DNA from: Nitrospira sp. CR1.1
GTDB taxonomy: Bacteria; Nitrospirota; Nitrospiria; Nitrospirales; Nitrospiraceae
NCBI GenBank assembly: GCA_014055465.1
Contig: WIAF01000003.1
Location: 124,001 to 188,000, forward strand
Direction: 5' to 3'
Length of the DNA stretch: 64,000 bases
Shown here: one piece after another, positions 1 to 64,000 of the stretch
How the letters are laid out: each line of letters starts with the position of its first letter
How positions within the stretch are numbered: the first letter of the stretch is position 1
Made by a program: the position numbers and the translations under genes
Notes under the pieces: model-generated
Told to the model about the DNA's origin: nothing
The model's database searches: none
What the model saw: the letters and a program-made list of their open reading frames with translations, nothing else

Positions 1-1675
1 GCTCCAGCGCTTCGATCCAGAGCGCCACCTTGGTCAGCTCGACCGCCATGGGGTTGCGGTCCACACCGTAGAGGCAACGGCAGGCGACCTCACGCAACGC
101 ATGGCAGAAGTCGGCGGCCGAAGGGATTCCACCGGCGCGGCGGCGGGCGACGCGCGTGGCAATGCGCCGCGCCGCCGCAAGTAGAAAATGCCCCGATCCA
201 CAGGCAGGATCGATGACGGTGAGCTTTAATAGCCCTTCGACAGGATCAGCGGCCTGTGCTTCCCGCTCGTCGAGCACCGGATCGAGCGTGGTGTCGAGCA
301 GGAGTTGAACCAGACTGTCCGGCGTATAGTAAGAGCCGGTGGTTTTGCGCTGGTTACCCTTCTGCTCGGCGGCCTCCGAGGCGAAGGTGAGCGTCTTGCC
401 GTCGTCACCGAGTTGCGGCTGGAGTTCGAGCAGCGATTCGTAGACCGAACCAAGCTCCTCTGTTTCCATCGCGCGCCAGTTCACCGACACCATGCCGGTT
501 TTGTCGGAGAGCCAGGACAGGCGGTAGAGTGCCTCCATGAAGGCGCGGTTGCGCAGACGTGCGATTTCGAGATGCGGCAGCTTGCCGGCGCTGAAAAGCC
601 CGCCAAGCGCGGGCAGGCCGAGCGCTTCCTGCCCGCAGGCAAGAGCGCCGAAGACGACCTTGATACTCTCATAGCGGTCGTGGTGCTTGTCCCAGGTGGC
701 TGCACGGGCCGCTTGCGCCCGAAGTGAAGCGAGGCTGTACCCATCGGCGTAGAGCTTTCGGGCATCCGGCTTTGCCGTCTCGGGATGAAGCAGGTTCCGG
801 TCCTCGGCCACCATCAGGAAGATGAGGCGATAGATGAGGCGCAGAAGCTCGTTGAACCATTCGGTCAGGTCGATCTCTCCGGATCTCAACCGGGCAGCAA
901 GGTCGGGATTGGCTTCGAGGAAACCGGAGCCGAGCACTTTCAGCGCGGTTTCAACCTGAGCCGCCAGCCGATCGCGGGCGGCCACGCCTTCGCGAGAGCC
1001 GGCCTCACGCCAGCGTTCCAGCACGCAATCGGTGACAAGTGTGCCGACAACGCCGAACCGTGTCCGGTGGATCAGCAACCAGAGAACGGCGAAAGAGGAG
1101 GCATCCTCGTTCGTGAAGATCTGGGCAAGGTCGCCTTCGATATAGGCCGGCCGGGTCAGCGAGGCGTTGTCGCGCATGAGACGGATGATGGCCCCGTTCG
1201 TGACCAGACCCCAGAGCGCGCTCTCGCTGTCGTTGAGATAATCCTGAAGCGCAAAGGCCGGGGATCGCGAACGGTCGGTCGAAAGCGTCGGACTGCGCCT
1301 ATCGAGCTTTTCCTCGGAAGGCGGGACGACGACCACAGGGACGCGGCCACCGGCGAGGAAAGAGATCACGCCATCGGCGGAAACGAGATCGTTGAAGCCG
1401 AAGGTTTCCGCCAAGAAGTCTCGCACGAAGCGCCGTGTCACCTCGACCGAGGGATTTTGAAGTTTCGCGAAGGCGTCGAAATGGGACTGGCCGACGCGGA
1501 AGGCGGTGGAAATCTCTTCGCGGATCGTCAGCCCCTTGCGGATCCGGTAGTCCACTTCCGTCTGTTCGAAGGCTTGTCGTCGGTCGATGCTGGAAACCAT
1601 GGCCGGCGCGATGAGGTTGCCCTCCAGCAAGAGCGAGGGCCAAGCCGACATGTCGGTGACGAGCTTCCGCGCCAT
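1..1675 (-). CDS. Eco57I/PglX-like adenine-specific DNA methyltransferase (3' end beyond the window)
   Basis: Open reading frame on the minus strand starting at the ATG at 1673-1675 and running off the left edge, so about 558 residues are visible. Methylase signatures are clear: TGSYYTP near residue 445, VIDPACGSGHFLLAAAR (AdoMet motif I) near residue 484, and LYGVDRNPMAVELTKVALW near the edge. The catalytic NPPY motif would lie beyond position 1. The roughly 440-residue N-terminal part is the helical region typical of Eco57I-type and BREX PglX/DISARM DrmMI enzymes. The start lies 3 bp after the stop of the upstream SNF2 helicase, so the two are almost certainly co-transcribed. In related systems the enzyme methylates host DNA to mark self. 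It could be the methylase of DISARM, of a BREX-like locus or of an uncharacterised relative; the missing 3' flank prevents a firm choice. Confidence 0.88.
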   Translation of the reverse strand, partial: MARKLVTDMSAWPSLLLEGNLIAPAMVSSIDRRQAFEQTEVDYRIRKGLTIREEISTAFRVGQSHFDAFAKLQNPSVEVTRRFVRDFLAETFGFNDLVSADGVISFLAGGRVPVVVVPPSEEKLDRRSPTLSTDRSRSPAFALQDYLNDSESALWGLVTNGAIIRLMRDNASLTRPAYIEGDLAQIFTNEDASSFAVLWLLIHRTRFGVVGTLVTDCVLERWREAGSREGVAARDRLAAQVETALKVLGSGFLEANPDLAARLRSGEIDLTEWFNELLRLIYRLIFLMVAEDRNLLHPETAKPDARKLYADGYSLASLRAQAARAATWDKHHDRYESIKVVFGALACGQEALGLPALGGLFSAGKLPHLEIARLRNRAFMEALYRLSWLSDKTGMVSVNWRAMETEELGSVYESLLELQPQLGDDGKTLTFASEAAEQKGNQRKTTGSYYTPDSLVQLLLDTTLDPVLDEREAQAADPVEGLLKLTVIDPACGSGHFLLAAARRIATRVARRRAGGIPSAADFCHALREVACRCLYGVDRNPMAVELTKVALWIEALE

Positions 1676-1678
1676 GGC

Positions 1679-4444
1679 TCAGGCCTCTCCCGGCATCAGA
1701 ACGAACAGGCCGATCACATCCGGCGGTAGAACGGCCTCCACGGTCACGCGCGAGGCTGACCCTGACGCTGCGCGGAGGCGGGCATGGTCCTGCATGAGCT
1801 CTTGTGCGCGCGATTGGGCGAAGTCGGCGATCGGTCCTTCGAGCAGACCCGGCAGGGCCTCCTTCGCCTTGGCGATGAACCTGTTGCGTGCGACAGGCGC
1901 GAGATCGGACGTGGCGGGTGTATTGAGCCATTCTCGGGCAGTTTCGCCAGCCGCCACGATCCGGCCGCCTTGGATCGCGACAAGCGCCGCCTCCTCAGCC
2001 AGCAGCAACCGTTCCTTGCGAGCATGGACTGTCAGCTTGAAGCGTATACGAAGCAGAAGCACACGAGTGATCTGCTGCACGGTTGTGGTCGGCCAGGCGC
2101 CGACCCGACCGATGCCGAGACTTGACAACGCCTCCGGATCAAGCGACGCCTCGACCAGCGCTTCAGCAAGCGTGGCCGTCAGGGGATGTGTCCTAGTGAG
2201 CAATGCGGTGCCCGACAGCGCCGGTTCAGCCGTCACCAGACGAACCGATCCGCTGAGATCGTGTTCCGCCAAACGCTCCCGCAGACCGGCATCAAGGGCA
2301 TCGACATGTGCCAGAAGCACAGCTTTCCGGGTTTCGAGCGGCACACCGAAACAGGCCATCGCGCGTTCGACGAATAGCTTCGCATCCGCCGGGGAGCCGA
2401 GGAGCGTGCGGACCTTCTCCCATTCCGGGGCGACTTCCTGCGGCTTCACCGTGTTCTGGGCGAAACGCGCACGGGATCGCTTCTCGTTTTCGGATGCGTC
2501 GCGCCATCGCGCCTCCATGACCTTGGCACCGTCGTCGAGGCGAAGATCGAGCGTGAGCTGTGGGGATACGCCACGGCGCAGCATCATGGACGCCATCAGC
2601 GCATCCGTCACCGGCCCCCGCTCCTCGGGGAGCGGTACGGTCACGCCTGTCGCTTTTCGGATTTCCTCGGCCTTGCGGAGGATGACCTCGAGCACTGCCC
2701 CGTCGATGGCGCTGTCCGGCGAGAACATCATAATCGATCGGACGAGTTCCGCGGGTTGACCGAAGCGATCCACCCGCCCCTCACGCTGCTGGTGCCGGGT
2801 CGGATTCCAAGACAGGTCGTAATGGACGACTGTATCGAAGAGCTGCTGAAGATTGATACCTTCGGACAGGCAGTCGGTAGCGACAAGGATACGCTGAACC
2901 GGCTTTTCGTCGTCCACGGTCGCCATGTCGGCAACGCGATCGCGACGCTCATCCGGCGTAAGCACGCCCGTCACGGCTTCGATCGCCAGTTTCGGGAAGG
3001 CCCTGCACAGACCATCATGGACATGCTCGGCCGTCGCCAGATAGCGACAGAAGACAACGGGATTTGCGCCCGTCTTGATGAGGGGCGTCAGCACATCGAC
3101 GAGGGCAGTCAACTTCGGATCAGGCTTGCCGACCAATTCTTCGGCGCGCTTCACCAAGGCGAGCAGCTCCGGTTCGGCGTCAAAAGCCGTGCCCGGTTCA
3201 AGATCGACCGCGTCCTCGTCGTCCCCGTCATCATCATAAATTTGAGGCTCGAGGCGATCGTTCTCGTTCGACATGCGGTTCCTCAGCGCGCTCAGGGCTG
3301 CGGCCGGCGAAGAGCCGACGCAGCGCATCAGTGCCAAAGTGCCCCAGAAGGCCAGACGCCGCTCGCGCTGCCCGGATCCTGCCCGAGACACGATGCCGAA
3401 ACAGTAATCGAGTACGGCGTCCTGGAACCCGCGATAGCCCTCAGAGAAACGATAGTCAAACTCCATCGTCTCATGCTTCGGGAAAGCCCGGTTTTCGTCC
3501 CAATCCCCCGAGACGAGATCGATCCGGCGACGTTGCACGAAGTGCCGGGCCAGCCGCTCGCGATACCGCGTGTATTCAAAGTCCATCGCAGCAAATGATG
3601 GGTCGATTAGAGAGAGAAGACGCGCGAATGCCTTTTCGTCCCCGGAATGGGGCGTCGCGGTCACAAGGATCATCCGCCGCTCGGGATTTCGGGCCAGTTC
3701 CGACAGAAGCTCGAAACGCTGCTGCCGTCCCTGATGCGTGCCCACACAGGTATGCGCTTCATCGACGATGACGACATCCGGGCAGGTGCGCGCAAAGCCT
3801 TCGCGGCGTTTCTCTGCTTTGATGTAGTCGAGGCTGACGACTGTGAAGGGATAGGCGTCGAACAGGGTCTGCGCAAGCGGCAGACTGCGTTCCAGGCGGC
3901 TCGCGGTGCCTGACGTGACTGGGACGGCATCGATCCCGAAGCGTACCTTCAGCTCTCCGACCCATTGCCCGACGAGGTGCGGCGGGCAGAGCACCGAGAA
4001 GGCATCCACCTCACCCCGGTCCATCAGTTCGCGCAGAATGAGGCCGGCCTCGATCGTCTTGCCGATGCCGACGTCATCCGCAATGAGAAGGCGCGGCACC
4101 GGCAGACGAAGCGCCATCAGCAGCGGCACGAGCTGGTAGATCCGCGGTTCGAAGGTGATCTGTGCGGCGGACCGGAAAGGGCCCGCACCGCGGCGCAGGG
4201 TCAAGCGCATCGCATCCGCGAGTAATGCCGCTTTCGCCTGAACAGTGGTCGTGGCGTCGGCAGGCAGATCAAAACGGGCTGGCTGGACCGGTAGGATCTC
4301 GAGCTTCGGGTCGAGGATGACCATATCACTCTCGCTGCCAGAGAGTGGGCGAAGCGCCAGAATGCCGTCCTGCGGCGCCGGCAGCGCAACCCATTCGCGC
4401 CCGCGAGCACGAACCAGATCTCCGGGGGCGAAGTTCACTGTCAT
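1679..4444 (-). CDS. SNF2/RapA-like helicase, DrmD-like
   Basis: 921 residues starting MTVNFAPGDLVRARGREWVA, a short SH3-like N-terminus often seen in defence-associated SNF2 proteins. The ATPase motifs are intact: ADDVGIGKT (Walker A, about 122-130), VVIVDEAH (DEAH, 228-231), LVTATPHSG (motif III), and in the C-terminal lobe LVATDCLSEGINLQ and QREGRVDRFGQ (motif VI), the RapA/HepA type. The start codon overlaps the stop of the upstream 1726-aa helicase by ATGA, and the methyltransferase begins 3 bp after its stop. The pairing of this helicase type with an Eco57I-like methylase and a DUF1998 helicase resembles class I DISARM (drmD-drmMI-drmA-drmB). Its role in such systems is restriction of non-self DNA by translocation; the exact function here is inferred from context. 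Confidence 0.87.
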   Translation of the reverse strand: MTVNFAPGDLVRARGREWVALPAPQDGILALRPLSGSESDMVILDPKLEILPVQPARFDLPADATTTVQAKAALLADAMRLTLRRGAGPFRSAAQITFEPRIYQLVPLLMALRLPVPRLLIADDVGIGKTIEAGLILRELMDRGEVDAFSVLCPPHLVGQWVGELKVRFGIDAVPVTSGTASRLERSLPLAQTLFDAYPFTVVSLDYIKAEKRREGFARTCPDVVIVDEAHTCVGTHQGRQQRFELLSELARNPERRMILVTATPHSGDEKAFARLLSLIDPSFAAMDFEYTRYRERLARHFVQRRRIDLVSGDWDENRAFPKHETMEFDYRFSEGYRGFQDAVLDYCFGIVSRAGSGQRERRLAFWGTLALMRCVGSSPAAALSALRNRMSNENDRLEPQIYDDDGDDEDAVDLEPGTAFDAEPELLALVKRAEELVGKPDPKLTALVDVLTPLIKTGANPVVFCRYLATAEHVHDGLCRAFPKLAIEAVTGVLTPDERRDRVADMATVDDEKPVQRILVATDCLSEGINLQQLFDTVVHYDLSWNPTRHQQREGRVDRFGQPAELVRSIMMFSPDSAIDGAVLEVILRKAEEIRKATGVTVPLPEERGPVTDALMASMMLRRGVSPQLTLDLRLDDGAKVMEARWRDASENEKRSRARFAQNTVKPQEVAPEWEKVRTLLGSPADAKLFVERAMACFGVPLETRKAVLLAHVDALDAGLRERLAEHDLSGSVRLVTAEPALSGTALLTRTHPLTATLAEALVEASLDPEALSSLGIGRVGAWPTTTVQQITRVLLLRIRFKLTVHARKERLLLAEEAALVAIQGGRIVAAGETAREWLNTPATSDLAPVARNRFIAKAKEALPGLLEGPIADFAQSRAQELMQDHARLRAASGSASRVTVEAVLPPDVIGLFVLMPGEA

Positions 4445-7400
4445 CGGGACGTCCCCCCGAATAGCGAGATCATGGCGTCAGGCACGCCTGCGGCTGCGGT
4501 TCCCGGCAACTCAAACAGCGTCCAACCTTTGGCTTCAGCTACCTGGCGCGTTGCCTCAGCCAAAGGAGAGACACAAGCCGCGACAAAATGACTACGCCAG
4601 GCGAAGTTCATCTCCTGATTGGAAAAACAGACAGTGGCGCCATCCGGAGGCGGCATCCCCGCCTGCTTGAAGGCGTTTTCCCATCCCCCGCCCTCGGCCG
4701 TCCGACCCGGCGCTGTAGCAAGCACCACCTGCCCGCGCGCCAGATCGACCAGCATCTGTTTAGCTTGATTGCTTGTCCGGTCGATTAGCTCGTGATCGGG
4801 CTGGTTAAAGTATGAGAGCAAGCATCGATAGCATCCGCGAATACAGGCCTCTCCTTCCCGGCTGACGAGCAGCTTCGCCTCGCCCGCTGCGATCGCACCA
4901 TCGACCTTCTCGAAATGCATCAGGGTCAACGCTTCGCGGGCGACCTTGCCGAGCGCTTGTGAATCCTCGATCAGGCGGCTCAACACCCCCGCGCCGCCCT
5001 CTGTGGCTTCATACGCCAGGATGGCACGACGGTTATCGCGAGCAGGCAACGGTTCGCCAAGGACCTCGCCTTCCTCTAATTGGAAAATGACCTCGATGCC
5101 TCTCAGGAGTGCATGCTGAACCGTTGCAATTGTCCCAGGCTCATAGGCCGTAGGCTCAGTGAAACGGAAGAGCAGCGCGTTCTTGTGGTCGCGAACGATG
5201 GGGACGATCCGAACCGGCTTCACAACGTCCGGAGGCACATCGACATCGGGATCTTCGTCTTCAGACTTTCTCCAGTAGCCACTGCGGGGATCGATATGGA
5301 AACCGAACACGGTCTGATTTGCGCGCCGCTTCAGCCCCTTGTTAATGCGACTGATCTCGGCGCTATTGGCATATTGCAGATTGAAAATAGAAACATCATC
5401 GCAACGGAAGTCGGCCTCGCTGGTCTGCACCCGGCCGTCTCGTTTCGGCCAGGAAAAGACGGTCTGGATATCAAAGCCCTGCCGGACGCGCTCTTCGTCA
5501 TTGGCCGTGATCCGTTCAGCTGGCGCGGCCTCTACGTTGTCGATCCGGAGCGTCCGCTGCACAGGCACCTCGCCTGCCATTGGACTGTTGCATGCATGGC
5601 AGCGCTCGACCTCGCTGTCATGACATGCGCCGCAGTTCGAGCAGATGTAGATATCTCGAGTAGCGAGTTCTGTCCCGTCTCCAGTCCGGACTTCCGGCGG
5701 CAGCTTCGCCTTCATGACCCGGTAGGCACGGCCTTCGTGGTAGATCAGACTGCGCGGGCCGAATTCAGAAATAGCCAGGAAGCGTGCACGCTGGAGGAAT
5801 GAGCCGGTTTTTCCCTCGCCGGGGATGAAGGCATAGAGCGGCAACCGGGGGAAATTGTAGCCCGGCAGGAAACCTTCCGTAGCGAGATACCGGTAAGAGT
5901 AGAAATCCGAACCGTTGGTGGCCCTCCCCTGTTCGAGAATGGCGATCTGGTCGCTCGCTTGCATCTGCGCTGCCTTAATCCGCCGACGGTCCGCGCCCGA
6001 GAGGCCAGTGATTTCCGAGCGGGCGTTGGCTTCCAGCAGCTGCGTTCGAGCCGAGTTGTACAGTTCCCGCCAACGATCGAAGGCATGATTGAACTCCAAA
6101 GGCGCGTGCTGGGCCACTTGGGCGACGAACTCATCCGGCTCATTCATCCAGGCCGGCTTTCGGCCGTCCACGGAATCGAGAATCTGATCGAGAATCCGCT
6201 TCATCGGAGCATGCGCTACCTTCGCCAGTTCAGGCCGGTCGATGACGTCGTAGATTTCCGTCTTCAGCGGGTACCCCGTCTGCGTCAGGTCGAGGATTTC
6301 CGGGATGTCGGGGCGAAGGGCCAGCTTCGTTTCCGCGAGCCACACGGCCTGCAGATGCGATCGAACAAGCTCCTCATTGGTAATGTCGAGCGCCGGCGGC
6401 CGAACAACACCCGCTACCATCTCGTTACGCCGCTCGAAAAAATACTGGTCGTGTGGCGATTGCGCCGCGCAATAGGTCACGATGACGGCAGCCTGCCCGG
6501 AACGCCCGGCACGGCCAGCGCGCTGAGCGTAGTTCGCCGGCGTCGGCGGCACGTTTCGCAGATAGACGGCATTAAGTGCCGAGATGTCGACGCCAAGCTC
6601 CATGGTCGGCGAACAGAACAGTGCAGGTAGAAACTGCGCTGACTCTCCTGCTGCCTTGAGATCGGCGGCACTCTTGGTGAGATTCTCCCGGTCTTCCTTC
6701 TCAAACCGGAAGCGCCACTCACGCCATTCGCGCTGTCGCTGGGACACCTGGGCCGTGTGCTCACGGCCTTCGAGGCCCCAAAAACTACTCTGGCCAGCTT
6801 TCAGATCGGTAGCAATCTCATTGTAGAGATCGTGAAAGTAACGGTTTCCTTGCGCTGTGCCTGTCCGGATGGCTTTGCCGGGCACGATACGAACGGCTGA
6901 CGGCGACAAACGCCACCCTTGCAGATCCGCCTCGATGTCGACGCGCGACACAAGTCCCTCACGGGCTAAGAGTTCCATCAAGCCCGTCATAACTGACAGG
7001 TAATCTCCTCTGCCCAGCTTGGTCCCGATGACGCTTGTGCGATTGATGAGGCGCGCGATACGGGAATTGTGCCCTGCGCGAACGATCGTCTGTTCTTCCC
7101 GCAGTCCCACCCGGTCCTTACCAGGCGCTTGCAGAAACAGGGTCGTGCGGCTTCTGGGCGTCTCCTTTGCGTCAATCGCCCAAGGAGCGCACAGAAGATT
7201 TCGAGACTTCTGAGCGACGGTATCGAGAACGGTCAGATCGAGTGCTTCGGTTCCGACAGCCAGACCGTCGAGCATGGCGCCGAGGACCAGATTCAGCATG
7301 GCCTTTCGCCTGGGCACGTCGAGCGTCCCAAAATCCGGTAAGAGGGCGGCGAGGCGATCCGTATCCTCGGCGATATCGTCGAGGCCGATGAACGCGACGT

Positions 7401-9621
7401 CAATGAGCTTAAGAACCGAGAGACTCGGATTGGTGTAACGCCACCCTCGGCGCAGGTCGGTCCAGAACCGATGGGCGAGCACCTTCGCAAAGGACCTTTG
7501 CGCATCTTCACGAACGACGGCGCCCGCCTCGGGATCCAACATCCAATGGATGCGCGCATCCCTGTTAGTCGCAGTGAATCCGAGCGCTTTCACGACCCGC
7601 AGACCGAATTCGTCCTCGGCTATGCCATCGTCACCCGCGTCCAACACCGCCCGCAGAATTGCGCCGCGCAGGAGGCTGACGAACAGAAAGTCGTTGAAGT
7701 GGCCGGCCTGAAGGGCCGCGTCCTGCCGGTTGTCCGTGAAGCCAAGGAGCTTCCGCTTTTCTTTGGGAACGCCACTATTCCGTCCGTTCATCCATTCCAG
7801 GGCGGTCGAGACGAGAAGCGTCGTGGCCGAGCTTCGGCCTTCGCCCGAAAGGCCTGCAAGTTTGGTACGCTCCCGCATACTGGAATGCGGCTGATCGAGG
7901 CAGCATGGGCAGAAGCCGAACTTGCCGGAAATGAACCAGAAGCTCTGCCCCGATAAATCATACCGTCCATCCGGGGCTACCGTAACCATCTGAGGGACCC
8001 GGCATTTCCTATTCGCCCGAATCCGCTCGATACCATTGCGCTCCTCGCGCCAATCCTCGGGAAACGTCTCGATCTCACCCGTGAAGTCATAATGGGAATC
8101 GCCATCTCCTGTGGGGATCAGATAGCCTGCGGCGTCCCCTTCCTGATCATCAAGTGGTACATCGTCGATGTTCCTTGGCAGAAACAGAACCCCGTCTGCG
8201 TCCTCAGTCTTGGTGACGACGTGGACCTCATATCCGCATTCCCGGCAGAATCTGGTCGGATAGAGGCGATGGCCCGGCGCGCTGGGATCTTCGAGCTGAC
8301 CTTCAAACAAGACATTCCTGGGCTTCTCAGTCAGCGTGGTGAAAACTTCGCCTGCGCCGGAGATGAACTGGTGGAGTTTAAAGGCCAGGAATGCACCGGT
8401 CCCCGAGCCGCCTCGCTCCATTTCCGCCATGCTGATGCGCGTCAGGAATGTCTCAAGGCTGCTTCGGCAAACCTCGATTTCTACGCCGCTATCCTTTGAC
8501 AGCAACGCAACGGCCTCTTCAAATGGCTGTGGCTTCTTGCGCTTGAGCTCCTGCGCATCATCCAAACCGATCGCCAATTCTGTCCAGACCGCCAGGGGGT
8601 GCTTCCTGAGAACCTCATCGGTCAATACATCCGGGAGCGTAGCCGTCAACACAGGCGCAAGCTCCGGCCGCACGTCATCGAGCTTTAACCGATCGTCCGT
8701 TGCCCGTTCAAGCGATTCGTCGATGACCGCATCCGGCCCGATGGAGACCCCGAAAAGACGTGACGCAACGTCCGCTACAGCCTGTGCGCGGTTGGCGTCG
8801 GATCCTTCGCTCGCCATGGTGGCTGAAGTCCCAATACAAATCGGCGCCTTGTCTGGCGTGCAGCGGTTGCGAAGACGGCGGACGAGGATGGCGACATCGG
8901 CGCCCTGGCGGCCACGATAAGTATGCAGCTCGTCAAGAATGATGAAGTCCAAACCGTTCGCGTTCTCCATGACCTTGGTGTCGAGGTTGTCCTGCCGCGT
9001 CAGGAGCAATTCGGCCATCATGAAGTTGGTGAGGAGGATATCCGGCGGGTTATCCGCGATCCTCTGCCGCTCCTCCTCCCTTTCCTGGCCAGTGTAGCGT
9101 CGCACCACCGGCTTGATCTCCGTTGGCAGACCAGATTGAGAGATGAATTTCTCGATCTCGTTGATCTGACTGTTCGCCAGCGCGTTCATTGGATAGACAA
9201 TAATGGCCCTGGTTCTATGCGCCTTGCCCGCTTTCCGCGCACGTACGATTGCGTCGACCACAGGCACGAAAAAGCAGAGCGACTTACCCGAGCCGGTTCC
9301 GGTGGTGACCACATAACTCTCGCCCGCCCGCGCCTTGGCGATAGACTGCGCCTGGTGGCGATAAAAACGCAGAGGTGCCGGTCCAAATCGGAATATTCTG
9401 CCTGTCGCTTCGTCAAGATCGCCGGAGGCAACCAGTTCGTCAACGGTCGGCCCCCGAAGAAACCGGGGATTGATAGACAGCAGCGCATCCGGCCAGAAAC
9501 GTCCCTCGTCATACTGACGGTCAATCTCGGACTTCAGGTCTTCAGATCGAATAGTGCTGAAGGAACGTGAGAAGCGGGCGTAGGAATCGATGAGGCGATG
9601 ATCAAATTCGAATGCCTTCAT
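4441..9621 (-). CDS. Large DExH helicase with C-terminal DUF1998/MZB zinc domain (DrmA/DrmB- or MrfA-like)
   Basis: 1726 residues from the ATG at 9621, chosen because GGAGGGAGAT lies 8 bp upstream; an in-frame start 39 bp further up lacks this site. Helicase motifs: TTGTGSGKS (Walker A, about 106-114), IILDELH (DExH, 228-233), ICIGTSAT (motif III), then SPTMELGVDIS and QRAGRAGRSGQ (motif VI). Four cysteine groups follow: FCRECG, FCPCC, CSNCGACHDSEVERCHAC and, near the C-terminus, CIRGCYRC after AYEATEGGAGVL, the signature of the DUF1998/MZB domain. In DISARM the helicase (DrmA) and DUF1998 protein (DrmB) are separate; here both features are in one chain, as in MrfA/Hrq1 helicases but more than twice as long. 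It is the first gene of the three-gene operon and overlaps the next by ATGA. Confidence 0.85.
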   Translation of the reverse strand: MKAFEFDHRLIDSYARFSRSFSTIRSEDLKSEIDRQYDEGRFWPDALLSINPRFLRGPTVDELVASGDLDEATGRIFRFGPAPLRFYRHQAQSIAKARAGESYVVTTGTGSGKSLCFFVPVVDAIVRARKAGKAHRTRAIIVYPMNALANSQINEIEKFISQSGLPTEIKPVVRRYTGQEREEERQRIADNPPDILLTNFMMAELLLTRQDNLDTKVMENANGLDFIILDELHTYRGRQGADVAILVRRLRNRCTPDKAPICIGTSATMASEGSDANRAQAVADVASRLFGVSIGPDAVIDESLERATDDRLKLDDVRPELAPVLTATLPDVLTDEVLRKHPLAVWTELAIGLDDAQELKRKKPQPFEEAVALLSKDSGVEIEVCRSSLETFLTRISMAEMERGGSGTGAFLAFKLHQFISGAGEVFTTLTEKPRNVLFEGQLEDPSAPGHRLYPTRFCRECGYEVHVVTKTEDADGVLFLPRNIDDVPLDDQEGDAAGYLIPTGDGDSHYDFTGEIETFPEDWREERNGIERIRANRKCRVPQMVTVAPDGRYDLSGQSFWFISGKFGFCPCCLDQPHSSMRERTKLAGLSGEGRSSATTLLVSTALEWMNGRNSGVPKEKRKLLGFTDNRQDAALQAGHFNDFLFVSLLRGAILRAVLDAGDDGIAEDEFGLRVVKALGFTATNRDARIHWMLDPEAGAVVREDAQRSFAKVLAHRFWTDLRRGWRYTNPSLSVLKLIDVAFIGLDDIAEDTDRLAALLPDFGTLDVPRRKAMLNLVLGAMLDGLAVGTEALDLTVLDTVAQKSRNLLCAPWAIDAKETPRSRTTLFLQAPGKDRVGLREEQTIVRAGHNSRIARLINRTSVIGTKLGRGDYLSVMTGLMELLAREGLVSRVDIEADLQGWRLSPSAVRIVPGKAIRTGTAQGNRYFHDLYNEIATDLKAGQSSFWGLEGREHTAQVSQRQREWREWRFRFEKEDRENLTKSAADLKAAGESAQFLPALFCSPTMELGVDISALNAVYLRNVPPTPANYAQRAGRAGRSGQAAVIVTYCAAQSPHDQYFFERRNEMVAGVVRPPALDITNEELVRSHLQAVWLAETKLALRPDIPEILDLTQTGYPLKTEIYDVIDRPELAKVAHAPMKRILDQILDSVDGRKPAWMNEPDEFVAQVAQHAPLEFNHAFDRWRELYNSARTQLLEANARSEITGLSGADRRRIKAAQMQASDQIAILEQGRATNGSDFYSYRYLATEGFLPGYNFPRLPLYAFIPGEGKTGSFLQRARFLAISEFGPRSLIYHEGRAYRVMKAKLPPEVRTGDGTELATRDIYICSNCGACHDSEVERCHACNSPMAGEVPVQRTLRIDNVEAAPAERITANDEERVRQGFDIQTVFSWPKRDGRVQTSEADFRCDDVSIFNLQYANSAEISRINKGLKRRANQTVFGFHIDPRSGYWRKSEDEDPDVDVPPDVVKPVRIVPIVRDHKNALLFRFTEPTAYEPGTIATVQHALLRGIEVIFQLEEGEVLGEPLPARDNRRAILAYEATEGGAGVLSRLIEDSQALGKVAREALTLMHFEKVDGAIAAGEAKLLVSREGEACIRGCYRCLLSYFNQPDHELIDRTSNQAKQMLVDLARGQVVLATAPGRTAEGGGWENAFKQAGMPPPDGATVCFSNQEMNFAWRSHFVAACVSPLAEATRQVAEAKGWTLFELPGTAAAGVPDAMISLFGGTSR

Positions 9622-9798
9622 TGCCAGGATCTCCCTCCAACATTTCTTACAATGCAGCAATCCTTGTCCGGAATGGCCTCACCAATCGTTGCCATGAGGG
9701 CTCAAGAAGGCCAGGACGAGTCAAGCGTCGCTCTATATCAAACACCGTTGCCAGTTAGGCCGTTAGTTCCAATTCCCCTTTGTGCTTATTCATGATGC

Positions 9799-11019
9799 TC
9801 ATCCCCACAAACATGACAAGGGTGCCGCCACCAGGCGGTCGCCGAACGGCACAACATCCGTGCTGTCATAGAGCACCGCACCGAACGCAAAGCGGTCCCC
9901 GCAGACTTCGGCTAGTGCCCGAAGGCCTCCGAAGTCACCAGCCTTGACTGTGGCGCTCGCCTTCACCTCGATGCCTGCGATCATCCCGTCATCCCGCTCC
10001 AGCACAATGTCTACCTCGCGCATGTCTCGATCTCGGAAGTGAAGAGGCGTGAGTCGGAGATCCGAGGCCGTCATCAGCTTCAGCACTTCTGAGAATACGA
10101 AGCTTTCCAGCAGGGTACCGAACGTCCCGCGATCCGCCTTCACCCGATCGAAAGTGAGTCCACGTGCGGTCGCCAGCAGACCAGAATCGAGAAAGTGTAG
10201 CTTGGGTGTCTTGATGATGCGCTTCAGGGCGTTGGTGAACCAGGGTTGCACTGTCGTGATCAGGAACACCTGTTCAAGTAGCCCGACATAGCGCTGCCCG
10301 GTCTTATGGCTGACATTGATGCTCCCGCCGAACTGCGAGTAGTTGATCAACTGGCCGGAATGCTCGGCCAGCAGGCGCACGAACTTCGGAAGCTCGGTCA
10401 GTTTCTCTACATCGGCGATATCACGCAGATCGCGAGTCAGGATCGAAGTGAGGTAGGCCCGTGCCCAGTCCTGCCGCCGCCGCTCGCTATTGCGACTGAT
10501 CGGCTCTGGGAAGCCACCGAGCAGGACAAGCTGGAGGAGATCATCGCCGATGATCGCGTCCTTCCGGCTCTGTAGCTTCCCCTCGAAGAGGCGTTCCAGA
10601 AAGGTCGGTGTCCGCCCTTCGATTTCGGCCCTGGCCAGCGGCAGTATTCGGATGGTCTCCATCCGGCCGGCCAAGCTGTCGGCGATCCGAGGCAGGGTGA
10701 GAACATTCGCCGAGCCCGTGAGCAGAAACCGCCCCGAACGATAGTCCTCATCGACCGCCTTCTTGATCGCCAGCAGCAGGTCGGGTGCGCGTTGGATCTC
10801 GTCGATAATGGCCCGGTCCAGGCCTCGGATGAAGCTGGTCGGATCGGAGTGGGCGGCCTCGAGAACAGTCTGATCGTCAAGCGTGATATAGGTTCGGCCG
10901 GCTTCCCCCATCTTTCGGACGAGCGTAGTCTTTCCGGCGCGGCGCGGTCCCACGATCAGGACGACCGGGGTGTCTAAAAGGGCTTCCTCAGCCCGCTTCT
11001 CCACAAACCGCTCGAACAT
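9799..11019 (-). CDS. AAA ATPase of the DUF4143 family
   Basis: 406 residues from the ATG at 11019, preceded by GGAGGT. The N-terminus has a P-loop, VVLIVGPRRAGKTTLV, followed by YITLDD, a Walker B-like AIIDEIQRAPDLL and the sensor LLTGSANVL, all characteristic of the ATP-binding domain found with DUF4143. The C-terminal third ends in VDIVLERDDGMIAGIEVKAS, a PD-(D/E)xK-like D...E.K pattern that is usual for the DUF4143 domain. Members are common near restriction and defence genes, but their function is not established. It is separated from the helicase operon by about 180 bp. A 12-bp palindrome lies just upstream of its start. Confidence 0.85.
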   Translation of the reverse strand: MFERFVEKRAEEALLDTPVVLIVGPRRAGKTTLVRKMGEAGRTYITLDDQTVLEAAHSDPTSFIRGLDRAIIDEIQRAPDLLLAIKKAVDEDYRSGRFLLTGSANVLTLPRIADSLAGRMETIRILPLARAEIEGRTPTFLERLFEGKLQSRKDAIIGDDLLQLVLLGGFPEPISRNSERRRQDWARAYLTSILTRDLRDIADVEKLTELPKFVRLLAEHSGQLINYSQFGGSINVSHKTGQRYVGLLEQVFLITTVQPWFTNALKRIIKTPKLHFLDSGLLATARGLTFDRVKADRGTFGTLLESFVFSEVLKLMTASDLRLTPLHFRDRDMREVDIVLERDDGMIAGIEVKASATVKAGDFGGLRALAEVCGDRFAFGAVLYDSTDVVPFGDRLVAAPLSCLWG

Positions 11020-11033
11020 GGCACCTCCGAATC

Positions 11034-11045
11034 CCAACCGGTTGG
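11034..11045. promoter_or_regulatory. 12-bp palindrome upstream of the DUF4143 ATPase
   Basis: CCAACCGGTTGG is a perfect 12-bp palindrome located 15-26 bp upstream of the ATPase start codon, overlapping the expected leader. It could be an operator for a dimeric repressor. No regulator gene is adjacent, so this is only a positional suggestion. Confidence 0.3.
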
Positions 11046-11275
11046 AATTATTGGTTTCGGCTAATTGGAAGTCAATAGTCCGCTGATTGGAGGTACGTGG
11101 CTTCGACCTGGAAACCAGAAGAGGAAAACTTCCCTACCAGTCAAGCACTGCCTCCATCGAACCTTTCAACCAGGAGTTCAGTAACCCATCCAAGGTCATG
11201 GGTGTCCCCCTTCCTCTAGTGGTCTATTCGCCTCCGTCCGGCCAGGGTAGTCTCTGGTCCACACAGGAGGGCGAC

Positions 11276-11410
11276 ATGTTCGAACAAACTGACTCCGCGC
11301 TGGTGATGACGTTGTTGGCCTTGGGTGGGATCGCGCTGATGGCGGACGAAAAACTCGGATCAAGCTGTCTGCAGATGGTGAAATGGATTCGCACGCGGGG
11401 CAGGCACTAA
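11276..11410 (+). CDS. Small hypothetical membrane-associated protein (44 aa)
   Basis: A 44-residue reading frame starting MFEQTDSALVMTLLALGGIA. The ATG follows a strong ribosome-binding site, AGGAGG, with a 5-bp spacer, the main reason to believe it. Residues 8-22 are hydrophobic (ALVMTLLALGGIALM) and the C-terminus is basic (WIRTRGRH), compatible with a small membrane-anchored peptide. Its stop codon overlaps the stop of the convergent DUF2779 nuclease gene by 4 bp. No family is recognised. Confidence 0.5.
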   Translation: MFEQTDSALVMTLLALGGIALMADEKLGSSCLQMVKWIRTRGRH

Positions 11411-12912
11411 CCGGCGCGTCGCTTCAATTCCCTCCGTAACTCGACCATCGCCAGGGTGTCACGTTCACAGTATCGCAGCAGCGCCTCCTGAATCTGAGCC
11501 TTCTCAATCCAGTCCGTGACGGCAAAAACCATGCGGCTGTATTCACAAGCCGCGACACCCCCATCCCGGATCACCAAGTCGTCATAACTCAGAGAGGGCA
11601 CCACGGCCGGCAAGACGGTTTTGATCGAGTAGCTGCCCTCGAAGGCCGGATGATAATAGTGATCCCGGATGATCACGTGAAGATCCCACAACCTGGCCAC
11701 CACCCGTTTCAGGTCCTTGCGTAACGACGGGAAATCCTCCGCCAGCCGCTCGATCACGGAGCGTTCGTAACTCGAATAGACACAAATGCTGCCCTCCTGC
11801 CCCAAGGACTCCAACAACGTCATGGCCAGCTCTTCGCGAGGATCCCGTTCGTCCCGGCACAGGAACTCGGCATGCACCAGTGTGCCGTTATGCTGCTCAA
11901 TGTGATTGGACCATTGAGTGGGAATGACCTGGTAGGGTCTCGTATCTAGGAATTTCGGCACCGCCGGCATGAAGGTTTCAAAATCCAGATGGTGGACGGG
12001 ATAGACGACCGTCTCCAGCGCCGACCGCAGGCCCGCCCCGATCCATTCCCGGTTCTCTTTGACGCGCCGTTGCACCGGCGTGAGCGAGACATGATCGGGA
12101 ATCTCGTCGATCGTCTCCACTCCTAACTCACGGAGATGGACGACCGTCTTGCTGCTCCCCGGCAAATGATAGATCCATCGAGCCGGTTTGTTTTCGGTGC
12201 AATGGTTCCAGAAGGGACATTCGTACGGGCTTTGACAATGTTCATCCGGAGTAATACCCGGAGCCGACATGGCTTCCAGCATCGTCTGCATGGCCGCGAG
12301 TCTCGCGCTGACCTCGGGCAATCGTGGCCGCACGGTCTCGGTTAATGAACGGATACCGAACAGCTGATCGAGATCGAGATGCCGCCCGTCGAAGACGTAC
12401 TGCGTATTCACATGCATGAGACAGATATCCACCAGCACATGTCCGAGTCCTTCCAGGACGTAGCTTTGGATGGTCAGATCGTCTACATGAGTCGCCTTCA
12501 CCTTGGTGGAGGACTTCACCTCCACGAGACGCCAGGTCGGTTGCCCCAGGTCATTCACCCCGACTCGTTCCAGGACGTCCACACGAACCAGCACCTGGTT
12601 GAACTGAAAAGCGCCTTCGAAGATTGCTGCTACGGTCGGATCCTGGAGCAACTCCGCCGTCTGCGCCAGCGCTTCCTGGGATTGACGATACCCGGCCGTG
12701 ACGAGACGGCCGCCGGGAAAACGCTGGCGGGCCAGTTCGCCGAGATCCGTGCCCATATCCAGAATCGCCTGTGTGGCGGCATCCGGCTTGGTTGCCAACC
12801 CCGGAGCGTGGACCTCCAGGTACAGACGCTTGTGACATTGCAGGCCCGACAAATATCGCGATTTGGACAGCCGATACGCGGAGCGCGCGGCAGGCTCGGG
12901 TGAGATCAACAT
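11407..12912 (-). CDS. RecB-like Fe-S nuclease fused to DUF2779 (TM0106-family)
   Basis: 501 residues from the ATG at 12912. The N-terminal half looks like a Cas4/AddB-type RecB-fold nuclease: YLSGLQCHKRLYLE gives the first cysteine, WRLVEVKSSTKVKATHVDD gives the E-x-K catalytic strand and following helix, and CQSPYECPFWNHC supplies three more cysteines, so four cysteines could hold a 4Fe-4S cluster. The C-terminal half is the DUF2779 domain with VHHLDFETFMP and YCERDTLAMVEL, which resemble the first and last acidic motifs of DEDD exonucleases. The protein therefore probably carries two nuclease modules. Its location beside helicase and methylase genes suggests DNA processing or defence, but this is inference. 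Confidence 0.8.
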   Translation of the reverse strand: MLISPEPAARSAYRLSKSRYLSGLQCHKRLYLEVHAPGLATKPDAATQAILDMGTDLGELARQRFPGGRLVTAGYRQSQEALAQTAELLQDPTVAAIFEGAFQFNQVLVRVDVLERVGVNDLGQPTWRLVEVKSSTKVKATHVDDLTIQSYVLEGLGHVLVDICLMHVNTQYVFDGRHLDLDQLFGIRSLTETVRPRLPEVSARLAAMQTMLEAMSAPGITPDEHCQSPYECPFWNHCTENKPARWIYHLPGSSKTVVHLRELGVETIDEIPDHVSLTPVQRRVKENREWIGAGLRSALETVVYPVHHLDFETFMPAVPKFLDTRPYQVIPTQWSNHIEQHNGTLVHAEFLCRDERDPREELAMTLLESLGQEGSICVYSSYERSVIERLAEDFPSLRKDLKRVVARLWDLHVIIRDHYYHPAFEGSYSIKTVLPAVVPSLSYDDLVIRDGGVAACEYSRMVFAVTDWIEKAQIQEALLRYCERDTLAMVELRRELKRRAG

Positions 12913-13013
12913 AGGCTTCTGCAGGCTACCGAAGCGCGATGTGCATTGTCCAGTCCCGCCCGGCGAGCGTGATGCTCCACGAAGCAGACCTGGTTCTGTT
13001 AGGATGACGCCGC

Positions 13014-14339
13014 ATGGCAAACGGCATCGCACAAATCAGACGCTCGGTTCTCACGCTCGCACTTCCCGTCACCGTCAGCAGCCTGTTGCAACGGGCTGAA
13101 GGCATCGTCGCCGTCTTTCTGGTTGGAGGATTGGGGGCCGTCCCGATCGCCGCCGTCGGCCTCGGCCAATTGCTGGCCTTTATCGCCACCACCCTGGTTT
13201 CCGGTCTCTCGGTGGGATCCAATGTGGTCATGGCTCAATTGTGGGGCGCCCGCCGCTACGACGATGCCGGTCAGGCCGCGCGTCATTTCCTCGGACTGTC
13301 CATCCTGATCTCGCTCGGTCTCTTGAGCTTCGGCTTGCTGGTCAATCGGCTGGCGATGGAATTGCTCGGGGCGCAAGCGGATGTGATCCACCTCGCGCTT
13401 CCTTACTCGAACCTGATCTTTCTGCTCATTCCGTTTACGATCATGCTGCAGGTGCTCTCCTCGATCCTGCAGGGCACGGGCGATACCAAGACGCCCATGT
13501 ATGCGATGATCGTCGTGAACCTACTCCATATCGCCATCGCCGTCCCCCTCATCTATGGTCGATGGGGCGCGCCGGAACTGGGCGTCAACGGCGCGGCCAT
13601 CGCGGTCGGTATCGCGGAAGCGACCGGATGTGCCTATCTGTTCTTCCGGTGCCGCGCGATGCTCCACCCGTTCCACCGGCTACGGTTCGATTTAATTCGC
13701 ACCATCTGGCGCGTGGGGGCGCCGGTCTCGGGTGAACGCATCGTCCAACAAGCGGGCATCCTCCTCTACACGAAGATCGTACTGATCTACGGGACGGTTT
13801 CCTACGCGGCCCACCAGGTTGGATTGTCGATCGAGTCCCTTTCGTTTCTTCCAGGCTATGGCTTTGCGATCGCCGCGGCGACCATGGTGGGACAGAGCAT
13901 CGGGGCGGGAAAATACACACGGGCGAAACTGGAGAATTGGGAAGCGAATCGGTTGGCAGCCTACATGATGTCGGCAATGGGAGTGATCTTCTTCTTTTTT
14001 CCCTATGCCCTGCTGCGCGCCTTTACCAGCGATGAGGCCGTGATCGAGCTGGGCACGCTGTTCTTAAAAATCGTGGCGCTGCTCCAGATTCCGCTCGCGC
14101 TCACCATGGTGGTGGCCGGCTCGCTGCGCGGAGCGGGCGACACCCGGTTCATCATGATCGCCACAATGATCGGCATGTGGGGCGTGCGTATTCCCATCGC
14201 CCTGGTGGTGGGCTATTGGTTGAATCTGGGCCTGTTGTACGTGTGGCTGGCGATGATCGCCGATTGGACGTTGCGCATGGCGTTGATGCTCTGGCGGTAT
14301 CGTTCGGAACGGTGGAGGCAGCTTCAAGTCATTTACTGA
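13014..14339 (+). CDS. MATE-family efflux transporter
   Basis: 441 residues, ATG at 13014 with AGGATG just upstream. The protein is hydrophobic throughout, with about twelve predicted membrane helices, and carries two homologous halves as usual for MatE: the first begins RRSVLTLALPVTVSSLLQRA and the second IWRVGAPVSGERIVQQAG. ILQGTGDTKTPMYAMI and the matching SLRGAGDTRFIMIATM are the repeated MATE signatures in the two halves. It would export cationic drugs or metabolites by Na+ or H+ antiport across the inner membrane; the substrate cannot be told from sequence. The length matches the family norm. It is divergent from the DUF2779 nuclease gene, about 100 bp away. Confidence 0.9.
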   Translation: MANGIAQIRRSVLTLALPVTVSSLLQRAEGIVAVFLVGGLGAVPIAAVGLGQLLAFIATTLVSGLSVGSNVVMAQLWGARRYDDAGQAARHFLGLSILISLGLLSFGLLVNRLAMELLGAQADVIHLALPYSNLIFLLIPFTIMLQVLSSILQGTGDTKTPMYAMIVVNLLHIAIAVPLIYGRWGAPELGVNGAAIAVGIAEATGCAYLFFRCRAMLHPFHRLRFDLIRTIWRVGAPVSGERIVQQAGILLYTKIVLIYGTVSYAAHQVGLSIESLSFLPGYGFAIAAATMVGQSIGAGKYTRAKLENWEANRLAAYMMSAMGVIFFFFPYALLRAFTSDEAVIELGTLFLKIVALLQIPLALTMVVAGSLRGAGDTRFIMIATMIGMWGVRIPIALVVGYWLNLGLLYVWLAMIADWTLRMALMLWRYRSERWRQLQVIY

Positions 14340-14644
14340 TCCAACCAGGTATAGGAAACCACAATTCAGCACCAGAAATATCTGGTGAGCATCCGCAACA
14401 ATAGGCTCCACGCCACATCAGCAGAAAACGGCTTTCAACTTCTTCGAGCAAGCAACCCGGTGTACCCTTCGAGAGCATAGTTAGGGACTCAAGACGCTTT
14501 ACTAGCTGCCCGCAACTAGAGAGCCAATAGTCCTTGATGGGCAACACCGGGGGTCGAACGATATGTGCGACCAGGCCGAAGATAGCCACCAACCTAACGG
14601 CGCTAGCACAACGTACCAGCGGTTCTTCTTTATGGAGGCATTCG
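14340..14644. other. Gap without a convincing gene
   Basis: About 300 bp between the MATE gene and the HEAT-repeat protein. Only a weak reading frame on the minus strand is present, with no ribosome-binding site and no recognisable family. The leader of the following gene lies at its right end, with GGAGG at about 14,634. Confidence 0.5.
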
Positions 14645-17600
14645 ATGCTTCAGGACCTAAGCACGGACACCCGAATTCAGTGCCAGCATCGCCACCTAGC
14701 CTTTCCTTGGGCAAAATACTTCACGGCTATTTCTTTTCTCATGTTTCTGCTCACGAGGAGCGTTATAACGCCCCTCGTCACGGATGCCGCCAGCCCTGAT
14801 TCAGCTTCAGACTCCACTGCCTCAACACGATCAGAACTCCATGTCGTAGCCGTTTCTGATGGCCTCATGCCAAACGGAACAAAAAGGCCGTGGGGAGAGT
14901 CAAGTCGATTGCCTGCTGAAGTCCATGTGAACGTAACAGTTCTGGATGTTCCTGTTGATCTTTTTTTGGTGGCTTCTGCCTGGCCAGTCAACCCCACCTC
15001 TAAGCCAATCACATGGAAAATTCATGCAAGCCCTGGCGTCACTATTGCACGAGTAGTCATTAGTGGCGATGGGCTTCAATTCGTTGAAGGAGATATCCGC
15101 CGGGAGCAATGGACAGTAATCCCCAGCTCAAAAGAGCTAGAGTTACCACACACGCCAAAAAACCATAACATTTTCACCAAGAAAACGACCGACTTGTTTG
15201 GGACGGTTCCTGTCACGTACCAATTCTTTGAATATGGTGGGAACATCCTTGTTGATGGAATCACAACTCAGTGCGAGTACAGGTTTGGGCAAGACATAAA
15301 TAGAGAGCTGGAGCAGAGGGAGTCTCCGCGAGCCCTTCCTGCTCTCGACACCTTATCGAGAAGCCCACAGGTCAAAGATCGGGAACAGGCTGCCATAGGA
15401 TACCGGCTGCACTGCCAATCTGCCATACCACTCCTTTCACGATTAATTGAGGACCCGGCGCCCAGCGTACGCAAGCTAACCATTGAGACTCTTGCTTCGC
15501 TGAAAATTGGGACCGAGCGATTTGCTCCCGTACTGAAAGTGCTTGAAGATCCAGACAAGAGCGTTCGTATGACCGCGATGGATGCAGAACTATCAATGAG
15601 GGATCTGCGCGCATTACCAGCTCTCGTAAAGACTTTAAAACATGCTGACCGACGCTTTCGTCTTTCTGCATCACAAGCAGTAGTCGCACTTGCTCCCCAG
15701 ATCTATTACCATAAATTTGGTATTACGCTTCGAGATGAAGACTTAGACTTTCGAAAAGATACTTTCAAAGCGTTCGTTCCAGACTTCATCGACGCGCTGG
15801 AAGATCAGAATCCAGAAATCAAGGTTAATATGGCACGGGCTCTGAGCACACTAGGTTCAGTTAGTGAAGCCGCAGCTCCTTCACTCGTGCGCTTGGTAAC
15901 CCATGACGATATGGCAGTGAAGAACGCGGCAGCGTTAGCGTTACAAGGTATAGGCCTGACCTCGGTCGAGTCGGTTTTGGCTCTTGTTGACGCGAGAGAA
16001 TCAGCAACGGATGAGCTCCGCAATGTAATCGACAAAGCCATTGAGGCGACAAACACCTCTGTAATGCCGCAGTTAGAGCGGCGACTACGAGCCGCTTCCT
16101 CAGACAGTGACCGCCTCCGTCTCGTCATAGGGGTTCGCTTAGTGGGACAATCGTACTCCCCACTCATTCCATCCTTACTGGAACTTTGCACTAGTGATTC
16201 TATGCGGATTGCCTCCGAAGCGGAATTAGCGCTTAGTATCGTGGGGCCTCCAGGAACAGATGAAATACAAACACTCCTACAGGCTCTCACTCACCCCAAT
16301 AGCCGGATCAAAACACAAAGTCTGAAAGTATTGGCTCCATTGGGAGCACATGTGCCGGAGATCCCCCCTGCGGCGGCATCCCTAGTACAGGATAAAGATC
16401 CTGCTGTGCGCACAGAGGCACGCACCGCTCTAAAAAAGATGAAGGACAAGGGAGTAGATCATTTGGTGATTCGTTTGCTCCAGGCATCGGAACAAGACCA
16501 ACCAGAATTTCTCAATGCCCTGGAGTCCATGGACAAGAACCGCATAAGAGATCGTGCCCAGGAAGTCGCACCCGTGCTGGGTGTTCTGCTTGGACATCGA
16601 GACCAACAAGTACGGGCGCAAGCGGCTTCGCTGTTACAAGAGATTGGCATATATGCCATGGAGCCGCTGATTATTCGCATATCCCAGTCGACTGGGAAGG
16701 AAGAAACTCAATTACGCGAAGCATTGCAATCTCTCGGCACGCCTCCCGTTGGCATCCTGAGGGATGTCATAACCAAAACAGATAATCCGGTGGTGGCCCG
16801 TCACGAGGCACTGACAATCCTGGAGTCGCTACGAGACAACGGCGAGAAATCCGCTGCGGATTCTTCCGTCGCATTGGTGATGTTGCTCAAGGATCAGGAT
16901 GCCGGACTACGCTCTCGAGCAGCTCAGATATTGGGAAGCTTTGGCCCCTCTGCGTCCCATAGCATTCCGAGTCTAATTGAAAGCTTGAGAGATCCACAGG
17001 AAACGGTCCGACAAAGTGCCCTGGGAGCATTAAAGCGGATAGGAAATGAAGCCCTTCCCTTGTTGATCGAAGCAGTGGAGCACGGAGACGCTGCGATCCA
17101 ACTTTCGGCAATTCGAGCAATTGTAGAAATCAATTGGGAACGCGTGCATGGGCCGGAGAAGCGGCAATTCCAAAAGGTATTGCACGCCATCTTGGAAGAC
17201 CGTGATCCCGAAATACGTTTTTATGCCGCTGTCGCCATGGCCCGCCTGCACGTGCCAGACCCTCAGGCCATCAGCATCCTGGCGAATGCGTTGTCTGCAA
17301 ACGCCCCCATGATGCGACTGCAGTCTGTTCGGGCATTAGGAAAGATTACGCCGGCAGCGGTACCTGCAAAAGATCGTCTGGTTACGTTAGCTCAAACGGA
17401 TGAGTCGAAGGATGTGAGAATAGAGGCCGTTGCCGTACTGGACCGAATGGCGCTGTTTACTGAACCTCCATTAGCAGCAACCATGGAGGCCCCAGACGGC
17501 TGTCGCTCTATGACACGATCCAACTTAGCGCTCTCTCTTCGAGACGCCCATGCCAAAGCGCTGGCGCTGTACATGCAAACAGGCCATGCCGAGGATGCCA

Positions 17601-18952
17601 TGCGCATGTTAGTTAGCGCATGCGTCCATCAAGCCGGTTTCTTCCAGCAGGATGATCGCTCAAAAGGGCTTTCCAAGGTTGAGTATGCCACCATACTGAA
17701 CGACTTCGCCTTTTTTGAACTCGAATACTACAAGAACCTACCCCTCGAAAAGCAGCCCCTCAGCCGAGCCGTGCTAGGCGATGCGATTGCTCAGCTGACC
17801 GCAATACTTGACCTGCTTCCACGCCGGGCTGTTGCACATTTAAATCTCAACGAAGCCCTGTTACTCCATACCCAATTTCTAGAGATCGACAGGTTGATCC
17901 AACATTACAAACACTACAAGCAGTTTTCGAAGCGATCTTTCGATGCTACAGGTGAATGGCTACTGTCACTTTCTCCGAATACCGATGTCTGCCATTTTGC
18001 GGTGGCTCTCCGAAACAAGGGTCATCTAATGAATGCCTCTGCCATCACTGACAGGGGATTTATTGACATAGACAATGATGGCCTACTCGACCGAGTCACA
18101 GCCAACCGTAAAACACCGACCGAGGTAGCTTCGCTCACTATTTTATACGGCGACCCGGATAAACAGGATGAACCAAGTGAATCGCTTGAGGGAGATTACC
18201 TCCCTCAGCCAGATGTGTATGGATCAAGCAACCTTCTGGTTCTTGGTTTCAAGCAGAAGTACTACGTTCTTCATTACACCGACACCTCTCATGGTGTCGT
18301 GCTGACTCACCTCGGAGAACACGACGATCAAGGAGAGAAAGTGATCTGCGAATTCGCCAATACCGCCACCGTGTCTCTGCCTAAAGAGATCGACAAAAAC
18401 ATGGCACAGCTCGGCAAAGACCTCTTACGCAACACGATCGCATTTAGCGCGGCGCAACAAAGCTACCAGGTCTTGAGTAACGTGCCGGCAAAGCTCGAGC
18501 AGAACCTTCCTACAGAAAGAACGTTCAGAGGCACCGGCACCCTTTTATGGGCTGGGCAGATCGACATTGACAACGATGGAAAACCGGAGGCGATGGCTTC
18601 AGTGCGTTTTTACGATTCGCATGGCATACCATTCGACCTTTTCGTGAAATGGGATCCGCTTTCGGTAAGCGTTTCAGACGATTGGGTAAATCGTTTCTTA
18701 ATGGAACAAGCCAGGGCGGGGTTCACCTTGCGGCTGTTTACCTGGAAAGGGACGACCTATCTCGAGAAAAGAGCGGACATGAACACAGTCTTTGCCCATG
18801 AGATTCTCCGACTTAGCGCGAATAAGGCCGACACCGTCCTGGCATTCGACATTCAACTTCAAAGCCAATTTTCTAGATACGGCAAACATCCGAAGCGAAC
18901 GGCAGGGAATCATCCTGCCCCTGTCAAGGTCATCGCAAATATCCCGCGATAG
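14645..18952 (+). CDS. Exported HEAT-repeat protein with EF-hand-like calcium motifs
   Basis: 1435 residues from the ATG at 14645, chosen because GGAGG precedes it by 6 bp. Residues about 20-45 are a hydrophobic export or anchor segment (YFTAISFLMFLL) followed by a Ser/Thr/Asp-rich stretch. Residues about 230-980 are a long run of HEAT/PBS-lyase-type repeats, recognisable by units such as DPAPSVRKLTIETLASL, DPDKSVRMTAM and DPQETVRQSALGALKRIG. The C-terminal third contains two D-x-D-x-D-G motifs, DIDNDGLLDRV near residue 1140 and DIDNDGKPEAM near 1305, as in FG-GAP/dockerin-like calcium-binding loops. The base composition is lower in GC than its neighbours. It probably acts as an envelope scaffold for protein binding; no specific function is recognised. 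Confidence 0.8.
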   Translation: MLQDLSTDTRIQCQHRHLAFPWAKYFTAISFLMFLLTRSVITPLVTDAASPDSASDSTASTRSELHVVAVSDGLMPNGTKRPWGESSRLPAEVHVNVTVLDVPVDLFLVASAWPVNPTSKPITWKIHASPGVTIARVVISGDGLQFVEGDIRREQWTVIPSSKELELPHTPKNHNIFTKKTTDLFGTVPVTYQFFEYGGNILVDGITTQCEYRFGQDINRELEQRESPRALPALDTLSRSPQVKDREQAAIGYRLHCQSAIPLLSRLIEDPAPSVRKLTIETLASLKIGTERFAPVLKVLEDPDKSVRMTAMDAELSMRDLRALPALVKTLKHADRRFRLSASQAVVALAPQIYYHKFGITLRDEDLDFRKDTFKAFVPDFIDALEDQNPEIKVNMARALSTLGSVSEAAAPSLVRLVTHDDMAVKNAAALALQGIGLTSVESVLALVDARESATDELRNVIDKAIEATNTSVMPQLERRLRAASSDSDRLRLVIGVRLVGQSYSPLIPSLLELCTSDSMRIASEAELALSIVGPPGTDEIQTLLQALTHPNSRIKTQSLKVLAPLGAHVPEIPPAAASLVQDKDPAVRTEARTALKKMKDKGVDHLVIRLLQASEQDQPEFLNALESMDKNRIRDRAQEVAPVLGVLLGHRDQQVRAQAASLLQEIGIYAMEPLIIRISQSTGKEETQLREALQSLGTPPVGILRDVITKTDNPVVARHEALTILESLRDNGEKSAADSSVALVMLLKDQDAGLRSRAAQILGSFGPSASHSIPSLIESLRDPQETVRQSALGALKRIGNEALPLLIEAVEHGDAAIQLSAIRAIVEINWERVHGPEKRQFQKVLHAILEDRDPEIRFYAAVAMARLHVPDPQAISILANALSANAPMMRLQSVRALGKITPAAVPAKDRLVTLAQTDESKDVRIEAVAVLDRMALFTEPPLAATMEAPDGCRSMTRSNLALSLRDAHAKALALYMQTGHAEDAMRMLVSACVHQAGFFQQDDRSKGLSKVEYATILNDFAFFELEYYKNLPLEKQPLSRAVLGDAIAQLTAILDLLPRRAVAHLNLNEALLLHTQFLEIDRLIQHYKHYKQFSKRSFDATGEWLLSLSPNTDVCHFAVALRNKGHLMNASAITDRGFIDIDNDGLLDRVTANRKTPTEVASLTILYGDPDKQDEPSESLEGDYLPQPDVYGSSNLLVLGFKQKYYVLHYTDTSHGVVLTHLGEHDDQGEKVICEFANTATVSLPKEIDKNMAQLGKDLLRNTIAFSAAQQSYQVLSNVPAKLEQNLPTERTFRGTGTLLWAGQIDIDNDGKPEAMASVRFYDSHGIPFDLFVKWDPLSVSVSDDWVNRFLMEQARAGFTLRLFTWKGTTYLEKRADMNTVFAHEILRLSANKADTVLAFDIQLQSQFSRYGKHPKRTAGNHPAPVKVIANIPR

Positions 18953-19183
18953 TGGTTAACATCTGGAGAAGTAGATACTGCAAAATGATTAATGCAAACG
19001 ATCATACCAGCCGCCTGGATGAATGCATCCTCCGCATACGCGGCGATCACCCATGCCCGAGCGCCACCATGACTTCAACATCCGGCCCCCAGACCGATCG
19101 AGCCGTTCAAACAACTGCCTGGAAGCCATGAGTCAGATTACTAGCGCCGACTACACTGATACGAACCAGTTGGCTCGCTTAGA

Positions 19184-20533
19184 TCAAGGCGTCGGTGGAC
19201 AGATTACTTGCCTGGTGTCACGCCCCGGCCCTTTGGTGATCTCCATCCGCGCAACACCTTTCACATTCGCACAAAGATCGCCCAAGCCAGGCGTCACCAG
19301 ACGATAGGGCCCGCCCTTGGCGTCCGGGAGCGGTTGCCCATCGAGCTCATACAAGAGGAGCCCGAAGTCACGGGCTTGTTGCAGCGTGAGGGTCGCGGCA
19401 TACTTGCCGTCGACGGAATGAAAGGTCACATGGTCGGCATCCACCGCAAGCGCCGGGATGTCTAAGATACCCTTCACCCGAATCGCGCGGCCCCTCATGG
19501 ACGGCATGACCTCACTGATATCGTCCACGCGTTGCTCCTGTGGCAATTGCCCAAGTGCTGTTCTGGTCAATGAAACCGGCTGGACGACGGCACCGTCGAT
19601 ACGCACAACGCCCGGCCCCGATAACTCTTTCTCGGTAATCGTCTTCACCATCGCCGTCAGCGCTTCGTTGACCGGCGTCGGAATGCCCAATTCCCGCCCC
19701 ACCCGTACAATGTAGCCGTTCAGATAGTCGATCTCCGTCGGGCGCTTGGCCTTCCAATCGTCATACATCGACGTGTGGATGTCGCGAAGCTCTTGCGTCC
19801 ACTTCACCACCTTCTCGGCCATGTCGAGCGCCAACGGCACCTTCACCGCCGCTGAGACCGCCGCCACTTCGCCGACAATCTGCCGGATCACGCCGGCCAT
19901 TTCAGGATGATCAAGCGCCTTCGCCACCTTGTCGTCGATGACCACCGTGAGAGGGTTGAAAACACAATTCCAGCACATCTTTTCCCATTTGCTTTTCCGG
20001 ATATCGTCACTGAGTTGGCAGGAAATTCCCGCCTGCTTGAAGACCTCGGCAATCTGGGATAGACGTTCGCTCTTGTGCCCCATCAGTTCCCCGATCGCGA
20101 CCCCGCCGCGCTTGTAGTGTTCAATGACGCCGGGTTCGACGATCTTCGAATAGATAAAGGCCACCCCGCCGACCACGCAATCCCGGTGAAGGCGAGCAAT
20201 AATTCTATCCTCGGTATCGATGCCGTTTTGCAGCGTGAGGATGACCGTGTGATCTGTCAGCACCGGTTCCAACTGCGCCATGACCTCGTCGAGATCGTAG
20301 GCCTTTACGGCCAGGATGATGAGATCGGGTGTCGCAAGCTCTCGGGGATTGGAGGCGGCCGGCGGGTGGACGGTGAAATTTCCCTTGGCGCTCTTGATTA
20401 TCAGCCCATTCCGCTTCACGGCCTCGAGAGTCCGGGGCCGAAGGAGAAATGAGACATTGGGATTGTGCTTGGCAAGATGCGCCCCAAAGAACCCCCCGAC
20501 GGAACCAGCCCCGACCACCATGATCTGCTTCAT
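19184..20533 (-). CDS. Ketopantoate-reductase-like dehydrogenase with C-terminal sulfite-oxidase-like fold
   Basis: 449 residues from the ATG at 20533; an in-frame GTG 12 bp upstream is less likely because GAGG is placed for the ATG. Residues 1-310 are the ApbA/PanE family: MKQIMVVGAGSVGGFFGAHL (NADPH-binding), ILAVKAYDL, TLQNGIDTEDRI, and KSKWEKMCWNCVFNPLTVV containing the catalytic Lys. Residues about 330-440 are extra: RGRAIRVKGIL, HVTFHSVDGKYAATL, LLLYELDGQPLPDAKGGPYR and LVTPGL match the pattern of the oxidoreductase molybdopterin-binding (sulfite oxidase/YedY) fold, but no molybdenum-ligand cysteine is seen in that stretch. Standard PanE proteins are about 300 residues and reduce 2-dehydropantoate to pantoate for coenzyme A. 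The fusion may change the substrate, so panE is not assigned. Confidence 0.75.
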   Translation of the reverse strand: MKQIMVVGAGSVGGFFGAHLAKHNPNVSFLLRPRTLEAVKRNGLIIKSAKGNFTVHPPAASNPRELATPDLIILAVKAYDLDEVMAQLEPVLTDHTVILTLQNGIDTEDRIIARLHRDCVVGGVAFIYSKIVEPGVIEHYKRGGVAIGELMGHKSERLSQIAEVFKQAGISCQLSDDIRKSKWEKMCWNCVFNPLTVVIDDKVAKALDHPEMAGVIRQIVGEVAAVSAAVKVPLALDMAEKVVKWTQELRDIHTSMYDDWKAKRPTEIDYLNGYIVRVGRELGIPTPVNEALTAMVKTITEKELSGPGVVRIDGAVVQPVSLTRTALGQLPQEQRVDDISEVMPSMRGRAIRVKGILDIPALAVDADHVTFHSVDGKYAATLTLQQARDFGLLLYELDGQPLPDAKGGPYRLVTPGLGDLCANVKGVARMEITKGPGRDTRQVICPPTP

Positions 20534-20619
20534 GAGATGCCTCACTCATTGCGTTCAAAAGATGCGTACTATAGCATGCAGCCGCGCGCCTGAAACAGTA
20601 GCCAACCGCGAGCGACGTC

Positions 20620-21351
20620 ATGGGAACCGGATCCACACTTGCCTTGGTGAGAGACAAGCTTTCGGCTGCGCGGTCTGTCACCGTGCTGACCGGCGCAGGA
20701 ATCTCCGCCGACAGCGGCGTGCCGACCTTTCGCGGCGCCGACGGGCTTTGGCGGCACTATCGCGCGGAGGATCTCGCCACACCGGAGGCCTTTGCGCGTG
20801 ACCCGCGACTGGTCTGGGAATGGTACAACTGGCGCCGGGAACTCATCGCCACCAAGCGCCCCAATGCCGCGCACGAGGCAGTTGCCTCGATGGAGCAGCG
20901 GTTCGATCACTTCTGGCTCATCACGCAAAATGTGGACGGGTTACATCGCGACGCCGGCTCGCGGCATCTCTCAGAGATTCACGGCAATATCTGGAAGGTC
21001 CGCTGCACCGCCTGTCACCGCATCGTCGAAAACCGGGATGTCCCGCTCGCCATTCTGCCCCTCTGCCGATCCTGTGGCGGGCTGCTTCGCCCGCACATTG
21101 TCTGGTTCGGGGAATCACTTGAGGAAGAGGATCTGGAGAGAAGTGCCGCCGCGCTGCAAACCAGTGACGTGTGTCTGATTGTCGGTACATCGGGGCTGGT
21201 TTATCCGGCGGCGGGATTTGGCGCCATGGCTAAGCAGGCCGGCGCGTTTATCGTGGAGATCAATCTCGATTCGACGCCGCATTCGAGTCTGGCCGACGCC
21301 ACCCTGCAGGGACGCGCGCGCGACCTCGTGCCCTTGTTACTGGAGACGTGA
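20620..21351 (+). CDS. cobB: NAD-dependent protein deacylase (sirtuin, class III)
   Basis: 243 residues starting MGTGSTLALV. All sirtuin motifs are present: VLTGAGISADSGVPTFRG (NAD binding), LITQNVDGLH, catalytic His121 in SEIHGNIWKVRC, zinc cysteines C129/C132 and C149/C152, and LIVGTSGLVYPA. Residues Y69-N-W-R72 match the Tyr-x-x-Arg pair that binds acidic acyl groups in SIRT5 and E. coli CobB, so removal of succinyl or malonyl groups from lysines is likely in addition to acetyl. The gene is cytoplasmic and divergent from the reductase gene; its 3' end overlaps the convergent HAD gene by 15 bp. Confidence 0.92.
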   Translation: MGTGSTLALVRDKLSAARSVTVLTGAGISADSGVPTFRGADGLWRHYRAEDLATPEAFARDPRLVWEWYNWRRELIATKRPNAAHEAVASMEQRFDHFWLITQNVDGLHRDAGSRHLSEIHGNIWKVRCTACHRIVENRDVPLAILPLCRSCGGLLRPHIVWFGESLEEEDLERSAAALQTSDVCLIVGTSGLVYPAAGFGAMAKQAGAFIVEINLDSTPHSSLADATLQGRARDLVPLLLET

Positions 21352-22062
21352 CAACAGCGGCAGCAGTTCGTTGAGGGTGGCAATCGTCGTTTCGCTCGAT
21401 GCACTTGGCGGCGTGCCTCTTGCCAGTAGCACACCCGTCAGCCCGACAGCGACCGCACCCTTCACATCATCACGCTCGCTATCGCCCACATGCAGCGCGT
21501 CTTCCGGATCCACCGCATGTTTGTCCAACGCCTGCTCGAAAATGCGGGCGGAGGGTTTGGCGGCATGGGCCAGGCTGGAAATCGTGATTGTATCAAAGAG
21601 GTCAGCAATCCCGAGTCCCCGCAGCACGGAAAACAGCCGCGAATCGAAATTGGAAATGATCCCCAACTCGTATCCCTGATCTTTGAGCTGCTTCAGCACA
21701 TCCAGCGTTTCCGGAAACAGCCGCCAGGACTCCGCCTGCGCAAACCGTGCAAACACTTCCTCGAAAAACTCATCGAACCCCTCGAACATGCCGACGCGGT
21801 AAAACACATTGTGAACGATATCGAACCACCACAAGCGTTCCGATTGCTTGATCGCGGGAGGCTCCGTGGCGGCGAACACCGGCGGCGGCGCATCGCGAAA
21901 TGAGCGGGCGAACGCGGCTTTGATCGCGGCTAAAGAGTCAGGCGTTCTGCGGAAGCCATGGCGTTCCGCATGCTGAAGATAAATCTCCGCCACGGACCCT
22001 TGAACGTGAAAGAGGGTATCGGCGGCGTCGAAAAAGACAACCTGAATGCGGCTCTGGCTCAT
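21337..22062 (-). CDS. HAD-superfamily hydrolase (HDHD3-like)
   Basis: 241 residues starting MSQSRIQVVFFDAADTLF. The nucleophile is D12; the usual second aspartate of the DxD signature is replaced by A14, with D15 next to it, a DxxDTL pattern seen in HDHD3-like HAD proteins. Later motifs are intact: LGIISNFDSRL (motif II), KPSARIFEQAL (motif III Lys) and ALHVGDSERDDVKGA (motif IV). The helical cap is of type C1. A small-molecule phosphatase role is likely, the substrate unknown. It converges on and overlaps the sirtuin gene by 15 bp. Confidence 0.85.
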   Translation of the reverse strand: MSQSRIQVVFFDAADTLFHVQGSVAEIYLQHAERHGFRRTPDSLAAIKAAFARSFRDAPPPVFAATEPPAIKQSERLWWFDIVHNVFYRVGMFEGFDEFFEEVFARFAQAESWRLFPETLDVLKQLKDQGYELGIISNFDSRLFSVLRGLGIADLFDTITISSLAHAAKPSARIFEQALDKHAVDPEDALHVGDSERDDVKGAVAVGLTGVLLARGTPPSASSETTIATLNELLPLLSRLQ

Positions 22063-22132
22063 CGTGCGAACTCACTCCTCATGTGCAGACTCTCCTGACC
22101 GGCCACACAGCGACCGGGTGGCCGGATTGTAT

Positions 22133-22167
22133 CAGGATGCACAAAACCTCCGCCAGCGCTGTTCGCA
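22133..22167. repeat. Fragment of the short palindromic repeat family
   Basis: CAGGATGC followed by an A-rich stretch, then TCCGCCAGCG and GTTCGCA resembles the left end of the repeat at 38,486. It is short and isolated in the gap before the receiver-domain gene, so it may be a decayed copy or chance similarity. Confidence 0.3.
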
Positions 22168-22275
22168 CGACGCCTCACACCTGCATCGTCACAACCAGTG
22201 AGATTCGGCGTTTTCTTTGACAGTTCCCAGACCCTTTGTTAGCTTCGCCTCAGTGGGTAGAGCGAGGTGTTTCTG

Positions 22276-23436
22276 ATGGGGTCCACCATTTTTGTCATCG
22301 ACAGCAGTCCCGCCGTGCATCGCATGGTGGAGCAACTTTCCATCCCGGATGGCCATACGATCATAGGATTTCACGATGGGCCTTCGGCGCTTGAAGCCGC
22401 CCGGTCGCAAAGTCCTGCGTTGATCATCGCCGACTATCATCTGGAAAAGATCACCTTCTCGGGCTTCTGCAAGGAAATCGGGCGCCAGGACAATCTGGCC
22501 GAGACGCTGATCGTCTCCATAGTGGATGCCGCCGACCGCCTGGACGAAAGCAAATTGCGCTCGCTCGGTGTCCGCGCATTCCTGAAAAAGCCGTTTCAAC
22601 GTGAACAGCTTCTCGAGACGATCAACACCATCCTGACCGGCACAGTGGGACGTCCCATCGCAAAACCGGCGAAAGCGCGCACGTGGCCTCCGGTCTCGAC
22701 GGGAACCGACGACGAGGATGAGCAGGAGTCGCCGCTACAGACAGCCGCCGAGGAAGCCCCTCGCCATGAGAGGGAGAAGGAACAGGCCACCATGTCCCCA
22801 TCATCGACCCAGCCGGTATCGGCCTCCACTTCGTCTTCGTCCAGGTCCAAGGGCGAAGAGCTGCTGAAAGACCTGGTTGATCACCTGTTACACTCGACTA
22901 CGGTTCAGGCCGACAAAACCATCGCCAATCTCCTCCCTGCAACCATTGCCAAAGAAGTCGCCGGACAGCTCGGAACCGCATTGAGCAAAGCCGTGCGGGC
23001 GGAAGTGAGCAAACAGGTCTCCGATGCGCTCGAACCGGAACGCTTGCAGACCAGCTTGCGCACCATGATTCAAGAGGAGCTGAAACGTCAGTCTCAGGCA
23101 CAACTGGCGGGTGTGGAAGCGACGGTCCGGGAGGCGGTCACTGAGCTGGCGCCCGCACTCGTGGAGCAAGCGGCAAACAAACGACTCGGCGAGCTCACGG
23201 ACAACGGCATCCAACAACACCTGCCGCATGCCCTGCAGGCTCACCTGGACATGATCACCCAGTTGGTCAAAAAAGAAGTCGAGCACGTGGCCGCGAACTG
23301 TGCGCGACAGGCGGCCGAGGAGATTGTGCGGGAAATGGCGAAAGACCCGATCCTGCAGGCGGTGCAACGGATCGTTCCTGACGTGGCGGAAACGCAGATC
23401 CGGGCAGAGATCACACGATTGAGCTCACCCGACTAA
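22276..23436 (+). CDS. Receiver-domain protein with long helical C-terminus
   Basis: 386 residues from the ATG at 22276, with GAGGTG 7 bp upstream; an in-frame GTG 9 bp earlier is an alternative. Residues 1-115 form a CheY-like receiver: IFVIDSSP (only one acidic residue at the metal-binding pair, D9), phosphoacceptor D53 in IIADYHL, and K104 in LKKPF. Residues 120-200 are low-complexity and acidic/Ser-rich. Residues 200-386 are almost entirely amphipathic helix, probably coiled coil or repeated helical bundle. There is no DNA-binding or enzymatic output domain. It may act as a phosphorylation-controlled scaffold, as suggested for other receiver plus coiled-coil proteins. Confidence 0.78.
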   Translation: MGSTIFVIDSSPAVHRMVEQLSIPDGHTIIGFHDGPSALEAARSQSPALIIADYHLEKITFSGFCKEIGRQDNLAETLIVSIVDAADRLDESKLRSLGVRAFLKKPFQREQLLETINTILTGTVGRPIAKPAKARTWPPVSTGTDDEDEQESPLQTAAEEAPRHEREKEQATMSPSSTQPVSASTSSSSRSKGEELLKDLVDHLLHSTTVQADKTIANLLPATIAKEVAGQLGTALSKAVRAEVSKQVSDALEPERLQTSLRTMIQEELKRQSQAQLAGVEATVREAVTELAPALVEQAANKRLGELTDNGIQQHLPHALQAHLDMITQLVKKEVEHVAANCARQAAEEIVREMAKDPILQAVQRIVPDVAETQIRAEITRLSSPD

Positions 23437-23451
23437 CGCCTCGAGGCGTTA
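23434..23451. terminator. 18-bp perfect palindrome shared by two convergent stop codons
   Basis: TAACGCCTCGAGGCGTTA reads the same on both strands. Its first three bases are the TAA of the receiver-domain gene and its last three are the TAA of the small basic gene on the other strand. It can fold as a 7-bp stem with a TCGA loop. There is no strong T-run, so it may be a weak bidirectional terminator or an RNA-stability element. Confidence 0.5.
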
Positions 23452-23568
23452 CCCTCGCTTCACCTTTTTTGCCGCTGCACGGCGGGTCTTGGCCAGTGCC
23501 TTTACGCGCGCGACATTCTTCCGGTGCTTCTTCCGAACTTTCCGATCCTTCTCACGTCCCCTCGGCAT
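23449..23568 (-). CDS. Very small basic protein (39 aa)
   Basis: A 39-residue frame, MPRGREKDRKVRKKHRKN and on to the end at VKRG, with Lys, Arg and His making up about half of the residues. The ATG at 23568 has an excellent AAGGAGAG ribosome-binding site. The composition and size resemble small ribosome-associated proteins such as bS22/COX24-type or THX-type peptides, but no specific family is firmly recognised. It is convergent with the receiver gene, and the two stop codons lie in one palindrome. Confidence 0.65.
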   Translation of the reverse strand: MPRGREKDRKVRKKHRKNVARVKALAKTRRAAAKKVKRG

Positions 23569-23757
23569 AGTCTCTCCTTCAACGGTAAACCGGCGCACTG
23601 GCCGGCGAGTTCACTCGACATCGACTGAACCGCCGGATGTATATCACAGGGCTTCACTCCGCTACAACCTTTTGCGCCGTCACGGATGTCCGATCGTTAC
23701 CTTGAGAGCCCCAGCAACACATGGTAAGATGCGCCCGCGCCGCAGCGTGCGCGCCTT

Positions 23758-26508
23758 ATGTCCACCCCGCAACTCGACAAAACCTACAGTCCGCACGACG
23801 TCGAAACCCGCTGGTACCAGCGCTGGATCGACGCCGGCTTGTTTCACGCCGATCCTGCTCACAGCGGGCAACCCTATTCCATGGTGATCCCTCCGCCAAA
23901 CGTCACGGGCTCTCTGCACGTCGGGCACGCTCTGAATAACACCTTGCAAGACATCCTGATCCGCTGGCGCCGCATGCAAGGCCGTAACGTGCTCTGGATG
24001 CCCGGGACAGACCATGCCGGCATTGCGACACAGAATGTCGTCGAGCGGCAATTGCAGGCTGAAGGCACGTCGCGGGAGGCACTTGGTCGGGAAGAATTTC
24101 TCAAGCGCGTCTGGAACTGGAAGGAAAAATCCGGCGGGACCATCATCGGCCAGCTCAAGAAGCTCGGGGCGTCCTGCGATTGGCAGCGGGAACGGTTCAC
24201 GATGGACCCCGGTCTGTCCGAAGCGGTCCGCGAGGTCTTCGTTCGCTTACACCAGGACGGCTTGTTGTATCGCGGTGAACGGCTAATCAATTGGTGCCCG
24301 CGCTGCCTGACCGCCCTCTCAGACATCGAAGTCGAACACGAAGAGATCACCGGGAAGCTCTATACGATTCGGTATCCGCTGGCGGACGATCCTTCGCAGT
24401 TTCTCCTTGTCGCCACGACCCGTCCCGAGACCCTGTTCGGCGACACGGCGGTGGCCGTGCACCCGGAAGACGAGCGTTTCCGTCATCTGATTGGAAAGCA
24501 GGTGCGACTGCCGTTGACGAGTCGGGCGATCCCGATCGTAGGTGATTCGATCCTGGTTGATCGCGAGTTCGGCACCGGCGCCGTCAAGATCACGCCCGCC
24601 CACGACTTTAACGACTTCGAGGCGGGTCTGCGGCACGAACTGAAACGGATCAAGATCCTCGATCTCCATGCCCACCTTCGATTGGCTGGCTCCTTGACCG
24701 ATCCCGCCGTCGCGGAGGCGGTTGAGGATCTTCCCGTGGCGAAGGCGCGTCCGAAGATCGAACAGTTTCTCACCGAGCAGGGGTTCCTGGAAAAATCCGA
24801 ACCCCACAAGATGGCGCTCGGCAAATGTTATCGCTGCAAGACGGTGGTTGAACCGTTCTTGTCCGATCAATGGTTCGTGAAGATCAAGCCGCTGGCCGAG
24901 CCGGCGATACAGGTCGTTGAAGATGGCCGCGTGCGAATCATCCCCGAGGCCTGGAAGAACAACTATCTCGGCTGGATGCGGGACATTAAGGACTGGTGCG
25001 TCTCGCGGCAGATTTGGTGGGGACACCAGATCCCCGCCTGGTACTGCGAAACCTGCTATGGGACGCCGTTCTTGCGCCGCAGTTCTGACGGTGCGCCGCT
25101 CATCCCTTCGAATGCCGTCGCAATCGTGGCGAAGACACAGCCGGACGCCTGTCCGCAGGGTCACCGCGGCGCTCTCGTCCAGGACCCCGATGTGCTGGAT
25201 ACCTGGTTTTCGTCTGCCCTCTGGCCCTTCTCCACCCTGGGATGGCCCAAACAGACGCCGGAGTTGAAGACGTTTTATCCGACCTCGACACTCGTGACCG
25301 GCCTCGACATTCTCTTCTTCTGGGTTGCACGCATGCTCATGATGGGGTTGAAGTTCATGGGCGACGTGCCGTTCCGCGATGTCTACATCCACGCGCTGGT
25401 TCGCGATGCGGAAGGCCAGAAGATGAGCAAGTCGAAAGGCAACGTGATCGACCCGCTGCATGTGATGGACCAATACGGCACAGACGCATTGCGCTTCACC
25501 CTGGCGGCTATGGCGTCCCCCGGGCGCGACGTGAAGCTGGCCGAAGAACGGATCGAGGGCTATCGCAACTTTACGAACAAAATCTGGAACGCCGCCCGGT
25601 TTCTCCTCATGCACCTGGGCGGCGAACGCCGCGACGTCCCGCCCGCGCAACGATCGTTCCCTGACCGCTGGATTCTCAGTCGCCTGAATGTCGCCATCAA
25701 CACGATCACCCACGAATTGGAGCAGTATCGGTTCGACCGCGCATCCAGTGCGATTTATCAATTCATCTGGCACGAGTACTGCGACAAGTACATCGAGATG
25801 GTGAAGCCCGCGCTGAAGGATCCCCATTCGGAACAGGCGAAGACTACGCGGCAGACCTTGGCCGAAACGTTCGAGACCATGATGCGGTTGCTGCATCCCT
25901 TCATGCCGTTCATTACAGAGGAAATCTGGCAGACGCTCCCGCATGACGGCATCAGCATCGTCCGCAGGCCCTTTCCAGCCACCAGAGAAGAGTGGGCGTC
26001 ACAGGAAATCGAGCAGGAGTTCACCCTGCTGGAAGAATGTCGAGCGCTGATGAATCAGGAGCGGGCGATCCTTGGATATCCCGCAGGCAAACGGCTCCAT
26101 TTCAAGGTACACGGGAAAACCGACTTCGCTCATTCCGCCTTTGAAAAACACCAAGCGCTTATAGAATATATGGAAAATGTGGAGCACCTCTCGATCAGCG
26201 GCGGCGCCGACATTGCCGCGCCACACCTCCTCACGCTGACAAGCGGCTCAACCGAGGTGGGCACGAGCATGGAGGGAGCCGACCTTCACAAAGCGAAGGA
26301 CAACGTGAGCAAACAAATCGCAGCGCTGCAAAAAGAAGTCTCGCGCACTCAGCAAAAATTGAGCAACCCCGACTTTGTCGCGAAAGCGCCGCCCGAGGTC
26401 CTGACCGACCACCATGACCGGCTCGCACGTGAATCGCGCATGATCGAGCTGCTCCAACAGGCGCTGGGCCAGATCACCCTTGAACAGGCACCCCATCAAG
26501 CCTCTTAG
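23758..26508 (+). CDS. valS: Valyl-tRNA synthetase
   Basis: 916 residues starting MSTPQLDKTYSPHDVETRWY. Class I signatures are clear: PPPNVTGSLHVGHAL (HIGH motif) near residue 43, and KMSKSKGN near 554. The editing domain is inserted between them (VATTRPETLFGDTAVAVHP), CYRCKTVVEPFLSDQWFV and WWGHQIPAWYCETC follow, and the last 65 residues form the ValRS C-terminal coiled coil (NVSKQIAALQKEVSR). It charges tRNA-Val and hydrolyses Thr-tRNA-Val. No clear ribosome-binding site is visible before the ATG. Its 3' end overlaps the likely start of nadC by 29 bp. Confidence 0.97.
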   Translation: MSTPQLDKTYSPHDVETRWYQRWIDAGLFHADPAHSGQPYSMVIPPPNVTGSLHVGHALNNTLQDILIRWRRMQGRNVLWMPGTDHAGIATQNVVERQLQAEGTSREALGREEFLKRVWNWKEKSGGTIIGQLKKLGASCDWQRERFTMDPGLSEAVREVFVRLHQDGLLYRGERLINWCPRCLTALSDIEVEHEEITGKLYTIRYPLADDPSQFLLVATTRPETLFGDTAVAVHPEDERFRHLIGKQVRLPLTSRAIPIVGDSILVDREFGTGAVKITPAHDFNDFEAGLRHELKRIKILDLHAHLRLAGSLTDPAVAEAVEDLPVAKARPKIEQFLTEQGFLEKSEPHKMALGKCYRCKTVVEPFLSDQWFVKIKPLAEPAIQVVEDGRVRIIPEAWKNNYLGWMRDIKDWCVSRQIWWGHQIPAWYCETCYGTPFLRRSSDGAPLIPSNAVAIVAKTQPDACPQGHRGALVQDPDVLDTWFSSALWPFSTLGWPKQTPELKTFYPTSTLVTGLDILFFWVARMLMMGLKFMGDVPFRDVYIHALVRDAEGQKMSKSKGNVIDPLHVMDQYGTDALRFTLAAMASPGRDVKLAEERIEGYRNFTNKIWNAARFLLMHLGGERRDVPPAQRSFPDRWILSRLNVAINTITHELEQYRFDRASSAIYQFIWHEYCDKYIEMVKPALKDPHSEQAKTTRQTLAETFETMMRLLHPFMPFITEEIWQTLPHDGISIVRRPFPATREEWASQEIEQEFTLLEECRALMNQERAILGYPAGKRLHFKVHGKTDFAHSAFEKHQALIEYMENVEHLSISGGADIAAPHLLTLTSGSTEVGTSMEGADLHKAKDNVSKQIAALQKEVSRTQQKLSNPDFVAKAPPEVLTDHHDRLARESRMIELLQQALGQITLEQAPHQAS

Positions 26509-27376
26509 TCTCCACGCCATTCGGAGCGCCGTGCAACTGGCGCTGGTCGAAGACCTCGCCTCTGGCGACGTCACCACCGGCGCGTTGTTCCCAACCGCGC
26601 TTCAAGCGACGGCGACTATCGTCGCCCATCAGGCAATGACGGTTGCCGGCGTGGCCGTCGCCCGCGAAGTGTTTCTGGCGGTCGATCCATCCCTACGCAT
26701 CACCACAAGCATGAAGGACGGACGCGCCGTGAAACCGAACACTACGGTACTCGCGGTTCGAGGCGATGTCCGTTCGCTGCTGATGGCCGAACGCGTCGCC
26801 GTCAATTTTCTCCAGCAGCTCTCCGGCATCGCCACGCTCACCGCACAGTTTTGCGCTGCGGTTCGCGGGTATCCAACTAGGATACTGGATACACGCAAGA
26901 CCACTCCGGGGCTACGAGCCCTCGAAAAATGGGCGGTGCAGTTGGGAGGCGGCAAGAATCACCGGTTCTCGCTGGGCGACGGCGTGCTGATCAAGGACAA
27001 TCACCTCGCCATCCTGCGTTCGACAGGCATCGACGTGGCAGAAGCCTGCCGCCTGGCGCGTGCCAATGCCCCTCATGGCTTGCGCATCGAAGTGGAAGCG
27101 AAGACCTTGCAGGAAGTGAAAGACGCCATAGCGGGCAAGGCCGACATCATTCTGCTCGACAACATGTCCCACGCCATGGTGCGACAAGCCGTAGCCCTCA
27201 TCAAGGAACGCGCCCTGGTGGAAGTCTCGGGCGGTATGACCCTGCAGACGGTCGCCGCCATGGCCCGGGCCGGCGCGGATTTCATTTCGGTCGGCGCCCT
27301 GACCCATTCGGCTCCCGCAGCCAACCTCAGCATGGATCTCTCCGTACAGCGAGGACGCCGTGGGCGCTCCCGTTAA
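26480..27376 (+). CDS. nadC: Nicotinate-nucleotide pyrophosphorylase (carboxylating)
   Basis: 298 residues if translation starts at the TTG at 26480, inside the end of valS; no ATG exists before the conserved core, so the precise start is uncertain. The family core is intact: ALVEDLASGDVTTGAL, AERVAVNFLQQLSGIAT, ILDTRKTTPGLRALEKWAV, GGGKNHRFSLGDGVLIKDNH, and IILLDNMSHAMVRQAV. It converts quinolinate and PRPP to nicotinate mononucleotide in de novo NAD synthesis. Overlaps with valS and birA point to one coupled transcript. Confidence 0.95.
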   Translation: MNRHPIKPLSLHAIRSAVQLALVEDLASGDVTTGALFPTALQATATIVAHQAMTVAGVAVAREVFLAVDPSLRITTSMKDGRAVKPNTTVLAVRGDVRSLLMAERVAVNFLQQLSGIATLTAQFCAAVRGYPTRILDTRKTTPGLRALEKWAVQLGGGKNHRFSLGDGVLIKDNHLAILRSTGIDVAEACRLARANAPHGLRIEVEAKTLQEVKDAIAGKADIILLDNMSHAMVRQAVALIKERALVEVSGGMTLQTVAAMARAGADFISVGALTHSAPAANLSMDLSVQRGRRGRSR

Positions 27377-28232
27377 CGATCCGCCCGGCACCGACCGACT
27401 GGACATGGACCGCCTGCAGGCCACCCTGCAAACCCGCGCCTTCGGCAGAGTCCTGCACTACACACCGTCCACCGCCTCTACCAACGCTGACGCGCTCGCC
27501 TATCTGCAACAATCGGCAGCACCGCCCGATCCACACGGAATGGTCATCCTGACCGACTATCAGACGGCTGGTCGAGGACGACGCGGACGAACATGGCACT
27601 CACCGCCGCAGGGCAATCTGTATTTCTCGGTCATCGTGGTGCCTCGAACAGGTTCCACACGCATGACTCCTTGGCTGACATGGGTTCCCCTGTTGTCTGC
27701 CCTCGCGGGGGCCGATGGCCTCTCTGATCAGACAGGACTTCCAGTCTCCGTCAAATGGCCGAATGATCTGTTACTCCACGACAAAAAGATCGGAGGCATT
27801 CTCTGTGAGCAGACCATAACCCCAATTAGGACGGTACCCATCGTCATCGGCATCGGCCTCAACATCAATGCGGCACTCGACAAGTTCCCGGACGAGCTTC
27901 GATCAGGTGCCACAACCCTCGCGGCAGAAGCTGGACGACAGTTTGATCGTGTGGCACTTCTGGCCAACCTCCTGCTTCGGCTCGAGCAACGAATGGATCG
28001 CCTTTTCCTCGACGGCCCGCGCAGCATGGCCGAAGAATTCACGCAGCGCTGCTCGACACTCGGCAGAACCGTCCGGGTCACACTCGAAGAAAAGGGGGTG
28101 GTAGAGGGGATCGCTGAGTCTATTGGTCCTGATGGATGTCTCCGCCTGCGGATGAGATCGAACAACTCCCCGACCCTCTCCCCGACATTGTTGGAGGTCA
28201 GAAGCGCCGAGGTCGTCCATCTGCGGGGGTGA
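27360..28232 (+). CDS. birA: Biotin-[acetyl-CoA-carboxylase] ligase, short form
   Basis: 290 residues from the GTG at 27360, overlapping the end of nadC by 17 bp. Ligase motifs: QTAGRGRRGRTWHS (biotinyl-AMP loop), SVKWPNDLLL, KIGGILCEQ and GIGLNIN. No N-terminal winged helix is present, so it is a monofunctional ligase that cannot repress biotin genes as E. coli BirA does. The C-terminal SH3-like domain ends at VRSAEVVHLRG. It attaches biotin to the carboxyl carrier protein. Confidence 0.93.
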   Translation: MGAPVNDPPGTDRLDMDRLQATLQTRAFGRVLHYTPSTASTNADALAYLQQSAAPPDPHGMVILTDYQTAGRGRRGRTWHSPPQGNLYFSVIVVPRTGSTRMTPWLTWVPLLSALAGADGLSDQTGLPVSVKWPNDLLLHDKKIGGILCEQTITPIRTVPIVIGIGLNINAALDKFPDELRSGATTLAAEAGRQFDRVALLANLLLRLEQRMDRLFLDGPRSMAEEFTQRCSTLGRTVRVTLEEKGVVEGIAESIGPDGCLRLRMRSNNSPTLSPTLLEVRSAEVVHLRG

Positions 28233-28267
28233 AATCCGGGGTCTGCATGAGTTAGAGTGACAGCACG

Positions 28268-29038
28268 ATGCTGTTGGCAATCGACATCGGGAACACGAAC
28301 GTGGTCTGCGGCCTCTTCAAAGGGTCAGCCTTGCAGGGGCATTGGCGCCTGGCCACCGAATCCCGACGAACCGACAACGAATACGGCATCCTGCTGCTGA
28401 ATTTGCTCCAGAATGCGGGCTTTACTCCCGATCAGATCACCGGCTGCATCCTGTCCAGCGTCGTACCAGCGCTAACCGCGACCTTCGACTCACTGGTACA
28501 GACCTATTTTCACAAGACCCCGGTGATCGTCGGTCCGGAAACCGACTCCGGATTGACCCTGCGCTACGCCAATCCCAAGGAAATCGGCAGCGACCGCATC
28601 GTCAATGCTGCCGCCGCCCATGCGCGCTACCACGCCGACCTGATTATTGTGGACTTCGGCACCGCCACCACCTTCTGTGCGGTCACAAAATCGGCGGAGT
28701 ATCTCGGCGGCGTCATTGCCCCGGGGCTGGGGATCTCCGCGGATGCGCTGTTTTCCCGTACCGCAAAGCTTCCCAAGGTTGAAATCATCCGGCCCAAAAC
28801 CGTTATCGGTAAGGATACGATCGGAGGCATTCAGAGCGGCCTCCTGTTCGGCTATGTGGGGCTGGTCGATGGCATTGTCCGGCGCATGGAACGGGAACTC
28901 GGCCGCTCCTCCATTGTCGTGGCGACCGGCGGCCTGGCGACCGTGATTGCACAGGAGACCGAAACGATTCAGGAAGTCCTTCCTTTCCTGACCCTCGAAG
29001 GCTTGGAACTGCTGTACCACCGAAATCGCCTCGCATAG
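28268..29038 (+). CDS. coaX: Type III pantothenate kinase
   Basis: 256 residues starting MLLAIDIGNTNVVCGLFKG, the ASKHA phosphate-binding motif of CoaX. Further motifs are LRYANPKEIGSDRIVNAAAAH, IIVDFGTATTFCAV and GGVIAPGLGISADALF. It phosphorylates pantothenate in the first step of coenzyme A synthesis; this type is not feedback-inhibited by CoA and needs a monovalent cation. It follows birA by 35 bp on the same strand. Length and motifs are standard. Confidence 0.95.
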   Translation: MLLAIDIGNTNVVCGLFKGSALQGHWRLATESRRTDNEYGILLLNLLQNAGFTPDQITGCILSSVVPALTATFDSLVQTYFHKTPVIVGPETDSGLTLRYANPKEIGSDRIVNAAAAHARYHADLIIVDFGTATTFCAVTKSAEYLGGVIAPGLGISADALFSRTAKLPKVEIIRPKTVIGKDTIGGIQSGLLFGYVGLVDGIVRRMERELGRSSIVVATGGLATVIAQETETIQEVLPFLTLEGLELLYHRNRLA

Positions 29039-29176
29039 GCCGGCTTTTCGCCGAGCGCTGATACATCATCCCTGCTAAAAACGCTGAGGGACCTGAAAAA
29101 AACGACGATTTCTTTTTATTCCCCGTTGACTTCGATTCTCCGGTGGCTATCTCCCTGACCAGCAAAGGTGTAACCA

Positions 29177-29740
29177 ATGTCTGAAGACGAGAAGAATATT
29201 CACAGTATCGACAACTTAGACAACGTAAATGGTTCCGACGAGCCGTCTTCGGCCACGATTGAGGGTGAGAGCGAATTACAGCAGGCGCTGGAGGCTAAGA
29301 CCGACGAATGCAAGGCCGCCAACGAAAAGTATCTGCGACTCGCAGCCGAGTTCGACAATTATAAGCGTCTCGCTCAGCGCGACCAGCGGGAACAAATCAA
29401 ATTCGGCAACGAACAGATTCTCAAAGAACTCCTCCCCGTCGTTGACAATCTAGAGCGGGCAATCAAATCAGCCAAAGGGGCTGGTTCCCTCGATGCGCTC
29501 ACGGAAGGCGTCGAGCTGACGCTCAAGCAGCTTGTCGGTGCCCTGACCAAGTTCGGCGTCAAAGCCGTTGAGAGCGTCGGACAGACCTTTGATCCGTCCA
29601 CTCAGCAGGCGGTCGCACAGGTCCCGTCAGACACGGTCCCTGAAAATCATGTTGTGGAAGAGTATCAAAAAGGGTATCTCCTCCAGGACCGTATCCTCCG
29701 GGCCGCCATGGTGACGGTATCGACCGGGGCGGCGAACTAA
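29177..29740 (+). CDS. grpE: GrpE nucleotide-exchange factor
   Basis: 187 residues starting MSEDEKNIHSIDNLDNVNG. An acidic N-terminus and long coiled coil (ALEAKTDECKAANEKYLRLA) precede AEFDNYKRLAQRDQREQIKFG and the C-terminal beta domain with VGQTFDPSTQQAVAQVPSD and YLLQDRILRAAMV, all GrpE signatures. It releases ADP from DnaK. It stands first in grpE-dnaK-dnaJ; no hrcA gene precedes it and no CIRCE inverted repeat is visible in the 138-bp leader, so heat-shock control probably differs from the HrcA type. Confidence 0.95.
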   Translation: MSEDEKNIHSIDNLDNVNGSDEPSSATIEGESELQQALEAKTDECKAANEKYLRLAAEFDNYKRLAQRDQREQIKFGNEQILKELLPVVDNLERAIKSAKGAGSLDALTEGVELTLKQLVGALTKFGVKAVESVGQTFDPSTQQAVAQVPSDTVPENHVVEEYQKGYLLQDRILRAAMVTVSTGAAN

Positions 29741-29828
29741 GACCGTCCCTACGCACGCAGCACAGGTTTCGCGAGAACAGCTGACACAATCGTTCACGTA
29801 TTGATATTTTTTGCGAAGGAGCCAACCC

Positions 29829-31751
29829 ATGGGCAAAGTTATCGGAATCGACCTCGGCACGACGAACTCCTGCGTCGCCATCATGAGCGGTGGAGACCCG
29901 GTTGTCATCGCCAATGCGGAAGGAAGTCGCACCACTCCATCGGTGGTGGGTATCACGGACAAGAATGAGCGCCTGGTGGGACAGATCGCCAAGCGGCAAG
30001 CCATTACGAATCCCGAAAATACCATCTTCTCCGTGAAGCGGTTGATGGGGCGCAAATTCAAGAGCAAAGAAGTCCAGGAAGCCATGAAGCGGCTCCCCTA
30101 CAAGGTGGTGGAGGCGGACAACGGCGACGCGCACGTTGAGTTGCGTGGCAAACGCTATAGCCCGCCGGAAGTCTCCGCCATGATTCTTCAGAAAATGCGG
30201 CAGACGGCAGAAGACTACCTGGGCGAAAAGGTCACGGAAGCCGTGGTCACGGTTCCGGCCTATTTCGATGACAGCCAGCGGCAGGCGACCAAGGACGCAG
30301 GGCAGATCGCTGGCTTGAATGTCCTCCGCATCATCAATGAACCGACCGCAGCCTCGCTCGCTTACGGCCTCGACAAGAAAAAAGATGAACGCATCGCCGT
30401 ATACGACCTGGGCGGCGGCACCTTCGACGTGTCCGTCCTTGAAATCGGCGACGGTGTATTTGAAGTGAAATCCACGAACGGCGACACCTATCTCGGTGGC
30501 GACGACTTCGATGAACGCGTCATGGACTGGCTCGTTGAGGAGTTCAAGAAAGATCAGGGTATCGATCTTCGCAAGGACCGTATGGCGCTCCAACGCTTGA
30601 AGGAAGCGGCCGAGCGGGCAAAGATTGAACTGTCATCCTCTCAGGAAAGCGAAATCAACCTGCCGTTCATCACGGCGGACGCCAGCGGTCCGAAGCACAT
30701 GGTCACCAAGCTGACCCGTGCGAAATTGGAGCAGCTGGTTGGCGATCTCATTCAGAAAACGATCGAACCCTGCCGCAAGGCGCTGGCCGACGCCGGAGTG
30801 AGCGCCAAGGATATTCAGGAAGTCGTCCTGGTCGGCGGCATGACCCGTATGCCGAAAGTCATTCAGGTCGTGAAGGACTTTTTCGGGAAAGAGCCCCATC
30901 GCGGCGTGAACCCGGATGAAGTCGTGGCCATCGGAGCCGGTGTTCAGGGCGGTGTGCTGAAGGGCGAGGTCAAGGACGTGCTGCTGCTGGACGTGACACC
31001 GTTGTCGCTCGGCATTGAAACCCTCGGCGGCGTCTTTACCAAACTGATCGAGCGCAACACCACGATTCCGACGAAGAAGAGCCAGGTGTTCTCGACGGCG
31101 GCTGACAATCAAACCGCCGTGACCATCCGGGTCTTCCAGGGCGAACGTGAAATGGCCAACGACAACAAGCTGCTGGGGCAGTTTGACCTGGTTGGTATTC
31201 CTCCTGCCCCGCGCGGCATGCCGCAGGTGGAGGTCTCCTTCGATATCGATGCCAACGGCATCGTCCACGTTGCCGCCAAAGATCTGGCGACGCAGAAGGA
31301 ACAATCCATCAAGATTACGGCGTCCAGCGGACTCAGCAAGGAGGAAGTGGACAAGCTGGTCAAGGACGCGCAGTCTCATACTGAAGACGACAAGAAGCGC
31401 CGTCGAGCCGCCGAAGCCCGTAATCAGGCGGACTCCCTGCTGTACAGCACCGAAAAGAACCTGACCGAGCATGGCGATAAGATCGGTGAAGACGACAAGA
31501 CCAAGATCACCGAAGCCATTGCGGGACTCCGCAAGGCCATGGAAGGGGATGATCCCGCCGCCATCGAATCGGCGACCCAAACGCTGACCACGGCTTCTCA
31601 TAAGCTGGCTGAGGAAATGTACAAAAAGGCCTCAGCTGCCGCTGGTCCCGCCGACGCCGGGGCTTCAGCCGGAGACGGTGGCGCGCAGGCCAAGACCGAT
31701 GAAAAGGTCGTGGACGCCGAATTCGAAGAAGTCGACAAGGAAAAGAAGTAA
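29829..31751 (+). CDS. dnaK: Molecular chaperone DnaK (Hsp70)
   Basis: 640 residues from the ATG at 29829, which has GAAGGAG 8 bp upstream; an in-frame start 18 bp earlier lacks a site. Hsp70 signatures: [42 protein letters not shown], and the substrate-binding domain from [13 protein letters not shown]. The C-terminal tail is EEVDKEKK. It refolds proteins with GrpE and DnaJ using ATP. A hairpin follows 20 bp after the stop. Confidence 0.98.
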
Positions 31752-31771
31752 GCTTCTCACTGTATGCAGGG

Positions 31772-31798
31772 CCGGGCTTCACGGATGGTGAGGCCCGG
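31772..31798 (+). terminator. Hairpin between dnaK and dnaJ
   Basis: CCGGGCTTCAC and GTGAGGCCCGG form an 11-bp stem with one G-T wobble and a 5-base loop, followed by TCTTGTTG. It lies between the two genes and may give partial termination or mRNA protection, which would lower dnaJ relative to dnaK. Confidence 0.5.
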
Positions 31799-31832
31799 TC
31801 TTGTTGCACCTTAGAACGGGTAACCCTCTTCC

Positions 31833-32945
31833 GTGGCTAAACGCGATTATTACGAAACGCTTGGCATCGAACGGACCGCGACCGACGACGAAGTCAAAAA
31901 GGCCTTCAGAAAACTCGCTCGCCAACATCACCCCGATCTCCATTCGTCTCCCGAACAGAAAAAATCGGCTGAAGAAAAGTTCAAAGAGCTGAACGAAGCC
32001 TACGAAGTCATCAGTGACCAGGAGAAACGGCGTCGGTACGATACCTTCGGTCATGCGGGAGGCCCGCAGGGCGCCGAGGGATTTGATTTCGGCGGACAGG
32101 GCGGATTCGGCGATATCTTCAACGACATTTTTGAAGATTTTTTCGGCCAGCCTCGCGGCCGTGCGCGCGCGGAGCGCGGGAATGACCTGCAGTACAATCT
32201 CGAAGTGACGTTTGAAGAGTCGGTGTTCGGAAAGGAAGCCAAACTCAAAATTCCTCGTTGGGAAACCTGCGCGGACTGCAAAGGAACCGGCGCGAAATCC
32301 GCGACCGCCATCAAGATGTGTCCTGCCTGCAAAGGACAAGGACAACTGCGCTTCCAACAAGGTTTTTTCAGTGTCAGCCGCCCCTGCGGTCAGTGCGAAG
32401 GCGTCGGACAAATCATCACCGAACCCTGCCAAATCTGCGGCGGGCGCCAGCGCATCCGCAAGGAGCGCATGCTGTCGGTCAACATTCCTGGCGGGATCGA
32501 AACCGGCATGCGCCTGCGTCTCGCCAATGAAGGCGAGCATGGCGTGCAAGGAGGCCCGCAGGGCGATCTGTATGTCGCCGTGACGGTCAAACCCCATCCC
32601 CACTTCCGCCGCGAAGGACAGGATATTGCCTGTGATCTTCCGATCAATCTGGTGACGGCGATCCTGGGCGGCCGCGTCGAAGTGCCCACGCTCAAGGGCA
32701 ACACCTATATGAAAATTCCCGCAGGCACACAACCCGAGAAAGTCTTGCGGCTCAAGGGACTCGGGTTTCCGAACCTCAAGGGCGGCCATACCGGAGACCA
32801 ATTGTTTAATGTGAAAGTGGAGATCCCCACCAAACTCAGCTCGAGGCAGAAAGAACTGCTCGAAGAATTCGCGAAGGAAAGCGGCTACACGAAAGACAGC
32901 GAGGGTGAAGGCTTCCTAGACAAGATGAAGACATTTTTCGAATAG
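31833..32945 (+). CDS. dnaJ: Co-chaperone DnaJ (Hsp40)
   Basis: 370 residues from the GTG at 31833, since the sequence starts exactly at the conserved AKRDYYETLGI. Domain order: J-domain with HPD (HHPDLH, about 34-36), Gly/Phe-rich region (GFDFGGQGGFGDIF), four zinc repeats (CADCKGTG, CPACKGQG, CGQCEGVG, CQICGG; the fourth is degenerate as it lacks the final Cys-x-Gly form), and the C-terminal substrate domain beginning VNIPGGIETGMRLRL. It delivers unfolded clients to DnaK. The leader between dnaK and dnaJ is 81 bp. Confidence 0.97.
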   Translation: MAKRDYYETLGIERTATDDEVKKAFRKLARQHHPDLHSSPEQKKSAEEKFKELNEAYEVISDQEKRRRYDTFGHAGGPQGAEGFDFGGQGGFGDIFNDIFEDFFGQPRGRARAERGNDLQYNLEVTFEESVFGKEAKLKIPRWETCADCKGTGAKSATAIKMCPACKGQGQLRFQQGFFSVSRPCGQCEGVGQIITEPCQICGGRQRIRKERMLSVNIPGGIETGMRLRLANEGEHGVQGGPQGDLYVAVTVKPHPHFRREGQDIACDLPINLVTAILGGRVEVPTLKGNTYMKIPAGTQPEKVLRLKGLGFPNLKGGHTGDQLFNVKVEIPTKLSSRQKELLEEFAKESGYTKDSEGEGFLDKMKTFFE

Positions 32946-32980
32946 ACCGAGCATCTGCCCCTCCTGATCCGCCGACCGCC

Positions 32981-33721
32981 ATGCCGGCATTTTTTATCTC
33001 CTCAGCCGATATCCACGGAACTACACTCACCCTCACCGGTGAACTCTGCCATCATCTGCGTGCCAGCTTACGCGTGAAGCCCGGTGAGGTCCTGCGATTG
33101 ACCGATGAGCACCGTCAGCGGTATCAGGTGCGCGTGAGCGCCGTGGCTCCGCAGGCGTTAACAGCAGAGATTCTCGACTCTCGTCCAGGACCGGTCGATG
33201 CCTGGCCAAGCCTGTTCCTCGCGCAGGCTCTGCTCAAAGGCGATCATATGGATTGGGTCGTGCAGAAGGCGAGCGAATTGGGCGTGCGCACGATTCTGCC
33301 GCTCATCTCACATCACAGCATCGTACGCCCGCAACCCGGAAGAGTCGCCGCCCAAGTGGCTCGCTGGCAGCGCATCGCCACTGAAGCCGCACAACAATCG
33401 GAACAATGGCAGCCTCCGCTGGTTTTGGAACCAATGGAGTCGCGCCGATTTTTCTCCGGCCCTGCGACGGCCTGTGCACTCTTGTTGGCCGAGCGTCAGC
33501 AAACAACGGGATTGGCACAGGTTCCCCTGCCGACGCTTCCAACCGAAACTGTGACGTTACTGATCGGACCTGAAGGGGGCTGGGCGGAGGAAGAACTCGC
33601 TCAGGCCATGGAGGAACAACGCTGTCAGACCGTGAGTCTGGGTCAGCACATCCTGCGAGCGGACACCGCGGCCGTGACGGCATTAAGTATCGTACAGAGT
33701 CGACTGGGACGACTGGGTTAG
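32981..33721 (+). CDS. rsmE: 16S rRNA m3U1498 methyltransferase
   Basis: 246 residues starting MPAFFISSADIHG. An N-terminal PUA-like domain (HHLRASLRVKPGEVLRLTDE) is followed by the SPOUT domain: QALLKGDHMDWVVQKASELGV, ARWQRIATEAAQQSEQ, LLIGPEGGWAEEEL and SLGQHILRADTAAVTAL form the AdoMet trefoil knot. It modifies U1498 in the decoding region of 16S rRNA. The gene follows dnaJ by 35 bp, a frequent arrangement in bacteria. Confidence 0.93.
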   Translation: MPAFFISSADIHGTTLTLTGELCHHLRASLRVKPGEVLRLTDEHRQRYQVRVSAVAPQALTAEILDSRPGPVDAWPSLFLAQALLKGDHMDWVVQKASELGVRTILPLISHHSIVRPQPGRVAAQVARWQRIATEAAQQSEQWQPPLVLEPMESRRFFSGPATACALLLAERQQTTGLAQVPLPTLPTETVTLLIGPEGGWAEEELAQAMEEQRCQTVSLGQHILRADTAAVTALSIVQSRLGRLG

Positions 33722-33744
33722 AGGAGCAGAGGCGCGGCGAGCAG

Positions 33745-34728
33745 TTACTTCTTCCCTGCGCTGATTGAAATAATAGTCCCTCCCTCACCGGCTGCCCATC
33801 CGGCCGTCGCGCGAGGGAAAGTGAGAGCCATGAGAGACCGTTTCACAGGACTGGTTTCTTCCACCCAATTATACCCCGCATCACTAGTTCGCAGAATCTG
33901 ACCACGCTCCCCGACAATCCACCCCTGCTGCGCATCCGTGAACCGGACACGGATGAGGTCCGTGAGTTTGTGACACGTCCTTCCGCAAGGCAAGGTGCGA
34001 TCAACCCAGTGGGTTCCCCCGTCGGTCGTTTGAAATAACGCACCGGCGTTGCCGACGGCCCAGCCGTTGATGTCATCGGCGAAGGCGACATCAAAAAATG
34101 TGGCCGAACTTTGACTCACTTGCGTGACCCAATTTTTTCCGCCATCCGCCGTGGTCAAAATCGTACCCAATGCTCCCACGACGGCGCCGCGCTGTTCGCT
34201 GGTCATCGCAATGGCATACAGTGCCGCGCTGGTGCCGCTCGCTTGATCGGTCCAGTTCTCTCCGCCGTCAGCGGTCTGCAAAATGGTGCCGTTTCCACCG
34301 ACCATCCAGCCCTGTTCCGGGGACGAAAAGGCAATCCCATAGAGAGGCGCCTGAGTGGACACCACGACGACGCTCCAGGTTTCACCGCCGTCTTTGCTCG
34401 TCCTCACCGTGCCGTTCGCCCCCACAACCCAGCCGCGCTGCGCATCACGAAAATACACGGCGGTCAGGAGAGCACTCGTGCCACTGGAAACTTTTTTCCA
34501 CTTGTGGCCGCCGTCGGTGGTTTTCAGGATCGTCCCGCCTGAGCCGACAGCCCAACCGAGTTGCTGGTCGTGAAAAAACACCCCCAACAGCGTCGCCTCG
34601 GATCCACTCTTCTGCATCGCCACGGTGGCGGGGACCTGAGGAGAAGCGGCGTTCACGGTGCCGACACACAACAGGATCAGGAGCGAACAGAACAGGAGAG
34701 ACAACGTACGCAAGGTAACAGGCCTCAA
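33745..34728 (-). CDS. Exported Ycf48-like beta-propeller protein
   Basis: 327 residues. The start is a TTG at 34728 that overlaps the TGA of the upstream IPT protein, since no ATG precedes the signal peptide (LLFCSLLILLCVGTVNA). About six repeats follow the pattern GWAVGSGGTILKTTDGGHKWKK, typical of the BNR/Ycf48 family of photosystem II assembly factors and their non-photosynthetic relatives. The protein is periplasmic or outer-surface. Translational coupling with the IPT protein suggests they work together, perhaps in assembly or binding at the cell envelope. Confidence 0.82.
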   Translation of the reverse strand: MRPVTLRTLSLLFCSLLILLCVGTVNAASPQVPATVAMQKSGSEATLLGVFFHDQQLGWAVGSGGTILKTTDGGHKWKKVSSGTSALLTAVYFRDAQRGWVVGANGTVRTSKDGGETWSVVVVSTQAPLYGIAFSSPEQGWMVGGNGTILQTADGGENWTDQASGTSAALYAIAMTSEQRGAVVGALGTILTTADGGKNWVTQVSQSSATFFDVAFADDINGWAVGNAGALFQTTDGGTHWVDRTLPCGRTCHKLTDLIRVRFTDAQQGWIVGERGQILRTSDAGYNWVEETSPVKRSLMALTFPRATAGWAAGEGGTIISISAGKK

Positions 34729-36398
34729 TGAAAATGAGAGTTGTTAGGGTTGGGATTTCGCCAAAAACTGGCATCAGGGAGTCCCGACGGTTGAATCGTA
34801 AAGGTACCGGCCTCCAACGTCAGCCATTTTTTTGGCGTACAACAGGATCCATCCGGCAGCAAATCCCAAGACCCGCGCCGCACCACCAGCGGCCCCGAAG
34901 TCAGGTCCGGATTGAATTCGCCGAGTTTTCCAACTCCATACGAATGACGATGCGGAATGCGGACCTTGATTTCTGTGTCCGTCCAGGATTGGACAATCGC
35001 TCCGACCCCGTTGAATAGGACTTCGGTACGCGACACATTTTCGCCTAACTCCGGAGCCACTCGGGCATACACGCTGTCCGTAATGACCTTGCTCGGCTCT
35101 GCGGTCTTCAAAAACTTGCCGAACCCGCTCCCCTTGATGGTCACCAGTTCATCGAGCCCCCCCGTGTTCGGGCTATACGAATCAATCTTTGGCGTGACAA
35201 GCGTAAAATTGCCGACTTGTGTCTCCAGCACCTGTTTATCAGCACAGCAGGTGCCGTCCGACTTCGGCCTGTTGGCGGCGCGTTTCACCACCACCTGGCC
35301 ACTCTTTGCGCTGAAGGGCACCCACACATCAATGCGGTCATGACCCCATCGATAGACGATCGCCTGCACGCCGCCGATCTCGACGGTGTTTTCGCTCAAC
35401 GAAAAGTCGATATAGTTAAAGGGCGTAGACCCGGCCTCCGAATAAAACCCGAAATTCTCTCCCGTAATTTTCAACAACGTGCCAATAGGCGCTTCAGTCG
35501 GAGTCAGCGCCGTGGCCTTCGGTGTCTGCACGGTGTACGTCCCGACGTCCCGTTCCTGCCCATTGCGTTTCATCACAACCGGGCCGGTTTGGGCATCGAG
35601 CGGCACATGCACGACGACGGTTGTATCCGTCCACTGCGACACCGTCGCCAGATGGCCGCCAAAGAGCACGCCATCCTCAGGATTTCTGGTCGTCCCGAAC
35701 CCCTTGCCGAAGATCACCACTTTTGTTCCGACCGGTCCACTGGTGGGATCGACCCGCACCAACGCCAGCATCTTCAGCGGCATCGAATTGCTCACCACCT
35801 GTTTGACCGGAGCGCAGCACGACCCGTCCGGCAATGGATCAGAAGACGCCATGCGAATCACCACATCTCCCGACTGCACATTGCCCGGCAGTTCCACTTC
35901 AATCTTCTCATTACGCCACTTGCGGACGCGCACTGTCACATCGCCCACAGCCACACTATTGACGCCAAAAATCGTGTTCGGATCGCGAGGGCCGGCGGTG
36001 TTGCCGAAATGTTCTCCGATAATCTCCAGAATCGAGCCTGGCTCGGCTTCAGCCGGCGAGACTGATTGAATGACGGGTTGCAGCCGTGTGAAAGAGCCGG
36101 CCTTCACGTGCTTTTTTCCGATGATGACATCGACCGGTCCATTGGCAGCCTGTGACGGTACACGCACCTCGATCAGATCCGAATCCCACCGCTGAATCAG
36201 CGCAGGCACGCCCTGAAACGTCACCTGATTGAATCGGGTCGATTTGAACGGACCGAACCCTTTGCCCGTGATCGACACCGTGGCGCCAGGCACCGCGGCA
36301 TTGGGATGCAGAGCCGGTGGTTCAGCCTTGGCGGCCATGGAATCGACGGAATTCGCCAAGAAGGCCAAGCTGACAATGGCACAAATTATATAGTTCAT
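34725..36398 (-). CDS. Exported IPT/TIG-repeat protein with repeated Cys-Cys loops
   Basis: 557 residues from the ATG at 36398, preceded by GGGAG. A signal peptide (IICAIVSLAFLANSVDSMAA) is followed by about five IPT/TIG immunoglobulin-like domains, each with a pattern such as PNAAVPGATVSITGKGFGPF, VDPTSGPVGTKVVIFGKGFG or YSPNTGGLDELVTIKGSGFG. Three domains carry the same vicinal cysteine loop: LPDGSCCAP, KSDGTCCAD and LPDGSCCTP. It is presumably a surface or periplasmic binding protein. It is coupled to the Ycf48-like gene by an ATTGA-type overlap. No specific partner is recognised. Confidence 0.8.
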   Translation of the reverse strand: MNYIICAIVSLAFLANSVDSMAAKAEPPALHPNAAVPGATVSITGKGFGPFKSTRFNQVTFQGVPALIQRWDSDLIEVRVPSQAANGPVDVIIGKKHVKAGSFTRLQPVIQSVSPAEAEPGSILEIIGEHFGNTAGPRDPNTIFGVNSVAVGDVTVRVRKWRNEKIEVELPGNVQSGDVVIRMASSDPLPDGSCCAPVKQVVSNSMPLKMLALVRVDPTSGPVGTKVVIFGKGFGTTRNPEDGVLFGGHLATVSQWTDTTVVVHVPLDAQTGPVVMKRNGQERDVGTYTVQTPKATALTPTEAPIGTLLKITGENFGFYSEAGSTPFNYIDFSLSENTVEIGGVQAIVYRWGHDRIDVWVPFSAKSGQVVVKRAANRPKSDGTCCADKQVLETQVGNFTLVTPKIDSYSPNTGGLDELVTIKGSGFGKFLKTAEPSKVITDSVYARVAPELGENVSRTEVLFNGVGAIVQSWTDTEIKVRIPHRHSYGVGKLGEFNPDLTSGPLVVRRGSWDLLPDGSCCTPKKWLTLEAGTFTIQPSGLPDASFWRNPNPNNSHFH

Positions 36399-36636
36399 GG
36401 GAGTCACTCCCTACCGATGCCCTCTGAATAAGCCTGTCGAGCAGGCGGGCGAGGATGAATGATGGTACGCCAGATAAAACGCCCCGCACGTGGCACAAAA
36501 ACCCCACGCCACTGAGGCAACGAAGCCGGATGGGGGGTGTGGCATCAAACCAAGGGACTTCCGGACTATAACAAGCGGATTTTTTTGAAGTCAAGGCAAG
36601 CGACGGCTGTAGGAAGGCAACAGATCAACAGGTGAA

Positions 36637-37098
36637 TCAGGCTCGCACGTGCACCAATAATTCCAGTTCGATAGCGGCATGCAGCGGTAATTCGGCCGCG
36701 CCCAGTGCCACTCGCGCATGGCGCCCCGCCTCTCCGAAAATCTGCACCAGCAGATCTGACGCGCCATTGATCACGGCAGGCTGCTGCACAAATCCCTCGG
36801 CCGACGCGACATGCCCCACGACTCGCACAATACGCTGCACACGATCCAACGACCCGAGTTCCTGCTTCACGACCGCCAAGGCATTGAGGAGCGCCAGCCT
36901 TGCCGCTTCGGCGCCTCGTTCCACCGTCACGTCTTGCCCTAGCTTGCCCGTAATCGCCACCTGCCCGTCGCGAAACGGCAAGATGCCGCTTAGATACAGC
37001 AGATCACCAACCAGCACCGACGGAACGTAACTCGCGACCGGCTTCGGCGGAGCCGGGAGGGTGAGACCGAGACTGTTGAGTTTCTCGTCAATCGACAC
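36637..37098 (-). CDS. RidA-family protein
   Basis: 153 residues from the GTG at 37098; no ATG lies before the conserved core. Rid-family features: YVPSVLVGDLLYLSGILPF, LGQDVTVERGAEAARLALLNAL, LDRVQRIVRVVGHV, and ARVALGAAELPLHAAIELELLV with the arginine that hydrolyses reactive enamines in RidA. The protein belongs to a longer subfamily than classic RidA (about 130 residues), so its substrate may differ. Confidence 0.85.
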   Translation of the reverse strand: MSIDEKLNSLGLTLPAPPKPVASYVPSVLVGDLLYLSGILPFRDGQVAITGKLGQDVTVERGAEAARLALLNALAVVKQELGSLDRVQRIVRVVGHVASAEGFVQQPAVINGASDLLVQIFGEAGRHARVALGAAELPLHAAIELELLVHVRA

Positions 37099-37305
37099 GG
37101 TTAGAGCCTTTCTTGTTCACACACTCCACCGACAGTCACGCAGGCGAGAGTCGGCCGTCTTAATTTCCAAGCCTATATCAAATCTCGGACAATGAGCTGT
37201 ACGTATACGCCATCCAGAGGCCACTGGGCAAGATGAGCCGATCCGGCATGCATCAAAAGAACGAGCGAAGACATGGGGCACATCGACAGCAAATCTGATC
37301 CTATG

Positions 37306-37324
37306 CTATATATTGCCTATATAT
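37306..37324 (+). promoter_or_regulatory. Direct-repeat operator candidate upstream of the RHH gene
   Basis: CTATATAT occurs at 37306-37313 and again at 37317-37324, exactly 11 bp apart, that is one helical turn. It overlaps a TATATT hexamer that could act as a -10 element and lies 20-40 bp upstream of the RHH-like gene. RHH repressors commonly bind such tandem half-sites, so autoregulation is plausible. Confidence 0.45.
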
Positions 37325-37344
37325 CCAAGCTGAGGGAGGCTACC

Positions 37345-37626
37345 ATGCCGTCCACGATGGTCCAAGTCCCCATCCTTATGAGCCCCGGCCAAAAACGCCG
37401 GCTGGCGCAAAAGGCGAAAGCCGCCAATCTCACCATGGCAGAACTGCTTCGCGAAGGAGGCGAGCGGTACGTTCCAGCCGATAATCCGGCGCTCTTGGAT
37501 CACATGGCCAAGCAAGTCATCCGGGAGACGAAAAAAACCATTCGCGCCATCGACAAAACCCTCGCCCTTGTGGCGGAGTCGGAAGCGCGCATGCTCGCCC
37601 TCTCCAAGACCCGCAAGAAGGGGTGA
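37345..37626 (+). CDS. Small protein with ribbon-helix-helix-like N-terminus
   Basis: 93 residues from the ATG at 37345, with GGGAGG 6 bp upstream. The N-terminus MPSTMVQVPILMSPGQKRR followed by LAQKAKAANLTMAELLREGG fits the beta-strand, helix, helix pattern of Arc/CopG-type repressors. The remaining helix is rich in Lys and Arg. The next gene starts 2 bp after its stop. The arrangement resembles a small regulatory or toxin-antitoxin-like pair, although the second product does not match a known toxin. Confidence 0.6.
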   Translation: MPSTMVQVPILMSPGQKRRLAQKAKAANLTMAELLREGGERYVPADNPALLDHMAKQVIRETKKTIRAIDKTLALVAESEARMLALSKTRKKG

Positions 37627-37628
37627 CG

Positions 37629-37829
37629 ATGGGACTCACCGAGCGCGTGTGGGATGCCTTCGCCAACACCATCAAGCTGAACGACAAGGTGGAGCAACTC
37701 AACACCACAGTCGCCAAGCAGCAGTCGCATATTGAAGACCTGACCGCCCGTGTGATTCGACTCGAAGCCGCGCTGGAATTTGCCCTCCATGCGCAACGCT
37801 CCCGGCGTCTGCCTAAACCACCCCGTTAG
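37629..37829 (+). CDS. Small coiled-coil protein
   Basis: 66 residues from the ATG at 37629 (an in-frame GTG 6 bp upstream overlaps the previous stop). The sequence MGLTERVWDAFANTIKLNDK continues into a heptad-like helix (VEQLNTTVAKQQSHIEDLTA, then RVIRLEAALEFAL) and a basic tail. It is coupled to the RHH-like gene. No family is recognised; it may form a dimer or bind the RHH protein. Confidence 0.55.
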   Translation: MGLTERVWDAFANTIKLNDKVEQLNTTVAKQQSHIEDLTARVIRLEAALEFALHAQRSRRLPKPPR

Positions 37830-38091
37830 TCCTCAGCCGGATCACACCGGCCCACTGCGAGATTAGTCCCGTGTCATCCGCGCACACGCCGCCGCCGCAC
37901 GTCGTAAAAAACCCCGCCCCTGAGTCACGCGCACCAGCTCCCCCCTCAGATGCGTGAGTTCCTCGCTGCTGAACTTCAAGGAAGACGAATATTGACTCAT
38001 TCGTTCATCGAAGAGTACCTTGAGCGAACTTCATCGAACAAGCAGGAAAAGATGGGACATGTTCTACACGAACGGAGAAAGGAGTGCGTGG

Positions 38092-38451
38092 ATGAAACAC
38101 CTGGTATGTGCGTTGGCAATTCTAGCTGCGAGTCTTTTGGTAGACGTGAATACTTCTCATGCTGCGAGTCTTTCCGGGAAGTGGATTACGAGTAACGGAG
38201 CGGAAGTAGAATGTTCTGAGACCGAATGTAAGATTACAAAAGGAAAAGAGGTCAAAGGGCGAGGCAACACGACTGGTGAAACGATTATCAAGGATTTTGA
38301 CGGAAAGGAAGGGAAGGGAACGGCCAAGTTGCAGATGATCGCGAAGCGCAAGTGGGTCGACGCGACGGTTGAGGTTGGCGAGGACACGCTGACGCTAAAG
38401 ATGGGGAAGGGCAAAAAGGGCAAGGAAATAGCTTGGAAGCGCGCCAAATAA
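38092..38451 (+). CDS. Small secreted protein of unknown function
   Basis: 119 residues from the ATG at 38092, with AAAGGAG 8 bp upstream. A signal peptide (MKHLVCALAILAASLLV ending at SHA-A) is followed by LSGKWITSNGAEVECSETEC and a lysine- and glycine-rich beta domain. The two cysteines of ECSETEC could form a disulfide. The overall layout resembles DUF2147-like small exported proteins, but this is not certain. Confidence 0.6.
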   Translation: MKHLVCALAILAASLLVDVNTSHAASLSGKWITSNGAEVECSETECKITKGKEVKGRGNTTGETIIKDFDGKEGKGTAKLQMIAKRKWVDATVEVGEDTLTLKMGKGKKGKEIAWKRAK

Positions 38452-38485
38452 CCAGTCATGCTCTGAGCGTATCTGATCTGTCCCT

Positions 38486-38694
38486 CTAGCAGGATGCGGA
38501 AAAAGTCCACCAGCGGCGTTCTCGCATCATTCAGCGGCTCAACGTACGACAAGAGTACGATTCGCCGCTTCACTCGCTGCGGCCTTGCTGGATGGCCTTG
38601 TTGCGCATCCTGCCTACTATCCTGATACCAACACGCCACGTGAGCTGATCGCGGCGTAGCGTGCAAAAAATGAGTTTTTCCGCAGCCTGCTAGA
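38486..38694. repeat. Palindromic MITE-like repeat with near-perfect terminal inverted repeats
   Basis: A 209-bp element with ends CTAGCAGGATGCGGAAAAAG and, inverted, CTAGCAGGCTGCGGAAAAAC; 20 of 22 terminal bases match. A core of about 124 bp (38490-38613) is itself bounded by CAGGATGCGG and GCGCATCCTG. Inner blocks GTTCTCGCATC, CTCAACGTAC, GAGTACG and TGCGGCC also occur in the element at 43502. It has no coding capacity and looks like a non-autonomous mobile or REP-type repeat. Confidence 0.7.
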
Positions 38695-39357
38695 TGTTTC
38701 CACAGCGTGGAGAAGCTTCAGAGCTGTTTACGCTGAAACCGATGGGGACTCGTTGCCCTAGCCCATCTTATTCATGAGCACTTCTGCGGCACTCGCCTTA
38801 TTCACGACGAACCGTCACGAATAAGGCGGGCTGGGGCGGGAATGCCTGAATGGCCTTCTACGCGTTACTGACGTTCATGCCATTTCTTTCGACGATTCGA
38901 CGTTACCAGCGCATGTGGTCGTTTAAGGCCGGGTGACGTTGCGACCGAAGCAGGGACCGTCAGCCCACAAAACGCCAAGCCTTGCAGGGACAGTGCGACG
39001 ATCGTTGATTCTGGGGCCAATGCGCAGACCGCTTTTTAGACCGGAGGCCAACAGAACCTCATGTCCATGGGAGATTTCGATGCCCAGGCTGGACATCGAA
39101 ATCTCCAGCTAAGAATGGAATTGCCCCTGCGTCTGCCGGCAGCGTTCGCCTCCAGGAGGAAGCCTGGGTGGATGAGCGGACGAGCCGCGCGGTGCGAGGC
39201 GGTGTTTCCGGCAGGGAACGAATCGTAAGTCGGCGCTCGCTGAACCTGTTCAGCCGACCAGGCTTGCCTCGTTTCCCGCCATTGTGTTTTTGCGCCAATC
39301 GCCTCCGTGGCGGAGGAAAGGGAAGCGCCTGCGCAGTCCAGCGTGACGCTAGAAAAA
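38695..39357. other. Long gap without a recognisable gene
   Basis: About 660 bp between the palindromic repeat and the acetyltransferase gene. Only weak, overlapping frames on both strands are present, none with a ribosome-binding site or recognised family. A hairpin sits at 38794-38828. Decayed sequence is the simplest reading. Confidence 0.5.
38794..38828. terminator. Hairpin with 10-bp perfect stem
   Basis: CGCCTTATTC and GAATAAGGCG form a perfect 10-bp inverted repeat around a 15-base loop. No adjacent gene or T-run explains it; it may be a remnant of a mobile element. Confidence 0.35.
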
Positions 39358-39921
39358 ATGAGCATGACATTCAGACGAGCTGTGTTGGAGGACGTCCCTG
39401 CCATACTCACGGTTCAGGCGGCGAATTTCGGTGGCAATCTGAACGATGCAGAGCGGCAGGACGGGTTTTTGTCGGTCGAGTTTACCCGCGAGCAACTCGA
39501 GGAGATGGCGGACAATGTGGGAATCGTCGTGGCGAGTGATGGCGCCCGTCTGGCCGGCTACCTGTGCGCCTCTTCATGCGAATTCAACCGGCCATTCCCT
39601 CTGCTCGCTGCTATGATGCAACAGCTTGACGGGATCGACTATGGTGGCCGGCCTCTCGCCTCCTCTCGCCTGTTTATCTATGGGCCTGTCTGCATCGATC
39701 GCCCGTATCGCGGCTGCGGACTCCTGCGCGGACTCTACACAACGTTGAAGAGCGAAGTGGCCAGGCGGTACAACGTCGGCGTGGCCTTCGTCGCCTATGA
39801 TAATCCGCATTCGCTCCGTGCCCACGTGGTTGGGCTCGGCATGGATCTGGTGGGAGAGTTTATCTTCTCCGGGAAGCGGCACCACATTCTGGCGTTTGCC
39901 GTGCCGGAGGAACTGACGTAA
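39358..39921 (+). CDS. GNAT-family N-acetyltransferase
   Basis: 187 residues from the ATG at 39358 (a second ATG follows 6 bp later; no clear ribosome-binding site distinguishes them). The sequence runs MSMTFRRAVLEDVPAILTVQ, then LFIYGPVCIDRPYRGCGLLR, which contains the R-x-x-G-C-G acetyl-CoA pyrophosphate loop, and FVAYDNPHSLRAHVVGLGM, the usual last conserved segment. It transfers an acetyl group to an unknown amine. It is followed by an amidohydrolase on the same strand. Confidence 0.8.
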   Translation: MSMTFRRAVLEDVPAILTVQAANFGGNLNDAERQDGFLSVEFTREQLEEMADNVGIVVASDGARLAGYLCASSCEFNRPFPLLAAMMQQLDGIDYGGRPLASSRLFIYGPVCIDRPYRGCGLLRGLYTTLKSEVARRYNVGVAFVAYDNPHSLRAHVVGLGMDLVGEFIFSGKRHHILAFAVPEELT

Positions 39922-40018
39922 AGGTCCGACAGCCAAGGCCTATGGAGTCGGCTCTCGAAGCAAGCCGCATCTGAAGCAATGACAGGCCGTTCAGGCCGAA
40001 TGGAGGAAGGAGCCGGAT

Positions 40019-40981
40019 ATGCGGATCGACATGCATGCCCACTATTTTCCTGTGCGGTATCTCGATTTGCTGGATCGCCTGGGCGGATCCCAGGTCGGCA
40101 CGGCGATCGCTCGGAATTTCCTGGCAGGCAAGGAGCCGGCCGATCTCGAGGCACGTTTCGGGATGATGGATGACGCCGGTGTCGATCTGCAGGTCCTGTC
40201 GGTTTCCCCGCAGTCGCCGTACTTCCGGGATGAGCAGAGTGCCCTGGAAGCGGCACGGGTTGCGAACGACCTGTACGCCGATTTGGTTCGGCAGCACCCG
40301 AGGCGCTTCTTGGCGTTCGGATGCCTTCCACTGCCCCATATCAATGCTTCGCTCACCGAAGTCACGCGGGCGTGTGATGAACTTGGCATGGTGGGAATCA
40401 CGGTGTCTACCTGGGTGCTCGACACAACCATAGCTGACCCGGCATTTGAACCGCTGTTTGCCGAATTGGATCGACGCCAAGCGCTCCTCTTCATCCATGC
40501 CGCGGGACTTGCCTGCGGCTCTCCTATCCTTGCCGCGCATAACCTTACCTGGCCCATCGCGGCGCCATTCGAAGATACGATGTGCCTGCTGCAACTCATG
40601 AAAGCAGGCGTCATCACGCGATATCCACGCATACGCATCATTGCCTCGCATATGGGTGGCACGCTGCCGTTTCTCATGCGACGCTTAGACCACTCTGCTT
40701 CCTGGTTTATGCCGAAGGGACTTGAAGCGCCCAGTGTCTTGGCCCGCCGTCTCTGGTATGACACAGCCAACGCTCATCCGCCGGCATTGCGTTGCGCGTG
40801 CGACACTTTCGGCGCCGACCGGATCGTCCTCGGCACCGATTATCCGTATTGGCTCCACGAGGAATTTCGCGCCGTCGCGACCCACGTTGAACATGCTGGA
40901 TTGCCCCCCGATGATGTTGCGGCAATCTTCGGAGGGACCGCTCAAGCGCTGCTGGGCTCGCACATCGCGAGCACCCGCTGA
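40019..40981 (+). CDS. Amidohydrolase of the ACMSD-like family
   Basis: 320 residues from the ATG at 40019, with GGAAGGAG 7 bp upstream. Metal ligands fit the amidohydrolase-2 family: HAHYFP (His-x-His), FIHAAG, ASHMGG and GTDYPYW with the catalytic aspartate. ACMSD decarboxylates 2-amino-3-carboxymuconate semialdehyde, and related members hydrolyse or decarboxylate other aromatic acids; the substrate cannot be named here. The 3' end is overlapped on the other strand by an RHS pseudogene frame. Confidence 0.85.
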   Translation: MRIDMHAHYFPVRYLDLLDRLGGSQVGTAIARNFLAGKEPADLEARFGMMDDAGVDLQVLSVSPQSPYFRDEQSALEAARVANDLYADLVRQHPRRFLAFGCLPLPHINASLTEVTRACDELGMVGITVSTWVLDTTIADPAFEPLFAELDRRQALLFIHAAGLACGSPILAAHNLTWPIAAPFEDTMCLLQLMKAGVITRYPRIRIIASHMGGTLPFLMRRLDHSASWFMPKGLEAPSVLARRLWYDTANAHPPALRCACDTFGADRIVLGTDYPYWLHEEFRAVATHVEHAGLPPDDVAAIFGGTAQALLGSHIASTR

Positions 40982-40984
40982 GTT

Positions 40985-41866
40985 GTACTGCCTTGTCAAG
41001 CAGCGGCGCTCGAATGCGTGCATGGCATAATTGGTGATGATGGTGCCGGCGGCCGTGACGTCGATCGGCGCGATCGGCTGGTGCGACCCGGTTGAATCGA
41101 TCGGCTGGCCCACCGCTGGCGTCGGTACCCCGCTCGCCAGCGTAAAGCCCACCGAGACCTGGCCGTTCACACTGATGCCATCATCTACCACTGGGCCTCG
41201 AAGCCCATCCGGCGTGGAGGCCAGTACGGCTGTGTGACCGCTGCCCACCCCCGGTGTGACCGGCGTGCGGCTCAGCGGCTCATCAATCCCAGGTCCATGT
41301 GTGTATCTCGCCTGCAACACGTTGCTTCCATCGTACTCGAGCAAGATGTCTTCGCCGTCATAGATATACCGCTTCGTCTGGCCGTTAGCGACCTTTTCGA
41401 TTCTGTGCCCTAAACCATCGTAGCGATAGCTGCTGGTCGTAATGGCCGCGGGATTCCCCGCTGCGAACTCCTGCACCTGGATCAGGCGATTCTCAGCATC
41501 ATACGTGTACTGCGTGTAGTTACCGGTGGCCAGCAGTGTTTTCTTGGTAAGATTCCCGTTGTCGTCGTATTGGTAGCTAAAGTTACTGTCCGCGCTCAGC
41601 TGATTGCCTGGGTTCACCACACTTCCACCGGTGGTTCGGTTCCCGACTGCGTCGTATGCAAACGCCTGCGGGTCCAGCAGCAAAGGATGGCTCGCTGAGG
41701 TGAGCCGGTCCAACTGGTCATACCCGAAGGTCTGCGGCCCTCGACGGTCCGTGAGACTCGTCCGGTTGCCCACAGGGTTGTAGACGTAGTCCGCTTTGTT
41801 GATCTGCGTTGCAGTCGCTGTCAATAGATGGGGAATTCGGGTGGCCTGTGACTCCGGATCACATAT
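40985..41866 (-). pseudogene. RHS core fragment without toxin tip
   Basis: The frame encodes RHS/YD repeats (INKADYVYNPVGNRTSLTD, YDQLDRLTSASHPL, YQYDDNGNLTKKTLL, RYDGLGHRIEKVANGQTK, YIYDGEDILLEYDG) up to THGPGIDEP, then switches to an unrelated segment (SRTPVTPGVGSGHTAVLAST, then VDDGISVNGQVSVGF) with no RHS tip. It has no proper start: an in-frame stop, which is also the stop of the neighbouring HEAT-like gene, precedes it directly. The frame runs on without a stop into the antisense of the amidohydrolase gene, to about 40685. It is a truncated, non-functional copy. Confidence 0.75.
41282..41820 (-). repeat. RHS core direct repeat, copy A
   Basis: Nearly identical at the DNA level to copy C at 44953-45490. 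One long identical block begins CTGATTGCCTGGGTTCACCA and continues through the CGCCTGCGG sequence. It encodes the YD-repeat core. Confidence 0.8.
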
Positions 41867-42373
41867 TTACTCATGCCATCCCCCAAGTGCCTCAATATAC
41901 GTCCTGCGATGCGGCAATTTCCCGGAAAGCAAGTAAGCTGATAGCTCATGAAGGCAACTAGTTGAGCTCCTACTGTAGGCCGTCGCAATCACGCGTCCGC
42001 GGTCTGGATTGATCAAGGCGATTGCCTCAAGCGCATCGCATTGAATGTAGTCTACCTCTGATTGGTCTTTGAGTAGGCTTTCTAGCGTGGCGATCGCGGA
42101 GGCATCGCCGATGTTTCCAAGGGCCCCAATGGCATACCGACGAAGGGGCATATTCTTGTCATTAATGTCTTTGAGAATGAGCGGCACCACTTTGGCCCCG
42201 CCCACGATTAGAGGATCCATCAGTTGGTCTTCAGCCCCTTGTGCAGCATAGAATTTCAGAAGAGATTCCTCAGGAGACAAAGACCATCTCCAGAAGACAT
42301 ACGTTGCAAACCCAACCATTAAGAGGATTGCTATCATCACTAGGCCTCGAAAGAAAATCGCCTGCCTGAACAT
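41867..42373 (-). CDS. Candidate immunity protein: membrane-anchored, HEAT-like
   Basis: 168 residues starting MFRQAIFFRGLVMIAILLMV, a single membrane anchor (residues about 8-28) that would leave the rest in the periplasm. The body contains HEAT-like helical pairs: GGAKVVPLILKDINDKNMPL, RRYAIGALGNIGDASAIATL and QCDALEAIALINPDRGRVI. The start lies 2 bp after the stop of the upstream RHS gene with the DUF2778 tip, the standard position for a toxin's immunity gene. A periplasmic anchor suits a cell-wall-targeting toxin. No specific family was identified, so immunity is inferred from position and topology. Confidence 0.7.
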   Translation of the reverse strand: MFRQAIFFRGLVMIAILLMVGFATYVFWRWSLSPEESLLKFYAAQGAEDQLMDPLIVGGAKVVPLILKDINDKNMPLRRYAIGALGNIGDASAIATLESLLKDQSEVDYIQCDALEAIALINPDRGRVIATAYSRSSTSCLHELSAYLLSGKLPHRRTYIEALGGWHE

Positions 42374-42375
42374 AG

Positions 42376-43539
42376 CTAGAATACCGTTAAGGGGATGCTG
42401 TGATTTGGGTCGCGCAATAGGTCGAACAGTAGCGTGTCAGTGGCACGATTACCAAAGATTCCCCCTCCAACATCAATACATCCCGCTGAACCTGGCCGAC
42501 TTCCACCGTGCAAGAAAAAGCCACCACGAAGCAATGTGTTTGTTCCTTTATCGGGCATGATTGGCACACGCCAATCACCCCAATCGTGAAAGAACCATGG
42601 CTTATAATTGAACTGCCTAAAGATATCACCCAAGGTATCTGGGTTGGAGAGATCGCTTGTATTAATCGTGTAGTCGCCAGGAGGAATGGGGCCTTCGTTC
42701 CTCTTCTTTGAACATCGCGGTTGATTCATGCAACCGCCAGCTCCCGAAGTGGCTGCCAAATCATATGGTCTTCGTCCCTCTTGCTCTGGATCAACATGTA
42801 ATCTCTTATTCTTGATGTCATACCAAAGTCTCGTAAGACCTGATGGATCAATATAATCAACGGGAGCATTTTGAGTGTAGCGATACAAATTCAAATCACC
42901 ACCCACAATGCCAATCGGATCCTTCTGTAAAAACCGCCCCGTCCCGGCGTCGTAGTACCGCGCACGATAGTAGAGAAGCCCGCTTTCTGAATCGAACTCT
43001 CGGTCCGTATACGTATACGGCTGCTCCACCGTGCCGGGCGATTCGAGGATGGTGCCGTAGGCATCGTAGGCATAAGCTTTGGCCACGCTGCCGTTGCTAT
43101 CAGTGAGCTCCGTCACCGTGCCGAGACCATCCTGATGATAGTAGAAGGTGCTCCCGGCTTTGGTCACCGCAATCGGCTCATCGATGCCGGGACCGTGGGT
43201 GTATCTTGCCTGGAGGACGTTACTGCCGTCGTATTCGAGCAGAATGTCTTCGCCATCGTAGATGTAGCGTTTTGTCTGGCCGTTGGCGACCTTCTCAATC
43301 CGACGGCCCAAGCCATCGTAGCGATAGCTGCTGGTTGTAATAGCGGTCGGATTCCCTGCGGCAAACTCCTGCACCTGGGTCAGGCGATTTTCCGCATCAT
43401 AGGTGTACTGGGTATAGTTCCCAGTGGCGAGCAAGGTCTTCTTGATGAGGTTCCCGTTGTCGTCGTACTGGTAGGCGAAGTTGGCATTCGCCGTGAGCTG
43501 CCAGGATGGTGAAACAGGTCGCCAGCTTTGTTCTCGCAT
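42376..43539 (-). CDS. Truncated RHS core with DUF2778/L,D-transpeptidase-like toxin tip
   Basis: The frame is 387 residues if started at the ATG at 43539, which lies inside a palindromic repeat; RHS homology begins only at 43500, so the gene is 5'-truncated and its true expression start is unknown. Residues 14-235 are RHS core ending in REFDSESGLLYYRARYYDAG and DPIGIVGGDLNLYRYTQNAP. Residues 236-387 form the tip: RLWYDIKNKRLHV, AATSGAGGCMNQ, GPIPPGDYTI, FFLHGGSRPGSAGCIDVGGG. The HGG and SAGCIDVG motifs match DUF2778 (Tlde1-type T6SS effectors), with His344 and Cys354 as the expected catalytic pair. Such domains act on peptidoglycan. A HEAT-like candidate immunity gene follows after 2 bp. Confidence 0.78.
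   Translation of the reverse strand: MREQSWRPVSPSWQLTANANFAYQYDDNGNLIKKTLLATGNYTQYTYDAENRLTQVQEFAAGNPTAITTSSYRYDGLGRRIEKVANGQTKRYIYDGEDILLEYDGSNVLQARYTHGPGIDEPIAVTKAGSTFYYHQDGLGTVTELTDSNGSVAKAYAYDAYGTILESPGTVEQPYTYTDREFDSESGLLYYRARYYDAGTGRFLQKDPIGIVGGDLNLYRYTQNAPVDYIDPSGLTRLWYDIKNKRLHVDPEQEGRRPYDLAATSGAGGCMNQPRCSKKRNEGPIPPGDYTINTSDLSNPDTLGDIFRQFNYKPWFFHDWGDWRVPIMPDKGTNTLLRGGFFLHGGSRPGSAGCIDVGGGIFGNRATDTLLFDLLRDPNHSIPLTVF
43180..43500 (-). repeat. RHS core direct repeat, copy B
   Basis: Shorter than copies A and C; matches their left two thirds, from the THGPGIDEP codons to the YQYDDNGNL codons. It stops exactly where the palindromic repeat begins. Confidence 0.75.
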
Positions 43540-43625
43540 CGCTCGGACCCTCAACGTACCGAACTGAGTACGCCTCGGGCACTCGCTCGTTGCGGCCGCC
43601 CTGGACAACCTGTTTGACCATCCTG
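43502..43625. repeat. Palindromic repeat at an RHS truncation point
   Basis: A 124-bp element bounded by CAGGATGGTGAAACAGG and, inverted, CAGGATGGTCAAACAGG. It shares the inner blocks GTTCTCGCATC, CTCAACGTAC, GAGTACG and CACTCGCT with the element at 38486. Its left edge coincides with the end of RHS homology at 43500, and its right edge lies 25 bp from the stop of the neighbouring candidate immunity gene. Confidence 0.7.
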
Positions 43626-43649
43626 AGAGAATATGCTGGAGCAGAGCTG

Positions 43650-44183
43650 TCACTTGATTGATGGAGGGGTCGAGGAATGAAAGGTAGTCGATTTCTGTTT
43701 TCTTTTTGCTGCAATGGTAAATTGTCTGCCACTTCCTTCTTGACACTGAAACGTCAATGCTTTTGATCTGCAGGCCCACTCCACAGTAACTCCAAACCTT
43801 CTTACCTCTTCGGTAAAAGTGGGAAACATTGAGTTTAGATCGATTGAACCGTGGATCACTTGACCTGGGTCGAGAGTATACGGAACATCCATGTAGTCCG
43901 CCATTGGTCCAAACTTTGCCAATGGCGTGTGTGCTTTGTCCAACCGATATACCTTGTTCACAAAAATCATTTCGTTGGGAGGGATCCACGGAAGATCTAA
44001 GTTCTGTATCGTCACTGTTCGATCAGATGAATTTTTCAATTGAATTTCTATCGCATACCGTCCGCTTCCTCTCTTCGAAAGGGAGGCTGATAGGTCCAAG
44101 GAACTAGGCTCTTGCGCATAGATGCGCACCGCCGAGACTAGCGCATAGAAAATGCTGAACAGAATTAACAATACAAGTTTCAT
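43650..44183 (-). CDS. Candidate immunity protein: secreted, beta-rich
   Basis: 177 residues starting MKLVLLILFSIFYALVSAVR with cleavage likely after IYA, so the mature protein is periplasmic. The mature part reads as a beta-sandwich-like domain (YAIEIQLKNSSDRTVTIQNL, FGPMADYMDVPYTLDPGQV) with two cysteines near its end. The start codon overlaps the stop of the upstream RHS protein with an HExxH tip as ATGA. By position it is the immunity protein of that toxin; no known family was recognised. Confidence 0.68.
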   Translation of the reverse strand: MKLVLLILFSIFYALVSAVRIYAQEPSSLDLSASLSKRGSGRYAIEIQLKNSSDRTVTIQNLDLPWIPPNEMIFVNKVYRLDKAHTPLAKFGPMADYMDVPYTLDPGQVIHGSIDLNSMFPTFTEEVRRFGVTVEWACRSKALTFQCQEGSGRQFTIAAKRKQKSTTFHSSTPPSIK

Positions 44184-46738
44184 AATTTCTTGAAGGCCTT
44201 TTTGATAACATCGATTCGGAAGTTCAAGAGTCCCTCACACGGACAATTGCCTCGTCTTCCAGCAAGCTCCTTTTCCAAACATTCTTGTTCTATCAGGTAC
44301 GCGCTAATTTCCGACTGCCTTCTGATGTCTTCGTCGAATAAGATCTGACCACCATTCTTCTGGTTCCGTTTGCCTTTTGTTCCGCTACACACTAGGGGGC
44401 TCCGCCTCAGGGCATCCTGCAAATGGAAACCTTCGTGAGCGAAGATGCACTCCGTGATTCCACATTCTTGGGAATTGTCGTCTTTGAAGTAGTCACTTAT
44501 CCAGACTTCAGGATTTCCATCCTGGCAGATTATTGAACCCGCGGGGCCGCCAATCACCGATTCAGGCTTGCGATTAGAAGGATTTACTGCCTGAGGTGGT
44601 GAGTTAGGAGCTAGGCCAGATGAGTCTGTACCATTGGGCGGGTTATTGCGCACGTATCGGTACAAGTTGATTCCTCCGTATAGCCCAATCGGATCTTTTT
44701 GAAGGAACCGGCCATTGCTTGGATCATAGTAACGAGCGCGGTAGTAGTACAGTCCACTCTCTTGATCGAACTCTCGGCCGGTATGCCCGTAAGATTGGTC
44801 GAGGCTGCCAGTTGCCTCAAGAATATTTCCATAACTGTCATAGGCGTAAGCTTTTGCCACTGTCCCTGCTGAGTCAGTCAATTCTGTAACGGTGCCTAGG
44901 CCATCTGCATGATAGAAGAATGTATTTCCTCCTTTTGTGACAGCGATAGGCTCATCGACTGTTGGCCCATGCGTATACCTCGCCTGCAATATGTTGCTGC
45001 CGTCGTATTCGAGCAGGATATCTTCCCCATCATAGATGTACCGCTTCGTTTGGCCGTTGGCGACTTTCTCGATCCGCCGACCCAAGCCATCATACCTATA
45101 CGTTGAAGTGAACGCGGGTGTGGGAGTGCCCGCGACGAAGTCTTCCACCTTGATAAGTCTGCTTTCCGCATCGTAGCTGTATTGTGTGTAATTGCCCGTG
45201 GCGAGCAGGGTCTTTCTCGTCAGGTTCCCATTGTCGTCGTATTGATAGCTAAAGTTACTGTCCGCGCTCAACTGATTGCCTGGGTTCACCACACTTCCAC
45301 CGGTGGTTCGGTTCCCGACTGCGTCGTATGCAAACGCCTGCGGATCCAGCTGCAAAGGATGACTCGCAGATGTCAGGCGATCTAGCTGGTCGTAGCCGAA
45401 CGTTTGTGTTCCACGTCGATCCGCGAGACTCGTCCGGTTGCCGACCCCGTTATAGACATAGTCTGCCTTGTTGATTTGGTTGCTGGTCGCGGTGAGCTGA
45501 TGCAGAACGTTCGTCACCTGACTCGCCGGATCATAGCTATAGGTCGTCTGGACCCCGTTCGGCAGCGTCAGACTCGTCCGCCGAGAGAGTATATCGTAGC
45601 CATAGCTCACCACGGGCTGCTCTTGCGTCCGGGGCGCTTGGAGCTCGGCGACCGTCCAGGCCCGATCCGCCATCGTGATCTCATCGAGCTGACCGGTGAA
45701 CGGATTGGTGCCGCAGCCGCCGGTGCCGATGCGCAGGCCACCTGCCGGCAGGCTGGTCAACACCGGAGGGCCGTCAATAAAGTTCCAAAAGCCTTCCATC
45801 TGGCCGTCGCGGTAGAGCCGGAGTTCGGTGCCATTGCGGACCAGGCCGAGGCGATGCCACTGTCCATCGTTGACCCGCTGGGTCGTCGCCACACCGGCGC
45901 TCACCAACGTCGTCCCCGCTCCCGCGTCCGGTCCGGCCACGGCAAAGCTGGCCGTGCCGTTCGGTTGCAACTGCAACTCCCAGGAGGCCGCGTTGGCCGG
46001 AGACGTGACGGTACAGGTCAGCCGATCGCTCATGATGGTCTCGCGGCGCGTCGAGGTGGTCTTGATCCACAGATCCACCGTGGCCTGAAATCCGAATCGA
46101 CCCACCGTGCTGGTGAAGCCGATCGCGTCGTCGACCCCGTCGAACTGAAACGCCTGTCCGGCCATGCCGGCGGCGAAACTCACGCCGTTCTGCAAGGTCC
46201 CGGGGTTGCCGCCTTGGGCATCGGCGGCCGTGCCATCACCTTTCCACCAGGCCACCAAGTTCGCCGTCGGCGGCGGCAGGGTCACGCCATCGCCCAATCC
46301 GGTCAGGCGATTCAGCCCGTCATAGTGATAGCTGGTTGTCTTGATCCCGTCGGCCATGGTGAGGCGACTGCCGGTCGCATCATAGGCATAGCCGAGGGAG
46401 ACCGTCGGTTGATTAGGAGAACCGGCGGTCGTGACGTTGAGCAGCCGATTCGCCAGGTCGTAGGTCATGGCCAAGACGCTATCCGGATCGGTGACGTTGG
46501 TTAAGTTGCCGACAAGATCATAGTTGTATTGAGTGATCTGACTGCCCGGCAGGGTCTTGCTGAGCAATTGGTTGACGGCGTCGTAGGCGAAGCTGATGGT
46601 CTCGTTCTTGGGTGTGATTCTCGTGAGCAGGTTGTCGTTGCCGTCGTAGGTGTAGCGCTCGATCTTGCCGAGGGGATCGGTGGTGCTGAGCAACCGCTTC
46701 CAGCTGTCATAGTCAAGAGTGGTCACCTGGTTGAGCAA
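44180..46738 (-). CDS. Truncated RHS protein with LamG-like insert and HExxH metallopeptidase-like tip
   Basis: 852 residues beginning at a TTG directly after an in-frame TGA, so the original N-terminus (signal, secretion part) is missing. Order: RHS/YD repeats 1-150; LamG/concanavalin-like lectin domain about 158-372 (LVAWWKGDGTAADAQGGNPG, FQFDGVDDAIGF, DGQWHRLGLVRNGTELRLYR, TGQLDEITMADRAWT); more YD repeats; RHS core end near 690 (DPIGLYGGINLYRYVRNNPP). The tip, 712-852, contains CIFAHEGFHLQDAL with HExxH at 768-772 and a downstream SEISAYLIEQEC that could give the third zinc ligand, plus seven cysteines. A secreted zinc-peptidase toxin is likely. The next gene overlaps by ATGA. Confidence 0.75.
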   Translation of the reverse strand: MLNQVTTLDYDSWKRLLSTTDPLGKIERYTYDGNDNLLTRITPKNETISFAYDAVNQLLSKTLPGSQITQYNYDLVGNLTNVTDPDSVLAMTYDLANRLLNVTTAGSPNQPTVSLGYAYDATGSRLTMADGIKTTSYHYDGLNRLTGLGDGVTLPPPTANLVAWWKGDGTAADAQGGNPGTLQNGVSFAAGMAGQAFQFDGVDDAIGFTSTVGRFGFQATVDLWIKTTSTRRETIMSDRLTCTVTSPANAASWELQLQPNGTASFAVAGPDAGAGTTLVSAGVATTQRVNDGQWHRLGLVRNGTELRLYRDGQMEGFWNFIDGPPVLTSLPAGGLRIGTGGCGTNPFTGQLDEITMADRAWTVAELQAPRTQEQPVVSYGYDILSRRTSLTLPNGVQTTYSYDPASQVTNVLHQLTATSNQINKADYVYNGVGNRTSLADRRGTQTFGYDQLDRLTSASHPLQLDPQAFAYDAVGNRTTGGSVVNPGNQLSADSNFSYQYDDNGNLTRKTLLATGNYTQYSYDAESRLIKVEDFVAGTPTPAFTSTYRYDGLGRRIEKVANGQTKRYIYDGEDILLEYDGSNILQARYTHGPTVDEPIAVTKGGNTFFYHADGLGTVTELTDSAGTVAKAYAYDSYGNILEATGSLDQSYGHTGREFDQESGLYYYRARYYDPSNGRFLQKDPIGLYGGINLYRYVRNNPPNGTDSSGLAPNSPPQAVNPSNRKPESVIGGPAGSIICQDGNPEVWISDYFKDDNSQECGITECIFAHEGFHLQDALRRSPLVCSGTKGKRNQKNGGQILFDEDIRRQSEISAYLIEQECLEKELAGRRGNCPCEGLLNFRIDVIKKAFKKL
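44953..45490 (-). repeat. RHS core direct repeat, copy C
   Basis: Near-identical to copy A (41282-41820) over about 540 bp and to copy B over its left part. It lies in the longest of the RHS frames. Confidence 0.8.
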
Positions 46739-46751
46739 TCAGTCAGAGTGA

Positions 46752-47165
46752 TTAAGACATGTCCGTTGTCGAGTCGCTGGGGTAGCAACTGATCTCGATC
46801 TCGGCATGGTAGGTTGCTGCGAAGGCAACGCATGTTACTGGAATATTCACAGTGCACGAAGCATCACTGAAGAACACGGAGATGTCCAGATATACTTTGG
46901 TGTCCTCAGGCAAAATACCAGTGTGGTCGAACACACGAGGAGGAAGTAGCGCGGCTATGCTTTGGCAGTGTTCTTCCAAGGAAGCAGATGGAGACGCAGA
47001 CGAGTCAAGTCGCCAAATTGATCGATCGAAAGGCTCTTTACCCCCCAGGCGATACAGTCCGCTTTCCTGCGAACCGGGCGAGTGCGCATACCCCAATCTC
47101 GCTGAGAGATCTGCCAAGCTCAGCAACGCAGTGGTAATGAGCAAGGACACTCGAGTTTCCTTCAT
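46752..47165 (-). CDS. Candidate immunity protein of a broken RHS toxin: secreted
   Basis: 137 residues starting MKETRVSLLITTALLSLADL, a signal-peptide-like N-terminus. The mature part has five Cys residues or fewer (HCQSI, SDASCTVNIPVTCVAF, EISCYPSD) and a beta-rich pattern. GGAGGG lies 14 bp upstream of the ATG. It follows the decayed toxin tip at 47192-47593 by 26 bp on the same strand, as an immunity gene would. No known family was recognised. Confidence 0.6.
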   Translation of the reverse strand: MKETRVSLLITTALLSLADLSARLGYAHSPGSQESGLYRLGGKEPFDRSIWRLDSSASPSASLEEHCQSIAALLPPRVFDHTGILPEDTKVYLDISVFFSDASCTVNIPVTCVAFAATYHAEIEISCYPSDSTTDMS

Positions 47166-47191
47166 AGAAACTATTTAACCCTCCTCGAAAA

Positions 47192-47593
47192 TTACGGGAT
47201 TATAAAACGCGGTGCCAGAATAATCAGACGTCCAGGAATTCTAGGGATTCTTGGGTTCCGATGATCAATGCCGAAAACATTGTCTGGAAGTTGGTCATCA
47301 GGCGCTGGTACCACGACTACAAGCGGAACTGGATCACTTAGATGGCAATAGCCGTACGGCTCGTTCTCTGAGTTTCTATCGGGTTCCGTCTTGTGTCCTT
47401 CAGGATCCGGCCTTTCATGACGTTTCCATTCCTCCTACAAATCGCGCGCAGCATCTTGATTCAGGTCTGGTTCGCCAGGCCGCTTGTGTTCCCTGGGATA
47501 CCACTTCCAGAAATTACTGGGCAGACCATAGATTTTGTCTTTCTTGGTTAAGCCAGTCGTATCAGCCCAATTAATGGTAGTCCCGCGTGCCAT
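47192..47593 (-). pseudogene. RHS-tip toxin relic with one in-frame amber stop
   Basis: The frame from the ATG at 47593 reads ...INWADTTGLTKKDKIYGLPS, NFWKWYPREHKRPGEPDLNQ, DAARDL, then TAG at 47435-47437, then EEWKRHERPDPEGHKTEPDR and on to a TAA at 47192. INWADTTGL aligns with the end of the RHS core (usually Y-x-D-P-x-G-L), and the following DKIYGLP...FWKWY...PDL...EEWKR pattern resembles a toxin tip seen in RHS proteins. Replacing the TAG by a Tyr codon would restore the frame. RHS core sequence is absent upstream, so only the tip remains. Confidence 0.65.
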
Positions 47594-47677
47594 CCGCTAC
47601 TGGCGTGGGCAGGAGAGTCTGACGCTCAAAAAGGTGTCACGGCAATCGGGCAGGCTAGCCAACTGAGCCAGAGTGCG

Positions 47678-48832
47678 CTAGCGGGATTGCAGGGCATCCA
47701 AGAAGCTGTCACCCCATGGAAGCCTTGTGGCTCCCAACGCTTCGCCGATCGTCTGAGCGAGATCGGCAGCGGTCGTCCTCGTGCCGAGGTTGACGCCGCG
47801 CGCGAGACGCGGGCCGGTCACGAGACAAGGCACATACTCACGTGAATGCCCGGGGGTTGGTCGGGCACAGTCGAACCCGTGATCACCCGTGATGATGAGC
47901 ACATCGCCAACTTTGAGACACTCTTGTAAGTCGCGCAACCGCCGATCGACGTGTTGCAGCGTCGAGACGGTCTCCTGCAGATCGGGGCTCATGATGGGAA
48001 GACTGGCGTAGATTAACCCGCGGGGCGCCTTGCTGAACATGCCGATGACTTCGTCCATCACGGCCTGGGCTTGAAACAGAGGCACAGACCTGGTGACGCC
48101 GCGCCCGCTAAAGAGATCGCCGACTTTTCCGACCCCGAACACCAATTGGCTGGCTTGGCTCAAATGGTCCAACAGCGTCAGCCCCGGAGGTTCTACGGCA
48201 AAATCCCGGCGGCGTTCGGTGACGGCAAATTGCCCAGGCTGCCCCGTAAATGGATAGGCGACCACGCGAACGATCGGCATGGTTGCCTTGAGCCGCCGTC
48301 TCGCTTCACGTGCGAGACGATACAACTCCTCCGGCGGAACGACCTGCTCGTGGGCCGCCAACATCACAGTCCCCGCCGTATCGATCCAGGCGATGGGCAT
48401 ACCGGATTTTTGATGCTCCGCGCCGAACTCCGCAATCGGCTCCAGGCGAACGGTTCGACAGTTCCCGAGCGTTTTTTGTCCCAATGCGACTTCCAGGCCG
48501 GACGCCAATTCTTTCGTAAAGGCCTCATAGGGACGCGCGCCCTCTTCGATCACATACCCGGCCAATTCCCAATGTCCGGCCAGCGAGTGTTTGCCCCTGG
48601 TCGTAAACCCTAGCTTGCCGTAGCAGCCTTCCGGCTGTGTCATGGGCCGGATGCCTTGAAACTGTCCGAGAAGACCGAGGCCGAGTTGTTCGAGATTCGG
48701 AAGGGTCAGCCCTTTTGAAATGGCCGCCAGCCGCTGGAGCGTGTTGCAGCCGGCATCGCCGTACGATTCGGCGTCAGGCAGGGAGCCGATGCCGAACCCA
48801 TCCAGCACCAACAGTACGATTCGAGTCATCAT
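47678..48832 (-). CDS. deoB: Phosphopentomutase
   Basis: 384 residues starting MMTRIVLLVLDGFGIGSLPD. Family marks: VLDGFGIG (metal Asp), GDHGFDCARPTPGHSREYVP with the DHG and GHSREY motifs, and a cap domain in between. In typical DeoB the phosphorylated residue is the first Thr of GKDTxTGHWE; here the motif is GKHSLAGHWELAG, so Ser replaces that Thr and neighbouring residues also differ. It would interconvert ribose-1-phosphate and ribose-5-phosphate (or the deoxy forms). deoC follows downstream on the same strand but about 90 bp before its start in transcription order, so the two form a nucleoside-catabolism pair. Confidence 0.9.
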   Translation of the reverse strand: MMTRIVLLVLDGFGIGSLPDAESYGDAGCNTLQRLAAISKGLTLPNLEQLGLGLLGQFQGIRPMTQPEGCYGKLGFTTRGKHSLAGHWELAGYVIEEGARPYEAFTKELASGLEVALGQKTLGNCRTVRLEPIAEFGAEHQKSGMPIAWIDTAGTVMLAAHEQVVPPEELYRLAREARRRLKATMPIVRVVAYPFTGQPGQFAVTERRRDFAVEPPGLTLLDHLSQASQLVFGVGKVGDLFSGRGVTRSVPLFQAQAVMDEVIGMFSKAPRGLIYASLPIMSPDLQETVSTLQHVDRRLRDLQECLKVGDVLIITGDHGFDCARPTPGHSREYVPCLVTGPRLARGVNLGTRTTAADLAQTIGEALGATRLPWGDSFLDALQSR

Positions 48833-48924
48833 CGGGGCACTATATCAAATCCGTTGAAACGAGCAAGCCAATCTCACCGTCCCGGCACAGCGAAGCACGA
48901 TCTGTGATGGGTGCCAGACACCGC

Positions 48925-49614
48925 TCATCGAGCGGCGGCCCGCTCCGCCCGCCATTCGCCTAGAATTTTCAGACTTGCGCTGGTGCCAATGCGGTCTGCT
49001 CCTGCTTCCAGCAACGCCCGCGTTGCCTTCCAGTCGCGTATGCCGCCCGAGGCCTTCACCTTCGCCCGCCCCGCTACGGCCTCTTTCATCAGCCGCACAT
49101 CTTCTACGGTCGCGCCGGCCTGATTGAATCCCGTCGAGGTCTTCACATAGTCCATGCCCGCTTCCACGGCCAATCGGCAGGCCGTGATTTTTTCTTCGCG
49201 AGTGAGCAAACAGGTTTCCAGAATGACCTTATGGTTGACACCTGGTGTCGCCCGCACCACGGCCGCCATATCCTGCCGCACGACATCATAGTCGCCCGAT
49301 TTCAGGCGGCTGATGTTGATGACCATGTCCAGCACCCTCGCGCCATGCGCCACCGCCTCGATCGCCTCCGTCACCTTCGCATGGGTCGAGTGACCACCGA
49401 GAGGGAAGCCAATCGGAATCCCGACCTGCACCGGCGTCCCGGCTACGGCCGCCACCGCGTCATCAACGTAACAGGGTGGCACAAAAATCACGACAAACCC
49501 CTGCTCCTTCGCCTCCGCACAGAGCCGCAACACGTCGGCCCTGCTCGCCTCCGGGCGCAAGACCGTGTGATCCAACACAGCCGGCAGATTCTCATTCCAC
49601 GACACAAGTCCCAT
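48925..49614 (-). CDS. deoC: Deoxyribose-phosphate aldolase
   Basis: 229 residues from the ATG at 49614, with AAAGGA upstream; the frame extends further but without homology. Aldolase residues: VLDHTVLRPEAS, LDMVINIS (active-site Asp), YVKTSTGF (Schiff-base Lys) and VKASGGIRD (second Lys). It cleaves 2-deoxyribose-5-phosphate to acetaldehyde and glyceraldehyde-3-phosphate, downstream of DeoB. Transcribed in the same direction and immediately before deoB. Confidence 0.95.
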   Translation of the reverse strand: MGLVSWNENLPAVLDHTVLRPEASRADVLRLCAEAKEQGFVVIFVPPCYVDDAVAAVAGTPVQVGIPIGFPLGGHSTHAKVTEAIEAVAHGARVLDMVINISRLKSGDYDVVRQDMAAVVRATPGVNHKVILETCLLTREEKITACRLAVEAGMDYVKTSTGFNQAGATVEDVRLMKEAVAGRAKVKASGGIRDWKATRALLEAGADRIGTSASLKILGEWRAERAAAR

Positions 49615-49699
49615 ATCCCTGTTCCTTTCAGCTGGTAAGTCTCGATGGTGCGAATGGTGTGGTGAGGCGATGCGTCGTGCAGATGCAGGCCCCGGCGGG

Positions 49700-50752
49700 T
49701 CACGAGCCGTGAATGACGAGGTTCCCCCCGGCGCTCTTGCGGAACGGCTGCTTCTGATACTTTTCGACGGCTTGATTGTGTTCAGCCAGTGTGGAGGAGA
49801 ACTGATGCGTTCCATCGTTGCGGGACACAAAATAGAGATACGATGCCTGAGCAGGGAAGAGCGCCGCACGAAGCGCGTGGGCTCCGGGGCTCGCAATCGG
49901 TCCCGGCGGAAGTCCCTGTACGCGATAGGTATTGTAGGGGCTCATGACGGACAAATCGCGTTTGTGAATGTTGCCGTCAAACGCCGGGAGCCCGTAGATG
50001 ACCGTCGGATCGCTTTGCAACGGAATTCTCTTGCGCAACCGGTTATGGAACACGGCCGCGATCAGTTCACGCTCTTCCTTGGAGCCGGTCTCTTTTTCGA
50101 TGACGGAGGCCAGCGTCAACACCTGATGCAGGGATAACTTCATGCGCCCCGCTTGTTCCTGCAAGTCGGCGCTCCACGCGCGATGGAGTCCGTCGACCAT
50201 GGCCTTGATGACGTCGCGTACTTTGGCCTGGCGAGGAAAGGAGTAGGTCTCCGGAAACAGATACCCTTCCAGCGAGTCCGCGTCAATCCCAAGTGTCGCG
50301 ATGAAGGCACGATCGCGAACCAGTTTCGAAAACTCTTTGGCATCGGTCACCTGCTGCACCGCCAACACGTCGGTAATTTGCGCAAGATTGTACCCTTCGG
50401 GGATCGTGACCGGATGCAACACGACTCGACCGGCCAGCAGCTTCGACAGGATTGCCTGCGAGGACATGCTCCCATCCAACTCGTATTCACCGGGGCGAAT
50501 TTTCCGATCAATGTCCCGGGTCTTGCCAAGCAGACGGAATGCCAGCCGACTGCGAATCAGTTGCTCGCTCGATAAAATACCCGCGACTTGCTGAAAGGTA
50601 CTGCCGTCGGGAATGACGACGATTTGGGAGGGGGGTTTAGGACGTCCGCCGGCGACGGGACTTTGAGCCCAGCGCAGCGCGAGGTACCCCGAAATCGCCA
50701 GGAGTATCACCGACGCCAGCACCAGACCCGCAATCAATCTCTTCTGCATCAT
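49700..50752 (-). CDS. mltG: Endolytic murein transglycosylase MltG
   Basis: 350 residues from one of two adjacent ATGs at 50752/50749, with GAGAGG close by. One membrane anchor near the N-terminus (LIAGLVLASVILLAISGYLA) is followed by a LysM-like region (VVIPDGSTFQQVAGIL) and the YceG domain: IRPGEYEL, IPEGYNLAQI, LEGYLFPETYSF, LASVIEKET with the catalytic Glu, and LQSDPTVIYGLP. It cuts nascent glycan strands at the inner membrane. Its first 39 codons overlap the end of ruvX in another frame. Confidence 0.93.
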   Translation of the reverse strand: MMQKRLIAGLVLASVILLAISGYLALRWAQSPVAGGRPKPPSQIVVIPDGSTFQQVAGILSSEQLIRSRLAFRLLGKTRDIDRKIRPGEYELDGSMSSQAILSKLLAGRVVLHPVTIPEGYNLAQITDVLAVQQVTDAKEFSKLVRDRAFIATLGIDADSLEGYLFPETYSFPRQAKVRDVIKAMVDGLHRAWSADLQEQAGRMKLSLHQVLTLASVIEKETGSKEERELIAAVFHNRLRKRIPLQSDPTVIYGLPAFDGNIHKRDLSVMSPYNTYRVQGLPPGPIASPGAHALRAALFPAQASYLYFVSRNDGTHQFSSTLAEHNQAVEKYQKQPFRKSAGGNLVIHGS

Positions 50753-51248
50753 CCTCTCGTGGTTCGTCAAAAGACCAGGGATCGCCGTCCTGGGAGTGGC
50801 TCAGGGTCTGCTCCTGGCCGGACGTCGGCTTCTCCAGACTCGCAAGGTAACTCTGAAGCAGAATCGCCGCGGCAATCCGATCGACGATGCCTTTCCGTTT
50901 CCGGCGCCCGACGTCGGCGGCGATCAACAAATCCTCCGCCGCACAGGTCGTCATCCGTTCATCCCAGGTCACCACGGGAACCGACAAGGCCGGTTCGAGC
51001 AGGTGAATAAATTCCTCGACCACCTTGGCTGCCGGACCACTTTCCCCGTTCAACCGAAGCGGCAAGCCGACGAGCACTTGACCAACCTCGTGCTCGCGCA
51101 CTAACTCCTGGATATGTCGGATGTCGGCCTCGGGATTGCGCCGGTAAAACGTTTCCAGCGGCTGGGCCGTCCACCCGAGCTCATCGCTCAAGGCAAACCC
51201 GATCCGTTTGGAACCGTGATCGATCGCGAGAATCCGTTGGCCTTTCAT
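50637..51248 (-). CDS. ruvX: Holliday junction resolvase-like RuvX/YqgF with extended C-terminus
   Basis: 203 residues from the ATG at 51248, with GGAAGGG upstream. The RNase-H-like core is present: MKGQRILAIDHGSKRIGFAL, QVLVGLPLRLNGESGPAA, VVTWDERMTTCAAEDLL and KGIVDRIAAAILLQSYL. YqgF proteins usually end near residue 140-150; here a further 55 residues of low complexity follow (DGDPWSFDEPREDDAEE to SKSRRRRTS), and this tail overlaps the start of mltG by about 116 bp. YqgF acts in 16S rRNA 5'-end processing or recombination. Confidence 0.9.
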   Translation of the reverse strand: MKGQRILAIDHGSKRIGFALSDELGWTAQPLETFYRRNPEADIRHIQELVREHEVGQVLVGLPLRLNGESGPAAKVVEEFIHLLEPALSVPVVTWDERMTTCAAEDLLIAADVGRRKRKGIVDRIAAAILLQSYLASLEKPTSGQEQTLSHSQDGDPWSFDEPREDDAEEIDCGSGAGVGDTPGDFGVPRAALGSKSRRRRTS

Positions 51249-51252
51249 CAGT

Positions 51253-53883
51253 CTACCCTTCCAAGGCCTTTTGGACCAACCCAAAAATTTTTTCCAGCGC
51301 CGGATCCAGCCTGTCGGGATTTTTTCCGCCGGCCTGCGCCATCTCGGGACGACCGCCACCTGTGCCGCCGACTTCGATCGCCATCTCCTTGATCAATTCG
51401 CCTGCCTTCAATCGGCCCGTCAAGTCCTTCGTCACGACCACGAGTAACGAGACCTTGCCGTCGTTGGCGGCGCCGAGGGCCACGACGCCGCTCCGGAGCT
51501 TGTCGCGCAGTTGATCAGCGAGTGCCCGCATGCCGTTCACGTCAAGGCCATCCGTGCGTTGCGCATGAACGTGGACGCCCTTGACCTCACGAGCCTGTGC
51601 CTGTGTCGATGACGTGCTCGCCATCTTGAGCTTCACATCCGCCAGTTCCCGCTCCTTGTCTTTCAACTGCTCGCTCAACTTTCGGGTGCGCGCCACGACT
51701 TCAGCCGGTGCGACCTTCAGAAGATCCGAGAGCTCACGCACATCCGCCTCCAGCCGCTTCAGGGAATCCAACGCTCCACTGCCGGTCAAACACTCGATCC
51801 GGCGGACCCCCGCGGCCACTCCGGACTCACCCACAATCCGGAACAACCCGATTTCGCCCGTGCGCCGGCAATGGGTGCCCCCGCACAATTCTTTGCTGAA
51901 GGTGTCGATCTGCACCACCCGCACCCGGTCGCCATACTTGTCGCCGAAAAACGCCAACGCCCCGCCGGCCACCGCATCCTGCACCCCCATCACATCCGTT
52001 TGCACCGGTTGATCCTGGCGGACCTGCTCATTGACGATCGATTCGATCTCGTCGATGTCACGAGACGTCATGGGCCGGAAGTGGGCAAAGTCGAACCGCA
52101 GGCGATTCGGCGCCACCAGCGAGCCGTACTGTTTGACATGCGGCCCGAGCAGATCGCGCAGCGCGGCATGCACCAAATGCGTGGCCGTATGGTTGCGCGC
52201 CGCAGCCTGCCTGGTACGCGCATTGACCGAGAGCTGCAGCCGTTCGCCTTCACGAATCGAACCCGCCGTCACCAGGCCCTTGTGCACGATCAACGTCGGC
52301 ACCGGCCTGGTGGTCTCACGAATCTCCACCCGACCGTCGGTGCCGGTCAAGACACCGTGGTCTCCGGCCTGTCCGCCGCCTTCCGCATAAAAGGGCGTGA
52401 CGTCGAGCACGATCTCGATTTCGTCGCCTTCGCGGGCCTCCTTGATGAGGCGATCACCCTGAAGGAGCGCCTGCACCACGCCTTCGGAATCCAGCCGGTC
52501 ATAGCCGACAAATGACGTGGTTCCGACACGCGCCGCCACGTCGCTCAGGGCTGGCCTCGCCGTTTCATGCTCGAAGCCTCCCGTCTTTCTGGCGCGCGTC
52601 CGCTGCTCTTCGATAGCGGCGTCAAAGCCGGTTTCGTCGAGGGTAATCCCCTGCTCACGGCTGGCTTCCGCAATGAGGTCCATCGGAAACCCGTAGGTGT
52701 CGTACAGTTTGAAAATCTCGGTCCCTTGCAGCACCTGCTGCCCCGCCGTTTTCACTTTCGACAGCATGTCGTTCAGGATCGGCAACCCCTGATCGAGGGT
52801 GGCGATAAACCGCTCTTCTTCGCCGCGCGTTGCTTCGGCCACCGTACCGGCCGCCGGCCGCAACTCGTGATAGGCCTCGCCCATGTGATCCACGACCGTC
52901 GCCGTCAGCTCATACAGGAATGGTTGGGTGATGCCCAGCAGGCGTCCGTGGCGGGCTGCGCGCCGAAGAATTCGGCGGAGCACGTACCCCCGCCCTTCAT
53001 TCGACGGCAACACGCCGTCAGCCATCAGGAAGGTAATGGCCCTGAGGTGATCGGCAATGACGCGCATGGAACGATCCGCCTGCTCCATCGCTCCATATTC
53101 AGCAGCGGCGCGCCGGCCAATCGCCGCCAGCAGCGGCGCAAACAAATCGCTGTCGTAATTGCTGAGTTTCCCCTGCGCCACCGCGGTGAGACGTTCCAAC
53201 CCCATGCCGGTATCGATGCTCGGCTTCGGCAGCGGATTGAGCGTTCCCGCGCTGTCACGATTGAACTGCATGAACACGAGGTTCCAGATCTCAATGACCC
53301 GGTCCCCTTCACCGTTCGGCGTGTCATCGCCAGGCACCGCAGGTCCCTGATCAAAGTGCAATTCCGAGCAAGGGCCGCAGGGGCCTGTATCGGCCATCTG
53401 CCAGAAGTTGTCCTTCTCGCCACAACGCACGATGCGGTTTGGGGAGACGCCGATCTTTCGCCACAGCCGATCGGCTTCGTCGTCTTCGCGAAAGATCGTG
53501 ATCCACATCCGGTCTTTCGAGAGCCCGACCACCGAGGTCAGAAACTCCCAGCCGAAGCGGATGGCGTCTTCCTTGAAGTAATCACCGAAGGAGAAGTTGC
53601 CGAGCATTTCAAAGAACGTATGATGACGCCTGGTATAACCGACATTTTCGAGGTCATTGTGCTTGCCGCCCGCACGCAGACACTTCTGCACGGTCACGGC
53701 CCGCTGATAGGCGCGCGTTTCTTCACCCAGGAACACCCGTTTGAATTGATTCATGCCGGCGTTGGTAAACAGCAGCGTCGGATCCGCCTGCGGAATCAAG
53801 GACGCGCTCGGAACCGCCCGATGGCCCTGCTGTTCAAAATACCGGATGAAGGCTCGCCGCAGATCGTGTACAGGTTGGCTCAT
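51253..53883 (-). CDS. alaS: Alanyl-tRNA synthetase
   Basis: 876 residues starting MSQPVHDLRRAFIRYFEQQG. Class II motifs: ADPTLLFTNAGMNQFKRVFL (motif 1 region), RRHHTFFEMLGNFSFGDYF, DTGMGLERL, and the editing/zinc site HTATHLVHAALR with CGGTHCRRTGEIG; the C-terminal domain ends in a glycine-rich GGTGGGRPEMAQAGG. Its ATG overlaps the stop of recX (ATGA), and ruvX starts 5 bp after its own stop. It charges and proofreads tRNA-Ala. Confidence 0.97.
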   Translation of the reverse strand: MSQPVHDLRRAFIRYFEQQGHRAVPSASLIPQADPTLLFTNAGMNQFKRVFLGEETRAYQRAVTVQKCLRAGGKHNDLENVGYTRRHHTFFEMLGNFSFGDYFKEDAIRFGWEFLTSVVGLSKDRMWITIFREDDEADRLWRKIGVSPNRIVRCGEKDNFWQMADTGPCGPCSELHFDQGPAVPGDDTPNGEGDRVIEIWNLVFMQFNRDSAGTLNPLPKPSIDTGMGLERLTAVAQGKLSNYDSDLFAPLLAAIGRRAAAEYGAMEQADRSMRVIADHLRAITFLMADGVLPSNEGRGYVLRRILRRAARHGRLLGITQPFLYELTATVVDHMGEAYHELRPAAGTVAEATRGEEERFIATLDQGLPILNDMLSKVKTAGQQVLQGTEIFKLYDTYGFPMDLIAEASREQGITLDETGFDAAIEEQRTRARKTGGFEHETARPALSDVAARVGTTSFVGYDRLDSEGVVQALLQGDRLIKEAREGDEIEIVLDVTPFYAEGGGQAGDHGVLTGTDGRVEIRETTRPVPTLIVHKGLVTAGSIREGERLQLSVNARTRQAAARNHTATHLVHAALRDLLGPHVKQYGSLVAPNRLRFDFAHFRPMTSRDIDEIESIVNEQVRQDQPVQTDVMGVQDAVAGGALAFFGDKYGDRVRVVQIDTFSKELCGGTHCRRTGEIGLFRIVGESGVAAGVRRIECLTGSGALDSLKRLEADVRELSDLLKVAPAEVVARTRKLSEQLKDKERELADVKLKMASTSSTQAQAREVKGVHVHAQRTDGLDVNGMRALADQLRDKLRSGVVALGAANDGKVSLLVVVTKDLTGRLKAGELIKEMAIEVGGTGGGRPEMAQAGGKNPDRLDPALEKIFGLVQKALEG

Positions 53884-54368
53884 AACTCGTCTAACCCCGT
53901 CTCCAAGTCGACTTGCGTGACTTGCTGAATGGTGTCGTCATCAAACCCGCGTTGTCGCAAAAATCTCACCCATTGTGGTGGACGCGTTCCCGTGGTGCGC
54001 CCCTCCAGCGCCCGGCACGCCAATTCCTGCTCGGAAATTGACCGGTAGGCACTCCTCAAGGCCCGCTCCACCACCGGGTCTTCGAAGCCTCGACTGAGCA
54101 TTTCCAGCTTCAGCCGCTCACGTCCCATCGGGCGTTTCGCCAGCCTGGCTTCCGCCCAACGCGTGGCATAGGCTTGATCGTCGAGATACCCCCGCCGCTC
54201 TAACTCACGCACGACGCCCTGTCCCTGCGCCAGGCTCGCCCCTTTCCCCTGAACATGCCGCGCGACCTGAGATGCCGTCCGCTCGGCGCGGGCAAGGTAC
54301 CGGATTGCCATGATCAGGAAATCCGGCGGCGACTCCGCACGCCCCCGGCCCCCGCGTCCAACCGGCAT
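53880..54368 (-). CDS. recX: Regulatory protein RecX
   Basis: 162 residues from the ATG at 54368, with AGGAG 5 bp upstream; the frame is open further upstream, but that part overlaps recA in another frame. RecX helical repeats: AIRYLARAERTASQVARHVQ, VVRELERRGYLDDQAYATRW, RLAKRPMGRERLKLEMLSRG and FLRQRGFDDDTIQQV. It inhibits RecA filament growth. It starts 8 bp after recA and overlaps alaS by ATGA, so recA-recX-alaS is one operon. Confidence 0.9.
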   Translation of the reverse strand: MPVGRGGRGRAESPPDFLIMAIRYLARAERTASQVARHVQGKGASLAQGQGVVRELERRGYLDDQAYATRWAEARLAKRPMGRERLKLEMLSRGFEDPVVERALRSAYRSISEQELACRALEGRTTGTRPPQWVRFLRQRGFDDDTIQQVTQVDLETGLDEL

Positions 54369-54375
54369 ATCGCTC

Positions 54376-55488
54376 CTATGTCGTCGCTCTCGCAGCATGG
54401 CCGCGCTTCTCGTCCTGCCGACTCTCGGCCTTGCGCTCGGGTTTCTCCTCTTTGGCTTCTTTGGCGTCGGCCTTCTTGTCGGCCCCCCGCAAGGGCAGCC
54501 CGGCGAGTTCGCGCACCTTGCCTTCAATCTCCTTGGCAATAGCCGGATTGGTCTTCAGAAAATCGCGGACGGCTTCACGCCCCTGGCCTAAGCGTTCTCC
54601 CTTATAGGAGTACCAGGCGCCGGCCTTCTCCACCACGCGCTTCTCCACACCCATATCGACGATCTCGCCCGACTTCGAAATGCCCTCGGCAAACATGATG
54701 TCGAATTCCGCCTGCCTGAACGGCGGAGCCATCTTGTTCTTGACCACCTTGACCCGCACGCGGCTTCCGGTCACATCTTGCCCATCCTTGATCGACTCGA
54801 TCCGGCGAATATCGAGGCGCACGGACGAATAGAACTTCAACGCGTTGCCGCCCGTCGTGGTTTCCGGGTTCCCGAACATCACGCCGATTTTCATGCGGAT
54901 CTGGTTGATAAAGATCAGCGTCGTCTGGGACTTGGCGATCGCCGCCGTCAGTTTGCGCAACGCCTGCGACATCAACCGCGCCTGCAAGCCCATATGGGCA
55001 TCACCCATCTCGCCTTCAATCTCAGCCCGCGGCACCAACGCCGCCACGGAATCGACGACGATCACGTCAATGGCGCCGCTACGCACGAGGGTTTCCGCAA
55101 TTTCGAGCGCCTGCTCGCCGGTGTCCGGCTGCGACACGAGCAAGTCGTCGGTGTGCACGCCCAACTTCTTGGCATAGGTCAAATCCAACGCATGTTCGGC
55201 ATCAATGAAGGCAGCGACTCCACCCGCTTTCTGCGCTTCCGCGATCGCATGCAACGTGAGGGTGGTTTTACCGGACGATTCCGGACCAAAAATTTCGATG
55301 ACCCGTCCGCGCGGGAATCCCCCGACGCCGAGGGCAATATCCAATCCCAGGGATCCGCTTGAAATCGCCGGAACGTCGGCCGGCCGATCATCGGTCCCCA
55401 ACTTCATCACCGCGCCCTTGCCGTACTGTTTTTCAATCTGAGCCAGGGCCAGGTCCAACGCGCGCTTTTTCTCATCCTTTTCAGTCAT
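54376..55488 (-). CDS. recA: Recombinase RecA
   Basis: 370 residues starting [20 protein letters not shown], with GAAGGAG 7 bp upstream. Motifs: [15 protein letters not shown] (Walker A), [20 protein letters not shown] (Walker B), [20 protein letters not shown] and [13 protein letters not shown]. The C-terminal tail is highly charged ([20 protein letters not shown]). It drives strand exchange and the SOS response. A TATAAT hexamer lies at 55626-55631 on this strand, about 140 bp upstream. Confidence 0.98.
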
Positions 55489-56040
55489 TCAAAACTCCTT
55501 CTCGCGACATGACTCGTGAAGTGTGCTGGTCTCGTATGCCGTGGGAGACAACGCACCAGCCGGCCATGAGTTGACCACGCGCCAACCGGACCAGACTCAG
55601 ACCAGGAAAGCAGACAGAACAGCGGATTATACCGGACTTAAAAGGAAGAAGCCTAGCCCGCAAGGGTCCACCACTCAATCTGGAGAAAAACGGTTCCGGC
55701 CCTGCGCCTCTGTGAATCGCGTGAGGCCGTGCGGGAAAATACCATCGCGCGACAGGCCTGCCTCCTATCCTGTCATGCGTCAAAAATCTCGCAGCGTTCT
55801 GTCATAACCGCCACTGTATCGAAGTACGGGGACGGCAGTCGCCTCATCGCCACCTATCCGCAGCTGGCGCGTAAGTACATGAAAACACTTTGGAGACTGA
55901 AGAGAACGGGCACAAAACTGGACCGTTAAAGTCACCGTGCGTCTATGCCGACATTCTTCATGAGGGGCAATGTGCCTGGCACCAACATTGCTCCCATTCC
56001 GCAGTGTTCGCTCATCACTCACCTGATGCAGGAGGGCCCC
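55489..56040. other. Intergenic region upstream of recA and of a small plus-strand gene
   Basis: No convincing gene. It holds a perfect TATAAT on the minus strand at 55626-55631 that could be the recA -10 element; no good -35 hexamer is seen at 16-18 bp, and no clear LexA box was recognised. The rest carries only weak, conflicting reading frames. Confidence 0.5.
55626..55631 (-). promoter_or_regulatory. Putative recA -10 element
   Basis: A consensus TATAAT on the minus strand, about 140 bp before the recA ATG. It has the best match to a sigma-70 -10 box in this region, but lacks a recognisable -35 element. Confidence 0.35.
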
Positions 56041-56304
56041 ATGCCACAACAGCGAATGGATGATCGATCCGAACACTCTGTCGCGCAATCGCAACACTAC
56101 GTCACGCGCGCGCCGCGCGATCTGACCTACGATGAAAAGAAAGCTGCCGAAGCAGCCTTCCGTGGCGAGCCGTTTAATCCCAACTGGTCCGTCGCCGCCG
56201 CCGCCGTCTACGAAGGGATCGTGTCCGCCATGTCCCGCATGCAGGTCGCTGCACTAACCGAATTGGAGGCCGCTCCTGTCGCTGAAGAATGTCTCACCCG
56301 CTGA
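56041..56304 (+). CDS. Small hypothetical protein (87 aa)
   Basis: 87 residues from the ATG at 56041, with AGGAGGG 6 bp upstream, starting MPQQRMDDRSEHSVAQSQHY. The sequence has a helical, Ala/Glu-rich C-terminal part (WSVAAAAVYEGIVSAMSRMQ). No signal peptide, membrane segment or known family is recognised. Confidence 0.55.
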   Translation: MPQQRMDDRSEHSVAQSQHYVTRAPRDLTYDEKKAAEAAFRGEPFNPNWSVAAAAVYEGIVSAMSRMQVAALTELEAAPVAEECLTR

Positions 56305-56375
56305 GAGAGCTGGCCGCAGCCGTCGATTGACGTGCCGAGAGCATTCATGCACAGCCGCAGCTGCCGGACTTGAGT

Positions 56376-56990
56376 TTAGGAGCGTGAACTCAATGGGCAC
56401 TCCCACAGCTTCGTGTAGATGGAGCCGGCCGGCCGCAATTCGCTTCTCATCATGACCAGCGTCTTGATCGGCAGAACACCGAACGCCACCGGTTGATCCA
56501 ACAGCCCGCTTTGAGCCAGTCCCTGTCCGACCTGCCGCTCCCCCTCCTTAATTCGTGCCAGCGTCAGATGCGGGCTAAACGGCCGAACCTCCGCCGCCAA
56601 CCCGGCCGTCCGGCACACGTCCTCCACCCCCTGATACAAGGCCTGCAGCCGGTCGCTCTCGCTTCCCTGTTCCCAACTTTCCAGCGGCCCAGCCCAGAGA
56701 ATCCTCGGCTGCAGCGGTCGAGGAAACGTCCCCAGTCGCGAAAAGGGAACCTGGAGCATTCGATGATTGGCGACCACCTGCGCAAGCGTCGCATGGAGCG
56801 ACTCGAGCAAATCCTCCGGCGTGTCACCGAGAAACTTCACGGTCAGATGCATGGAGGCCGGTTGCACCCAGCTGATGCGCGCCTGCCGGTCGACCGTCCG
56901 TTCCAGCCGTCGTTTGAGATCCTGCTGAACCGCCGACAAGGCCGCGCGAAGATCGGGCGGCAATTCGACGGCCAGAAACGCCCTGATCAT
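56376..56990 (-). CDS. thpR: RNA 2',3'-cyclic phosphodiesterase
   Basis: 204 residues from the ATG at 56990, with AGGTGG 3-5 bp upstream and overlapping the cinA stop as ATGA. The 2H-phosphoesterase signature is present twice: MHLTVKFLG and SPHLTLARI, each with a His-x-Thr catalytic motif. The N-terminus MIRAFLAVELPPDLRAALSA is typical of LigT/ThpR. It hydrolyses 2',3'-cyclic phosphodiester ends of RNA. Genome context with cinA is common. Confidence 0.92.
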   Translation of the reverse strand: MIRAFLAVELPPDLRAALSAVQQDLKRRLERTVDRQARISWVQPASMHLTVKFLGDTPEDLLESLHATLAQVVANHRMLQVPFSRLGTFPRPLQPRILWAGPLESWEQGSESDRLQALYQGVEDVCRTAGLAAEVRPFSPHLTLARIKEGERQVGQGLAQSGLLDQPVAFGVLPIKTLVMMRSELRPAGSIYTKLWECPLSSRS

Positions 56991-58270
56991 CCGCCACCTT
57001 TCTTGATCAACCAACGGCGCAACAGATCCAACGCGGCCTGCGAGGAGCGCTGCTTGATGACGCTCCGGTCGCCGCCATGAAAGCGGAATTGTTTCGTCTG
57101 GGCATCGTCCGGTCCGCCGTCGAGCCCCACATAAACCAATCCCACCGGCTTCGCCGCAGTGGCTCCCCCTGGTCCGGCAATGCCGGTCACGCTCAATCCG
57201 ACCGAGACACCGCTGCGCTCACGAATGCCCCGCGCCATGGCTGCCGCCACTTCGGCACTGACCGCGCCGTGCCGATCGAGGAGATCCTCAGACACTCCCA
57301 ACAACTCGACCTTCGCGCGGTTGCTGTAACAGACGATACCCCGATCCACGTAGGATGAGGACCCAGGTACCTGGGTTAACCGATGGCCGATCAATCCGCC
57401 GGTGCAGGATTCGGCCAAGGCCAGGGTCATGCGCCGGGCGGTCAGTAACCGGCCAACCACTGATTCCATCGTATCCGCTTCTTGACCGTACACCATGTCG
57501 CCGAGCCTGCTGTTGGCTTCATCAAACAGCCGCTCAAGCGCAACAGCACCCTCTGCCCCTGCCGGACCTGTCAGTGAGACCATCACTTCCGTTTGAGAAG
57601 CATAGATCCCGAGTTGGACTGGACTGCCTGGGGGCAGCAGCCCCTCAAGCTTCTGATCCACAATCGACTCCGGCACGCCTGATGTGTGGAGTACCCGACG
57701 AATCACGGGCGTGGCCGGTATCTCCTTGTGCCTGCCCAGCCAGGTCTGCAGACGCGGCAGGAGCCCATCATGGATCATCGGTTCCATCTCACGCGGCACT
57801 CCGGGCAAGGCCGCAAAGAACGCATCTTTCCAGATCAAGACGAACCCCGGCGCCGTCCCGACCGGATTGGTCAGAAATTCCCCGCCTGCAGGAATCATCG
57901 CCTGTCGCAACTGCGCCTTCGTCGGGGTCCTGCCCCACTGAGCCAATCGAGCCGTCATCTCGTCCAGCGCGGCTTTTCGCCGGACCAACCGGTGGCCGAA
58001 GGCCTCCGCCACCGCCTCGCGGGTCAGGTCATCGATCGTCGGGCCCAACCCGCCCGTGATGATCACCACGCGGGCGCGTCGGACCGCCGTCTTGAGTACC
58101 CTCACGATATCGGACAACTCATCACCGACGATCGTCTTGTATCGAAGCTCCACCCCGCATGTCGCCAGGCGATCGGCGATAAACAGGGAATTCGTGTCCA
58201 TCCGGCCGCCGAGCAGGAGCTCGGAGCCGATGGCGATCGTTTCAGCCGTCCAGGCTTTCGACTTGTTCAT
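56987..58270 (-). CDS. cinA: CinA-family protein (nicotinamide-nucleotide amidohydrolase)
   Basis: 427 residues. N-terminal molybdopterin-binding-like domain: ETIAIGSELLLGGRMDTNSL, VVIITGGLGPTIDDLTREAV. C-terminal PncC amidase domain: LALAESCTGGLIGHRLTQVP, GIVCYSNRAKVELLGVSEDL and VTGIAGPGGATAAKPVGLVY. The C-terminal enzyme recycles nicotinamide mononucleotide to nicotinate mononucleotide. Coupled to thpR by ATGA. Both domains appear complete. Confidence 0.95.
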   Translation of the reverse strand: MNKSKAWTAETIAIGSELLLGGRMDTNSLFIADRLATCGVELRYKTIVGDELSDIVRVLKTAVRRARVVIITGGLGPTIDDLTREAVAEAFGHRLVRRKAALDEMTARLAQWGRTPTKAQLRQAMIPAGGEFLTNPVGTAPGFVLIWKDAFFAALPGVPREMEPMIHDGLLPRLQTWLGRHKEIPATPVIRRVLHTSGVPESIVDQKLEGLLPPGSPVQLGIYASQTEVMVSLTGPAGAEGAVALERLFDEANSRLGDMVYGQEADTMESVVGRLLTARRMTLALAESCTGGLIGHRLTQVPGSSSYVDRGIVCYSNRAKVELLGVSEDLLDRHGAVSAEVAAAMARGIRERSGVSVGLSVTGIAGPGGATAAKPVGLVYVGLDGGPDDAQTKQFRFHGGDRSVIKQRSSQAALDLLRRWLIKKGGG

Positions 58271-58318
58271 GCAAGGTTAACCTTGTTGCTCGGAAACGGT
58301 GTTGACGGGAGGATCACA

Positions 58319-58933
58319 TTATTCGATATGGGCGAAATCCAGTTCGAAGCTGACTTGCCCGCCGCCGGAGGGAAACACGGTCAGGGTCGTCTTCGTGTGC
58401 GGATCAAGATCTGCGTAGGGGAATTGGGCAATGACTTTCGCGCGATACGCGGGCTGTTGAGGCCAGAGGGTCGTCCGATCGCCTCGCGCGTCAAACCGGA
58501 CCGAGGATGGTTTGACGGTCCGCCCGGCCTGCTCCAGCACGACGTAACTGTCGGCGGCAAAGTCCACGCGCTCACCGAACAACACGACGTTCACCAGGAG
58601 ATTGCCGTTCGCCAGCACCTGAGCGATGTCCTGCTCGGAGGGAGCCAGGGCCCGCAGCGACAGGTGATTGGCCATCACGAGCAGACTTCCCAACTTGGTC
58701 ATGATGAACCCGCGGGGAGCCAGATCTTCTTTCGCGCCGAACCACGTATGCAGTTGATCCGGAGAAACACCCTGCGCGGCGGCGGCCTTCCCCCGTTCAA
58801 CCGTGACCTGGATTTGTTCGGGAGTCGGCTGCACTTCGATGGCGAATGACGCCACAGGAACGCTCATACTTGCGACGGCGAAGAGGAATTGCAGGAGTCT
58901 GGAACCGGCAGACCATCGTCGAAGGCTACGCAT
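58319..58933 (-). CDS. Secreted hypothetical protein
   Basis: 204 residues from the ATG at 58933; the frame is open for 18 more codons upstream, but this start begins the signal peptide (RLLQFLFAVASMSVPVASFA). The mature protein reads IEVQPTPEQIQVTVERGKAA and ends in a beta-strand-rich part (TTLTVFPSGGGQVSFELDFA). No cysteines and no known family were recognised. It is periplasmic or outer membrane-associated by inference. Confidence 0.65.
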   Translation of the reverse strand: MRSLRRWSAGSRLLQFLFAVASMSVPVASFAIEVQPTPEQIQVTVERGKAAAAQGVSPDQLHTWFGAKEDLAPRGFIMTKLGSLLVMANHLSLRALAPSEQDIAQVLANGNLLVNVVLFGERVDFAADSYVVLEQAGRTVKPSSVRFDARGDRTTLWPQQPAYRAKVIAQFPYADLDPHTKTTLTVFPSGGGQVSFELDFAHIE

Positions 58934-59078
58934 GATAGGGAGCCAGTACCAGATCGATGTGGACGTGTCAATTCGTAGTTCGCACACCTCGCAATCGGTT
59001 GACAGCCTAGGAGACGAAATGCTAAAGAGCTAACTCTTATTCTTTTACATTATCAAGAAGTTGCCTGGAGGGTTCCTC

Positions 59079-59786
59079 ATGTCCAGCCCCGAACAAGCGC
59101 CCCGCCGTCAGTATGTGAATTTCACCTTCTATAAATTTGATCCGGCCTGGCGTCGGCTTCCTGAAGATGAGCGCACGCGCGGGAAACAGGAGTTTCTCCG
59201 TGCCGTAGAGGAATACCAGGGCAAAGTGCTCGTCATTGCATACACGACCGTCGGTATTCGCGGCGACTGCGACCTGATGCTCTGGCGCATCAGCTATGAA
59301 CTCGAACTGTTCCAGGAAATGAGCACCAAGATCCTGGCGTCCGGATTGGGCAAGTATCTGCTCAACCCCTATTCGTACCTCGCGATCACCAAACGCTCCA
59401 TTTACGTGGACAATCACACTCACGAAAATCAGGAAAGCAAACGTTTGACGGTGGTCCCTGGTAAGGCGAAGTACATCTTCGTGTATCCGTTCGTGAAGAC
59501 TCGCGAATGGTTCTTACTCACCAAGGCCGCGCGACAGGGCATGATGGACGAGCATATTGAAGTCGGCCATCGCTTCCCTTCAGTCAAACTCAATACGACC
59601 TATTCGTTTGGCCTCGACGACCAGGAATGGGTCGTGGCCTTTGAAAGCGACAAGCCGGAAGATTTCCTGGATCTCGTCATGGCGCTGCGGGAAACCGAGG
59701 GTAGCCGGTACACGTTGCGAGATACCCCGATCTTCACCTGCATCCGGAAGAGCCTGAAAGAAGCATTAGATACACTGGGCGGCTAA
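59079..59786 (+). CDS. Chlorite-dismutase-superfamily heme protein, HemQ/ChdC-like
   Basis: 235 residues from the ATG at 59079, with GGAGGG 7 bp upstream. Family marks: YVNFTFYKFDPAWRRLP, AYTTVGIRGDCDLMLWRI, YSYLAITKRSIYV with the tyrosine expected for coproheme decarboxylases, RQGMMDEHIEVGHRFP carrying the proximal heme His, and TYSFGLDDQEWVVAFE and RDTPIFTCI. The distal Arg of true chlorite dismutases, seven residues before GLDD, is not present. It has no signal peptide, so it acts in the cytoplasm, most likely in heme synthesis rather than chlorite detoxification. Confidence 0.85.
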   Translation: MSSPEQAPRRQYVNFTFYKFDPAWRRLPEDERTRGKQEFLRAVEEYQGKVLVIAYTTVGIRGDCDLMLWRISYELELFQEMSTKILASGLGKYLLNPYSYLAITKRSIYVDNHTHENQESKRLTVVPGKAKYIFVYPFVKTREWFLLTKAARQGMMDEHIEVGHRFPSVKLNTTYSFGLDDQEWVVAFESDKPEDFLDLVMALRETEGSRYTLRDTPIFTCIRKSLKEALDTLGG

Positions 59787-59813
59787 GCTCGACTAACACG
59801 CTCGGACAGTTTG

Positions 59814-59845
59814 CACGGCCTTCGATCAGATGATCGAAGGCCGTG
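59814..59845 (+). terminator. Strong 14-bp hairpin after the HemQ-like gene
   Basis: CACGGCCTTCGATC and GATCGAAGGCCGTG pair perfectly around a 4-base AGAT loop, 27 bp after the stop codon. A T-run is weak (TGCGTTCT), so it may be a terminator or an mRNA-stabilising structure. Confidence 0.6.
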
Positions 59846-59894
59846 TGCGTTCTGCCCCCGGCGAGCCACCAGACACCGCACCCTCCTCACATCC

Positions 59895-60557
59895 ATGTCA
59901 GTTGATGCTCCGACTTACCCGGCTTCCGATCACCGGGCGGCCTTGTACTCGGCCCTTCTGCCGGGGTTGGGCCAGCTACTTCGCGGGCGGCACAACGCCG
60001 CCATGCTCTATGGCCTCGTGACCATTTTCCTGATCGCGCTGAGTTTCGCTCTTGGACGTCTCTCCGGTCGGGCCGCGGAAGTCTTTTTCTTCATGCTGCT
60101 GGCGCTTCCCTGGTGGGCGCTGCAGAGTTACGACGCCGCCCTTGGACCGGCAGCTTCGGGTTCCGATCTTGCCAGAACCGGCCGCCAGGCATGGGCGGAA
60201 GGGCATGATATCCGGTTTCTCGGCCTGCTATTTCTCGTCAGCGCCGCCAACGATGCGATCATCATCGCCAAGAACCCCGACTATCTGCTGCCATTTTTCT
60301 GCACGAAATTGGACGGAGCCGCCGGTTTCGTGACCAAAGCCCTTTCACCGTTTCTCCATACCTGGGTCGGCTACGGCTTCGTGCGCGTCAAAAAATGGTC
60401 CCTTTTGGTGTATCTGGTGTATGCCGCATACGGGACCACCAACGCGCTCGTCAACTTGACCTGTTTCGGACCCGGTCGAATCCGGAACACCCTGCTGATC
60501 GCCCTCATGGTCTTCACCAGCTACATCCTCTGGCGGCGACGACTATTTCAGCGTTGA
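59895..60557 (+). CDS. Multi-pass membrane protein of unknown function
   Basis: 220 residues from the ATG at 59895 (MSVDAPTYPASDHRAALYSA); the frame opens earlier but without a site. About five or six hydrophobic segments, for example MLYGLVTIFLIALSFALGRL, AAEVFFFMLLALPWWALQSY and WSLLVYLVYAAYGTTNALV. No family is recognised. It follows the hairpin of the heme-protein gene and may be independently transcribed. Confidence 0.7.
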   Translation: MSVDAPTYPASDHRAALYSALLPGLGQLLRGRHNAAMLYGLVTIFLIALSFALGRLSGRAAEVFFFMLLALPWWALQSYDAALGPAASGSDLARTGRQAWAEGHDIRFLGLLFLVSAANDAIIIAKNPDYLLPFFCTKLDGAAGFVTKALSPFLHTWVGYGFVRVKKWSLLVYLVYAAYGTTNALVNLTCFGPGRIRNTLLIALMVFTSYILWRRRLFQR

Positions 60558-60660
60558 CCCGTCCCCGTCGGAAGCGGAAGGTCGCATTTTGACACTCGGC
60601 TCGAGCCTGTGTTACCTGTAATAGTAATATCGTTCCACATCCTCAGACGGAGCAGCTCCT

Positions 60661-60873
60661 ATGGCCGAAAACAATGCGGTCTATGCGATTCGCCACCCTG
60701 ACGGTTCAGTGACCCTGTATATCGACGAAGAATACGCCATCGATCGCGGCGTCGATCCAGCCAAACTGGTGCGGGTCGAAATCCCTCGCGAATTGTTTGT
60801 CAGCGGCAGCATTCAACACATTCGAGAATACGTCGCGGTCTACCTTGAAAACAGCCATCAGGGCACGGCCTGA
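60661..60873 (+). CDS. Small hypothetical protein (70 aa)
   Basis: 70 residues from the ATG at 60661, with GGAG 8 bp upstream, starting MAENNAVYAIRHPDGSVTLY. It appears soluble and mixed alpha/beta. The next gene starts 33 bp after its stop, with its own GAGAGG site. No family is recognised. Confidence 0.65.
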   Translation: MAENNAVYAIRHPDGSVTLYIDEEYAIDRGVDPAKLVRVEIPRELFVSGSIQHIREYVAVYLENSHQGTA

Positions 60874-60906
60874 GCGAACCTTTTACCTCGCACGAGAGGC
60901 CACACC

Positions 60907-62076
60907 ATGTCCGCGTTGCTCACCCCGGAACTCATTGCCTCCACCATCGAACAAGCCCCGATCCAGGGCAGGATCATGCTCAAGCTGCTGCTCTTGCAGC
61001 ACTTCGACATCACGCCCGAGGAGATCAGTCATATCGCAGCCGATCGACCGGACCCCCGCTGCGTGGCCGGTTCCAAACCGATCCACCAAATGGTCAAACA
61101 GGATGCGTTGCGGGATGTGACCAATCGACGGGATGAGTATCGCCGGCGAGTCCGGCTACGGCGGGAGCGTTTGTGGCTGCAAATGGAAGCCATGAAAGGA
61201 ATGATTGCCCTGGCTGAAGGAATGGCCCGGGCGGCAACCGACCTCCTCCGCACCCGTTACAAGCTGACTGCTGAAGCCGTGGAGGCGATCAAACAAGGCG
61301 CGCGCGCCGCAGTCCCCAAGCCGGCGATTCGGCAATTGAATCGGCGATGGGACGAAAATGATATTTCCGCCGAGGCCTATCAGGAAGCCAGGCTTGGCCT
61401 GGAGATCCAGGCGCAACTCCGCTTGATTGAAAAGTACAGGAAGCGCCTCGAAGTCTCGGAACGGGAATGGAAATCGATCAATGCCGCTCCTTTGCAGGAT
61501 CACGAAATCGGCCATATTTGGGGTATCCCTGCCGGGAGCCTGGCCGGCCGAAAGGTGAAACATCTCCATCAATATCTTCACGCCATTCAAACGACCCTGC
61601 AAACATCGTCCGCCCAGGCGGTCCCGACCACGGGAGCGCTCGATCTCTGGAAAGAAACACTCGCGGTCCTTGGCGAACGGCCGGTTGAACGATCCATTGC
61701 TCTCTATGACGGGCTTGAGCGAACCGAAGAAGCGTTGGTGGAGAAACTCCGGACATTCGCTTGGGGTACCCTCGGGGAAGACCTGGAGGCAAAGTTCTGG
61801 TTGTCACTCGTCCATGGCGCCAGTTCTAATGCCGTTCACTCGGAAAACACTCGGTCCGTCTTCGGTTTGCAGCGGCTGCTGGCCGTTCTGTCAGAAATTG
61901 ACTCCAGCCCGGACGCCCTCGAGGAGGAACTTCTGGCCCGCACGGCGCCGACCCCCAAGGATGCCCCTGAACTCACCAACGAGGCAGCCCAACCAGCGGC
62001 AGAAGAAATGGGACAGATGCAACAACATGTTCTGACCAGTTTCATCGGAGAGTTACACAACGATCTTCAGCGATGA
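60907..62076 (+). CDS. Hypothetical helical protein (389 aa)
   Basis: 389 residues from the ATG at 60907, with GAGAGG 7 bp upstream. Mostly helical, with basic, coiled-coil-like stretches (VRLRRERLWLQMEAMKGMIA, AQLRLIEKYRKRLEVSE) and an acidic, Pro/Ala-rich tail. No signal peptide, membrane segment or enzymatic motif is visible. It is paired with the 70-aa gene upstream. Confidence 0.7.
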   Translation: MSALLTPELIASTIEQAPIQGRIMLKLLLLQHFDITPEEISHIAADRPDPRCVAGSKPIHQMVKQDALRDVTNRRDEYRRRVRLRRERLWLQMEAMKGMIALAEGMARAATDLLRTRYKLTAEAVEAIKQGARAAVPKPAIRQLNRRWDENDISAEAYQEARLGLEIQAQLRLIEKYRKRLEVSEREWKSINAAPLQDHEIGHIWGIPAGSLAGRKVKHLHQYLHAIQTTLQTSSAQAVPTTGALDLWKETLAVLGERPVERSIALYDGLERTEEALVEKLRTFAWGTLGEDLEAKFWLSLVHGASSNAVHSENTRSVFGLQRLLAVLSEIDSSPDALEEELLARTAPTPKDAPELTNEAAQPAAEEMGQMQQHVLTSFIGELHNDLQR

Positions 62077-62154
62077 CGTGCTGTCGGCAGCTGCCGATCG
62101 ATCTGAACCATCGACCGGCTTCCCGGGCCTGGTCGGATTTCTTTCGTAACCGAC

Positions 62155-62183
62155 TTCTCAGCACGGAGTGAATTTTGTATAAT
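62155..62183 (+). promoter_or_regulatory. Sigma-70-like promoter close to the OB-fold gene
   Basis: TTCTCA (62155-62160) and a consensus TATAAT (62178-62183) with a 17-bp spacer. Transcription would begin about 62190, only a few bases before the first ATG of the downstream gene at 62193. Confidence 0.5.
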
Positions 62184-62192
62184 CCAACTATC

Positions 62193-62630
62193 ATGCAGCA
62201 CAATCATGACAGGGTTTCTCCCCGATCGATGGTGAGAGGCTTCGTTCCGATGCTGTGCACGCTCATATTCTTCCTCTCCACCATGCCGGTCGCTTCGCTC
62301 TCTGCGGCAGGCCTCGTGGAAGTCACGGAGCTTCTGGCCCATCCCGATCACTACAATCATCAAGTCGTTACTGTCAGTGGACGTGTGAGCAGCTTCCAGC
62401 TTGCCACCAATCGTGATGGGCAGCCGGCGTTCGGCTTTCTTTTGCAGGATACCGCGGGAACGGTGAAAGTGGTGGGTCTGGGAAAGGCGGATGTTCGAGA
62501 AGGTGACTACGTCGTGGTCGAAGGAATCTTCAGCCGGCTACGTCAGGCCGGTCGCGCCATTGTCTATAACGAAATCAAGGCCACCTCGGTGCAATCCATG
62601 GCCAAAATGAATCCCGACCTCGTGGGATAA
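62193..62630 (+). CDS. Exported OB-fold protein
   Basis: 145 residues from the ATG at 62193; a second ATG at 62229 is possible (MVRGFVPMLCTLIFFLSTMP begins there). After the signal peptide the protein has an OB-fold-like core, VTELLAHPDHYNHQVVTVSG, RVSSFQL, FGFLLQDTAGTVKVVGLGKA and DYVVVEGIFSRLR, similar to CcmE/YgiW-type or tRNA-anticodon-type OB folds. Periplasmic. Because a promoter -10 lies 10 bp before the first ATG, the transcript may be leaderless or may start at the second ATG. Confidence 0.7.
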   Translation: MQHNHDRVSPRSMVRGFVPMLCTLIFFLSTMPVASLSAAGLVEVTELLAHPDHYNHQVVTVSGRVSSFQLATNRDGQPAFGFLLQDTAGTVKVVGLGKADVREGDYVVVEGIFSRLRQAGRAIVYNEIKATSVQSMAKMNPDLVG

Positions 62631-62907
62631 CCGCTCGTCAGGGCCGATCGTTCCGCCCCACCCGTCACTCCGCAGATTGCCTCTTCTCACTGTCAGTCCG
62701 TAGGGCGCGCTTGTTCGCAACTGCGGATCCTGCTCACGAACAAGGCTTGCCCTTCACTCGATTGCCTGCCCGCATGACCTGATCCATGACGAACATCTCA
62801 CATGGAATGGTAACACCGCTCGAATCCCTATTGAGGAAGGCGGCACGGTCAGCCATTCATAGCATCTGTACTGGAAGGTGGACAGAGGCGAGTCGAAACG
62901 TGAAGCA

Positions 62908-63474
62908 TTACCAATGCCGGAAAGGCCCTGAATCAAGATGCACAAACTTCCCGCGCGGATAATATCCGACGCCGCCGCAACCAAGTCGCAAGGCAACTTC
63001 CCGAACAGTCCGTAACGGTACTCCGGGAATCTGCACATCAACCGCCTGCCCTGAAACATGATAACTGTGGCGAGCTGCGCGAGTGCCCATTCTGATGAGC
63101 TGTTCGTTATATTCCGGAGAACGGTATCCGGATACGATATGGATGTCCCGCCGCCCCCCGATCCGCTGCTGAACGAGATTCACGAATTCGATGAGATGCA
63201 CATCCATCGTCGTCGTTTCATTCGTATGGTGGCAGCGCAGAAAATGATTGAGCTCGTCAAGCGCCGCCTCATCGTATGCGCCGCTCTCAGTCCGATACGT
63301 GACCGATACGCGTTCTTCGGTCTGCAGATTGTATAAACTGATGCGTCCGGCTGCAAACCGCGACGCTCGCGCCTCTGGGGGCAAAGCGAGGCGGGCGACC
63401 AATAGCGCAGCGCCCACTGTCACCGTACGCAAAAAATCCCGCCGACTTGACAAGGACAGGACCTCGGATGGCAT
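62908..63474 (-). CDS. Tat-exported DUF882/M15-like protein
   Basis: 188 residues from the ATG at 63474, with GGGAG 8 bp upstream; the frame is open further upstream without a site. The N-terminus SSRRDFLRTVTVGAALLVAR is a twin-arginine signal. The mature domain contains HIVSGYRSPEYNEQLI and HSYHVSGQAVDVQI, and a further His at FVHLDSG, matching the zinc-binding pattern of DUF882/M15 peptidase-like proteins (YcbK). It may act on peptidoglycan cross-links in the periplasm. Confidence 0.85.
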   Translation of the reverse strand: MPSEVLSLSSRRDFLRTVTVGAALLVARLALPPEARASRFAAGRISLYNLQTEERVSVTYRTESGAYDEAALDELNHFLRCHHTNETTTMDVHLIEFVNLVQQRIGGRRDIHIVSGYRSPEYNEQLIRMGTRAARHSYHVSGQAVDVQIPGVPLRTVREVALRLGCGGVGYYPRGKFVHLDSGPFRHW

Positions 63475-63776
63475 CAGGTTACTCCCAGCGAATAATGTGA
63501 ACGTATCTCGGGCCCGTCCCGGACAGCGTCGTCGTGGTTCGCGCCGAAGACCGGAGGTGGCCTCGTATCCCTTCAGGCCGACTGCACGATGGGACAAACC
63601 CGGTGCAAATGGGCTGACGATGCCTTGGAAGGACCAGACCGGCAGACTGTTCTTCTTAACAAATAGTCGAGAAGCGGTCAATCAATTTACATACATGAGC
63701 GGTCTGCGCCGACTGCGCGATCGTTTTCTCCGCTCTCCTCGCCCGATCTCCTTCCTACGCAGTTCCCGCAGGGTGA
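63475..63776. other. Gap without a convincing gene
   Basis: About 300 bp between the DUF882 gene and the end of the NtrC-type regulator gene. Only short, overlapping frames without ribosome-binding sites are seen; no structured element stands out. Confidence 0.5.
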
Positions 63777-64000
63777 TCAATGCTCGGTCATCGACGCGCG
63801 CGGCGAGAGTCCTGGAAACCGGCGCGCCTCAAGGGATCGTTCCATCCCATATTGGCGCAGCCGCCGGTAGAGCGTGGAGCGACTAATGCCCAACTCCTGG
63901 GCGGCTCGGCTTAAATTCCCCTGCGAGAGCGTGAACGCTTTCATGATCAAATCCGTTTCAATCCGCTGCTGATTGACCTTCAGAGAAATTGAGCCGTCAT
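63777..64000 (-). CDS. C-terminal Fis-type helix-turn-helix of an NtrC-family regulator (5' part beyond the window)
   Basis: The frame enters from the right edge and ends at the TGA at 63777. About 74 codons are visible: LKVNQQRIETDLIMKAFTLS, QGNLSRAAQELGISRSTLYR and RRLRQYGMERS form the Fis-type helix-turn-helix that ends sigma-54-dependent NtrC-like activators. The receiver and AAA parts would lie to the right. The target is unknown. Confidence 0.8.
   Translation of the reverse strand, partial: DGSISLKVNQQRIETDLIMKAFTLSQGNLSRAAQELGISRSTLYRRLRQYGMERSLEARRFPGLSPRASMTEH

Follow-up and report, generated by a model that had tools for sequence, protein, structure and literature searches.

The five-gene operon at the left edge of the DNA analysed here is best read as a variant of ARMADA type I that bears an HNH gene and is augmented by an SMC gene, neither DISARM nor Lamassu, and we consider it likely that this HNH-armed branch is a DNA-targeting anti-phage system with a Lamassu-like sensor module. 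This one Nitrospira cassette appears to unite elements of two immune systems already known. The window, that is the whole stretch of 64,000 nucleotides, comprises C3:124001-188000 of the 4.44-Mb genome of a Nitrospira sp. An original prediction, made from the letters of the window, had singled out three genes at its left edge, a fused DExH helicase, an SNF2 helicase and a methylase, and was incomplete, as the methylase gene runs past the edge of the window. The new content beyond that view is two downstream genes and a nuclease domain of the helicase that is predicted to be dead. Together with the sequence to the left (locus L003; a window position is the L003 position minus 10000) the following features are found:

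Window 4441..9621, minus strand: YprA/DruE-like DExH helicase, 1726 aa from ATG, with fused MZB/DUF1998 C-terminus
Window 9660, minus strand: alternative TTG start of the YprA/DruE-like helicase, giving 1739 aa
Window 8809..9360, minus strand: DEAD domain of the YprA-like helicase (Pfam PF00270, E 3e-26)
Window 4819..5118, minus strand: MZB (DUF1998-type zinc) domain of the YprA-like helicase (Pfam PF09369, E 9.4e-8)
Window 4453..4701, minus strand: Vsr-like domain at the helicase C-terminus, predicted inactive (alignment columns and model)
Window 1679..4444, minus strand: RapA/BrxHII-like SNF2 helicase, 921 aa (ORF and profile searches)
Window 1..1675, minus strand: N-terminal 558 residues of the Eco57I/PglX-like adenine methylase (profile searches)
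L003:6849-11675, minus strand: whole methylase gene, 1608 aa, running left past the window edge
L003:6849-7391, minus strand: C-terminal extension of the methylase, about 180 aa, outside the window
L003:4883-6862, minus strand: SMC/Rad50-like, LmuB-like ATPase, 659 aa, outside the window
L003:4080-4886, minus strand: HNH_2 endonuclease, 268 aa, outside the window
L003:3390-3477, plus strand: tRNA-Ser beyond the HNH gene, outside the window

The genes are arranged in the order helicase, SNF2, methylase, SMC-like ATPase and HNH with junctions of -4, +3, -14 and -4 bp. The trio of fused helicase, SNF2 helicase and methylase was confirmed at the coordinates first proposed for it, all on the minus strand, as were its 4-bp overlap and 3-bp gap, and Pfam upholds the Eco57I/PglX-like, RapA/SNF2 and DUF1998-type identities, with DEAD, Helicase_C and MZB domains in the helicase, SNF2-rel_dom and Helicase_C in the SNF2 protein, and Eco57I and N6_Mtase in the methylase. 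The SMC-like ATPase contains the motifs GSGKT, CQIC and HDSPRE. In the adjoining region the window encodes a HEAT-repeat protein of 1472 aa (14534-18952, plus strand), for which no relation to the operon was seen.

To which defence system does this operon belong? The original prediction saw in the trio either a DISARM variant or a separate, not yet named relative, and class I DISARM indeed shares the activities of an SNF2 protein, a methylase and a YprA-family helicase; moreover, the SNF2 protein scores on DrmD profiles (253 bits in PADLOC, 289 bits in NCBIfam) and the methylase matches DrmMI. Nevertheless, membership in DISARM is extremely improbable, since the helicase is not split into DrmA and DrmB, with the MZB domain fused in one ORF, and reaches 272 bits for DruE versus 54 bits for DrmA, a phospholipase D gene such as DrmC is found neither in the operon nor in its leftward extension, the NCBIfam DISARM scores are far under the curated cut-offs (DrmD 288.7 of 610, DrmA 14.9 of 999), and a named family, ARMADA type I, fits better. 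What stands of the original view is thus a DISARM-related but separate system with a fused last helicase, and the leftward extension, proposed as a way to find a phospholipase D or other partner, yielded the SMC-like ATPase and the HNH gene instead. The curated cut-offs of the NCBIfam models for DISARM, Dpd and BREX were missed by all operon proteins. Dpd was rejected on DpdJ (83 of 800) and DpdE (195.3 of 500) and on the lack of a DpdA-type gene in the operon, Druantia on the lack of DruH and of DruABCD/FGM partners among the five operon genes, and Hma on cut-offs and missing partners. Druantia III (DruE/DruH) shares with the window operon that DruE is the top PADLOC family for the window helicase, but DruH is missing here and DruE III comes without SNF2 and methylase partners.

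ARMADA was named in a preprint of September 2025 (Bell et al.; PMC12458937), the main text of which defines it by a YprA helicase resembling DruE, a helicase of the BrxHII/RapA type and a methylase of the PglX type, in that order in type I, and describes for the type I helicase a BrxA-like insert after RecA1 and, in RecA2, inserts of the MarR-like and beta-barrel zinc kinds. Since a named family with the same fused helicase therefore exists for the trio, which the original prediction had listed as evidence against itself, the words "not yet named" have to be dropped. Present in the window operon are the gene order of type I and a YprA-family helicase with fused MZB/DUF1998 that is nearest to Druantia DruE, and there is no ArmD (UvrD-RelE); it differs in the Vsr domain, predicted to be dead, the added HNH gene and the added SMC gene with methylase extension. 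HNH or SMC partners are not mentioned in the preprint's main text (PMC12458937), and no published description of the architecture of dead Vsr, HNH gene and SMC gene with methylase extension was found. For comparison, authentic genes of ARMADA II and Druantia III were taken from E. coli ATCC 8739 (L136). ARMADA II of this strain has distant homologues of all three trio proteins (29% identity over 631 aa for SNF2, 22–34% for helicase fragments), but differs in its order SNF2-methylase-YprA-UvrD/RelE, in intact Vsr acids in ArmC and in the lack of SMC and HNH genes. The helicase tree, built without a published type I reference, puts 45 type-I-like loci on one side and ArmC-II with DruE-III on the other (100), the latter two being the preset outgroup, on very long branches.

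With the PADLOC library of 2023, among whose models ARMADA does not figure, the defence-finder search advised by the original prediction does not return one system; the helicase goes to DruE (DruE1, 2.6e-81) and the SNF2 protein to 'DpdE' or DrmD, and the methylase, ATPase and nuclease match DrmMI/type IIG, LmuB and a generic HNH, respectively. An assignment to ARMADA type I would enable defence finders to annotate correctly what that release splits among DruE, DpdE, DrmMI and LmuB. The PADLOC 'DpdE' model PDLC02853 scores 646 bits along the entire SNF2 protein. As the NCBIfam DpdE equivalog stays under its cut-off (195 of 500), we presume that this PADLOC model was derived from ARMADA-like SNF2 proteins; PDLC02853 may mislabel ARMADA genes as Dpd.

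Which nuclease would cut DNA in this branch? According to the preprint's main text, published ARMADA helicases carry a C-terminal Vsr nuclease "predicted active", a feature that is typical, not defining (PMC12458937). Alignment of about 90 helicase tails revealed an intact motif PDFxY..IDGPxH in deep branches, namely Deinococcus, Thermus, Nostoc, some Actinomycetota, Bacillota and several Proteobacteria, and ArmC of E. coli ATCC 8739 keeps CRPDY..IFLDG. The motif is erased across the large clade to which the window belongs; in the window helicase the D/D pair of its relatives (D..IDGPxH) is replaced by N and S and the whole IDGPxH motif is missing, and its Vsr domain is predicted from the sequence to be inactive. 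The fold seems to be retained, as a model of the tail (pLDDT 83) aligns best with the catalytic domain of I-Bth0305I (3r3p_A; Z 7.0 over 79 residues, a middling score), a match that came from the second structural aligner only, Foldseek returning no significant match for the same model.

Loss of the built-in nuclease goes together with presence of a separate one. Among loci with enough sequence the Vsr acid pair is intact in 23 and lost in 53, and the HNH gene is found in 49 of the 53 loci with a lost site versus five of the 23 with an intact one. The five loci with both nucleases form a betaproteobacterial clade, suggesting that HNH came first and that the Vsr site decayed later, and L033, a locus adjoining this clade, has lost one Vsr acid and contains an HNH gene. 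Exceptions are L108 and L115, which have a degraded Vsr site and in which HNH was not found; L037 has an IS21 element in the place expected for HNH, and in L098 HNH is absent from the available sequence. On the tree, HNH gain and Vsr loss amount to essentially one or two events, and the independent-pairs test, with only four pairs, has no power; the link between HNH and Vsr is therefore a consistent story that is not independently replicated. It could also be imagined that the decayed Vsr domain has kept a structural or DNA-binding role and that in SMC-bearing systems a nuclease not yet recognised, for example within the methylase as in type IIG enzymes, cuts instead of HNH. In about 50 loci the Vsr domain has kept its length, fold and a few conserved residues, and the methylase matches type IIG profiles, but the methylase has no nuclease family match in Pfam, and the HNH_2 match of the fifth protein is far over the Pfam cut-off with the catalytic motif SHI..N retained, which renders this explanation improbable. 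Cutting by the HNH protein is preferred, and the branch would then illustrate how an ARMADA system changes, a separate nuclease having been gained before the built-in one died, and a sensor being swapped as a cassette together with a domain of the neighbouring protein.

The slot between methylase and HNH is variable. It contains the SMC gene in the window operon and in 27 other loci with enough sequence, is empty in others (e.g., L042, L043, L061), and elsewhere holds an HD hydrolase with a small gene (L049, L052), an AAA_15 ATPase (L027) or, by weak matches, UDG-like (L046) and IrrE-like (L051) genes. A methylase C-terminal extension of 148–205 aa is present in 28 of 28 loci with SMC, and in 45 of the 49 loci without SMC the methylase tail has at most 41 aa, the four with long tails being deep-branching. 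The SNF2 tree implies 17 changes in SMC presence, and all of 15 independent pairs agree with the extension (p 6e-5). In addition, extension and SMC co-diverge: across 27 loci their identities correlate with r 0.93, or a partial r of 0.92 when the methylase core is controlled for (permutation p 2e-4, null maximum 0.30), albeit tight linkage alone could make the two travel together, whereas the correlation of the extension with its own methylase core is only 0.27. In line with this, identity between the sister systems L073 and L074 is 83% in SNF2 and 75% in the methylase core but falls to 21% in SMC and 12% in the extension. Another pair, L045 (Paracoccus denitrificans) and L046, has 95% DNA identity through both helicases, is broken in mid-methylase and in the slot, and is 93% identical again from the HNH start. 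This pattern and the co-divergence indicate that HNH belongs to the constant part and that SMC and extension form an exchangeable unit, with a slot junction that, at the level of sequence, lies within the methylase gene. The break in mid-methylase is a second swapped block (L045:15084-16282) in a gene otherwise 92–95% identical, and this block is probably the target-recognition region. Could SMC and HNH then be bystanders, i.e. an independent system downstream of an ordinary ARMADA trio? Slot content is variable and trios without SMC and HNH occur in many phyla, as such a view would have it, but SMC is always paired with the methylase extension, the two co-diverge and the genes overlap, so that a bystander role is very unlikely. 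The SMC gene is preferably viewed as part of the operon, and as the slot is exchangeable, with other genes or nothing in it elsewhere, the SMC module would be an optional tuning part, not core.

What is this SMC module? LmuB profiles match 23 of 25 SMC proteins (best 2.6e-23; window SMC at full length 1.4e-12), and we are fairly sure that the protein is LmuB-like. The extension is modelled as helices with a beta-hairpin wing (pLDDT 86), and Foldseek places LmuC chains on ranks 1 and 2 of 350,542 with weak E of 0.25 and 0.45. Three LmuC entries align with the extension over 124–133 residues at Z 5.5–5.6, longer than the other winged helices listed, with tied scores. Sequence searches give no support for this likeness, neither hmmsearch against PDB, PADLOC and Pfam nor hhalign against 4, 3 and 13 LmuC/middle-component proteins, which was insignificant (13 proteins: E 0.13, probability <1%). 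LmuC is the middle component, and HNH is listed among the LmuA effector types (PMC10586767). The extension lies immediately before the SMC gene, the position that the middle component has in Lamassu/ABC-3C operons. Based on the top structural ranks and this position the extension is called LmuC-like, a call towards which the balance tips slightly. Lamassu/ABC-3C (LmuA-LmuC-LmuB) shares with the window operon an LmuB-like SMC, HNH as LmuA effector type and, by the weak structural matches, perhaps the LmuC fold before the SMC gene, but here the LmuC-like part is fused to the methylase, the nuclease follows the SMC gene and the whole is set in an ARMADA operon, the three-gene arrangement LmuA-LmuC-LmuB being absent at the window locus. 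Evenly poised is the further-reaching proposal that ARMADA type I has a plug-in slot into which a Lamassu-like cassette, an LmuC-like domain in-frame on the methylase plus an LmuB-like SMC, was repeatedly swapped, tethering an SMC DNA sensor to a restriction-type system with an HNH-replaced nuclease and creating a natural hybrid of two immune systems. If the link between SMC and methylase is true, restriction-type and SMC-type (Lamassu) immunity would be physically connected, an interaction that is directly testable.

How might such an operon act? From family and context a role in phage defence is inferred, and family knowledge suggests that the methylase would mark host DNA at the site read by its variable recognition region, and that the SNF2 translocase and the YprA-like helicase might load onto phage DNA that is unmarked or replicating, and remodel it. 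Cutting would fall to the separate HNH nuclease, encoded by the constant last gene, as the helicase sequence has lost its Vsr catalytic residues. The SMC-like ATPase is tied to the methylase extension by co-occurrence and co-divergence, and the pair could act like LmuB-LmuC: it would sense or clamp DNA ends or loops from its anchor on the methylase, and would license the nuclease. Alternatively, the operon may contain a Lamassu-like abortive unit, in which SMC senses DNA ends or plasmids and releases HNH as a toxic nuclease, the trio serving mainly targeting or immunity. In favour of such a unit are the 4-bp overlap between SMC and HNH genes, the presence of HNH domains among known LmuA effectors (PMC10586767) and the middle-component-like domain immediately ahead of the SMC gene, an arrangement known from ABC-3C operons. 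However, many loci have HNH without SMC, straight after the methylase, HNH is 93% conserved where the slot is replaced (L045/L046), and ARMADA II works without cell death: in the preprint's main text only type II systems were assayed, and they gave direct, non-abortive protection for which every gene was needed (PMC12458937). An abortive unit is therefore unlikely, though not negligibly so, and DNA targeting by an ARMADA type I branch with a Lamassu-like sensor is favoured.

Does the trio form a unit beyond this genome? Scanning genomes with an SNF2 profile of 14 members yielded 80 loci, to which plasmids and viral contigs added more. Almost all retain the trio, which occurs as a unit in about 95 loci from many phyla, far beyond chance and as the original prediction required. 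Within the genus the operon is found in two of 29 genomes (G000, G020), and the closest relatives of the window copy are alphaproteobacterial (in the tree; SNF2 87% identical to a Hyphomonas bin), together indicating horizontal acquisition. The G020 locus and that of a Nitrospira sp. record are 100% identical (L006/L042). The tRNA-Ser lies about 600 bp past the operon end, and its 3' 16 bases (CCCACCCTCTCCGCCA) are repeated 168 bp downstream of the tRNA (L003:3390-3660), resembling a small integration scar beside the operon; within the 70 kb searched to the right no right end matching this repeat was found. In another Nitrospira (L042:19867-22763) ArdC-like and TraD/TraG-like ORFs, recognised by eye, follow the operon, suggesting carriage on a conjugative element. 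The trio is present without SMC or HNH on three IMG/VR viral contigs (L119, L120, L121; L120 is truncated in the methylase), and phages or satellites may therefore carry such operons. Two metagenome-assembled genomes named Hyphomonas and Thauera (L039, L040) have operons that are 99.97% identical over 20.7 kb, reflecting either very recent transfer or a binning error. Finally, on plasmid MP1 of Deinococcus radiodurans R1 (L028:14826-19855) the methylase is in several pieces with ISDra3 between them, suggesting that the ARMADA-type operon is probably broken in this type strain, and McrB/McrC genes lie slightly further on.
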